Shown here: positions 1 through 37,555 of the stretch, in pieces
How positions within the stretch are numbered: position 1 is the first letter of the stretch
Layout: each line of letters starts with the position of its first letter
IMG/VR virus record: IMGVR_UViG_3300046001_002688
Location: 1 to 37,555 of that record
Source: a virus
Direction: 5' to 3' (one strand)
DNA: 37,555 bases
Notes under the pieces: generated by a model
Told to the model about the DNA's origin: nothing
What the model saw: the letters and a program-made list of their open reading frames with translations, nothing else
Databases searched by the model: none
Position numbers and translations under genes: made by a program

Positions 1-664
1 TTAGCGAGGTGTCAGTGCCGACCGTGGCGGGAAGGTTGACGATAGACAGGCCGGTTGACAGCGTGTTGGTGGCGACTTCAATTGAGCGCCAAGCGTTCGC
101 GGCCATAACGCCCGCCGACAGCATAAACACGCGGCCTGAGAGAATTTCGTAACCGTCGCCCGTCGCAGGCGTAAACGTCAGCGGCGCGTTCAACGTAATG
201 GTTGGCGTGGCGCTTGCCGTGTTGCCGACGATATAGCGCTCTTCAACCTTACCAGCGGCTTTGCCAATAATGCGAATTTTAAAGCCGTACTCGCCAGAAC
301 CGCCGCGATTGGCGAGCATGTTGAGGCCGACAGCGGTTGGGAAGGCCGTGGAGATGACAACCGAACTGGTCGTGGCACCTGCGGCCAAGACGCCCTTGAG
401 GCCCTGAGACGGTGCAAACACCATTGCCGCGCCAGCACCGAACGTGCCTGCAAGCGCGGGAGATTGGACGAAATTCCAAGCCTTGGAGACGATGTTGTAA
501 CGGTTTAGGACCGTGGCGCTTGCAAGTTGGTAAACAAACGGGTTGCGTGACACGTCAGACCGCAAGTCAGAGCAAACGCAAGTAGCCGCCGCTGTGGCAT
601 TTGGCGTGGGCGACACTTGCACCCACATCTGGCGGTCAATGACCTTTTTGAAGGTGTTAGCCAT
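1..664 (-). CDS. Beta-rich virion structural protein, N-terminal part (cut by left edge)
   Basis: The first 221 residues of a structural protein are present; the rest lies beyond the left edge. The start ATG (662-664) shares one base with the stop of the upstream gene, so the two are probably translationally coupled. It is a close paralogue or allelic copy of the 538-aa protein at 35675-37291: the proteins align without gaps over the shared part and most base differences are silent. The sequence is rich in Gly, Ala, Thr and Val with no catalytic motif, as expected of a beta-sheet virion protein. Its place right after the portal and a repeat protein suggests a head-associated or decoration role. 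That role is inferred; I do not recognise a named family. Confidence 0.8.
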   Translation of the reverse strand, partial: MANTFKKVIDRQMWVQVSPTPNATAAATCVCSDLRSDVSRNPFVYQLASATVLNRYNIVSKAWNFVQSPALAGTFGAGAAMVFAPSQGLKGVLAAGATTSSVVISTAFPTAVGLNMLANRGGSGEYGFKIRIIGKAAGKVEERYIVGNTASATPTITLNAPLTFTPATGDGYEILSGRVFMLSAGVMAANAWRSIEVATNTLSTGLSIVNLPATVGTDTSL

Positions 665-928
665 TATGTAATTCTCGCTCTAACTGTTGCGGCCCACGCG
701 GACACGTTTTGTCCGTTGGTGAGCAATTGAGCCTGCTGACCGCCCATGTTGGTTTGGTTGGTTTGGTTGGTGACCGTGCCGACCGTCGTAACCGTGCCGC
801 TTTCGATCAGCGCCGAGACGCGATTTCGAGCCAAGCCAACGTCATAACCGCGAGGGCTATTCGTGGCGTTCAACAGCCTAAGTAACAGGGTTTGCAAACC
901 ATCCAGCAATTCGGCTGCGGTCGCGTCG
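1..928. repeat. Terminal homologous segment, left copy
   Basis: This segment aligns without gaps to 36628-37555 (constant offset 36627). I counted about 26 differences in the first 180 bases, but 668-792 is identical over 125 bases to 37295-37419. Most differences within the coding frames are silent. Confidence 0.9.
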
Positions 929-1263
929 GTGACGACTAGCGGCGATGCCCTGAGTTCCGTATCGGTCAGCCCGCCCGTGACGGCAACCGGAACGGCAATG
1001 CTGACAGGCTGAGTTGCCGGGTAAAAATCTCCCGAAACAGCAATTGCAGCGGCCCTAAGTTCCGCATCGGTTATAGGGCCGGTGACGGGTTGCGTTGCTT
1101 GATAAAACTGGCCAGCCACGGGGAGGGGATTGACAGACGACACGTCGCCGTCATTCACGCCGTCCGCGCCAAGCGTCAGTTTCATGCGCTGGAACTGATT
1201 GCCGTCAATATCGTCGGTTGCGACGCTAGAGCCTGTGCCTGGTAGAACGACGTTATCGGCCAT
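664..1263 (-). CDS. Small virion structural protein with internal repeats
   Basis: This 199-aa protein carries two imperfect copies of a motif of the form FYxATQPV followed by (L/I)TDxELRA, at about residues 52-72 and 80-107. Such repeats occur in phage fibre and capsid-associated proteins. The C-terminal 45 residues hold an Asn/Gln/Thr repeat (TNQTNQTN) encoded by a GGTTTGGTT-type DNA repeat. It lies 11 bases downstream of the portal stop and overlaps the next start by one base, so it belongs to the late operon. The same C-terminal region recurs at the right window edge. Exact function is unknown; a structural or assembly role is inferred from position and composition. Confidence 0.75.
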   Translation of the reverse strand: MADNVVLPGTGSSVATDDIDGNQFQRMKLTLGADGVNDGDVSSVNPLPVAGQFYQATQPVTGPITDAELRAAAIAVSGDFYPATQPVSIAVPVAVTGGLTDTELRASPLVVTDATAAELLDGLQTLLLRLLNATNSPRGYDVGLARNRVSALIESGTVTTVGTVTNQTNQTNMGGQQAQLLTNGQNVSAWAATVRARIT

Positions 1264-1274
1264 TTATTGCTTTC

Positions 1275-3563
1275 CTAAACAGTTTCGACGCCGATAGCAC
1301 GTCCGTCTGGGCCGCGAATAATGCGTTTTGATGCCTTCATGGATTGCATTGCATCCTGCATTGTAGCCACAGATTGGTTATGAAGGCTAGAAATTTGATC
1401 GCGGGTCGTCGCTAGCTCTGCCGCCACCTGACTTACCACATCATTGACGCCGCGCATAAGTTCAATGTGCGTGGCCTTTTCCTGCTCTTGTTGCTCAGGA
1501 TCGACGCCATTGTTGGAAGAAATCTTGGCAACCGTAATCTTGGTCGCGGCGTCAAGATCGGCCTTGTAGCGTTCGAACTGCTGTTTTGCCGCCATCTCTT
1601 GCATTTGCAACTGTGCTTCATGCTGCTGGCGTGAGGCTTCCATCTGCTGGGCCAATTGGGCCTTCATCTGCTCAATCTGCGTATCGGCCTGCACCTTCAT
1701 CTGAAGCATCTGCGCGTCGGCTTGGGTCTTGGCCTGCGCGACGGCTTGCGCGGCTTGAGCCTTCGTGGCTTCGGGATCTGCCGGAGGCTGTTGCGCGGCT
1801 TCGGCTGCTTTCTTGGTCATCTGTTGCAAGGCTGCGTCCAAGATGCCCTCAATGGACTTGGCCTGCTTAAAGCCGCCAATGCCAAACTTCATTACCGCGA
1901 CAATGGCCGGGACCATCTCAGGCGACGACTGACCAACCGGCAAGGCTTCACGCATGAAGTTAGACAGTGCTGTCAAAAACTCTACGCGATCTTGCTTAGT
2001 CTGGTTTTCATCAATTTGCACCAGACTATCTGCGGCGATTTCAATGCGGAAAGACCGCAGAGGATCATTTTGCAGCAATTGCATGGCCGCAGGGATCATC
2101 TGCTGATCTTCAGCCGACATCTGATCCGCAGCGGCGTATTTCAGGATTGTCTCAGGCTGGAATTTAGAACAGATAATTTGCGCTTTAAGGCGTAGCAATT
2201 CGCTGGCAAACATAGCCACGCCGTCTTGCATGGCGCGTAGGCGTAGGCCGGCATACTGGCCTTTGATCTGCTGGGCTGTCGCGGTCTCTGACGCCACGGA
2301 TTGGCCACGGATAATGTCAGAGATGCCCGTGATATCGTAGATTTGGCCCTTGATCTGCTGCTGGGCTTGGTAGCACTGAAGCAGGGTAGCGGCGATGTCG
2401 TTGATAGGCAGGATGTCAATGGACCCCTTGAGGCCACCTTTTTCACTGAACGCCATCCATTTATCGACGGGAATAAGGGTGTTGTTGTCGCCTTCTGTCA
2501 ACAGACGCTGCAAAGCGGGCTGAGACTGGTCATACACGCCTCGGACGCGCAGGGCCTTGACCAGACCGTCAATACGGTCAGTCAGGATGTCCATTTCGTT
2601 AGCCTGGTCCTGATAAAGGACGAAATCAGGCACGGGGACAAGCGTATCGCTGGTGGTCGTGGCGTACAGGGGCTTAGGGCATGGGAAAAAGCCCTCAAGC
2701 TCCAAGGGATCATCGCGCTCGTCTAGGAAGTTTTGGTAATCCTTGCAGATCCAGTAGACCTTGCCGGATTCCTTGTCCCAAAGCTCGCAAACCTTGGCCT
2801 TGTCGTTGTTTTGGCTGTTCTTGTTGCCGCCCCATTGGTCGGGTGACGTGTCAAAGGAGATTTTGCTGGCCACTTCGGGTCCGAACCGCTCGGTAAGCGA
2901 TTCCTTGGACATATAGACCCAGCGCCAAACGCAAGTGACCTCTTCCCACGTCCGCGCAGAGGAATGACCAAAGTCCTTCCAATGCACATAGTCGGTCGGG
3001 GAGCATTCGTATTCAATTTCTTCAACGGGTTCGGGCGCGGCTGTGAAGTCGCCGGGATCTGATCCCATGCCGGCCATCGGGTTTAATTCGGAGGCGTATT
3101 CTTCGCCTTCGGATTCGACGTCTTCGGTGATCTGATAGCCGTCTTCCGGCACGTCAACGGTTTTGATATGCGGGTCGTAACGAACCCATGCAATACCACG
3201 TCCACCAAGGAAACGATCCTCAACAGAATTCTTCATGGCCGACCGGAAGTCGGGATAGTGCTCAATCTCGTAGTCCAGCGCACGTTCGATCAAAAGGGAC
3301 GCAACGCGCCCTACCTGATCGTTGTCGCCAAAACGCCGTGCCACGTCAGCCTTGGGCATACGGGCATAAACGGCGGGTACTAGGGTCTGGACGTTAGACC
3401 ATAGCACGTTGAACTTAGCGGTTTCCCCACCTGACGCCGTGCGTGTGTCATCGCGGTAGCGGCGGACAATCTTAGTTACCCGCGCATCCCACTTCTTAAA
3501 CTCATTGTCATAGGTGCTAATGACATTGAGCCACTTTTGCACTGGCGTTTGAGGAAGGTCCAT
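1275..3563 (-). CDS. Portal protein
   Basis: This 762-aa protein forms the dodecameric ring at the capsid vertex through which DNA is packaged and ejected. Length and position (two genes after the large terminase) fit a P22-type portal. The first half resembles that family: an N-terminal helical region with aromatic clusters, an acidic stretch near residues 150-185, and a segment near residues 380-430 typical of the portal clip/stem (GISDIIRGQSVASETATAQQ). From about residue 575 to 690 the chain is almost entirely Ala, Gln, Lys, Glu and Met and should form a long coiled coil, like the barrel extension of P22 portals. Start ATG follows an AAGGA-type ribosome site. Identity is strong from context; subfamily is less certain. 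Confidence 0.93.
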   Translation of the reverse strand: MDLPQTPVQKWLNVISTYDNEFKKWDARVTKIVRRYRDDTRTASGGETAKFNVLWSNVQTLVPAVYARMPKADVARRFGDNDQVGRVASLLIERALDYEIEHYPDFRSAMKNSVEDRFLGGRGIAWVRYDPHIKTVDVPEDGYQITEDVESEGEEYASELNPMAGMGSDPGDFTAAPEPVEEIEYECSPTDYVHWKDFGHSSARTWEEVTCVWRWVYMSKESLTERFGPEVASKISFDTSPDQWGGNKNSQNNDKAKVCELWDKESGKVYWICKDYQNFLDERDDPLELEGFFPCPKPLYATTTSDTLVPVPDFVLYQDQANEMDILTDRIDGLVKALRVRGVYDQSQPALQRLLTEGDNNTLIPVDKWMAFSEKGGLKGSIDILPINDIAATLLQCYQAQQQIKGQIYDITGISDIIRGQSVASETATAQQIKGQYAGLRLRAMQDGVAMFASELLRLKAQIICSKFQPETILKYAAADQMSAEDQQMIPAAMQLLQNDPLRSFRIEIAADSLVQIDENQTKQDRVEFLTALSNFMREALPVGQSSPEMVPAIVAVMKFGIGGFKQAKSIEGILDAALQQMTKKAAEAAQQPPADPEATKAQAAQAVAQAKTQADAQMLQMKVQADTQIEQMKAQLAQQMEASRQQHEAQLQMQEMAAKQQFERYKADLDAATKITVAKISSNNGVDPEQQEQEKATHIELMRGVNDVVSQVAAELATTRDQISSLHNQSVATMQDAMQSMKASKRIIRGPDGRAIGVETV

Positions 3564-3575
3564 GTGGCCTAGTCC

Positions 3576-3887
3576 TTAAGCAGAGAAGATACCAACAGCC
3601 AGAACCTCGACGCCTGCGCCGGTCGTGACTTTCCACGCTCCGGTGGCCGATGCGGCGTTAATTTCGATGTTGTAGACATTGATGCCCGTGCCTGCGCTAA
3701 CCGGCAAGATTGTGTGGGTAAACGCCCCGTCGATAAGGACGACGTTTCCGGTCGCAGCGGCTGACACGGTACAGACCAAGCGATGAAGGTAGTCACCAAC
3801 TGCGCCAGTGCCGCCAAGAACCCGTGCGGACGTGCTGACTGGCACATGCTCATATTGATAACGATATGGACTGGAAATTCCGCTCAT
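3576..3887 (-). CDS. Small late protein between large terminase and portal
   Basis: This 103-aa protein is rich in Gly, Ala, Val and Thr and has alternating beta-type segments (for example the GTGINVYNIEINAAS region). Its ATG overlaps the TGA of the large terminase gene in the four bases ATGA, so translation is probably coupled. The portal begins 12 bases downstream. Composition resembles small capsid decoration or stabilisation proteins, but I do not recognise a named family and the role is inferred from position only. Confidence 0.75.
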   Translation of the reverse strand: MSGISSPYRYQYEHVPVSTSARVLGGTGAVGDYLHRLVCTVSAAATGNVVLIDGAFTHTILPVSAGTGINVYNIEINAASATGAWKVTTGAGVEVLAVGIFSA

Positions 3888-5221
3888 ATTCTTGTCCTTT
3901 TAGCTCTGCGCTGGGTGGCCCACATGTCATTTAGCGTAACAGTGTTGCCAGGTCCAACAATAAGAGGCTTCTCTACGTTACTTGCCATTGCGGTAGGCTC
4001 TGATCGCCATGCGATTGCAAGCATTCTCATCGCATCCGCAGGATGTGAACACCAATTATGTTTAGGTGTAGCACGAAATGCCTTTTTGTCTTCATCGTAT
4101 TCGCGTTCGTACTGTCTGAGCGCCTCAATGCCGTCCGCGCACTTGCGTTCGTCAAAATAGCAGCGCGGCAGAACCTGTCTGACCGCCTGAATGCCGTCCT
4201 GCACCGATAGGTCAGGCACAATACGAAGGTTCTGAAAGCCCAAATGGTCGGCAAGTTGCTCGATGACGGACTTGCCCTGCGCGGCTAGGGTTTTGGCGCG
4301 AGCGTCATGCGGCAGATAGTGCGTCCCGTAGTGATAAGGGCGGCTTTTGACAACATCCGCCAAATCCGAGATGGATGCGCCAGACACTGCATGAAAATCA
4401 ATAACGTGAATTTCGCCTCGAACCACCTGATACCACCAAATTGCCGTGTCATCGCGATACCCCAGGTCCCATGCCGTGTGCGTCGGCAGGCTTTCGTCAT
4501 ACGGCACAGATCCAATCCGCTTGTCATCCGCCGCCACGCGCATCTCTACGCCGTAGAACGCGCCAAGGATAGCCGCCTCGAAGCTGCACTCGTACTCCTG
4601 CATATACTGGTCTTCGGAGATCTGGGCCTTGACGGCGTTAATTTCGGACATGGGCAGGATGCCGCTCTGCGTCGCCGTCAGCCTCAGACAAAACCATTCC
4701 TCCGGATTCATCTTGGCCGTCTGGTAAATATCCCAGAACTGGTTCTTGCCCTTGGGCGTACCCCCGAACACCGCCCAGCCTTGCTTGTCAGATAATGTGG
4801 GTCGAATAACCGATCCCCAGACGGACGGACGAAAGTCCCCGTACTCATCCATGTAGATCCCGTCAAAGCCCAAGCCGCGCATCGCATCAGCATTGTCCGC
4901 GCCGAACAGCCTGATCTTGGCCCCCGTGATTAGCTCTACGGTAAGCTCTGCCTCGTTGGCGGATTTCATAATGGGCTTGGCAAACCGCTTGATGTAATCC
5001 CATGCCACGGACTTGGCCTGACTGCGGTACGGCGCGATGTACCCAAACAAGGGATTGGGCGACTTGCACATGACCGCCGCCCGTATGATGTCGTTGACGG
5101 CGGAGACGGTCTTGCCGGCGCGGCGGTGAGCCACCAAACATGCCCACCGCTGCTTACGATTATGGAAGGGCATAAACGCCTCTCGCGGCGCGTATGCAAT
5201 CTTTACTTCTCTAGTGACCAT
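3884..5221 (-). CDS. terL: Terminase large subunit (packaging ATPase and nuclease)
   Basis: This 445-aa motor protein pumps DNA into the prohead and cuts concatemers. The ATPase half shows a Walker A motif VAHRRAGKT (30-38), a Walker B strand IYMDE (122-126) with catalytic glutamate 126, and a GGTPKG coupling motif (153-158). The C-terminal RNase-H-like nuclease half shows the expected acidic residues in AWDLGYRDD (Asp252), YLPHDARAK (Asp306) and HPADAM (Asp396). Length is usual for compact terminases. Its start lies inside the small terminase gene (19-base overlap) and its stop overlaps the next gene. The gene looks intact. Confidence 0.97.
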   Translation of the reverse strand: MVTREVKIAYAPREAFMPFHNRKQRWACLVAHRRAGKTVSAVNDIIRAAVMCKSPNPLFGYIAPYRSQAKSVAWDYIKRFAKPIMKSANEAELTVELITGAKIRLFGADNADAMRGLGFDGIYMDEYGDFRPSVWGSVIRPTLSDKQGWAVFGGTPKGKNQFWDIYQTAKMNPEEWFCLRLTATQSGILPMSEINAVKAQISEDQYMQEYECSFEAAILGAFYGVEMRVAADDKRIGSVPYDESLPTHTAWDLGYRDDTAIWWYQVVRGEIHVIDFHAVSGASISDLADVVKSRPYHYGTHYLPHDARAKTLAAQGKSVIEQLADHLGFQNLRIVPDLSVQDGIQAVRQVLPRCYFDERKCADGIEALRQYEREYDEDKKAFRATPKHNWCSHPADAMRMLAIAWRSEPTAMASNVEKPLIVGPGNTVTLNDMWATQRRAKRTRI

Positions 5222-5526
5222 GACACCGCAATTTCAATCGGACCTTCGTCCTTACCGACAACCTCTGTCCGCGCCAGCTTAGGCACATGGTACTCCAGCA
5301 AATCGGAGAACGCGCCGAATGCCGCCTTGGGTCCGTCTTGGTCGTAGATTTCGTCTAGCCAGCGTTGGAGCTTGGTCGAGTTAAGATCGACGAACTCCGC
5401 GATGGCCTCTCTTGCTGCGCGGGTGGCGTATGTCTCGCCAGGCTTACCGCTGGTGCGCGGAGACCGCTTGTTAGGGTCGGCCAAGGCTTGGCCTAGGGGG
5501 GCGAAACTGCCCTTGCTTTTTGCCAT
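5203..5526 (-). CDS. terS: Probable terminase small subunit
   Basis: The frame is open from 5616, but I start at the ATG 5524-5526. An AGGAG site precedes it at good spacing, and a promoter at 5554-5582 would start transcription downstream of the longer start. The resulting 107-aa protein has a basic, Pro/Gly-rich N-terminus, then a helical segment with an ALARE-like core, and the sequence LLEYHVPKLARTEVVG near residue 80. That pattern is common in small proteins encoded just before large terminases. Small subunits recognise the packaging site and load the large subunit. Identity rests mainly on position and this C-terminal pattern; no clear DNA-binding helix-turn-helix is visible. Confidence 0.75.
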   Translation of the reverse strand: MAKSKGSFAPLGQALADPNKRSPRTSGKPGETYATRAAREAIAEFVDLNSTKLQRWLDEIYDQDGPKAAFGAFSDLLEYHVPKLARTEVVGKDEGPIEIAVSWSLEK

Positions 5527-5553
5527 GTAGATTTCTCCTGTTCGGATGCCCTT

Positions 5554-5582
5554 ATCATATGGGGACGGGGTGGGTTTGTAAA
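5554..5582 (-). promoter_or_regulatory. Promoter for the packaging/late genes
   Basis: Reading the minus strand, TTTACA (5582-5577), a 17-base spacer and TATGAT (5559-5554) match the sigma-70 consensus at five of six bases in each box. Transcription would begin about 20-25 bases before the AGGAG site and ATG of the small terminase gene. No other promoter of this quality was seen for the leftward genes. Confidence 0.6.
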
Positions 5583-5934
5583 TCATCAGGAAATGTAAAG
5601 AAGTCGTTAGGGTCAAAATATTTGTGAGGGGGGCCTATATATATACACCCTCCCCCCCTGCCGGGTGTCGAGGGGGTGGGGGGGGTCTGCCTTCCCTTAC
5701 GTCAACCCGTCATCCGCCATAGCATGGGGGCCGCCCCTAGCGTCACGCTACAGCCCCTCAAGCCCTCGCCCATGCCCTCATGCCATGACGTCACGCGCAC
5801 CCCGTCAGAGGGCGCATGAGAGAGGCTAGGCCATGCCTATCGCGGCACCCCTATGGGTACGCCTAGGGCATAGGGTGAGGGCATGTCGGGGGCATGGCTG
5901 GCTATGGCTTTGGTCATGCCAGAATGCGCCGTGC

Positions 5935-5960
5935 GTCATATGTATTTACATACATATGAC
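5935..5960. promoter_or_regulatory. Perfect 10-bp inverted repeat, likely operator
   Basis: GTCATATGTA (5935-5944) and TACATATGAC (5951-5960) are perfect reverse complements separated by six bases. The arms are AT-rich and not followed by a T run, so an operator for a dimeric repressor is more likely than a terminator. It sits in the middle of the divergent control region. Confidence 0.5.
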
Positions 5961-6156
5961 CGCTAATGGTAAGTGCGCGAGATGACCGAAAAACGACTAT
6001 CTGGATACGACTAACTACGTTCTACGGTCATTACAATGATCAGCGGTAGTAAAATTTTGGTCATTGGTAACAAAGGGTAACAGACGGATTGAGCGTCTTT
6101 TTGCACGGGAAATTTACGCACAAAATCGCGGCAATCCAATCTGACTAAACAGTCAC

Positions 6157-6186
6157 TTCACAAGCCAACATTCATTTGCATACGAT
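6157..6186 (+). promoter_or_regulatory. Candidate early promoter
   Basis: TTCACA (6157-6162), an 18-base spacer and TACGAT (6181-6186) form a modest sigma-70-like promoter about 50 bases before the first rightward gene. The match is weak at the -10 box (four of six), so it is only a candidate. Confidence 0.3.
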
Positions 6187-6234
6187 TAAGGAATAGCCTA
6201 ACAGAACGCCTATCTATCACTTAAGGAAACACCC

Positions 6235-6480
6235 ATGTTCACCATAGATCAGAGCTTTCCAATGCCAGCCCCGGCCCTTATTCAGCGCCAAGGCAAATTT
6301 AGCGACGTCCTGGCATTTTCAGCCAATCTCGAAAAGGGCCAATCATTCGAGGCACCATTCGACACAGAGGCTAAAGCCGAAAGGGCCATGCGAGCCATTA
6401 GAGCATTCAACAAAAGGCACGGCCTATCTCTCTATGTGAAGAACATGGGCGAAAGCAATTTGCGGATATGGTGCATTTGA
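6235..6480 (+). CDS. First early protein, unknown
   Basis: This 81-aa protein is the first gene of the rightward early block. An AAGGAA ribosome site lies seven bases before the ATG. It has a hydrophobic N-terminal third, then an Ala/Glu/Arg-rich helix (EAKAERAMRAIRAFNKRHG) and a short C-terminal strand ending in WCI. I do not recognise a family. Small proteins encoded first in phage early operons often interfere with host functions; that is only a general expectation here. The next gene starts two bases after its stop. Confidence 0.65.
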   Translation: MFTIDQSFPMPAPALIQRQGKFSDVLAFSANLEKGQSFEAPFDTEAKAERAMRAIRAFNKRHGLSLYVKNMGESNLRIWCI

Positions 6481-6481
6481 T

Positions 6482-6787
6482 ATGAGCAAGATGTACGAGG
6501 GCAAACACAAGGATAAAGACGGCTGGCAATTGCTAGGCGACGTTGGCTTTTATGATGGTGTCAATTGGGTGGCGTATAAAAGAGACGGCGAAAGGGAATG
6601 GAAGGATTGGCGAGACATCAAAGTTGCGGCGCAAGGCATGGCGCCCCACAAGGCTAACTATTGGACAGCTTGGAACGGAACCAGACTGGCCGGAAGCCTT
6701 TGCCTAAAACAAATGGCAGAGCATCGCAGCGACCTATTGGAAGGGCTAACGACCTTCATGAAAAAGATTACAGATAACGTCGATTAA
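6482..6787 (+). CDS. Small early protein, unknown
   Basis: This 101-aa soluble protein is rich in Lys, Asp and Trp (seven Trp), with several YDG/WKDW-like turns in the first half and a helical C-terminus. It starts one base after the upstream stop, so it shares that gene's transcript. I do not recognise a family. The ATG is the only sensible start. Confidence 0.65.
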   Translation: MSKMYEGKHKDKDGWQLLGDVGFYDGVNWVAYKRDGEREWKDWRDIKVAAQGMAPHKANYWTAWNGTRLAGSLCLKQMAEHRSDLLEGLTTFMKKITDNVD

Positions 6788-6856
6788 GGCTTGTGCATCC
6801 TGAAGCCGCCCTATAAGGATAATGAACGAACCGCAACAAAAAACGGGACACAGACC

Positions 6857-6943
6857 ATGCTAATCCTCACAATCCTTCTAGCAAACCTTCTAATCGCGGT
6901 GGTCTTTATCGGGCTAATGATGTTTTTTCAGGACCGAGCCTAG
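6857..6943 (+). CDS. 28-aa membrane microprotein
   Basis: A 28-codon frame begins with ATG at 6857 and ends with TAG at 6941-6943. Residues 2-24 are almost all Leu, Ile, Val, Ala, Phe and Met, giving one transmembrane helix, followed by a short polar tail QDRA. The ribosome site is weak. It fills an otherwise empty gap between two early genes, which supports it being real, but a frame this short could occur by chance. A membrane-active regulatory or exclusion peptide is one possible role. Confidence 0.4.
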   Translation: MLILTILLANLLIAVVFIGLMMFFQDRA

Positions 6944-6952
6944 CCTCTAACC

Positions 6953-6976
6953 ATACCGCTCATTCGTGGGCGGTAT
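6953..6976 (+). promoter_or_regulatory. Strong UUCG hairpin before the clamp-like gene
   Basis: ATACCGCTCA (6953-6962), a TTCG loop and TGGGCGGTAT (6967-6976) form a 10-bp stem with one G-U pair and the very stable UUCG tetraloop. No T run follows, so it is not a typical intrinsic terminator. It may be an RNA-processing or stability element, or a factor-dependent pause, 38 bases before the clamp-like gene. Confidence 0.5.
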
Positions 6977-7013
6977 CATTAGACCCTAGCAACCTCACAA
7001 ACGGAATCAGATC

Positions 7014-7601
7014 ATGACCATCACAGCCACAATCACAGCCGACCTATACGCCCGCGCCATCACTTGCGCCTCTACAGACGCGCACCGCCCATATATCGCT
7101 GGCGTTCGTGTAGAGCCACATAAGGATGGCGGAACCATCCTAATCGCTACAGACGGTCATTGCGCCGTTGTTATCCGCGACGTCAAAGGCTTCGCCAGCG
7201 AGGCTTTCACCCTGGCATTGCCCAAGGCACTGCTGAAAGAATGCAAGCCATCAAGATCCGATCAAGATCCGGTCATTTGGATTGGCGAAGGCGTTGCAAA
7301 GCTCAAAGGATTAGAGACACGCGATTGGCTTGTGGATATGGTGTTCCCTGACTGGCGCCGGATTGTCCCACAAACCACGCCCGATATGGGTTGCATGGCC
7401 AGCTTTGACAATCGCGTCTTGTCGCGTCTTGCTGGCGCCCTAAGCGCCGACAAGGTTCAAACGCTAGTGCTCAAAGGCACAAGCGATACAGACGCCCATA
7501 TCGTGTTTGGAACGCTTAGCGATGCCTTTGGCGTTGCCATGCCCATGCGCGTTGCCAATAGCATCCGCGATAATGACTTTTCACTTCCAGCTTGGCTCTA
7601 G
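7014..7601 (+). CDS. Sliding-clamp-like protein (domains II-III of DnaN)
   Basis: This 195-aa protein shows landmarks of the bacterial beta clamp in the right order: RPYIAGV (25-31, compare RYYLNGM in E. coli DnaN), ATDGH (45-49), FPDWRRIVPQ (111-120, compare FPDYRRVLPK) and a C-terminal AMPMRV (175-180, compare VMPMRL). A full clamp has three domains and about 366 residues; this one lacks most of domain I and matches domains II and III. A clamp encircles DNA and tethers polymerases and repair enzymes. A two-domain form could close as a trimer, as PCNA does, or could bind host clamp partners. Family resemblance is clear by eye; function is inferred. No phage polymerase is visible. Confidence 0.7.
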   Translation: MTITATITADLYARAITCASTDAHRPYIAGVRVEPHKDGGTILIATDGHCAVVIRDVKGFASEAFTLALPKALLKECKPSRSDQDPVIWIGEGVAKLKGLETRDWLVDMVFPDWRRIVPQTTPDMGCMASFDNRVLSRLAGALSADKVQTLVLKGTSDTDAHIVFGTLSDAFGVAMPMRVANSIRDNDFSLPAWL

Positions 7602-7681
7602 CGTCTAAAGGATTCTAGGGGCTTGCCCCTAGCATCCCGTTAGACTTTAGAACCCAACCCCAACCCAAAGGATCAAATTAA

Positions 7682-7927
7682 ATGAACACCCGCCAATCCA
7701 TCGAAACGCGTTACGTCGGCCCAACCAACAACCGCGACTCGCGCATCGTCGCCACCACGCCTAGCGGCAAACGTCTCACGCACCATTGGGACTACAGCCT
7801 AGGCATCGAAGCCAACCACTACGCAGCGGCCAAGGCCCTGCAAGCCAAGCTGGAATGGGAACCTATCGTCGCCGGTGGATCAACCAAGGCCGGTTTCGTG
7901 TGGCTCACGTCAACGTTGGAGGGCTAG
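7682..7927 (+). CDS. Small early protein, unknown
   Basis: This 81-aa protein follows an AAAGGA ribosome site. It is mainly polar, with an HHWDYSLG segment near residue 40 and an Ala/Lys-rich helix (residues 51-60) of the sort seen in many small phage proteins. I recognise no family. It lies just before a chain of coupled small genes. Confidence 0.6.
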   Translation: MNTRQSIETRYVGPTNNRDSRIVATTPSGKRLTHHWDYSLGIEANHYAAAKALQAKLEWEPIVAGGSTKAGFVWLTSTLEG

Positions 7928-7931
7928 AGCC

Positions 7932-8192
7932 ATGACCCTACCAACCCTTCAATCTTGGCCCGACTTCGACGAGAACGGCGAGCCAATGTCAGAAACCGTC
8001 ATAGGTTCTGACATTACGCCTATCGCTATCGTCCTGACCAGTGAGCACCGAGACGCGTTTGTGCGCCTAGCCCTAGCGGCGCCGGATCTTCTAGCCGCGC
8101 TTGAAGAGCTATGCCTTGCGCCCAATAAGCACCGCCCCGATGAATACTGGGAAGCCGCCCGCGCCGCCATCGCCAAAGCCCAAGGAACCTAA
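7932..8192 (+). CDS. Small conserved-type phage protein with AAPDLLAAL motif
   Basis: I place the start at ATG 7932, just after the upstream stop, giving 86 aa; an in-frame start inside the previous gene is unlikely. The C-terminal half contains LAAPDLLAALEELC and EYWEAARAAIAKAQ. This helix pair is very common in small phage proteins of unknown function (the 'AAPELLEAL...AIAKA' type). Function is unknown. Confidence 0.65.
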   Translation: MTLPTLQSWPDFDENGEPMSETVIGSDITPIAIVLTSEHRDAFVRLALAAPDLLAALEELCLAPNKHRPDEYWEAARAAIAKAQGT

Positions 8193-8195
8193 GCC

Positions 8196-8315
8196 ATGAC
8201 CTACACACCACCCCCCCCACGCACGCCTTGGCTTGCCCTCGCGGCCTTTGGCCTAGTCGCTACAGGTTTCTTTGCTGGGGTATGGGCGGCTCTCGCATGG
8301 GCTTTCCTGCTATGA
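8196..8315 (+). CDS. 39-aa membrane microprotein
   Basis: A 39-codon frame starts at ATG 8196 three bases after the previous stop and ends with TGA 8313-8315, overlapping the start of the next gene as ATGA. After a Pro-rich N-terminus, residues 12-39 are nearly all Ala, Leu, Phe, Gly, Val and Trp and should span the membrane once. A run of eight C (8211-8218) lies in the Pro codons. The tight packing with both neighbours supports it as a real gene. Function is unknown. Confidence 0.6.
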   Translation: MTYTPPPPRTPWLALAAFGLVATGFFAGVWAALAWAFLL

Positions 8316-8908
8316 GAGTGCTAGTCGCTTGCGAGTACAGCGGAACCGTCCGAGACGCATTCCGCGCCCTAGGTCACGACGCAATGTCCTGTGACCTATT
8401 GCCGACAGATCGCGATGGCCCGCACTATCAAGGCGATGTTTTCGACGTCATAGGTGACGGATGGGATTTGATGATCGCGCACCCGCCTTGTACCTATCTT
8501 TGTTCATCCGGCCTGCACTGGAACAAGCGCCAGCCGGAACGCGCCATAAAGACCACCGACGCCCTCGCATTCGTCCAACGCCTAATGGATGCGCCAATCC
8601 CCCGCATAGCCATAGAGAACCCCATAGGGCGCATAGGGGCGGCCATTCGCAAGGCTGACCAGATTATTCAGCCTTATCAGTTTGGCCATGACGCTAGCAA
8701 ACAGACAGCCCTATGGCTTAATGGTTTGCCCCTGCTAACACCTACGCAGCTTGTCGAGCCTCGCATGGTCAACGGCAAACCGCGATGGGCGAACCAAACA
8801 GACAGCGGCCAAAATCGCCTATCGCCATCGCCCGACCGCTGGAAACTGAGATCAACCACCTATCAAGGCATTGCTGACGCAATGGCCAGGCAGTGGGGCC
8901 AGGCCTGA
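8312..8908 (+). CDS. Compact cytosine-methyltransferase-like protein
   Basis: I start at ATG 8312, where the protein begins MRVLVACEYSGTVRDAF. The frame is open further upstream, but that part overlaps the microprotein and has no family signature. The 198-aa product resembles the SAM-binding half of C5 DNA methyltransferases: motif I-like VLVACEYSG (3-11), an acidic CDLLPTD after strand 2 (27-33), a HPPCTYLC motif IV with candidate catalytic Cys60, and an IENP motif VI-like segment. It lacks the room for a full target-recognition domain, as true enzymes have 300 or more residues. It may methylate phage or host DNA with a minimal specificity domain, or be a related SAM-dependent protein. Confidence 0.65.
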   Translation: MRVLVACEYSGTVRDAFRALGHDAMSCDLLPTDRDGPHYQGDVFDVIGDGWDLMIAHPPCTYLCSSGLHWNKRQPERAIKTTDALAFVQRLMDAPIPRIAIENPIGRIGAAIRKADQIIQPYQFGHDASKQTALWLNGLPLLTPTQLVEPRMVNGKPRWANQTDSGQNRLSPSPDRWKLRSTTYQGIADAMARQWGQA

Positions 8909-8923
8909 TCACGAAACCGTGAT
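8908..8923. promoter_or_regulatory. Inverted repeat overlapping a -35 box
   Basis: ATCACG (8908-8913), AAAC and CGTGAT (8918-8923) form a perfect 6-bp inverted repeat that ends on the first base of the -35 box of the promoter at 8923-8952. Its position suits an operator that blocks RNA polymerase. No T run follows, so it is not a terminator. Confidence 0.4.
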
Positions 8924-8952
8924 TAACACTCTGCAAACCTTTTAGTTATAAT
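8923..8952 (+). promoter_or_regulatory. Internal early promoter
   Basis: TTAACA (8923-8928), an 18-base spacer and a perfect TATAAT (8947-8952) precede the gene at 8980. This is the best rightward promoter in the early block and may drive the coupled genes from 8980 to 12342. Confidence 0.55.
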
Positions 8953-8979
8953 TCAAACCACGCAAACACGGAGCACAAC

Positions 8980-9282
8980 ATGACCCACGCAACCATAACC
9001 ACCACTTTTGACCTAGAACTAGAATGCGAGATCGACGGCGACTATTGGCGCTATGAGGATGAATCTGTGCAGGATCTTACCCTGTGCTTTATGTACGCCT
9101 ATGAGCCGCGCCCCAGCACCGCACGGTTTGATCTGCTTCAAGGCCTTGATAGGCCCTCGCGCCTAATCGTCCAGCGCAACCTATTCAAAATTGCTGGCAT
9201 GTCAGAGCGCATAATCAAAGACATCGAAGCCATAGGCGAAGACCTCCACATTAAGCCAGACACCTACGTAAAGGAGTATTGA
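8980..9282 (+). CDS. Acidic early protein, unknown
   Basis: This 100-aa protein is acidic, with a Glu/Asp-rich N-terminal third (LELECEIDGDYWRYEDES) and a helical C-terminus. It is the first gene after a strong TATAAT promoter. I recognise no family. Small acidic proteins in such positions are sometimes inhibitors of host nucleic-acid-binding proteins, but nothing in the sequence proves this. Confidence 0.6.
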   Translation: MTHATITTTFDLELECEIDGDYWRYEDESVQDLTLCFMYAYEPRPSTARFDLLQGLDRPSRLIVQRNLFKIAGMSERIIKDIEAIGEDLHIKPDTYVKEY

Positions 9283-9285
9283 GCC

Positions 9286-9621
9286 ATGACCGACGCAAAC
9301 TCCTTCCGCAACGCCGCCCAAGACCGTGACTTTTTGGCTCGCAATGCCAAGGACCAGCAACAGGCTAGCCCGGAAGCTATCGCCCGCTATTTGGCTTCAT
9401 TTGAAGGACAACGCGACCAAGTCAAGATCGACTATGCGCTAACCCAATACGAGGAAACCCGCATAGGCGCACGGCCCAAGCCCAAGTTTATCCTTCACAT
9501 CGACGGCAACCACTTCCACGCCCGCCCGTCACGCGCCACCTTATGGGACGTCCTGTTCGTGGCCATCGCGACCGCAACATGGCTCGCCCTGCTAACCTCA
9601 ATTTATCTGGTGTTCAAATGA
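9286..9621 (+). CDS. Small membrane-anchored protein
   Basis: This 111-aa protein has a polar, charged N-terminal 80 residues and one hydrophobic helix at the C-terminus (about 86-110, LFVAIATATWLALL), suggesting a tail-anchored inner-membrane protein. Its stop overlaps the next start as ATGA. It opens a run of overlapping small genes. I recognise no family. Confidence 0.6.
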   Translation: MTDANSFRNAAQDRDFLARNAKDQQQASPEAIARYLASFEGQRDQVKIDYALTQYEETRIGARPKPKFILHIDGNHFHARPSRATLWDVLFVAIATATWLALLTSIYLVFK

Positions 9622-9761
9622 GCGTCCCCCCTATCCACCCAATCATGTACGCGGCCCGCTGCCGCTGCGGCGCACACTTGCCCAAAGGGGCAACGGCCCG
9701 CGTCGATATCAGGGCCGGTTTCTATGACTGCGTAGCTTGCCGACCGAGGCCCAAGGCATGA
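9618..9761 (+). CDS. 47-aa Cys-rich (zinc-binding-like) protein
   Basis: The start ATG overlaps the previous stop (ATGA), and the stop overlaps the next start in the same way. The 47-aa product has two pairs of cysteines (CRCG near residue 15 and CVAC near residue 40) separated by about 24 residues, a spacing compatible with a small zinc ribbon. Overlap on both sides argues that it is real. Function is unknown. Confidence 0.55.
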   Translation: MSVPPIHPIMYAARCRCGAHLPKGATARVDIRAGFYDCVACRPRPKA

Positions 9762-10117
9762 GTTGCCCCCATTGCGTCCATCTACAGCACGAGAACCGGC
9801 GGCTGGTCGGGGTGATCAAAAGGCTCAAAGCCAGGTCGCTACAGTCAACGCCCATCACGCCTTTGTCGTTAGGGTTTACAGGCCAACAGGAGATTATTAT
9901 CGAGGCCCTCTGGGCCGCGAAGGGGTCGGGCGTTACCTCTGCCCTGCTATCCTTCGCCCTTGGCGCGGGATCGTCCAAGGCCAGCGTCCGCGTCCAAATC
10001 AACCGCATCCGCGCCAAACTAGGACCGGCCACCATTAAGAACCGTTACGGCACGGGATACTATTTCACGCCCGAAGGCTTGGGCATTTTGTCAGAAATCA
10101 TGGGAGAAACGAAGTGA
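9758..10117 (+). CDS. Winged-helix DNA-binding protein
   Basis: I start at ATG 9758 (ATGA overlap), giving 119 aa that begin MSCPHC, with a CPHC pair and a short leucine-rich helix. Residues 40-108 resemble the C-terminal winged helix of OmpR/PhoB-type response regulators: the recognition helix region SKASVRVQINRIRAKLG (73-89) and the wing NRYGTGYYF (95-103). There is no receiver domain. It probably acts as a phage transcription regulator. The Cys pair may bind metal or act in dimerisation; that is inferred. Confidence 0.7.
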   Translation: MSCPHCVHLQHENRRLVGVIKRLKARSLQSTPITPLSLGFTGQQEIIIEALWAAKGSGVTSALLSFALGAGSSKASVRVQINRIRAKLGPATIKNRYGTGYYFTPEGLGILSEIMGETK

Positions 10118-10545
10118 ACAACGATCAATTAGACAACGTGAGAGCAGATCAGGCCATCCGGCTGAACATGACCGGACAAGACAGCAATAACCCCACGATC
10201 ATCGCCGCCCGCCTAGCCCGCGAGGGATGGATGCCTAAGCCGCCTATTGATCCAGACCTAGAGGAAGCCCAAGAGATTGTGCGGCAACATCTTTCGCAGA
10301 AATACGCTTTTACCAACATCGCGCTTGCAGCCATCAAACGAGGCCGCGCCCTCGCCGCAGAGGCCAAGCCGGGGATGGTTTGGGTTAAGCATGATGGGTC
10401 GACGATATGCCCTGTTGATCGGGATGCTTGGGTTTTAACCAAAAATTTTGGGTACACTCCATGCTTCAGCATGGGCAATCGCTTGGCATGGCAAACCGTT
10501 ACCCACTACGCCATCATCACCCCGCCGGAGGAGGACGCAGCATGA
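10114..10545 (+). CDS. Coupled early protein, unknown
   Basis: Translation starts at GTG 10114, overlapping the previous TGA as GTGA. The 143-aa protein has a polar N-terminus, a helical middle (EEAQEIVRQHL), and a C-terminal half with several Trp and Cys residues (MVWVKHDGSTICP, WVLTKNFGYTPCFS). I recognise no family. Confidence 0.6.
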   Translation: MNNDQLDNVRADQAIRLNMTGQDSNNPTIIAARLAREGWMPKPPIDPDLEEAQEIVRQHLSQKYAFTNIALAAIKRGRALAAEAKPGMVWVKHDGSTICPVDRDAWVLTKNFGYTPCFSMGNRLAWQTVTHYAIITPPEEDAA

Positions 10546-10943
10546 TCGAATTTCGGCACCATAAATACATGTGGACTAAGCCATTTGGTAGCGTTCGACA
10601 CCATTGGGAGCTTGTCGGCCCGCGTGGCGGAATTCATTTCCACGCCAGCCTCTTCGAGAAGCACGACGACTCTTGTGGGCTAGAGTTTCACCACGCCGAG
10701 CCGGTTGGTTATTACAAAAACACCGCGCCGCACCATAAGGATTGCCCGGTTATTGGAGGCAATTGCTGGCACGACGGGACCAGCCTTTATGCCAGCGAAA
10801 CCCTTTGGCCAATGATTTCCGCTTATTTAAGGACCGGCGATCACGACTTAATTTTCAGACTATTGGAGCAGGAGTTTATAGATCACTTTTCGCGGCTCTA
10901 CCCCGACCTGTTGACGGCCAATGAACCGGAGGACGTGGCATGA
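10542..10943 (+). CDS. His-rich early protein, unknown
   Basis: The ATG at 10542 follows GGAGGAGG and overlaps the upstream stop, giving 133 aa. The protein is notable for His and aromatic residues (RHHKYMWTKP, SVRHHWELVG, LEFHHAEP, APHHKDCP), which could bind a metal or nucleic acid. No family is recognised. It is coupled on both sides by ATGA overlaps. Confidence 0.6.
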   Translation: MIEFRHHKYMWTKPFGSVRHHWELVGPRGGIHFHASLFEKHDDSCGLEFHHAEPVGYYKNTAPHHKDCPVIGGNCWHDGTSLYASETLWPMISAYLRTGDHDLIFRLLEQEFIDHFSRLYPDLLTANEPEDVA

Positions 10944-11131
10944 CCTTCAGGACCGTCGAACAGCTTCAGGCCCAGATCGCCAGTCTGACCAGAGAGAACG
11001 AGCGGCTGCATCAAGCCATTGTCGATCACATAGAAGGGCATGATTGGTCGTGGGTTGACCCCGTATCCAGAGGTTATCCAGACGTGGACGATCTCCGCGC
11101 CGCCCTACAGCCCAAGGATGGGGAGGGATGA
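10940..11131 (+). CDS. 63-aa coiled-coil protein
   Basis: Residues 6-32 show a heptad-like pattern (VEQLQAQIASLTRENERLHQ) and should form a coiled coil. The C-terminal 11 residues (RAALQPKDGEG) are identical to those of the next protein because a 37-base DNA repeat covers the ends of both genes. Start and stop both use ATGA overlaps. Function is unknown. Confidence 0.6.
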   Translation: MTFRTVEQLQAQIASLTRENERLHQAIVDHIEGHDWSWVDPVSRGYPDVDDLRAALQPKDGEG

Positions 11132-11132
11132 G
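11096..11132. repeat. 37-base direct repeat, copy 1
   Basis: This copy covers the last 11 codons and stop of one small gene and the ATG of the next. It is identical to 11467-11503. Confidence 0.9.
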
Positions 11133-11502
11133 TAGTCAGGCAAAAACTTTGCATGATCAACTGGAACAGATTGGCGGCTGCGGCGATGGGTCCTGCATCG
11201 TTCACGTTCGCCCCGGTATGCACACAAATGGCGGGTGTCGATGTAATCGCGAGCCTCACAAAATGTCGGCGGTCATCTACTGGCACAAGCGGGCGGTCGC
11301 GGAGCAGGCGCAACAGATCGAGCGGCTGCGGGAGGTGATAATGGAAGTGACTGTCAGCTTAATAGCATGTCACTCTTTGCTTAGTCGTGGGGGGAAGCGT
11401 GCCGCAGCATCAAACAAAATGTTTGAGATAATGCTGTCGGATTACGAAAAAGCTATTGAGGTTGGACGCGCCGCCCTACAGCCCAAGGATGGGGAGGGAT
11501 GA
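11128..11502 (+). CDS. 124-aa Cys-containing coiled-coil protein
   Basis: The N-terminal half has CGDGSCIVH and a CRC motif plus several His, so it could bind zinc. Residues about 50-72 look helical with a Gln/Glu/Arg pattern (EQAQQIERLREVI). The last 11 residues copy the end of the preceding protein. It is linked to both neighbours by ATGA overlaps. I recognise no family. Confidence 0.6.
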   Translation: MSSQAKTLHDQLEQIGGCGDGSCIVHVRPGMHTNGGCRCNREPHKMSAVIYWHKRAVAEQAQQIERLREVIMEVTVSLIACHSLLSRGGKRAAASNKMFEIMLSDYEKAIEVGRAALQPKDGEG

Positions 11503-11503
11503 G
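11467..11503. repeat. 37-base direct repeat, copy 2
   Basis: Identical to 11096-11132 at a 371-base offset, and in the same position relative to a gene end and the following start codon. The unit between the two copies is exactly one gene long. Confidence 0.9.
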
Positions 11504-11762
11504 CCAATGCAGTGAGTGCGGGACTGACCAAGGCGTCATGAAATTCCTTGATACCTGGCTGTGCAAGCCTTGCGCTTGGCTGGGACTGCATGACGAACCC
11601 GAACCACCGCCCGTCGAATCGCCCGACTATCCCAGATGGGCGATGGCGGAGGCCAAGCGCCGGGGGGATTCGGAATATTACAGCAACCTGAATAAATCCA
11701 GAAAAAGCCACAAAGGCTGGCCCAAGGGCAGATTAAGGAAACCGAGAAGTGAAAACGCCTAA
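11499..11762 (+). CDS. Small zinc-finger-like protein
   Basis: This 87-aa protein carries CSEC (4-7) and CKPC (22-25), a two-pair arrangement typical of small treble-clef or zinc-ribbon proteins, with a basic C-terminal tail (KSRKSHKGWPKGRLRKPR) likely to touch nucleic acid. It overlaps both neighbours. Function is unknown. Confidence 0.65.
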   Translation: MSQCSECGTDQGVMKFLDTWLCKPCAWLGLHDEPEPPPVESPDYPRWAMAEAKRRGDSEYYSNLNKSRKSHKGWPKGRLRKPRSENA

Positions 11763-12342
11763 TTTCGAATGGACGCAGGACGCCATCGACAAGATTTTAA
11801 AGATGTACCAGCACGGCGACACCGCCAGCCAGATTGCCAAGGCCCTAGGCCAAGGTCTGACCCGCAACGCCATCATTGGCAAGCTAAACCGCCTGAGAGA
11901 CAAGGGGCTGCGCCCTGAGTTAGCCCTAGGCGTCATATCGTTCAAGAAGGCCCAAGGCCAAAAGATCAACCGGATTAACGCGGCCAAGCTAGCGACGCCA
12001 TACCATGCCAAGCCCAAGGCCGTTCTGTTTCAGTTTCCTAAGCCAGTACTCAAACCCAAGCCAGTGCAGGAGGTTATCGTGGTTCAAGAGCCTACGGGGG
12101 AACACGCGGCCATATTGGCGAACCTTCGCCCGCGAGGCTGTAAATGGATTGTTGAAGACTTCGCATTAGGCCAAGCGGATGAGGCGCTTATGTGCGGGGA
12201 ATTAAGATCCGGCGAGCATTCATATTGCGAGCATCACCGACGCATGGGTCTAACCACGCTGTCGGCTGCGCGACTCGCGGCCAGTGACCGAGGGCTGCGC
12301 CGCCTAGGCGTATGGGCCACCAATAAAGTGTACGGCTCTTAA
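11749..12342 (+). CDS. gcrA: GcrA-family cell-cycle regulator homologue
   Basis: Starting at GTG 11749, this 197-aa protein has the GcrA layout. The N-terminal DNA-binding domain reads FEWTQDAIDKILKMYQHG (6-23) then SQIAKALG...LTRNAIIGKLNRL (27-49). A low-complexity Lys/Pro linker follows, and then a C-terminal domain with CKWIVEDF (131-138), Cys149, Cys160 and His163, as in the sigma-70-interacting part. In Alphaproteobacteria GcrA binds near methylated GANTC sites and recruits sigma-70 RNA polymerase. A phage copy could redirect host transcription or time phage genes. The family call is confident; the phage role is inferred. Its stop overlaps the convergent phosphoesterase gene by four bases. 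Confidence 0.88.
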   Translation: MKTPNFEWTQDAIDKILKMYQHGDTASQIAKALGQGLTRNAIIGKLNRLRDKGLRPELALGVISFKKAQGQKINRINAAKLATPYHAKPKAVLFQFPKPVLKPKPVQEVIVVQEPTGEHAAILANLRPRGCKWIVEDFALGQADEALMCGELRSGEHSYCEHHRRMGLTTLSAARLAASDRGLRRLGVWATNKVYGS

Positions 12343-13325
12343 TTGCCGTCGATCACCGCTTGCCCTCTGAAATATGCCACATTTTTAATGACGCAGCATA
12401 ATTCAGGGGGCAGCAATTCGCCGTTGCGGAAAGTCAGCACGGCAAAGCCCGACGTATGCGGCGACGGGTTATTTTCGGCATAGTCAAATTGCGGCCCGTG
12501 AGGCTCACTGAGCGTTCCGGTGTCCACGCCCCATCTGTGGCCGTTATAGTCCGCCCACGGCGTTACCGCGAGCCTGTGGAGGTGTCCTGTGACGATGGAC
12601 CGGCCAGACTTCATCGTATTGTTATAGGTGGCATGAACGCCGTTATGGTAGCGATGCTTGATCATCGTATTTTCGTTGACGTTTAGCGACCACGCCATGT
12701 CCCAAGCTGGGAACCGATCTTCTAGCCGCATGATGGTTCCCTCAAATCCCGGCGCTACTGTGCAGAGGGTGCGGTCTAGCCGCGCATCGTGGTTGCCGAC
12801 GTTCCAAAACAATTGAGGGCGGGTGCCAGGTGTTGCAAGCACAATCTCGTGCAGACGTTCATCGCAAATTTCTAGCTCCTCTTTGACCGAGGGTAGCTTG
12901 GACCATCCAATAGGCGGGTGGCGTGAGACGCTGGCACCGTCGAAGATATCACCATTGGCGCAGATGACGGCGGGCTTTAGGTCTTTGATCAGTTCCAGAA
13001 GGGCCATGTTGGCGATGGTCTGGTCCTCATCCGGCCAGAAGTGAGCGTCCGAGAACACCACAATGACGCCATTTTCTAGCCACAAATCATTTTGGCGCTT
13101 GTAGGCCCTACCAACGTCGGTTTGCCAGCCATATTGCTTGCCGCGTCCTGCTGTTTGGGGATTGGTTTGAAGGAAAATGCCCTTGTTGGCCAAATTGGCA
13201 CGGCGCAGATAGACGCCCCTGACATTTATTCCTAGTAGGCTGGCTGTTCCTTGGGGGCTGCAATAGGATTTTTCCCAAGCCGCAATGAATTCACTTTCTG
13301 GAATGTCAGTTGATTTTAGAGCCAT
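12339..13325 (-). CDS. Metallophosphoesterase with N-terminal helix-turn-helix
   Basis: I choose ATG 13323-13325, which follows a GGGGGA site; the longer frame to 13367 uses only TTG or GTG. The 328-aa enzyme has all calcineurin-type motifs: SDAH (92-95), GDIFDG (125-130), GNHD (177-180), a His-containing strand near HNGVHA (227-232) and GHLH (247-250). These ligate two metals. Residues 22-45 look like a helix-turn-helix (GTASLLGINVRGVYLRR), so it may be brought to DNA. Such enzymes can be nucleases or phosphatases; relatives include SbcD/Mre11 and phage DNA-processing enzymes. It lies downstream of the primase-helicase on the same strand. Confidence 0.85.
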   Translation of the reverse strand: MALKSTDIPESEFIAAWEKSYCSPQGTASLLGINVRGVYLRRANLANKGIFLQTNPQTAGRGKQYGWQTDVGRAYKRQNDLWLENGVIVVFSDAHFWPDEDQTIANMALLELIKDLKPAVICANGDIFDGASVSRHPPIGWSKLPSVKEELEICDERLHEIVLATPGTRPQLFWNVGNHDARLDRTLCTVAPGFEGTIMRLEDRFPAWDMAWSLNVNENTMIKHRYHNGVHATYNNTMKSGRSIVTGHLHRLAVTPWADYNGHRWGVDTGTLSEPHGPQFDYAENNPSPHTSGFAVLTFRNGELLPPELCCVIKNVAYFRGQAVIDGN

Positions 13326-13402
13326 TGGCTTTAATCCCCCGTTGACGGTGGGGAACTTATACACCAATCTGTGGTCGTGTCTCTCCTGGACCGAGCCAAC
13401 TT

Positions 13403-13442
13403 CCCCGGCTTACGCTGTAATCAGCGAGCCGGGGATTTTTTT
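13403..13442 (+). terminator. Strong intrinsic terminator (plus strand)
   Basis: CCCCGGCT (13403-13410) pairs with AGCCGGGG (13427-13434), with an inner CGCTG/CAGCG stem and a TAAT loop. A run of seven T follows (13436-13442). The orientation stops rightward transcripts that have run through and past GcrA, antisense to the phosphoesterase gene. The other strand lacks a T run after the stem. Confidence 0.8.
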
Positions 13443-15357
13443 AGGCTATTTTCCACATCTTGCCGCCCATCATGACAATCTGCTTTGCCATGCTCATCTT
13501 TTGCAGCGACCGCTTAATCCCGCGTGTGGCGTAGGACGAATTTTCGTTGGGGATGTTGGCAACCATTTCTTGCTCTGAAACCGGCCTGCCTTCTATGAGC
13601 AATTTCATGATCACTTGTTCGTACTTAGAGCCTCTGCCCTTTTCCGTCGCCATTGCAGCAGATGTGACGCCTTCCATGTGCTTGGCCACCAAAGATGATA
13701 TCTCATCGCCGTCATCGTCCTTACCAAGCACAACGCGCTCCATCTCAAAGAACACGTCATCGACCTTATCGCCGTCCTTCATCTTGTGGACGCTCATGCG
13801 GGCAACCTGTTTCTCAGGGTCTGGCCGGAAGACGCCAAGGATAAAATCCAGATTGGCCGTGATGGCAGACGAACCACGTGGGCGCTCTGCCGCGCTGTGG
13901 CCTGTGTGGTGAACCACGATCACCGTGCAATTAAACGCTGCGCGGATCTCGGTGTTTATCATGCGTAAGTAGTCTCCGATGTCCGTGGACGAATTTTCGT
14001 CACCGCTGAAAGTCTGGGACAGGGTGTCGATCACGACCAGCTTAGGCGGCTGCGGCAATGATTCGATTGCAGCCCGCATGGCCTTAACCTCTTCAATGGC
14101 CGACAACAGCAGGGGAGTGATACAGATGTTGATACTATCGTCAGGCACGAGGCCAAATTGATCGTGCCAAGCCCGCAAGCGCCGATAGATGCCAGCGCCG
14201 CCCTCTGCCGCGACATAGGCGACCGCGCCTTTCTTAGTGCGGGCGCCGGCCCAATCCATTTCGTGGGCCATGTGAAGGGCCAGGTCGATGGCGATGAATG
14301 ATTTGTACGTCCCAGACGCACCGAAGATCATGCCCATGCTGTCCTCTGGGATCAGACCCTTGACCGCCCAACGAACGTTGCGGGTGCGCTCGCCAAGGGC
14401 TTCCATGCCCATGAACAGGTTATCGGGTGCAAGTTCCGCAATGCGCTCTTCTGTAGGCGCGTACTTTTCAGCCGTTGCCACCATGCGCGATAGGTCTTGC
14501 CCGAAGCGAGCTTCCCACCGCGCAAGATCCGCGCCCGTCTCAGGTCGTGTTGCGAGCATGAGGGAGCGGAGGTTATTGACCACCGCGCCGGGAGCCATGC
14601 CCGCCGCGATCATGCCGGAGGACAGTTTCAGCAGCGGATCATGATAAGACCGCTCATCCATGTTGGTGGTTATGAGGCTCTTATATAGATCAACCGCCGT
14701 CAGGCTGGTCTTGTCCAAATCCTTGGCCGCTGAAGGCGCTGCGCGAGCGCCAGAGCGGATTTCGTCAAGGTCCAGACCGAATGTAGCCACGGCATCCGCA
14801 AGGCTGTAGGAGGCCGTCAGATCGGCTTGCAGGACCTTGGTCGCAAATGTGCCTGTGTCACGCTGCTTGGTGTTGCAGCCGACCGGGAGACGGCCATAGC
14901 GCACAATGTTGTTGCCGCTAGAATCTGCGCCGATCAGGTTAGCCGCTGCCATGCGCTGCAAGACCAGATCAATCAGGCCCTGATCTTTGGCGTCCGCGTC
15001 GTCACGGTCGATCAAGATCCCGATCTGGTAATTGCCGGGGCTTGTCTCAACAATGTATGACGGGTTGCCGAACAGGTCGTCAGGCTGGGCGTCATCTGCC
15101 AGCAGGACGCAGAGGCGCACAAACGTATCCTTGGACCGGCGCTTCTTATCCGGCGCAGCCATGACGGAAACGCAGAAGAAATTGTTGTCGCTGACCCGTC
15201 GGTCAATGATGTTGCTCTGCCCTGGCGTTCCCGTCCAAGCCATGCCCGACCATACGGTAGGCTCAGACTTGTTAGGGTCAGAGGCGAAAGAGGTTGTCCA
15301 GCCGTAATTGTCCTGCGTCACGCCATAGACGGCGCGAAGGAATTCTGAGTTATCCAT
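13441..15357 (-). CDS. Primase-helicase fusion (RepB-like primase plus RecA-fold helicase)
   Basis: This 638-aa protein joins two activities of replication initiation. Residues 1-200 resemble RepB-like primases: a VLLADD acidic pair (84-89), ETSPGNYQIGILI (104-116) and RYGRLPVGCNTK (153-164). Residues 325-520 form a RecA-fold ATPase of the AAA_25/RepA type: Walker A GASGTYKS (346-353), Walker B LVVID (440-444) and VVHHTGH (481-487). The C-terminal 70 residues resemble a winged helix. It would unwind DNA and make primers. No phage DNA polymerase is visible, so the host polymerase is probably used. Confidence 0.88.
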   Translation of the reverse strand: MDNSEFLRAVYGVTQDNYGWTTSFASDPNKSEPTVWSGMAWTGTPGQSNIIDRRVSDNNFFCVSVMAAPDKKRRSKDTFVRLCVLLADDAQPDDLFGNPSYIVETSPGNYQIGILIDRDDADAKDQGLIDLVLQRMAAANLIGADSSGNNIVRYGRLPVGCNTKQRDTGTFATKVLQADLTASYSLADAVATFGLDLDEIRSGARAAPSAAKDLDKTSLTAVDLYKSLITTNMDERSYHDPLLKLSSGMIAAGMAPGAVVNNLRSLMLATRPETGADLARWEARFGQDLSRMVATAEKYAPTEERIAELAPDNLFMGMEALGERTRNVRWAVKGLIPEDSMGMIFGASGTYKSFIAIDLALHMAHEMDWAGARTKKGAVAYVAAEGGAGIYRRLRAWHDQFGLVPDDSINICITPLLLSAIEEVKAMRAAIESLPQPPKLVVIDTLSQTFSGDENSSTDIGDYLRMINTEIRAAFNCTVIVVHHTGHSAAERPRGSSAITANLDFILGVFRPDPEKQVARMSVHKMKDGDKVDDVFFEMERVVLGKDDDGDEISSLVAKHMEGVTSAAMATEKGRGSKYEQVIMKLLIEGRPVSEQEMVANIPNENSSYATRGIKRSLQKMSMAKQIVMMGGKMWKIA

Positions 15358-15365
15358 TGGGTGCC

Positions 15366-15611
15366 TTATGGGCGGGGGGTGCCAGACAGGTCGTAGATAT
15401 CAATCGCTATGCCAGTGCGATTCGCAAAGGCTAGGATATCGTCCCAGTACTTTTGAGGGATCTTTCCGCCCGTGCCAAACGAGCCAAACGGCACAAGCCA
15501 GCGGCTGACTGCGGGGCTTGAAAGGCTGAGAAGTAGTGCGGTGCGTGTGACGCCGCCCAAGCGGCGTACCACACTATATGCCGGTTCGCACCGGCCTTTT
15601 ATGTTGGCCAT
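15366..15611 (-). CDS. Cro/YdaS-like helix-turn-helix regulator
   Basis: This 81-aa protein has a helix-turn-helix in residues 12-37 (AYSVVRRLGGVTRTALLLSL, SSPAVSRWLVP), followed by GKIPQKYWDDIL, the usual pattern of small Cro- or YdaS-type repressors ('...VSxW...GxIPxxxxxxI'). It ends eight bases before the primase-helicase gene and reads away from the recombination genes. The divergent spacer holds a perfect palindrome (15706-15720), so it probably represses one or both sides. Confidence 0.75.
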   Translation of the reverse strand: MANIKGRCEPAYSVVRRLGGVTRTALLLSLSSPAVSRWLVPFGSFGTGGKIPQKYWDDILAFANRTGIAIDIYDLSGTPRP

Positions 15612-15690
15612 GATAAAATCCTTGTGATTGGGCTTTCAAGGCTACACGAGCCGGAAGAGAAAACAATCCACATTATTATAAAAAATTATA

Positions 15691-15719
15691 TTGCAATTTG
15701 GTTTGCATAAGTCTCTTAT
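15691..15719 (+). promoter_or_regulatory. Promoter for the recombination genes
   Basis: TTGCAA (15691-15696), a 17-base spacer and TCTTAT (15714-15719) form a sigma-70-like promoter about 25 bases before the first gene of the rightward recombination module. The flanking A/T-rich stretch (15672-15690) could also hold the divergent promoter, since it contains TATAAT twice on the minus strand. Confidence 0.5.
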
Positions 15720-15720
15720 G
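15706..15720. promoter_or_regulatory. Palindromic operator over the -10 box
   Basis: CATAAG (15706-15711), TCT and CTTATG (15715-15720) are a perfect 6-bp inverted repeat lying on top of the -10 box at 15714-15719. Binding of the adjacent helix-turn-helix protein here would block the rightward promoter. Confidence 0.55.
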
Positions 15721-15745
15721 GGGCTTCCACAAACGGAGCAAACGA

Positions 15746-16150
15746 ATGAAAGATGCAAGCCTCAAGGCCCTGACCGATCTTTGGTTAGTGGCAAAAGCCG
15801 ACGAAAAGGAAGCGAACGCTCGCCGCCTTAAAGTCGAAGAAACCCTCGTTGCATATTACAAGCCTAACAAGCAAGGCAAGTCTACGTTCACGCTGAACGA
15901 CGGCACCAAGATCGGCATTGATATTAGCGAGAGCTTCAAAGCCAACTATGCCAGCTTGACCACCGAGACCGCAGAGTGGGCAGATGACTTCAAGGTCATC
16001 CGCTACAAGGAAACGCTAAACGAGCCGCGCATCAAGAAGATCCGCGAGATGCGGCCCGACCTGTGGCGCAAGCTAGCCAAGCACATCACCACCAAGGCGG
16101 CAAAGCCCGCCATCAGCATCGAACTCCCGGAGACCGACGATGGCGTTTGA
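15746..16150 (+). CDS. Conserved-type protein of the recombination module
   Basis: I start at ATG 15746, which follows ACGGAGC; the frame is open upstream but that part overlaps the promoter. The 134-aa protein has an N-terminal helical region (ALTDLWLVAKADEKEANARRLKVEETL) and a C-terminal basic region (WRKLAKHITTKAAKPAISIEL). Proteins of this shape often precede Sak4-like ATPases in phage recombination operons. A precise function is not known. It overlaps the next gene by 11 bases. Confidence 0.7.
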   Translation: MKDASLKALTDLWLVAKADEKEANARRLKVEETLVAYYKPNKQGKSTFTLNDGTKIGIDISESFKANYASLTTETAEWADDFKVIRYKETLNEPRIKKIREMRPDLWRKLAKHITTKAAKPAISIELPETDDGV

Positions 16151-16868
16151 CCTTAAAAGCATTAGCCGAAACGACACAATGTCATCGCCCAGGGTTCTGG
16201 TCTACGGCATTGAAGGTATCGGCAAATCCACCTTCGCCGCTGGCGCACCAGACCCAATCTTCATCCTCACAGAGGACGGCTTGGGTTCGCTGGACGTCGA
16301 GCATTTCCCAATCGCTCAATCACTGGATAACGTGATGGACGCCATTGGCTCGCTGTACGCTGAAGACCACCCTTACAAGACCGTCGTGCTTGACAGTCTG
16401 GATTGGCTTGAAGCAATCATCCATCGCGAGATGGAAGAGAAGTATGACGCCAAGGATCTTGCTTACGGTAAGGGGGCAATGATTGCCGCTCAGAAGTGGC
16501 GCGAGGTTCTGGACGGAATGAATGCCTTGCGTAATGACAAGAAAATGATTGTGATTTTTTTGGCACACAACACCATTAAGCGGTTCGACAGTCCAGAGGT
16601 CGAGCCGTTTGATCGCTACCAACCAAAGCTGCAAGAGCGCAGCAGCGCGGTAGTGCGGGAATGGGCGGACGCCGTTATGTTCGCCAACTACAAGACCATC
16701 GTGAAGAAAGACGATGTGGGCTTTAACAAGACCGTGGCCAGAGGGATTTCTAGCGGTGAGCGTTTGCTGTTCACCACCGAGAAGCCCGCCTACATGGCCA
16801 AGAACCGCTACAATCTGCCCGACAGCATTCCGCTGACTTGGGACGCCTTTGCAACCGCAATCAAATAG
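16140..16868 (+). CDS. Sak4-like RecA-fold ATPase (recombination)
   Basis: This 242-aa protein belongs to the AAA_24 / Sak4 group of phage single-strand annealing or strand-exchange ATPases. Walker A is GIEGIGKST (23-31), a conserved LTEDGLGSL segment follows (43-51), and the Walker B strand is TVVLDSLDWL (81-90). The next gene encodes a DUF669-type protein, a usual partner in this family. It would help repair and recombine phage genomes. It shares the transcript with the nuclease and resolvase. Confidence 0.82.
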   Translation: MAFDLKSISRNDTMSSPRVLVYGIEGIGKSTFAAGAPDPIFILTEDGLGSLDVEHFPIAQSLDNVMDAIGSLYAEDHPYKTVVLDSLDWLEAIIHREMEEKYDAKDLAYGKGAMIAAQKWREVLDGMNALRNDKKMIVIFLAHNTIKRFDSPEVEPFDRYQPKLQERSSAVVREWADAVMFANYKTIVKKDDVGFNKTVARGISSGERLLFTTEKPAYMAKNRYNLPDSIPLTWDAFATAIK

Positions 16869-16879
16869 GAACTGAAAAC

Positions 16880-17344
16880 ATGGCTACCATCGACTTTGAC
16901 GTTTCGTCATACGAAGCCCCTAAGAGCAACTTTGACCCCCTGCCACGCGGCGAATATCTCGCCATTGTGACCGAGAACCAGATGAAGGCCACCAAGTCCG
17001 GCACTGGCGAATATCTTGAACTGGTAATCCAGATCGTGGACGGTGAGTTTTCCGGTCGCAAGATCTGGGAGCGCCTGAACATCCACAACGCCAACGAGGT
17101 CGCGGAGAATATTGCCCGCGCCGCGCTCAAGTCCATTAGCTTGGCTTGTGGCATTGAGGCCCTGTCCGATACGGACATGCTGAACGATACGCCGTTCATC
17201 ATCGTTCTGGACATCGACCGCAAAGACCCCTCACGCAACCGCGTTATGGGCTACAAGCCCGCAGGAGCCGCGTCCGCGCCTGTTGCGCGTCCTACGGTTA
17301 CCAAGGCAGCGCCAGCCGCTGCCAAGCCTTGGGAGCGTAAGTAA
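16880..17344 (+). CDS. DUF669-type single-stranded-DNA-binding-like protein
   Basis: I start at ATG 16880 (154 aa), after a TAGGA site. The order is a short N-terminal strand, PRGEYLAIVTE (24-34), KATKSGTGEYLELVIQIVDGEFSGRKIWERLNI, then a low-complexity Ala/Pro/Val tail ending KPWERK. This is the usual shape of DUF669 proteins, an OB-like group that binds ssDNA and works with Sak4-like ATPases. The acidic or basic tail of true SSBs is replaced by an Ala/Pro linker. Confidence 0.8.
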   Translation: MATIDFDVSSYEAPKSNFDPLPRGEYLAIVTENQMKATKSGTGEYLELVIQIVDGEFSGRKIWERLNIHNANEVAENIARAALKSISLACGIEALSDTDMLNDTPFIIVLDIDRKDPSRNRVMGYKPAGAASAPVARPTVTKAAPAAAKPWERK

Positions 17345-18355
17345 GTGACCAAGCCCGATCAGTTGACGAGCCAAGCCATAACGGCATGGTACGAAACCAA
17401 GCCACAAGACTTCCGCGACCATCTAGGCGCGTCCCTGATCGGGCATTCTTGCAACAGGTATTTATGGCTCACCTTCCGGTGGGCCGTAATGCCCAAGTTC
17501 GAAGGGCGCATGTTGCGCCTGTTCAATACCGGCAATCGTGAGGAAATCCGCATTGCCGAAGAACTGCGCGGCATAGGCGTAGAGCTTTATACGGATGAGG
17601 ACGGCAAGCAGATCACTGTGCGTGACGATTCTGGTCATTTTGGCGGATCTGTCGATGGCATTGGCAAGAACTTCCCCGAATATCCGGAGGACTGGATGGT
17701 CCTTGAGTGCAAGACCATGAACGACAAGACGTTCAGCAAACTCAAGGATTGGTCCGTCGAGAGCCAGAAGCCCCAGCACTACGCCCAGATGCAGACCTAT
17801 ATGGGTTTCCTTGGCCTGTCCTATTCCATGTACATCGCCGTCAATAAGAACACCGACGCCGTGTACACCGAGGTCGTGCCTTACCACGAGCCTGCGTTCA
17901 GATCGCTGCTAGAGCGGGCCAACACCATCGTTAACGCCAAGCAGGCCCCGCTGAAACTCAGCGACGACCCGTCATATTGGGAATGCAAATTTTGCGATAT
18001 GTATGACCTGTGCCATCAAGAAGCCGCTGCGGAGGTTAACTGCCGCACTTGCGCTCATTCTACGCCCGTGGCTGACGGCAAATGGCGCTGCGAATTGGCG
18101 GACAAATTCCTTACTTCTGCGGACCAACGCGAGGGCTGTGACCAGCACCTTTTGATCCCAGACTTCGTACCCAATGCTGACCCGATTGACGCTGGCGTCA
18201 ACTTCATCGAGTACAAGCACCGCGAGACGGGCGAGACATTCATACACGGCGCAAAGGTCATGCCGCCTAAGCAGAGCATGGCCCAGCGCAAAGAGGCCAT
18301 GAAAGGCCGAGGGTCCAATAATGGACTGCCGTTTTCAGACGAGATTCCGTTTTGA
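17345..18355 (+). CDS. Cas4/AddB-like PD-(D/E)XK nuclease with extra Cys cluster
   Basis: This 336-aa protein starts at GTG directly after the previous stop. The nuclease core shows GGSVDG (Asp104), VLECKT (Glu121, Lys123) and QMQTYM (148-153). Cys36, together with CKFC (214, 217) and Cys223, matches the one-plus-three Cys pattern that binds a 4Fe-4S cluster in Cas4 and AddB. A second set, Cys233, Cys236, Cys249 and Cys265, could bind zinc. Such nucleases resect DNA ends to give single strands for annealing proteins, which fits the neighbours. There are no adjacent CRISPR genes, so it is a recombination nuclease. Confidence 0.85.
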   Translation: MTKPDQLTSQAITAWYETKPQDFRDHLGASLIGHSCNRYLWLTFRWAVMPKFEGRMLRLFNTGNREEIRIAEELRGIGVELYTDEDGKQITVRDDSGHFGGSVDGIGKNFPEYPEDWMVLECKTMNDKTFSKLKDWSVESQKPQHYAQMQTYMGFLGLSYSMYIAVNKNTDAVYTEVVPYHEPAFRSLLERANTIVNAKQAPLKLSDDPSYWECKFCDMYDLCHQEAAAEVNCRTCAHSTPVADGKWRCELADKFLTSADQREGCDQHLLIPDFVPNADPIDAGVNFIEYKHRETGETFIHGAKVMPPKQSMAQRKEAMKGRGSNNGLPFSDEIPF

Positions 18356-18819
18356 ACCCGATCATAGGAATTGACCCCGGCCTTGGCGGCGCTTTGGCGC
18401 TTTTGCACGACGGGGAACTAGAGATCCACGACATGCCGACCATTCAGGACGGCACCAAGCGGCGGGTAGACCACGCCCAATTGGCAGTTATCTTGGACCT
18501 GTGGGCCAAACGGCAGGGCATTACGTGCGTCATTGAGAAGGTTGCGTCCATGCCGGGGAACGGCCATGCCGGCGCATTCACTTTTGGCCGCGCCGCGGGT
18601 GTCGTGATTGGTGCCGTGGCCGCTAACTTCATCCCCATCGTGGAAGTGACGCCGCAAGTGTGGAAGCGCAAAACGCAGACGCCGACCGACAAGGACGGCG
18701 CACGTCTCAGGGCTTCAGAGCTATTCCCGCGCTATGCCAGCCAATGGTCCAGAGTGAAGGACGACGGACGCGCAGAGGCGGCTATCATTGCTTACTATGG
18801 GCGTGAACATGGAGGATAG
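18352..18819 (+). CDS. RuvC-like Holliday junction resolvase
   Basis: The frame opens with TTG 18352, overlapping the previous stop. The 155-aa protein has the RuvC/RNase-H arrangement: IGIDPGLGGAL with Asp8, IEKV with Glu62, and a C-terminal KDDGRAEAAIIAYYG with Asp138 and Glu142. It cuts four-way junctions or branched replication intermediates before packaging. Length is normal for a phage RuvC relative. It is the last recognisable enzyme of the recombination module. Confidence 0.88.
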   Translation: MNPIIGIDPGLGGALALLHDGELEIHDMPTIQDGTKRRVDHAQLAVILDLWAKRQGITCVIEKVASMPGNGHAGAFTFGRAAGVVIGAVAANFIPIVEVTPQVWKRKTQTPTDKDGARLRASELFPRYASQWSRVKDDGRAEAAIIAYYGREHGG

Positions 18820-18820
18820 G

Positions 18821-19201
18821 ATGCCAAAGATCGAATTGATGGCCCATGACCTGTACGACCAATTGCGAGGGATCGGTAAATACCCACGCTTCCAAGCCGT
18901 GCGGTCGTTCAAGGATGATTTCGTTTTCATCAACTCGCACAACGATGACAACGAGACGTACATCAAGCGGATCATTGAGACCGTGCGCGATTGGCCGGAT
19001 GAGGTCTATTTCTATGAACCTGGCCGTCCCGTCGATTCCCACTATGCGCTAGAAAACTACCGTAACGTCATGGTTCGCCACGCTTCATTCTATGATGAGC
19101 CGGATCTTGACATGCGCTTGGTAATTGTTGGACGCCCGCGTGTCACCAAAGGCTATGGCGTCAATGTGGCCAAGATTTTACAACCAGCCTATGCCGCGTA
19201 G
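18821..19201 (+). CDS. Early protein after the resolvase, unknown
   Basis: I prefer ATG 18821, where GGAGG (18811-18815) is at correct spacing, over the in-frame ATG at 18809 that would overlap the resolvase gene. The 126-aa protein is rich in aromatic residues (SFKDDFVFINSHNDD, PDEVYFYEPGRPVD, HASFYDEPDLDMR). I recognise no family. Its 3' end overlaps the convergent o-spanin gene by 41 bases. Confidence 0.7.
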   Translation: MPKIELMAHDLYDQLRGIGKYPRFQAVRSFKDDFVFINSHNDDNETYIKRIIETVRDWPDEVYFYEPGRPVDSHYALENYRNVMVRHASFYDEPDLDMRLVIVGRPRVTKGYGVNVAKILQPAYAA

Positions 19202-19400
19202 CGCAGTCTTGGTAGGCGCTAATCACTGAGACTTCCCAAGTCAGCCGATCAGGATCAATGGCTGGCTTGGGCGGGTTTTGAAGTGCTGGACACGGCGCTG
19301 ATAGGTTCGCCGGTAGAGACATTGGCGTCACGGACACTGTTGACGAGCAGGCTGAACATAGGGTCAGGCAAAGCGCACTCAGCAGGAACAGCGGGAGCAT
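19161..19400 (-). CDS. o-spanin (Rz1-like outer membrane lipoprotein)
   Basis: The frame is open upstream but the sensible start is ATG 19398-19400, giving 79 aa. Residues 1-18 form a signal peptide (MLPLFLLSALCLTLCSAC) with a lipoprotein-like Cys18; the residue at -3 is Cys rather than Leu/Ile/Val, so the lipobox is imperfect. A Pro-rich stretch NPPKPAIDP follows, typical of Rz1. It is in a different frame from, and begins inside, the i-spanin gene, which is the classic embedded or overlapping arrangement. O- and i-spanins fuse the inner and outer membranes in the last step of lysis. Confidence 0.75.
   Translation of the reverse strand: MLPLFLLSALCLTLCSACSSTVSVTPMSLPANLSAPCPALQNPPKPAIDPDRLTWEVSVISAYQDCATRHRLVVKSWPH
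19235..19279 (+). terminator. Candidate terminator of the recombination operon
   Basis: CCCAAGTCAGCC (19235-19246) and GGCTGGCTTGGG (19260-19271) pair over 12 bp with one G-U pair, and CGGG then four T follow. It lies 34 bases past the last rightward stop, inside the convergent spanin genes. The short T run makes it a weak terminator at best. Confidence 0.35.
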
Positions 19401-19647
19401 CGCGGTAAAATTCTTTGATCGTGTTGATGCGTTGAATATTGATACTAGAAACACGCCTGCGCTCCTCTTCATATTGTGCTGACAGAACATCAATCTGACC
19501 CTGCATGACCAAGCGCCGCCCCTCAGCGGCCTTGTACGCTTTTGCGGCAGACGACTTAGCCGCGCCGTCTCTGATGACGTAGCCATTGGCGCAGCCAAGG
19601 ACGAACACGGCGACTAGCGCCCCCAAGGCATATGGCAGAGGAATCAT
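19255..19647 (-). CDS. i-spanin (Rz-like inner membrane protein)
   Basis: This 130-aa protein has an N-terminal transmembrane segment (residues 4-20, YALGALVAVFVLGCANG) and then a long helical, coiled-coil-prone periplasmic part (about 30-80, with EEERRRVSSINIQ). This matches Rz-type i-spanins, which bridge to the o-spanin. Its ATG overlaps the holin stop as ATGA. With its overlapping partner it completes the lysis cassette. Confidence 0.78.
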   Translation of the reverse strand: MIPLPYALGALVAVFVLGCANGYVIRDGAAKSSAAKAYKAAEGRRLVMQGQIDVLSAQYEEERRRVSSINIQRINTIKEFYRDAPAVPAECALPDPMFSLLVNSVRDANVSTGEPISAVSSTSKPAQASH

Positions 19648-19805
19648 TGCTTGATATCTCCGTCAGGAATCATTGCCGCGACCGCCCCAACAGCCATTGA
19701 CACGTAAGACCAAGGCGCGATCAGAGCAGACGCTGCCGCAACGCTGGTGCCGATCAACAGCCAGGTCGAGCGTTCGCTAAGGCGGGCCTTGATGAACTTA
19801 AGCAT
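19644..19805 (-). CDS. Small holin
   Basis: A 53-aa frame begins at ATG 19803-19805 inside the end of the endolysin gene and overlaps the i-spanin start as ATGA. After a basic N-terminus (MLKFIKARLSER) there are two hydrophobic segments (about 15-31 and 33-45) separated by a Pro-Trp turn, and a short C-terminal tail. Size, two membrane spans and a place between endolysin and spanins all fit a holin that opens the inner membrane. Confidence 0.75.
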   Translation of the reverse strand: MLKFIKARLSERSTWLLIGTSVAAASALIAPWSYVSMAVGAVAAMIPDGDIKQ

Positions 19806-20199
19806 CTTTCACCGGATCTGGATAAGCGGCATGGGGAAGTTGAAGGTGCGGTGCGTCTTTGAAAGTCTTCCAGTCATAGCCGAATTCAACCTTGACCTTG
19901 ACGTCCTTAGCGGCCTGCTTAAAGGCCACGATCAGCCGATCATACAAAGGCCAGTCCCAGCGGATAGAACCCGCCACGAGCGGCGCTACGTCCACGGCGA
20001 AGCCATGTATATGCCGAGACTTCATCGTCTTGGACGCGCCTGTAGCAAATAGCTCCTGTTGACGCTTAACGCTGCGTAGGCCTTCGATAACCGTAAAATC
20101 TAGCGGCGAGATTTCAAGCGCCCGCATAATGACCTTGACCAGATCGGGATGAACGCCGGTCAGGTTAAGGCTAGAGCGTTGGCTGAGATGAAATGCCAT
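19798..20199 (-). CDS. Endolysin: M15-type peptidase
   Basis: This 133-aa enzyme looks like a VanY/L-alanyl-D-glutamate endopeptidase of the T5/ply500 type. Zinc ligands are visible in SRHIHGFAVDVAP (His63, Asp70) and DAPHLQL (His118), and GLRSVKRQQEL (40-50) is the conserved substrate-loop region. It cuts peptide bridges in peptidoglycan to lyse the host. There is no signal peptide, so release depends on the downstream holin, which it overlaps by eight bases. Confidence 0.9.
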   Translation of the reverse strand: MAFHLSQRSSLNLTGVHPDLVKVIMRALEISPLDFTVIEGLRSVKRQQELFATGASKTMKSRHIHGFAVDVAPLVAGSIRWDWPLYDRLIVAFKQAAKDVKVKVEFGYDWKTFKDAPHLQLPHAAYPDPVKDA

Positions 20200-20203
20200 G
20201 ATC

Positions 20204-20557
20204 TTACTTCAGGTTCACGAGCTTGTAGTGGGTCGTGCTGTAGAGGCTCATCAGGTCATCAATGAGGTTCTCAAGCATCGTGTTTTTTTGCGCAATCTTC
20301 TCGCGGTTCTGAGAGATCCACTTTAGCTCTTCACGGATCTTGGCCGGAAGGTCGCCCTTGGGCATCATAAGGATGCGGACCTCACCGATCAGGCCGTACC
20401 AGCCTTGATGCACCTCTACGATGGCGTCAATCTTGTCGATCAGGCCGTCATAGAATTCACCCAGGGCGGTGTGCTCGCTGAATGACTTGGTGGCCCAGTG
20501 AGCTACATGGGCCGCGTTCCGCATGGCGAAAACGCGAGAGACTAGCTCTTCGATCAT
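20204..20557 (-). CDS. Helical protein resembling DUF5856
   Basis: This 117-aa all-helical protein contains AHVAHWATKSFSEHTALGEFYDGLIDKIDAIVE, close to a helix pattern I associate with DUF5856, a Dps/ferritin-like group in phages. I do not see a complete metal site. It lies between a membrane protein and the endolysin and overlaps the former as ATGA. The function of this group in phages is not established. Confidence 0.6.
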   Translation of the reverse strand: MIEELVSRVFAMRNAAHVAHWATKSFSEHTALGEFYDGLIDKIDAIVEVHQGWYGLIGEVRILMMPKGDLPAKIREELKWISQNREKIAQKNTMLENLIDDLMSLYSTTHYKLVNLK

Positions 20558-20736
20558 GAGTTTAGAATCCCTTTACCGGACACCAAAATTAGCATCCCGA
20601 CAACGACCACGCCTATGAACCAAAATACCTTTTCGGCCACGGATCTACCGATTTGCTCATAGACCTTGACGATGGCTTTTTCAGCCGCCCGCTCAGCAAT
20701 CATATCAATTTCAAGATCGGTCAATTTGTCGGTCAT
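20554..20736 (-). CDS. 60-aa single-span membrane protein
   Basis: I start at ATG 20734-20736 after a GAGG site. The protein has an amphipathic helix (residues 5-35) and one C-terminal transmembrane helix (about 38-54, EKVFWFIGVVVVGMLIL). It precedes the lysis genes and may be a second holin-like or accessory lysis protein, or a small virion-associated membrane protein. No family is certain. Confidence 0.6.
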   Translation of the reverse strand: MTDKLTDLEIDMIAERAAEKAIVKVYEQIGRSVAEKVFWFIGVVVVGMLILVSGKGILNS

Positions 20737-20756
20737 AGTCGGCCTCAAGGCAGAAG

Positions 20757-20779
20757 TGGCAAATTTTGCTTATTTGCCA
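20757..20779. terminator. Hairpin after the tail fibre gene
   Basis: TGGCAAAT (20757-20764) and ATTTGCCA (20772-20779) form a perfect 8-bp stem with a 7-base loop between the fibre stop and the next gene. There is no long T run on the minus strand, so it may be a weak terminator or mRNA-end structure that lowers expression of the lysis genes relative to structural genes. Confidence 0.35.
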
Positions 20780-20787
20780 ACAGATTA

Positions 20788-23475
20788 TTAAACATAAAAC
20801 CCATAATTCAGAATGCGGTTATACAACTGCCGCGCCCTTGTTCCATAATTGATTTTACCCGCGTTGTAATCTCGCAAAGATGCCGTCAAGGCTCCGCCGC
20901 CGGTTCCGCTTTCCATGTACGAAAACATTGAGTACAGCTCGTGTCCGTCAACATAAGTATCGCTAATGGAAACTTGTCTAACAAGGCGGTCATATGATGC
21001 GGGATAGGGGCCAAGCAAAGCGCCGCCAACCGATCCGTCAATTTGCCAATTTTCATTGATGGCGGTGTAGGTAAGCGATTGCACTCCAGGCAGGGCTTTG
21101 GCGACCTCAAAAACCTGATTCCATGCCGAAAAATGCTCATCAATTTGTACCAAGGTTGTTGGTTGTCCTAACAGGTAGCCATAAACATTGGTGGCGTAGT
21201 TTAGGCCATATCCCAAACTGTCTTGGAATGTGAACAGATTGACCCCAGACGCTTTGATAGCGGCAGCAGTGGCCGCAACATTGTATTGAATCAATCCGCC
21301 GTTTGACGAATAGGCCGCAAAGCCGCTTGTGTTAAGCGGTGCAGTTAGCGCCGCGTCGGCGTAAAGCTGGAATTGCGTGCTGCTGATGTCACCAACATAA
21401 TAGGTGATGTTATTCAGCGCCGCCCATGCGCCTGTGAAGCCAGATGGGGTAATGGCATCGCCGCGATTAAAGTAATGGGATGCAGCCGAAAGCACACAGA
21501 TTGAAGCCGAGGTTGCCCCCGTGACAACCATTGCTTTAGAGAACGATGGCGTATCAATTGGAGAGGCTGGAGAAATATTCACCGGCTTTGCGTAACTGGT
21601 TAGCGATGCGTACCCGCCCAATCCAAGCGTGACCAATGGCGTGAAGAAATATTTTGTTTGTCGGGTAACGTGAGTTGGTTCATGACTAATGTAGAAACCA
21701 CCAAACGAAGCATTTGAACCATATTGAGAAATCAGATCAGCCGCGACTTTTTGTGACGCAACCATTGATTGATAGGCGCGGTTGAGCACTGACACAGTTG
21801 GGCGGAATGCACCATTTGCCACTTGGCGAATTTGCCAGTTTCCAGATGCGATTGTTGCGGTGCTAAATGGGGTGATTATAACAATCGAGACAGACGTGCC
21901 GCTATTATACCCCTTAATGATGGCGCGACCGACGCCGTTCGTTTCAAATATTTCTTGATAAGTGTTTCCGACAAGAAATGCTGAAAGCGCGGATGTTCCG
22001 GTGGTGACGGTCCATGCAGGGCTTGTCAAAGCAGAACCAGTCCCGGTAAGCGTCGTCGAAGGCGATGAAATCAAAGTGCCTGGCAAAGCGCCAAGTGTCG
22101 CACCGCCAACCGTTGCAATGTTCAAAATATCGTTCAGAACCGGCGTGTCTGAATTTCTGCCAAGACCGATATAGAATTGTTGATTGTTCGCCGTGCAGGC
22201 GGTGAGCAAGGTTTGAACAAGGTCCATGCTGTCGCACGTTCCGCCAAGGCTAACGTAGCCTGCGTTAATCGCGTCGCGCCAATAAAAACCAAATCGGCTG
22301 GTTTCGTAATCCCACGGGAACTGTCTCAGTTCCCACGCATTCGCCGTCCAGGTTGAGGACGCAAGCGGACTGGTCGAAACGGAATCTGCGGGAACTGAGG
22401 TTACGCCATAAACGATGGAGCTTATGTCTACTGATACGGTGCTGTTGCCGCTTAGGATAATTGCACTGACAACCGTAGTGCTGGTGTAAGCGGTAATGAA
22501 AGCCCGATAAACAGTTGTTCCGCTGCGCAAAATAAGAATGCTGCCAACGTCACCGGCTTGGAAGAACGCTGCTCCAGCCGTTACCGTGGTTGCTGCTGAC
22601 GGAGTAGATGTGGCTGTAAAAGTTAAGGCAACCGTACCGGGGCGGGTGTAGAACGTTGGATTATAGAACCAATAACCTTGATACTCAATGTAGTCCGTCG
22701 TTAAGCGCGAAATCCCAAGTGCCGCAGCATCGTTTGCAATGCCCGTGACCGTCGCCTGCGTCATTGCTGGAATGCCGGATGAGTTTTCGTAAACCAAAAG
22801 CCCCGGCGATAGATTGAGAAATTCCAGCCAAGTTGCAACTGGTTGAATTTTGCTAGCGGGCCTTGCTGCCGCCATAACAAAATTTGTGCCATTGGATGTC
22901 AAAACGTATCCATTGGTTCCTGCCGAAGTCAGCCCTGTGCCGCCCTGCGAAACGCTGAGAGGCGTTGTTAGGCCGGTAAGAGACGTGATGTCGCTATTGG
23001 CCCCAGACGAAGCGGCACTAAGATTGGCCCGCGCTCCTGTTGCCGTTGTCGATCCTGTACCGCCGTAAGCAACGGCCAAAGCGGTAGTCAAGCCAGTAAG
23101 GGATGTAATGTCGCTGTTGGCCCCCGAAGAAGCCGCGCTAAGATTGGTTCTCGCCCCAGACGCGGTAGTGGCTCCCGTGCCGCCGTAGGTAACGGCAAGG
23201 GCATTACTCAGCGTCAATGTGGAGATGGTGGCAACATTGTTAAAGGACAGTGCATCGCCCGTGGACGTTGGTACGCCCACGTTGGTGAGCTTGAACGCCC
23301 CCATCTTGATGTTGGCGGTCGGCGTCGATTGCCCGTCCTTGGTCAAGGTGTTTGTCAAGCCAGACGCCAAGTCAGCAGTTAGCAGATTGAACGCCGAGGA
23401 CGTGATTGTCGTATTGGGTACGACGGGCTGTCCTGTCGTGTTAATTTGGAATATGCCGGTGCCGTTAAAAGACAT
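20788..23475 (-). CDS. Tail fibre with C-terminal glycosidase-like domain
   Basis: I start at ATG 23473-23475, which shares one base with the upstream stop (TGATG); the residue before it is TTG. The 895-aa protein begins with typical tail-fibre repeats (LxVxYGGTGxTTAxGARxNLSAASSGANSDITSLTGL, twice), about residues 95-190. The middle is beta-rich. From about residue 400 there are sequences resembling a TIM-barrel DUF4434-type fold: DLVQTLLTACTANNQQFYIGLG, then FGGFYISHEP. A host-surface polysaccharide hydrolase or receptor-binding role is inferred. Only this one large fibre gene is visible. Confidence 0.75.
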   Translation of the reverse strand: MSFNGTGIFQINTTGQPVVPNTTITSSAFNLLTADLASGLTNTLTKDGQSTPTANIKMGAFKLTNVGVPTSTGDALSFNNVATISTLTLSNALAVTYGGTGATTASGARTNLSAASSGANSDITSLTGLTTALAVAYGGTGSTTATGARANLSAASSGANSDITSLTGLTTPLSVSQGGTGLTSAGTNGYVLTSNGTNFVMAAARPASKIQPVATWLEFLNLSPGLLVYENSSGIPAMTQATVTGIANDAAALGISRLTTDYIEYQGYWFYNPTFYTRPGTVALTFTATSTPSAATTVTAGAAFFQAGDVGSILILRSGTTVYRAFITAYTSTTVVSAIILSGNSTVSVDISSIVYGVTSVPADSVSTSPLASSTWTANAWELRQFPWDYETSRFGFYWRDAINAGYVSLGGTCDSMDLVQTLLTACTANNQQFYIGLGRNSDTPVLNDILNIATVGGATLGALPGTLISSPSTTLTGTGSALTSPAWTVTTGTSALSAFLVGNTYQEIFETNGVGRAIIKGYNSGTSVSIVIITPFSTATIASGNWQIRQVANGAFRPTVSVLNRAYQSMVASQKVAADLISQYGSNASFGGFYISHEPTHVTRQTKYFFTPLVTLGLGGYASLTSYAKPVNISPASPIDTPSFSKAMVVTGATSASICVLSAASHYFNRGDAITPSGFTGAWAALNNITYYVGDISSTQFQLYADAALTAPLNTSGFAAYSSNGGLIQYNVAATAAAIKASGVNLFTFQDSLGYGLNYATNVYGYLLGQPTTLVQIDEHFSAWNQVFEVAKALPGVQSLTYTAINENWQIDGSVGGALLGPYPASYDRLVRQVSISDTYVDGHELYSMFSYMESGTGGGALTASLRDYNAGKINYGTRARQLYNRILNYGFYV

Positions 23476-24968
23476 CAATCTTGTCCTTGATGATTAGCCA
23501 TCTGAATAGCCAGCAAAGCCCGCCTATCTAAGACTGGGACAGTTTTAGCAGCTTTCCCGCCACGCACAAGTTGACTTACGGCTTGCGCATTTTTAGCAGC
23601 AGTTGCCTTTGACGCACTCTTTGCCGCCATGCTGCCCGCAACAACGGGAAGAACTGCCGGTTGAAACAATGACGCTGCCATTGTCATTACATTTGCTGGA
23701 GCCAACTTTCCAATAGCACGTTGCGCGTTTTGAATTGGTTCACCGCGAGCAACCTTTTTAATGGCCTCTTGCTCTTCAGCAGAAAATCGCCCAATGCCAC
23801 GCGGATTATCATATAGTTTGCGAAAGTTATTTCGAACCGCAGTTTCGAAATTGTCCGCACCTTTGGCTTTGTTGATTAGGCTTTCAATAGCCTCGGCTTT
23901 AAATGCTTTAGCCGCAAGACTTCGTGCTTGGGAAAGCATTTGAGTAGCAGCCTTTGGGTCAACGCCCATCGTGTCGGCGGCTTTTAGATTTTGCACAAAA
24001 TCGTCCACATGATCGACAATAATTCGCGCCATGCGGCGGTCGGATTTGTTCATTGAGGTGCTTGCGGCGGACGCAGTTTTCCGCAGGATTTCTACGCCTT
24101 TGAGCGTAACATTTCCTGGGGTGCTAACAATTTTTTTCATAGCAGCAAATGCTTCAGGATGAATGGTTTTATCAATTCCCTCCTTTGCGAGGGTGTCCAT
24201 TAAGTTAACGGCGTTCTGTTTGAATTTGGTTGCATTAATTATAAGGCCCGCATTGTCGGACGCCTCGTAAAGAGCATCGCGGGCCTTTTTGATTCCTTCA
24301 ATTGTGGGAGTGAGGGCCTTGGCTTCAGCCACCGCCGCCATGTTTTTTACGGCAGAGGTTCCGGCGCCAGTTGATATGGCCCCAGCCAGACGCGCCGCGT
24401 CTTCATACTTGCTGCCCTTAGCAAGCTGCCCAGCGGCCTCGGATGCCGCGCCCGACGCAGCGGATTCGGCAACGCGCCTTGCAATGCCCCCCGGCCCTGC
24501 GACAGCACCCATAGGAACAAACTCAGCAGCCGTTCTGGTCAATTTGCCAGGCAGCGTTTTGGGCCTAAACTTGCTTCCGAACGTGTCTTGCATGTTGGCA
24601 AAGGTTTCGGCATTTGGGTCTAGAGCCGCCCGGACCGCTGCCTTTGCTATGCCTGTTTTGCTAGGCGTCACATTAGACAGCGCCCTTGCCATTGTCGAAC
24701 CAACGCGCTGGGTTGGCGTTTGAACAAACGGCAGGCCCCCCTTCATATGGCCCACAAGGTCGCCGGCCAATTGAGCCGTGCCTTTGCCCAAACCGCTAAT
24801 GGCCGACATTCCCATGTCAGCCGCCGTTTGGCCAAATGTAGGCTTAGTTGCAGCGGCCTCCTGCGAGACGGACGCCTTGTACATCTCAGCCAAGCGCGTT
24901 GCTGCCTTGGTATCGCCAGCGGCGTCGGCGGCTTTAAGTGCCTGCATGATCTCAGGAGAAGATGCCAT
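23475..24968 (-). CDS. Large helical late protein, probable ejection/internal protein
   Basis: I start at ATG 24966-24968 (497 aa), where the protein begins MASSPEIMQALKAADAAGDTKAATRLAEMYK; the longer frame is not supported. That N-terminal 'AADAAGD...AATRLAE' motif is common in large phage internal proteins. The middle contains small hydrophobic Ala/Gly segments, the rest is long helices rich in Ala, Lys and Arg. It lies between other internal-protein-like genes and the fibre, the place where podoviruses encode proteins that enter the cell with the DNA. Function is inferred. Confidence 0.6.
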   Translation of the reverse strand: MASSPEIMQALKAADAAGDTKAATRLAEMYKASVSQEAAATKPTFGQTAADMGMSAISGLGKGTAQLAGDLVGHMKGGLPFVQTPTQRVGSTMARALSNVTPSKTGIAKAAVRAALDPNAETFANMQDTFGSKFRPKTLPGKLTRTAAEFVPMGAVAGPGGIARRVAESAASGAASEAAGQLAKGSKYEDAARLAGAISTGAGTSAVKNMAAVAEAKALTPTIEGIKKARDALYEASDNAGLIINATKFKQNAVNLMDTLAKEGIDKTIHPEAFAAMKKIVSTPGNVTLKGVEILRKTASAASTSMNKSDRRMARIIVDHVDDFVQNLKAADTMGVDPKAATQMLSQARSLAAKAFKAEAIESLINKAKGADNFETAVRNNFRKLYDNPRGIGRFSAEEQEAIKKVARGEPIQNAQRAIGKLAPANVMTMAASLFQPAVLPVVAGSMAAKSASKATAAKNAQAVSQLVRGGKAAKTVPVLDRRALLAIQMANHQGQD

Positions 24969-24972
24969 TGCC

Positions 24973-25719
24973 TTACCTTTTTTTAGTATATTTGTTGAGA
25001 AGATCTTGATCTTCTCTCGAAACGGTGCCGCCGGTCTGGGTTTTAGGAGTGTAATAATACTCTTCAGGCTTTGCGCTGTAATCCTCTGACGGGGGAAGTT
25101 TTCCTGCAATTCTGGAATCACCCATTACCTTTAAGCGAATTGCCAAAGCCGCCGCTCTATCCATTTTGCTTGGCGTGTTAATGCCAGACTGAGGAAAAAT
25201 AGTAGCCAGCATTGATGGCTCTTCTTTCTTTTCTCCAACCGCAGCGCCAGACAGCTTTCTCTTGTAGCCTTCCATAAAGGCCCTTTCGCCCTGCCGCCCC
25301 ATTCGTCCGTACTGATCTCGAATAGAACCGGAAATAATAGGGCCAATTCCCGGAATCGTTTCCGCCACATTCCCAATTACATTTTTGTAATAGCCAGGGT
25401 CATACCCTTTTTGAACGGCGTCTTTGTACAGCTTTTCGCCCTGCTTCATTAGCACGAAGCCAGAGCGGGCCTTGTTTTCGGCTTCTGTGTATTCTGGCAA
25501 ACCAGCAGCCTTGCGAGCCTTTACAGCATTTAACTCGGCAATTTCCGCATCGCTGACGGCTTTTCTGGCGTCAATTTTAGCCCTTTCTGCATCGGTAACA
25601 GTTTTAGAGCTTTTGGCGGGAGCGTCTCCCAAGTCCACGGACTTCAACGCATCAGCCAGCCTTCGGCTTTTTGCGCGAGGTGATTCTTCGCCATCAAACC
25701 TATCAAATGCGTTAGCCAT
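24973..25719 (-). CDS. Late helical protein, probable ejection/internal protein
   Basis: This 248-aa protein has a charged, helical N-terminal half (AERAKIDARKAVSDAEIAELNAVKARKAAG), a central Gly/Ile/Pro-rich hydrophobic patch (IGNVAETIPGIGPIISGSIR, about 120-139) and a polar C-terminus. Its ATG overlaps the previous stop by one base (TAATG). Position and composition suit an ejected virion protein, with the hydrophobic patch perhaps membrane-active. No specific family recognised. Confidence 0.6.
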   Translation of the reverse strand: MANAFDRFDGEESPRAKSRRLADALKSVDLGDAPAKSSKTVTDAERAKIDARKAVSDAEIAELNAVKARKAAGLPEYTEAENKARSGFVLMKQGEKLYKDAVQKGYDPGYYKNVIGNVAETIPGIGPIISGSIRDQYGRMGRQGERAFMEGYKRKLSGAAVGEKKEEPSMLATIFPQSGINTPSKMDRAAALAIRLKVMGDSRIAGKLPPSEDYSAKPEEYYYTPKTQTGGTVSREDQDLLNKYTKKR

Positions 25720-26627
25720 TACCTTGCTCCTAAAATCTTTCCGGACATTCCAGGCCCAAACTTTGCATCAAAATCTTTTGCAAGATTTGGATTTGCTTTC
25801 AAGTGTTCCACTGCGGAACGAGGAATTGCCCTAGTTAATATTGGAACACCACCTTCTATGGTGGCATAGCTTTGACCTTCAGGATCATAGGTGGGTTGTG
25901 GATTTTTGGTTAGGGTATTTTCATAGCCGCCCTGAGCAAGGGCCGAGATCTTGTCTTCGTTACCCGACGCAAGCGCCGCCCGCCACGCCATAGGATCAAC
26001 TCCCTTGGGCGGCTCTGAGCCAAACATCTTTGCCACGCGAGCGGAATCATAGTCTTTTTCTTGCCGCTGTTGTGCCGAGGCATAAAGCGGCGAGAAGATT
26101 TTTTGATTGTACTCGTTGTCGCTAAGGGCGGCTTGTTGTGCAAAGTTGGCCCGCTCTTCAGGAGACATAACAAGCTCTGGCTTGTCGGAATATAGCTTCT
26201 GCGCCTTTAGGTTCATAGACGCAGGAATGGCCTGTCCGCCTGCACCAGCTTGAAGGGCTTGAGCAATTTGTTGCGGCTTGTCGGCATTAAACACAGGCAC
26301 CCGCGTATCGAGGGTGGCGGCTGGCATTTCTCCAGCAGGCTTAAGTTCCTTGGCATTATATTCTTTTAGGTTTGAAAACGCCTCTGCGCGCTTTGCCTTT
26401 TCAAGATCCGTGGCCCCCTTTGCGCCCTTGGCTTCCATGTACGCGCCCATGCCCATTTGCAGGGCCTTGCCGAGGCCCGCCAATGGCGAAATTGGGGCTT
26501 GAATTCCGTTGTACTCAAAAACCTTTTCAGGCTCCATTCCCTGCTGCTGCAAGATTTCAGCCAAGCGTTGACGACGGGCGTTTTCTGCGGCTTGAGACGA
26601 AAAATCTGTAAGGCTGATCTTAGCCAT
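25719..26627 (-). CDS. Late structural/internal protein, unknown
   Basis: I use ATG 26625-26627 (302 aa, MAKISLTDFSSQ) rather than an upstream non-ATG start. The N-terminal helix is rich in Ala, Arg and Gln, then there is a small-residue segment (GLGKALQMGMGAYMEAKGAKGA) and a helical remainder. It is the first of three internal-type proteins in transcription order and overlaps the PP-loop enzyme gene by eight bases. Function is inferred from context only. Confidence 0.6.
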   Translation of the reverse strand: MAKISLTDFSSQAAENARRQRLAEILQQQGMEPEKVFEYNGIQAPISPLAGLGKALQMGMGAYMEAKGAKGATDLEKAKRAEAFSNLKEYNAKELKPAGEMPAATLDTRVPVFNADKPQQIAQALQAGAGGQAIPASMNLKAQKLYSDKPELVMSPEERANFAQQAALSDNEYNQKIFSPLYASAQQRQEKDYDSARVAKMFGSEPPKGVDPMAWRAALASGNEDKISALAQGGYENTLTKNPQPTYDPEGQSYATIEGGVPILTRAIPRSAVEHLKANPNLAKDFDAKFGPGMSGKILGAR

Positions 26628-27315
26628 TGGCCCGCTCCAGTGCGTCAAGGGTCGGCTTCAAAGCGGCTTTTAGGGCGCAAATTTTGGCCGAATACTTTTC
26701 GTAAAACTCAGGGTACTTCTCTTTGGTCCACGCGATGCGGTCGGCAGAGTGCGCCATGAACGCTGTACAGTCATAGCAGTCTAGGCTCGTATGTTCAATT
26801 TTGTAATGGTCGGGAAGGAAGCCCCGTTGCGACCGCACAAAATCAAACGTCTGTTTTTCTGTCCAGTCTTCAATTGGCTGAATGAAGGTTATCCCATCGA
26901 CCACCGAACCGTGACGGGCCGGTGATTTATGGGAATCGTCAATGCGCTGACCGCGTATAAGCTCGGTGATCCCGCGCTCTTTAGCGGCCTGCATTAAAGG
27001 CCCAGAGATGTTCTCGTAGCAGCACTGAAGGTAAGGCTGCATCTTGATTTCTTTTTCCCCAGACATGGATTGACCAAAAGGCGTCCAATCAACAGCAACT
27101 ATATCAGACGGAATGCCGTTGGCCTTGGTCTGCGCCTCTTGGTTCGTCATTACTTCAATAAACTCCTTGGCCTCTTTGCGGATTTCCTCAATGAGTTCAA
27201 GGGTTTCTGGATACGCTTTGCCAGTATTGACAAAAATTACAATAGGCTGCTGGTCACGGTACAGGTACCAGCAAGCCATAGAATCCTTACCGCCTGAGAA
27301 CGCTAGTCCCAGCAT
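26620..27315 (-). CDS. PAPS-reductase/DndC-like PP-loop protein
   Basis: This 231-aa protein opens with the PP-loop SGGKDS (7-12) of ATP-pyrophosphatases, followed by VNTGKAYPETL (29-39), a LRGxR-like IRGQRIDDS (120-128), and two Cys pairs: Cys98-Cys99 and Cys180/Cys183 (DCYDC). That Cys arrangement is reminiscent of DndC and related PAPS-reductase-like proteins that handle sulfur or bind an iron-sulfur cluster. It could modify nucleic acid or cysteine pools. Its position inside the structural operon is unusual. No other Dnd genes are seen, so a complete phosphorothioation system is not supported. Confidence 0.8.
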   Translation of the reverse strand: MLGLAFSGGKDSMACWYLYRDQQPIVIFVNTGKAYPETLELIEEIRKEAKEFIEVMTNQEAQTKANGIPSDIVAVDWTPFGQSMSGEKEIKMQPYLQCCYENISGPLMQAAKERGITELIRGQRIDDSHKSPARHGSVVDGITFIQPIEDWTEKQTFDFVRSQRGFLPDHYKIEHTSLDCYDCTAFMAHSADRIAWTKEKYPEFYEKYSAKICALKAALKPTLDALERANG

Positions 27316-28235
27316 TAGAACGCCATCCCGCCCGCCATTGCAGCGGATCCCAGCAAGCCCATAACACCAGAGGTGTTTGCGTTAGCCCCCGCCATCTGTT
27401 GGCCGTACTGATTTTGAGCATATTGCCCTTGAGCTTGCGCTCCTTGAAACACTGGAGCCGCCGCAACATTAGAACCCGTATAGGCTTGGAACTGCGGGTT
27501 CTGGATTTGAGATCCAGACATCAGGGCCGTGACCTCATTGATGGGCTGGTTACGCAAAGCCGTTTGCTGCGCAAGGGACTGCTGCAAAGCCGTATTGCCA
27601 AACTGGCCAGATTGCAGGGCTTGATTGTAGCCTTGGTTATTGGCCGACATATCAAGGTTAAGGCCCTGCAAAGCCGCCTGAGAGCGAAGGTCGTTCTCTT
27701 GCTGGCCCTGCTCGGTCATGGCACGATTGTAGGCTTCGCTGCCTTGCGTGATGCCCTGATTGATTAGGTTCTGGCCCATAGCTTCACGCGACTGTTGAAG
27801 CTGTGGTTGCAGACGGGCCATGATGGCTTGTTGCGCCGTTGTGCCGGCATTGATCGGCATGTCTGCAACATTGGATGTATCAAGGCCGGTCTGCAGATTG
27901 GGAAGATTTGGATTGAACGCTTGGCTCAAGGTGTTTTGAGCATTTCCAATTCCCGTTTCGCCAAGGTTGGCAAATTGGTTTTGAACGCGCTGTTGCGCCT
28001 CTAGCGTTGCCTGAGCCTCTGGCGTCAAGGTCTGCGTAACCGTCGCTTGCGGGCTTCCGCCAGGATTGCTTGGGTCTTGGTTCCACGTTACGGTTTGATT
28101 GCCGTAAGGGCTGATAATGTTGGGATTGCTCAAGACCGACGTTTGCAGACCGGCCTGCTGATTGGCCACGCCTTGCGCGGTTGCTGCTGCGGCATAATCT
28201 GGCGCGGGCGGTGGTGTTGGTGTTTTCTTACCCAT
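27315..28235 (-). CDS. Late structural protein with Gln-rich helices
   Basis: This 306-aa protein begins with a Pro-rich leader (KKTPTPPPAPDYAAAA), then SPYGNQTVTW...TVTQTLTPEAQATLEAQQRVQ, a pattern I recognise from many podovirus structural proteins of unknown exact function. The remainder is helical and rich in Gln, Asn and Ala, ending with Gly/Ala/Met residues. The ATG follows GGGGA and overlaps the GNAT stop. A role in the neck or internal core is inferred. Confidence 0.65.
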   Translation of the reverse strand: MGKKTPTPPPAPDYAAAATAQGVANQQAGLQTSVLSNPNIISPYGNQTVTWNQDPSNPGGSPQATVTQTLTPEAQATLEAQQRVQNQFANLGETGIGNAQNTLSQAFNPNLPNLQTGLDTSNVADMPINAGTTAQQAIMARLQPQLQQSREAMGQNLINQGITQGSEAYNRAMTEQGQQENDLRSQAALQGLNLDMSANNQGYNQALQSGQFGNTALQQSLAQQTALRNQPINEVTALMSGSQIQNPQFQAYTGSNVAAAPVFQGAQAQGQYAQNQYGQQMAGANANTSGVMGLLGSAAMAGGMAF

Positions 28236-28641
28236 AACGATCCCCTAGAAATCTACAATCGCCTTTGGTCATGGTGTACAAGATTGTATCACCTTCTGGC
28301 TGGCAATCCTTAATGCGACCCTCTTCGGTAAAACCCATGTTTTCAATGAGCTTGGCGCTTTTCAGATTGTGGCTTTCGACCGGAACAATTATCTTTTCCA
28401 CATTACACACATTGTACGCATAATCAAAGATCGCACCGACATAGCTCCGAGTTAAACGGCCCTCTATGGCGATGTGGCACATGATCGAACGCCCATTCCA
28501 GTTCTCGTATATCACCCCGGCAATAAGCCTATCGTCTTTCACCAAACCAATGGCATTAGAGCGAGAAGCAAAATAGCCAGATCCCAGTTTGTCAGCCACC
28601 CAATGGCCAACAAGTTCGTCACTAATTATACGCCAGCCCAT
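28228..28641 (-). CDS. GNAT-family N-acetyltransferase
   Basis: I start at ATG 28639-28641, giving 137 aa. The GNAT fold is suggested by the order of strands and the C-terminal IVPVESHNLKSAKLIENMGFTEEG (about 87-110), the usual acetyl-CoA-binding 'NxxSxxLxExxGF' helix. The acetyl-CoA pyrophosphate loop (normally Q/RxxGxG/A) is poorly kept. GNAT genes between tail genes occur in other podoviruses; substrates are unknown. It overlaps the preceding tail gene by 16 bases. Confidence 0.75.
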   Translation of the reverse strand: MGWRIISDELVGHWVADKLGSGYFASRSNAIGLVKDDRLIAGVIYENWNGRSIMCHIAIEGRLTRSYVGAIFDYAYNVCNVEKIIVPVESHNLKSAKLIENMGFTEEGRIKDCQPEGDTILYTMTKGDCRFLGDRYG

Positions 28642-30179
28642 CCGGTTTGATACACCACGTCTGTTGCGGACCATTGAAGCGCAATGCCTGAACTGGCCGT
28701 TTTCATTTGAATGCCGCCGCAATACCCAATGCCAGTAATGCCAAGCCAGGGGGTAAGGCTTTGTCCGTTAGTTCCCCAAACCGATTGATCCCAAATGGCA
28801 TTATCCCAAAGGCCAAAGGAAATGTAAGGTGCCGTGATTGGGGCTGTTGTATCTGACGTATCAAAATCAATGTTCATGCCAACTAAAATTGTCGGAAGGC
28901 CATTGGTAAAGAAACTGGGCCGCGCCCGCGTAAAATATTTCTTTACGCCGCGTGAGCCAAAATAATTGAACGCTTGCAGGGTTTGGGAAACGATGTTTGA
29001 GCCATCGTCGGTATAGCTGGCGGTATCCCAAGCCTTGGCGACATACCCGTCTCCGCCATAGTACGGATCGTCGTTATAGATTTCCCAGCAATAGGCGCCC
29101 CATCCTTGAAACCGGCACCATGACTTGGTGATGGTGTTCATGACATATTGTTCTTGCTTATCATCAGCCACAGGAACGTTAATCCAAACGGCATTATTTT
29201 TAGCCGTATAGACAACTTGCCAACCAACAGCCGCGTGATTCCCGCCGTAATTGGTAGTTGCTTCCGTAATGGCCCCTTGAATCTTGTCAGAGAGCGCCAC
29301 ACGGGGATCTAGGCGAGATGACTGCAATGATGAGGCCATAGGAATAAGGCCGTCATAGGTCAAAATGAGGAGGTCTCCGCCCCACTTGAGCATACACCGC
29401 TCGCCAATGGGAGAACCCAGTTTCCAAATACCGATTAGGCCCCAAGTTGCAATGCTGGCAGGGTCCGTACCCCGATAGATAATGACTTCGCCTTCGCTTG
29501 TGATGAAGGCCAAATTGTCGTCAACGCCATATCCCGCGTCGATGGTCCATGTGTCTAAATCAACCAAATGACCGCCAAAGCGAGCAAGTTGACTGAAATC
29601 ATATTGTTCGGCCACGCCTCCGATTGAGCTTGTCGGAAGATACCACGCCTTTAGGGTCTCTTTCTGAATGAACCAAATGCGGTTTTTGAACAGCATAATG
29701 TTTTTCAGTGTGCTCGCTGTAACACCCGTGATGCTCGGCGTGGTGACGGTGGTGCCGTCATATAGGATCGGAGCGTCAACGCCGTTGACGGCCATCAAGA
29801 AGCTGCCGCCGGGGGTGGTGATGTTGATGTATTCAAAAATGCCGTTAGACAAACCAGAAATGACAGGAGCGCCTACCGCGCCGCTTGACGTTACGTCGTA
29901 GATTTTTCCCGTGCTTGTGGCCGCAAACATCTTGGAGTTTGCGCCCGCGTTGTAGGTCATCAAAGTTTGAACTTTGCCGTCTAATCCTGTGGCAAATTTA
30001 CTATACCCACCGCGCAGGCTGATAGATGAAACGGTCGGGAACATATTGACCATTTCCACCGCATCAGTGGGTTCCATGTTGGCAATAGAATCCCGCGCAT
30101 TCCAGCCACCCATAGGGGCCGGAAGCGACTGAACATTTGCGTCATTGCCCTGAATTAGGCGGCGGGGTTTAGCGGCCAT
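28626..30179 (-). CDS. Tail/head-completion structural protein
   Basis: I start at ATG 30177-30179 (517 aa); an earlier TTG is unlikely. The N-terminal part has PAPMGGWNARDSIANMEPTDAVEMVNMFPTVSSISLRGGY, a signature of podovirus proteins encoded after the adaptor (PLGGW...NxFPxxxxxxxRxG). The rest is beta-rich with repeated strands. It probably forms the tail tube or head-tail connector. It overlaps the adaptor gene by 11 bases. Confidence 0.75.
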   Translation of the reverse strand: MAAKPRRLIQGNDANVQSLPAPMGGWNARDSIANMEPTDAVEMVNMFPTVSSISLRGGYSKFATGLDGKVQTLMTYNAGANSKMFAATSTGKIYDVTSSGAVGAPVISGLSNGIFEYINITTPGGSFLMAVNGVDAPILYDGTTVTTPSITGVTASTLKNIMLFKNRIWFIQKETLKAWYLPTSSIGGVAEQYDFSQLARFGGHLVDLDTWTIDAGYGVDDNLAFITSEGEVIIYRGTDPASIATWGLIGIWKLGSPIGERCMLKWGGDLLILTYDGLIPMASSLQSSRLDPRVALSDKIQGAITEATTNYGGNHAAVGWQVVYTAKNNAVWINVPVADDKQEQYVMNTITKSWCRFQGWGAYCWEIYNDDPYYGGDGYVAKAWDTASYTDDGSNIVSQTLQAFNYFGSRGVKKYFTRARPSFFTNGLPTILVGMNIDFDTSDTTAPITAPYISFGLWDNAIWDQSVWGTNGQSLTPWLGITGIGYCGGIQMKTASSGIALQWSATDVVYQTGWAGV

Positions 30180-31074
30180 ATCCACTATCCGGAATGTTGT
30201 CGTAACCAATCAGGATGTTGCCAGGGCGCGGAGCAAGCGACAAGTTGGCTCCAGATATGTTTTGAGCCATAGAGGTTTCAAGCTCGGTCATATAGTCCCT
30301 AAACAGCGCGGTGGTGTCAAAGCCTTTGGCTTGAAAATATTTTAGCTTGGTGCTTAGAACCATGACGCGATCTGGATAGATGCAAGTGTCGTTGTCAGCC
30401 GTAAAGCTATTCTTGGGAGTGCCGTCAGCCGCTATCGCCCAGCCTTTGGAGCGGTATTCAAAGCCAAGGAATTCGTTGGTAGATGTGCCAGGCCAAATTT
30501 GGAAATAGTCGCCATACAAGCGCCAGCGAATGCGCGGGCCGGTGCTGATATAGCCGCTCAAAAGCCATTCCCACTGCTGCGCGTTTTCAGGGCCAAGCAT
30601 TTCCCAATGCTTGGACTTGTCCCATTGGGTGCGCGGGACAATGGCGTCGTAATCAGACGGCAAAGCGTACTTCACCTTTTGGAAGTAGATGACGCCATCT
30701 GTGACGGTGTTGTCGGGATAGGTGGTGGCGGTCACTTGGCTAACGGAATCGACGCTAGAGATAAACGTGCCGTTGGGCCAGCCAAGGCCGACAATCATGT
30801 AGGTGGTGTCCAGACTGGCAGTGGACGGGATGCCAGTGATCTGGAGCGTAGCGGGGTCGTATGTACCCGTCGTTGTCGTGTATTCCGTGAAGAAGCTATG
30901 AGGCTTCGTCAGTTCTCGCCAATCGCTCTTTCTCAGGAGTTCATATCCACTGGCGTTCATAAGCGCCAAGATCTGAACAGTATCCTGATTGACATTGCCC
31001 GCTACCGTTGCCGGAACCGGGACGCCAAGTTCGCTAGTGACCTGTGTCACCAACTGGAGCATTGTCGAACTCAT
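30169..31074 (-). CDS. Head-tail adaptor / tail tubular A-like protein
   Basis: This 301-aa protein starts after AGGAAG at ATG 31072-31074, inside the previous gene (41-base overlap). The N-terminal helices (LLQLVTQVTSELGVPVP..., QILALMNASGYELLRKSDW) and the later ALPSDYDAIVPRTQWD, RIRWRLYGDYFQIWPG and AxxFRDYMTELETSM follow the pattern of podovirus adaptor proteins that sit below the portal (T7 gp11 / tail tubular A type). Position between capsid and tail genes agrees. Confidence 0.78.
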   Translation of the reverse strand: MSSTMLQLVTQVTSELGVPVPATVAGNVNQDTVQILALMNASGYELLRKSDWRELTKPHSFFTEYTTTTGTYDPATLQITGIPSTASLDTTYMIVGLGWPNGTFISSVDSVSQVTATTYPDNTVTDGVIYFQKVKYALPSDYDAIVPRTQWDKSKHWEMLGPENAQQWEWLLSGYISTGPRIRWRLYGDYFQIWPGTSTNEFLGFEYRSKGWAIAADGTPKNSFTADNDTCIYPDRVMVLSTKLKYFQAKGFDTTALFRDYMTELETSMAQNISGANLSLAPRPGNILIGYDNIPDSGYGR

Positions 31075-31603
31075 CGGCTTCCTCTTTCCGTGGGCGACCA
31101 GGCTTGCGAGCCGCCATTAAAATAGCAATTTGGGCCTTTAGCTCGGAAAGCTCTTCGCGTGTTTCGGCCAACTCAATAGACGCAGTGTTATTGGCCTTCT
31201 TATTCAGATAGGCCCTAGCCCGCTCACGCAAACCAAGACCGCCCATTCCTACGCGCTGGATCTGCGAATCGGACGCCGTGGCGACCTGATCGGCAGTCTG
31301 GAACCGTAGTATCTCAAGCTCCACAAGTTGAGCCTCGTTCAATACGGTAGGTTCATCCTCATGCCATTTACGCAGAGGCGTCCCGATATATTGAGCGCCG
31401 TTCGTCTTAGATTGGAAGTGAAACCACTGACGTGGAAAACGGATCTTGTGATCCTCACTTGCCGGTTGGTCAAAGATGCTAGTTTTATCGCCAGGTGCCA
31501 TGATAACGACAAAAGGAACGCCAACGTAAGGCTCTTTCGTGTTCTCATAAAATTCTACGTGTAGGTGAGAATCGGCATTGTTGATATCACTGTCTAAAGA
31601 CAT
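31034..31603 (-). CDS. Late protein upstream of the adaptor, unknown
   Basis: This 189-aa protein has a beta-type N-terminal half with aromatic residues (GVPFVVIMAPGDKTSIFDQPASEDHKIRFPRQW), a helical middle (FQTADQVATASDSQ, RVGMGGLGLRERARAYL) and a basic tail (KPGRPRKEE) that could touch DNA. Proteins with this order are common just after capsid genes in podoviruses, but the function is not established. Confidence 0.65.
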   Translation of the reverse strand: MSLDSDINNADSHLHVEFYENTKEPYVGVPFVVIMAPGDKTSIFDQPASEDHKIRFPRQWFHFQSKTNGAQYIGTPLRKWHEDEPTVLNEAQLVELEILRFQTADQVATASDSQIQRVGMGGLGLRERARAYLNKKANNTASIELAETREELSELKAQIAILMAARKPGRPRKEEADEFDNAPVGDTGH

Positions 31604-31606
31604 TCA

Positions 31607-31963
31607 TTAAGCTCCAAGGACGGAGACCCACGTTGTCGCGCTGGTCCCATAGAAGACCCTCCGCTTGGTGGTGGCAATCGTCACAGACGCCGCACCATCA
31701 ATCGTAGAGCCAGATTTCGCATAAACAGCAAGGGTGCTAGCGCCATCGTTGGCGACAACAACCACAGAGCCATTTTCAGCCGAGGGCAACACAACGCCGG
31801 TAGAGGCGGCGGCGGTGCTAACGACGTTAACGTCTGCATTAAGTTGCAGGCCGGTGGCCAAGTTCGTGCCAGCAGCGGTCAATCCGGTCGTGGCAAAGCC
31901 ACAGATCGAAGTGGTCGAGAGCGACGAATTGCCAGAACCCATAACGCGGGAAGGAATGGTCAT
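31607..31963 (-). CDS. Decoration-like beta protein
   Basis: This 118-aa protein is rich in Ser, Thr, Ala, Val and Gly with alternating beta strands and no charged core, like capsid decoration proteins. Its AGGGG ribosome site is partly inside the structured leader at 31968-32010, so its output may be controlled. A decoration role is inferred from composition and place near the capsid gene. Confidence 0.65.
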   Translation of the reverse strand: MTIPSRVMGSGNSSLSTTSICGFATTGLTAAGTNLATGLQLNADVNVVSTAAASTGVVLPSAENGSVVVVANDGASTLAVYAKSGSTIDGAASVTIATTKRRVFYGTSATTWVSVLGA

Positions 31964-31967
31964 TTTG

Positions 31968-32010
31968 AAAAACCCCTAAAGGAGTTGGGGAGAGCCGAAG
32001 CCCTCCCCAA
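31968..32010 (-). promoter_or_regulatory. Structured leader before the decoration-like gene
   Basis: On the minus strand, TTGGGGAGGGC (32010-32000) pairs with GCTCTCCCCAA (31995-31985) around a TTCG loop, an 11-bp stem with one G-U pair. The next stretch, AACTCC TTTA GGGGTT, can form a second 6-bp hairpin that buries the AGGGG ribosome site, followed by three T (five T in all with the stem). It may be a partial terminator between the two decoration-like genes, or a translation control element. Confidence 0.45.
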
Positions 32011-32016
32011 TCGTTA

Positions 32017-32283
32017 TTACAGCGGCGAGGTGGTCTTATAGACCCAGCCGTATTCGCCGGTCAGAAAGGCCACAACAGCGGTGTAAGTACCGGCAGTGTC
32101 AGTCAGGTTGAACGAGGCGTCAACCGTACAGGTGCCGATAGCAACAGGTTCCGTTGCCTTGACGTAGACCCAAGTGTCGTTCTGGTTGCCCAGAACGGGG
32201 GTGCCGAGGCCAAAAGCGGGGGTGGTGTTGCGATCTGCAAACGTCACGCCTGCGAGCGGGGTAGAAGAGAATGTACTAGGCAT
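32017..32283 (-). CDS. Small beta-rich structural protein
   Basis: This 88-aa protein has strands rich in Val, Thr and aromatic residues (TWVYVKATEPVAIGTCTVDAS, AGTYTAVVAFLTGEYGWVYK) and no catalytic motif. Together with the next gene it looks like a decoration or capsid-stabilising pair directly following the capsid/HNH genes. Family not recognised. Confidence 0.65.
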   Translation of the reverse strand: MPSTFSSTPLAGVTFADRNTTPAFGLGTPVLGNQNDTWVYVKATEPVAIGTCTVDASFNLTDTAGTYTAVVAFLTGEYGWVYKTTSPL

Positions 32284-32286
32284 TGC

Positions 32287-32751
32287 CTAAATCCTTTCTT
32301 GCAAGAACATAGTAGTTTTGTTTAGCTTGATTCTGCTAACCGTTGTCTGATTGATATTAAACATTTCTGCAATTTTTTGTTGAGAATATCTTTCGGCAAG
32401 GAGCTTTTTGATATTTTCAACGTCGGCATAAGTAAGCGTACTTTTGGTTCCGCGTCTACCTTTTGTGTCCATATCTAAAATGTTGTCTTTGCAGTTTCCC
32501 AAAAACAAATGGTCCGCATTAACACATTTTCTATTGTCACATCGGTGAAGAACCCACCTACCTTTTAAAATTGGCCCAACAAACAACTCGTATGAAACTC
32601 TGTGCGCTACGTCTTGCTTTCCCCTAAAGTAAAACTTTCCGTATCCGCCTCTGTTTTTCGTACTTTGCCATTCTATGCAGCCGCTTTCTACCGTTTTTAC
32701 CTTTGCTAGAAACCGTTCTTTTTCATCCGACTTTGGTCTTCCGCCTGACAT
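32287..32751 (-). CDS. Free-standing HNH homing endonuclease
   Basis: This 154-aa protein has an HNH core: AHRVSYELFVG (49-59), VLHRCDNRKCVNADHLFLGNCKDNILDMD (67-95), with His69, Cys71, Cys76 and His81. The region 119-142 (AERYSQQKIAEMFNINQTTVSRIK) is a helix-turn-helix that gives site specificity. The gene is visibly richer in A and T than its neighbours, a sign of recent transfer. It sits between the capsid gene and a decoration-like gene, has its own GGGAGG site, and interrupts neither. Confidence 0.9.
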   Translation of the reverse strand: MSGGRPKSDEKERFLAKVKTVESGCIEWQSTKNRGGYGKFYFRGKQDVAHRVSYELFVGPILKGRWVLHRCDNRKCVNADHLFLGNCKDNILDMDTKGRRGTKSTLTYADVENIKKLLAERYSQQKIAEMFNINQTTVSRIKLNKTTMFLQERI

Positions 32752-32807
32752 ATATGCCTCCCATTAATTACAGGGAAACATATATATCAATGCGTAAGTT
32801 TAGGCAA

Positions 32808-33809
32808 TCACGCTATCAAAACTCCCTGGAACTGAGAACCGGAGCAAGTCATGTTGCCTGCCCAGCCGATCAGTTTCACAATGGCGTCTTGGTTAACCGC
32901 TTGGCGCTCACCGCCAATTGGCACGAAATTGCGGTCGGCGTGAGGACGCCACATCAGGTACTTGGTGTTCAAGAACCACATATGGTTGGCCGTCGCGCTG
33001 GCGCCGATACCGCCGTCGAGAACGACGTCGGAGGCCATGCCCGCACCGTAGTATTTCAGCGAGGCGAAGCCAGCGCCAGCAGCAGTCGAACCGGAGTCCG
33101 AAATGCGCTGAATGGCTTGCAGCGACTGAAGGTACAGACGGTAATAGTTGCTATCCGCAACGATCAGGTCAGGCTTGTCGGTGCCACGGATCAGTTGGAC
33201 GGCCAGAGCATCCATGTAGGATTGGATGTTCGAAGCCGAAACAGCCGAACCGCCATCGGTCACGCCCGAATACTTCAGCGAACGCCAGAAGTTGAACGAG
33301 GCGCGGTTGATGCCGCCGTAGGTGCCGGACGAAGGGGCGTCAGGAACCGCAGCCGCGAGGCCAGTCAGGTTTTTGCCGCTGTTGCCGGTTCCGTCGAGGT
33401 AGATATCGCCACCAAGGCGGTTCTGCAATTGGGCTTCAGCAACATTCATACGACCGTCAAGAAGGTCGATGATTGCTTCCTTGCCGCTGTTCTGGATCAT
33501 TTCGAGGCCCGAAATGGTCACGGCAGCAGCGTATTGGGTGATGCCGAACTGCGCAGCCGAAATAGGCGAATTCTGAGAGACGTTCAGAACTTCGTAGCCC
33601 GAATAGCTGTTGGTGTTGTTGGTGGTGGAATCGTTGTACATGATTTCTTGCAAAATCACGTTACCGCCGGAGAACGTCTTGATGTTCCCACGGTCTTTAA
33701 GGCGACGAAGCAACGCATTGTTGTTCGTCACGTTGTCAGCTAGCTCACCACTGCGGCTTTGGATGTTCGTCGCAATGATGTCGCTGATTGCGCTGTTGGC
33801 GAAGGCCAT
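32808..33809 (-). CDS. Major capsid protein
   Basis: This 333-aa protein follows the scaffold gene and is the main shell protein. It has the usual small-residue N-terminus (MAFANSAISDIIATNIQSRSGELADNVTNNNALLRRLKDRG), the central ...GGDIYLDGTGNSGKNLTGLAAAVPD... segment and a C-terminal WRPHADRNFVPIGGERQAVNQDAIVKLIGWAGNMTC, a pattern seen in podovirus capsid proteins of the HK97-fold superfamily. No extra domain or protease is visible. Confidence 0.88.
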   Translation of the reverse strand: MAFANSAISDIIATNIQSRSGELADNVTNNNALLRRLKDRGNIKTFSGGNVILQEIMYNDSTTNNTNSYSGYEVLNVSQNSPISAAQFGITQYAAAVTISGLEMIQNSGKEAIIDLLDGRMNVAEAQLQNRLGGDIYLDGTGNSGKNLTGLAAAVPDAPSSGTYGGINRASFNFWRSLKYSGVTDGGSAVSASNIQSYMDALAVQLIRGTDKPDLIVADSNYYRLYLQSLQAIQRISDSGSTAAGAGFASLKYYGAGMASDVVLDGGIGASATANHMWFLNTKYLMWRPHADRNFVPIGGERQAVNQDAIVKLIGWAGNMTCSGSQFQGVLIA

Positions 33810-33829
33810 GACAGTCCCTTTCAGTTAAA

Positions 33830-34783
33830 TCAAAAACGTTCATTCATGTCATTGAACTGCTCAAGTAACATTGAACGCCTGTCTTGCGCTTTGGTTGTCG
33901 TGCGAACTCCGGGTGTAGAGCTTTTAACGCTGACCGCTGCTGCCTTAGCTGCTTTCGCAGCCCGATTGGCCGACTCTCTTTTTTGGGCTTCCATCTCGGC
34001 TTGTTGGCTTTGCTGGATTTCCTTGAAAAGATCATCGTCAAGGCGGATAGCCTTTTCATAGGCTTCTTCTAGTGTGTTGACAACCCCCGTGTTGAGTAAC
34101 TGGATCATTGTCGGACGCACAGTCTCGAAATGCTCTGCCCCTTGGGCAAAGCTATCAATCTCGGATCTTAGGCTTTCGGTCTGAGCTTCCTCTTGGCGCT
34201 GCTTCCATCCGACCACTTCGCCGCGCACGGCGTTTAGTTCGTTCTGGAGCGCATAGATGGTTGGATCGACGGGGCCGTTCTGGGAGAAGTTAACGCCGCC
34301 CATGTTGACGCCGTACTGCTGCGCGAGTTGCGCGAGGTACGCTTGCTTCTGATCCTGCGGACTGTGGCGCAGGATGTGGTCTGCTTCCATCAATGCCTTC
34401 ACGGCGTCCGTAGGAGCCACGCCCAGCCCCTGAATGGTCTGCATGTAAGGCTCCATAGCCTTTTGCATCTGATCGGCGTACTGGGCCTTGGAGAGAAGCG
34501 GCTCTACACCCTTACGCATTTCCTCTTCACGCTGCCAGGCATACTCTTGCAAGCGCGGATCTGCGGTCTGCCAGGTCTCGTGGAACTCTTTCTTCCAGCT
34601 TGCCGGCGGACGTTTCCAGACAGGCTCTTCTGCCTCTGGCTCTGGGGCTTCTGTAGGCGTATCAGTAGCGGCAGCAATAGGCTCTTCGGTAGGCTGGGCC
34701 ACCTCATCGAACTGCTGCATCAGCATTTCTTTGCGGTCTAGTGGCTCGTTTGTGTCAGTACCGTTAGCTTCTTCGGGGTCCAT
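33830..34783 (-). CDS. Scaffolding protein
   Basis: This 317-aa protein is acidic at the N-terminus (DPEEANGTDTNEPLDRKEM, PTEAPEPEAEEP), has WKRPPASWKKEFHETWQTADPRLQEYAWQREEEMRKG, and a long helical rest rich in Glu, Gln and Ala, with a basic C-terminus. This is the usual shape of scaffolds that guide prohead assembly and then leave. It lies directly before the capsid gene in transcription order. Confidence 0.85.
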   Translation of the reverse strand: MDPEEANGTDTNEPLDRKEMLMQQFDEVAQPTEEPIAAATDTPTEAPEPEAEEPVWKRPPASWKKEFHETWQTADPRLQEYAWQREEEMRKGVEPLLSKAQYADQMQKAMEPYMQTIQGLGVAPTDAVKALMEADHILRHSPQDQKQAYLAQLAQQYGVNMGGVNFSQNGPVDPTIYALQNELNAVRGEVVGWKQRQEEAQTESLRSEIDSFAQGAEHFETVRPTMIQLLNTGVVNTLEEAYEKAIRLDDDLFKEIQQSQQAEMEAQKRESANRAAKAAKAAAVSVKSSTPGVRTTTKAQDRRSMLLEQFNDMNERF

Positions 34784-34791
34784 AGGGGTTC

Positions 34792-35148
34792 CTATCTACG
34801 GAGTTGCTTCAAAATCTGGTTTGCCTGTCGATCACTCATATCGCCAAACTGCCGGTGAAGTGCGATGCGCCGTTCGTTGTCGCGACCTTGCGGCGCTGGC
34901 GGTTTTGATTCCATCTTTTCGTTGCCGACCTCAAAGCAGTTATGGCGCTTGAGATGGTCGCGATGCTGTGATCTGCTGGTAATCATGGAACCGTCTATCA
35001 TGCTTTGATACGGCTCAATGTCGCGGATGACCTGTGGCCCAGTCTGGGCGTCGTTGTCGTGATCGTCACGCATAAAGGTGACTTCGCCATTCTCAATCTC
35101 GTATGCGAGACCCTTGGCATCATAGATCGCCCTATATCTTTTGCTCAT
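34792..35148 (-). CDS. Conserved late protein before the scaffold
   Basis: This 118-aa protein contains IRDIEPYQSMIDGSMITSRSQHRDHLKRHNCFEVGNE (about 41-77), which I recognise as a recurring sequence in small phage proteins encoded between portal and scaffold. The rest is charged and helical. Function is unknown; a DNA- or protein-binding assembly role is possible. Its start overlaps the preceding stop as ATGA. Confidence 0.7.
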   Translation of the reverse strand: MSKRYRAIYDAKGLAYEIENGEVTFMRDDHDNDAQTGPQVIRDIEPYQSMIDGSMITSRSQHRDHLKRHNCFEVGNEKMESKPPAPQGRDNERRIALHRQFGDMSDRQANQILKQLRR

Positions 35149-35492
35149 AGGAGTAACAGAATATCCTCGTCATCCATTTCGACGTACAGGTTCCAGAGCC
35201 GCTCTGTGCGGTCAATATCTGCCAACATCTTGTCAAAGTCAATTTTCTGGGCAGCAATCGTTTTATTTGCCTTTGCGGGTGTTTCCGCAAAAGGCTTAAC
35301 AATGGCTTGAACGGCACGAACCTTGCCCTCAACTAGGCGCTCGTATGCTTCAATCAGATCTTCGCGTTTGAAGGTCTTGGCTGAAATTTCTTTGTCGAAA
35401 ACTTTCTTACGAAAGTCTCCGTCGTGCATATCCATAAGGATAATAGGCGGGGGTATTACCCCGCCTTGGTTAAATAGAAGAAGGAGGCTCAT
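35145..35492 (-). CDS. Small late protein, unknown
   Basis: This 115-aa protein starts MSLLLLFNQGG, then PPPIILMD and an amphipathic helical region (KREDLIEAYERLVEGKVRAVQAIVKPF, DRTERLWNLYVEMDDEDILLLL). The MSLLLLFNQ start is common in small phage structural-region proteins. No function is known. Confidence 0.65.
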   Translation of the reverse strand: MSLLLLFNQGGVIPPPIILMDMHDGDFRKKVFDKEISAKTFKREDLIEAYERLVEGKVRAVQAIVKPFAETPAKANKTIAAQKIDFDKMLADIDRTERLWNLYVEMDDEDILLLL

Positions 35493-35510
35493 TGCCGCGC
35501 CCCAATCACT

Positions 35511-35672
35511 TTAAAGCGTTTTGAGTTGCGCCAGAGTGCGCTCGGTTTCGGCAATGATGGGCGTTAACTTAGCAATCTCTGCTAGGTCTCCGCGCTTAAC
35601 TGCGTCGGCCATTGCCCCGTTGTGGGTCGCCAGCGTTGCAGACAGGATTGATATTAGTTCTGCGAGTGACAT
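35511..35672 (-). CDS. 53-aa helical late protein
   Basis: A 53-codon frame starts at ATG 35670-35672, two bases after the stop of the structural gene, and ends at 35511. It reads as two amphipathic helices (LAELISILSATLATHNGAMADAV and AEIAKLTPIIAETERTLAQLK). Spacing and position between two late genes support a real gene. Function is unknown. Confidence 0.6.
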   Translation of the reverse strand: MSLAELISILSATLATHNGAMADAVKRGDLAEIAKLTPIIAETERTLAQLKTL

Positions 35673-35674
35673 GG

Positions 35675-37291
35675 TTACACCAACACAATCAGTTCTTGAG
35701 CGGTTGTCGATAGGTGGGAAGCCAAGAGCACCACGTCGTAAGTGTCGGTGCCGTCTAGGGCCGCGTAAGCCACCATCCGTTGCCCCAGCGTCGCCGTACC
35801 CGCTTGAATGTTGTCGGTCGCTGTAAAGGGTGACAGCACTCGGTTCTTGACATCAAACCTATGAATTTGGTTAGCGGCAGAGGCGACATAAATGTTCATG
35901 TAGAACATCCGGCCCTCGTTTTCGAAGGGTGCATAAGCGCCGCAAGTGCCCGTTGTGAGCGACAAGGCCCCGTCGTAAACCACGGCGCTAGTCCAAGTTC
36001 CCGCGACGGCCCCCGCTATGTCTAAAACGTCGATGGTTGGCGAACCGTTGGCGCGGAAGAAATAGTTAAAGGATTGGCGAGCATTTCGAGCCGGATCAGG
36101 CTGGATGCCGTAAGAGGGCATCCATGTTCCGCTAACACCGTTGGCAGCAGGGGCCGCGCCAAAATACGTTGTAGACCAAGCGTTGGTCACAATGCTGTTG
36201 GTTCCGTTGCTGATCGTCGTGTCGTTGTAGTTCCAAGTGTAAACCGTCGTCGTGGCGGTAGATCGCCCAAGGATCAGGTTGGGCAGTTCGATGACGTACT
36301 TAGCCGACGATGATGGCGTGACAGCCCAAGCGGCTCCCATCGTGTAGACAGGCGACGGACCAGCCGTGTGTGATGCGATGATCGCCCGTTGACCAACCGC
36401 CGTGACGTTAACCGTGTCCTGCACGATGCGGATTTGGAAGTTTCGATATTCGTTGGCCTTCACGACAGCATCGCCGCCCGTGGCTTGACCTGTGATGCTG
36501 CTAGCGCCCGCAGCGGTCGCAGCTAGTGCGGAGCGAGTGTTTTGGTTTGTGTCATAGACAAACGCACCCTTGACCATGCCCTCACCGGGGCGACAGTCGT
36601 AAGGCGTGTATTGCTCATCAAGCGCCACAAGCGAAGTATCAGTGCCGACCGTTGCTGGAAGGTTGACGATACTTAGGCCCGTTGACAGGGTGTTGGTAGC
36701 AACCTCAATCGAGCGCCAAGCGTTCGCCGCCATGACGCCAGCCGACAGCATGAACACGCGGCCCGACAGGATTTCATAGCCGTCGCCCGTGGCTGGCGTA
36801 AACGTCAGCGGGTTGTCAAACGTAATGGTTGGCGTCGTGCCGAGCGTGTTTCCAACAATATAACGCTCTTCGACCTTGCCAGCGGCCTTGCCGATGATGC
36901 GAATTTTAAAACCAAACTCGCCAGAACCGCCGCGATTTGCCAGCATGTTAAGACCGACAGCGGTTGGAAACGCTGTGGAGACAACGATAGAGGTGATCGT
37001 AGCACCCGCCGCGATGACGCCCTTGAGGCCCTGAGACGGCGCAAACACCATTGCAGCCCCAGCACCGAACGTGCCTGCAAGCGCGGGGGATTGCACAAAG
37101 TTCCAAGACTTTGAGACGATGTTGAAGCGGTTCAAGACCGTGGCGCTTGTCAGTTGGTAAACAAACGGGTTGCGTGACACGTCAGAGCGCAAGTCGGAGC
37201 AAAGGCAAGTCGCCGCCGCCGTGGCATTTGGCGTGGGCGAAACCTGCACCCACATCTGGCGGTCAATGACCTTTTTAAAGGTGTTAGCCAT
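35675..37291 (-). CDS. Beta-rich virion structural protein (full copy)
   Basis: This 538-aa protein is rich in Gly, Ala, Thr, Ser and Asn with many alternating strands and no catalytic motif, as in beta-propeller or fibre-like virion proteins. Its N-terminal 221 residues match the truncated protein at the left window edge almost residue for residue. Its ATG shares one base with the preceding stop. In joined-end order it follows the portal block, so it is probably a head or neck component. A named family is not recognised. Confidence 0.78.
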   Translation of the reverse strand: MANTFKKVIDRQMWVQVSPTPNATAAATCLCSDLRSDVSRNPFVYQLTSATVLNRFNIVSKSWNFVQSPALAGTFGAGAAMVFAPSQGLKGVIAAGATITSIVVSTAFPTAVGLNMLANRGGSGEFGFKIRIIGKAAGKVEERYIVGNTLGTTPTITFDNPLTFTPATGDGYEILSGRVFMLSAGVMAANAWRSIEVATNTLSTGLSIVNLPATVGTDTSLVALDEQYTPYDCRPGEGMVKGAFVYDTNQNTRSALAATAAGASSITGQATGGDAVVKANEYRNFQIRIVQDTVNVTAVGQRAIIASHTAGPSPVYTMGAAWAVTPSSSAKYVIELPNLILGRSTATTTVYTWNYNDTTISNGTNSIVTNAWSTTYFGAAPAANGVSGTWMPSYGIQPDPARNARQSFNYFFRANGSPTIDVLDIAGAVAGTWTSAVVYDGALSLTTGTCGAYAPFENEGRMFYMNIYVASAANQIHRFDVKNRVLSPFTATDNIQAGTATLGQRMVAYAALDGTDTYDVVLLASHLSTTAQELIVLV

Positions 37292-37555
37292 TACGTAATT
37301 CTCGCTCTAACTGTTGCGGCCCACGCGGACACGTTTTGTCCGTTGGTGAGCAATTGAGCCTGCTGACCGCCCATGTTGGTTTGGTTGGTTTGGTTGGTGA
37401 CCGTGCCGACCGTCGTAACAGTGCCACTTTCAAGGATCGCCGTAACGCGGTTGCGGCCCAAGGCCACGTCATAACCTCTGGGGGTGTTGGTGGCGTTCAG
37501 GAGGCGGATCAGCAGGGTTTGCAGGCCGTCTAACAGTTCGGCCACCATCAAATCA
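36628..37555. repeat. Terminal homologous segment, right copy
   Basis: Partner of 1-928. It covers the first 221 codons of the 538-aa structural gene and the last part of the gene before it, in the same order and orientation as on the left. Confidence 0.9.
37291..37555 (-). CDS. C-terminal part of repeat-bearing structural protein (cut by right edge)
   Basis: The frame runs off the right edge; 87 C-terminal codons are present. It corresponds to the end of the 199-aa protein at 664-1263, with the same TNQTNQTN repeat and C-terminus. The last 36 residues are encoded by DNA nearly identical in both copies; further upstream the copies diverge. The true start lies outside the window. Confidence 0.8.
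   Translation of the reverse strand, partial: DLMVAELLDGLQTLLIRLLNATNTPRGYDVALGRNRVTAILESGTVTTVGTVTNQTNQTNMGGQQAQLLTNGQNVSAWAATVRARIT

What the first reader, a model, noticed from the sequence alone, without database searches (positions are those of the whole stretch)
1..928. Diverged homologous ends: tandem structural-module duplication or variant terminal overlap
Positions 1-928 match 36628-37555 in order, strand and frame with no gaps, yet differ at roughly one base in seven in the outer part while the proteins stay nearly the same. A normal direct terminal repeat or assembly overlap would be identical. If the ends are joined, the late genes run in one classic operon and the two copies fall at the same place. 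So either two tandem copies of a two-gene module exist in one genome, or the ends come from two phage variants of a circularly permuted genome of about 36.6 kb.
Basis: partly seen in the sequence, partly recalled or inferred. Interest (0 to 1): 0.75.

Follow-up and report, generated by a model that had tools for sequence, protein, structure and literature searches.

The report
Phage contig ends carrying different alleles
The two ends of this phage contig are two population variants of the same stretch of one circularly mapping genome of about 36.6 kb; they fall in a two-gene virion cassette that phages swap, so the odd 'diverged repeat' is mostly an assembly effect that points to a modestly interesting variable locus.

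Summary
In detail: window 1-928 and 36628-37555 align without gaps, same strand, with 135 mismatches (85.5% identity), mostly at third codon positions, around a 125-bp identical core. The window is a whole virus record, so these are contig ends. Closing the ends reproduces the order terL-portal-B-A-n1-n2-n3-MCP seen with ONE copy of the module in the nearest relative; 31 of 31 related records with gene A hold one copy. Of 45 related records, 18 show terminal overlaps, nine of them inexact, including a 998-bp overlap at 95.4% in another gene. The 86% divergence is specific to an allelic island from mid-gene B to the stop codon of A: synonymous divergence is about 0.5-0.9 there against 0.05-0.19 in flanking genes. 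A/B alleles about 90% alike occur in phages without matching terminase, portal or capsid, so the island spreads by recombination. B looks like an adaptor with a swappable N-terminus; A is a conserved all-beta virion-surface protein (inferred). True tandem duplication is unlikely but needs reads to exclude.

The parts
1..928 (.). left terminal overlap, allele 1 (5' part of gene A and 3' part of gene B)
36628..37555 (.). right terminal overlap, allele 2
668..792 (.). 125-bp identical core (left copy), 3' end of gene B
37295..37419 (.). 125-bp identical core (right copy)
2..664 (-). gene A, allele 1, first 221 codons, cut by the contig end
664..1263 (-). gene B, allele 1, complete (199 aa; N-terminal anchor-like domain, variable-length middle, conserved C-terminus)
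35675..37291 (-). gene A, allele 2, complete (538 aa, all-beta, no family match in PHROGs or Pfam)
37291..37554 (-). gene B, allele 2, last 87 codons, cut by the contig end
1275..3563 (-). portal protein gene (phrog_12082), upstream neighbour of B
3884..5221 (-). terminase large subunit gene
35145..35492 (-). n1, downstream neighbour of A in relatives too
34792..35148 (-). n2, structural-operon gene
33830..34783 (-). n3, structural-operon gene
32808..33809 (-). major head protein (phrog_9953)

Best explanation
The contig is a once-round read-out of a circularly mapping, probably headful-packaged phage genome of 36,627 bp with a single B-A module. Several A/B alleles coexist in such populations on nearly the same backbone, so the assembler could not close the circle there: it ran about 0.9 kb past the full turn, with allele 1 at the left end and allele 2 at the right end. 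The locus is allelic because the C-terminal part of B plus all of A is exchanged as a block by homologous recombination, also with phages whose head genes do not match. Shown: overlap, single-copy synteny, island boundaries, excess synonymous divergence, cross-lineage occurrence. Inferred: the assembly path, headful packaging, and function (B = adaptor whose N-terminus docks on the phage's own head/neck and whose C-terminus holds A; A = conserved beta-rich surface/fibre protein).
For: Whole record with matching ends. Closing the ends gives terL-portal-B-A-n1-n2-n3-MCP, the single-copy order of L086. 31 of 31 records with A have one copy. Relatives with exact 123/127-bp overlaps are 36,829 and 36,825 bp long. 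Inexact terminal overlaps recur: 9 of 45 related records, including 998 bp at 95.4% (46 mismatches, 36 in one codon position) at a different gene and 452 bp at 96.5%. Other contigs also break here: L083 ends in B about 20 bp after leaving the L084 sequence, L009 starts in B, L084 ends in A; L083 and L084 are otherwise 99.9% identical over 6.6 kb. Synonymous divergence is 0.5-0.9 for A and the B C-terminus against 0.05-0.19 for terL, portal, n1-n3 and MCP; boundaries are mid-B and the A stop codon. CheckV reports that terminal repeats often result from assembling short reads of circular templates and cluster at k-mer lengths (PMC8116208); strain mixtures fragment de Bruijn assemblies (PMC11443906).
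Against: The overlap is less alike (85.5%) than any other found in the group (95-100%). No contig in the viral collection continues either end exactly. Reads were not available. The 125-bp identical core could also come from gene conversion between two copies in one genome.
Confidence: 0.88

Rival explanations
1. True tandem duplication of the B-A module: one genome holds portal-B1-A1-B2-A2-n1, and the contig broke inside the unsequenced middle (the rest of A1 and the start of B2).
For: Both copies are intact as far as they go and under purifying selection. The identical core fits gene conversion. Repeats also break assemblies.
Against: One copy of A in 31 of 31 related records; the nearest relatives have portal-B-A-n1 with one copy; copies at 86% identity should not break an assembly by themselves; inexact end overlaps recur elsewhere in other genes.
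Confidence: 0.07
2. Chimeric join: the two ends come from two different but related phages, so the left and right halves of the contig are not from one backbone.
For: The middle of the genome has no independent linkage test here, and the window's nearest contigs (L083, L084, L009) cover only parts of it.
Against: No abrupt composition break was seen. L086 links the portal side to the MCP side on one contig and aligns to both window ends.
Confidence: 0.04
3. Hypermutation of A/B by a diversity-generating retroelement.
For: The locus is the most variable one in the neighbourhood.
Against: No reverse transcriptase in the record; changes are third-position and synonymous, with dN/dS 0.08-0.13.
Confidence: 0.01

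Closest known systems
Terminal overlap of circularly permuted or circular phage contigs (the 'DTR contigs' of CheckV and IMG/VR)
   Same: Both ends map to the same place, and the genome closes with a single copy at the length of its relatives.
   Different: The overlap is 928 bp and 85.5% identical instead of an exact k-mer-length repeat, because two alleles are involved; a test that asks for identical ends of 20 bp or more would miss it.
Modular exchange of phage tail-fibre/adaptor genes
   Same: Recombination boundary after a conserved N-terminal part; the downstream part and the next gene are swapped as a block; neighbours in cyanophages S-CRM01 and B23 are annotated tail fibres.
   Different: A is strongly conserved (81% mean column identity over 35 members), unlike a typical fast-evolving receptor tip; the locus lies between portal and capsid genes in the window.
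Mx8-like head module (Myxococcus phages Mx8/Mx9, Stenotrophomonas phage BUCT555, Bradyrhizobium phage ppBjS10J-1)
   Same: Portal (35-39% identity) and MCP (48-53%) homologues.
   Different: The only annotated phages that matched gene A are Synechococcus phages, not these.

Membership tests
Circularly permuted genome with contig-end overlap | both ends lie at the same position of a circular map | tested here: met
   Closing the ends gives the portal-B-A-n1 order of L086
Circularly permuted genome with contig-end overlap | closed length agrees with closed relatives | tested here: met
   36,627 against 36,706 and 36,698 (records of 36,829 and 36,825 bp minus overlaps of 123 and 127)
Circularly permuted genome with contig-end overlap | overlap sequences identical | tested here: not met
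   85.5% identity; explained by two alleles, so the claim is a variant overlap, not a standard DTR
Circularly permuted genome with contig-end overlap | read pairs join the ends | not testable with these tools
   no reads
Fixed direct terminal repeats (T7 type) | identical repeats at physical ends | tested here: not met
   ends of relatives lie at different map positions
Tandem gene duplication | two copies on one molecule | tested here: inconclusive
   not found in any of 31 related records; reads needed for this genome
Recombining fibre/adaptor cassette | sharp boundary between conserved backbone and divergent block with raised synonymous divergence | tested here: met
Recombining fibre/adaptor cassette | the same cassette in phages with different head genes | tested here: met
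   L003, L007 and L008 carry A at 88-91% aa identity with no terL, portal or MCP match to the window; Synechococcus phages MinM1 and B23 at 61-64%
Recombining fibre/adaptor cassette | protein is on the virion and binds host or partner | not testable with these tools
   position, all-beta model and fibre neighbours only
Diversity-generating retroelement target | reverse transcriptase and template repeat | tested here: not met
   RVT_1 absent from the record

The most novel reading that the evidence does not exclude
B C-terminus plus A is a transferable virion cassette that many otherwise unrelated, mostly uncultured phages (37-kb Mx8-like head phages, 40-65-kb phages, large T4-like cyanophages) attach through phage-specific N-terminal anchors, with allele exchange frequent enough to break assemblies at this locus.
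Probability: 0.55. Interest if true: 0.5.

Novelty: new member of a known kind. Interest (0 to 1): 0.3.

Why it matters
It shows how a complete phage genome can look like a linear fragment because its ends carry two alleles, and that inexact end overlaps can mark recombining loci. In this phage group the locus is an unnamed, conserved two-gene virion cassette (A has no PHROGs or Pfam family) shared across phages with different heads; solving its function would explain what these phages exchange.

Tried and rejected
Exact search for contigs continuing either end found none. Annotated phages had no near DNA match to the first 12 kb. PHROGs and Pfam gave no family for A or B of the window; three B relatives match phrog_5838, virion structural protein. 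No convincing PDB relative of A or B by sequence. The AF2 model of B is poor (pLDDT 66, pTM 0.22) and was not used beyond its rough layout. The A model (pLDDT 79, pTM 0.86) gives weak PDB matches to beta-propeller enzymes with TM-scores of about 0.25, too weak to assign a propeller or sialidase function; one good viral match is an unnamed phage protein (TM 0.88, 37% identity). The tree of A alleles has weak support inside the close group (40-53% at several nodes), so no donor was named. The retroelement idea was dropped.

Full report
OBSERVATION. The window is a complete virus record of 37,555 bp. Its first and last 928 bases align without gaps on the same strand with 135 mismatches. Mismatches concentrate at third codon positions in both reading frames (A 71 of 92, B 25 of 43), and dN/dS between copies is about 0.08 for A and 0.13 for B. 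A core of 125 bases (668-792) is identical, flanked by 14% and 31% divergence.

GENE CONTEXT. All late genes are on the minus strand: terL 3884-5221, portal 1275-3563, B 664-1263, A from 664 to the left end; and from the right end B (cut), A 35675-37291, n1, n2, n3, MCP 32808-33809. The contig L086 (22.7 kb record, about 89-90% identical DNA near the ends) has terL-portal-B-A-n1-n2-n3-MCP on one molecule with one copy. Closing the window at its overlap gives that order. Of 32 related records searched whole, 31 have a match to A and each has exactly one; the exception, L083, ends inside B.

CIRCULAR MAP AND BASE RATE. Relatives with the same head genes and exact terminal overlaps of 123 and 127 bp are 36,829 and 36,825 bp long, and terL lies at different distances from the ends in different records, as expected for circular maps opened at arbitrary points. 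Among 45 related records, 9 have exact terminal overlaps of 22-127 bp, 9 have inexact or slightly offset ones and 27 have none. The strongest inexact cases are 998 bp at 95.4% (46 mismatches, 36 in one codon position; G038, downstream of the MCP gene rather than at A/B) and 452 bp at 96.5% (G050). Diverged end overlaps are thus a recurrent property of contig ends in this group and not of the A/B genes. [quoted passage not shown] strain heterogeneity fragments de Bruijn assemblies (PMC11443906).

WHY THE ENDS DIFFER: AN ALLELIC ISLAND. L083 and L084, from two metagenomes, are 99.9% identical over 6.6 kb; L083 leaves the L084 sequence inside B and ends about 20 bp later, where its last bases resemble the window's left allele. 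L009, from the same metagenome as L083, begins inside B and is 100% identical to L084 over 969 bp. So three other contigs of the near population break in the same two genes. Against these backbones the window is mostly 90-100% identical (96-100% just before the boundary) up to about position 1064 inside B, falls to about 65-90% through the rest of B and all of A (with a length difference in the middle of B), and returns to 94-100% at the stop codon of A. Synonymous divergence from L084/L009 is 0.07-0.19 in terL and portal, 0.05-0.17 in n1-n3 and MCP, and 0.5-0.9 in the B C-terminus and A. A jump in synonymous divergence with low dN/dS means replacement by a long-diverged allele, not fast evolution in place.

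CROSS-LINEAGE SPREAD. A at 88-91% amino-acid identity sits directly after a B gene in L003, L004, L005, L007 and L008, where no terL, portal or MCP match to the window was found (some of these contigs are partial). On DNA level the left allele of A (first 221 codons) is closer to L008 (88.4%), from such a phage, than to L084 (84.6%) on the nearest backbone, though tree support among close alleles is weak. Annotated carriers are Synechococcus phages MinM1 (42.8 kb, 64%), B23 (244 kb, 61%) and S-CRM01 (179 kb, 41%); in B23 and S-CRM01 the gene lies close to annotated tail-fibre genes. Across 30 B proteins the C-terminal part is conserved while the N-terminus falls into several unrelated-looking types and the middle varies in length. 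A has mean column identity of 81% over 35 members and an all-beta model of fair confidence without an informative solved relative.

MECHANISM, SHOWN AND INFERRED. Shown: single-copy synteny, length, recurrent overlaps, island boundaries, raised synonymous divergence, cross-phage occurrence. Inferred: the assembler passed the full turn and stopped where alleles branch; the genome is headful-packaged; B is an adaptor with a phage-specific N-terminal anchor and a C-terminus that holds A; A is a conserved surface protein. The 125-bp identical core may be a recent exchange tract between alleles or a join at shared sequence; this was not resolved.

VERDICT. As an anomaly the finding is largely an assembly effect; the locus behind it is a new example of modular exchange in phages.

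Noticed in passing
window 32284-32800: A free-standing HNH endonuclease gene (32287-32751) sits directly after MCP; the alignments of L009 and L086 skip just this stretch, so it looks like a recent insertion.
   Followed up: partly
window 11096-11132 and 11467-11503: An exact 37-bp direct repeat frames a 124-aa ORF (11128-11502), overlapping its start and stop.
   Followed up: partly
window 11749-12342: A GcrA-like cell-cycle regulator (Pfam PF07750, E 8.6e-18) suggests an alphaproteobacterial host.
   Followed up: no
window 26620-27315: A phosphoadenosine phosphosulfate reductase-like gene lies inside the structural operon.
   Followed up: no
window 22972-23076 and 23092-23196: Two adjacent 105-bp units 77% alike inside the long tail-fibre-like gene.
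   Followed up: no
L101, L112, L113, L132, L139 and record G033 (L200): terL homologues are split at residue about 391 by roughly 0.8 kb; in G033 the frame stays open (726 aa), which suggests an intein.
   Followed up: no
L114, L119, L124, L127 and others: MCP homologues are interrupted near the 5' end or enlarged by about 0.2-0.7 kb, suggesting introns or inteins in the capsid gene.
   Followed up: no
L285/L286 (G038) and L363/L364 (G050): Other contigs with diverged terminal overlaps (998 bp at 95.4%, 452 bp at 96.5%) are probably complete genomes with allelic ends.
   Followed up: partly
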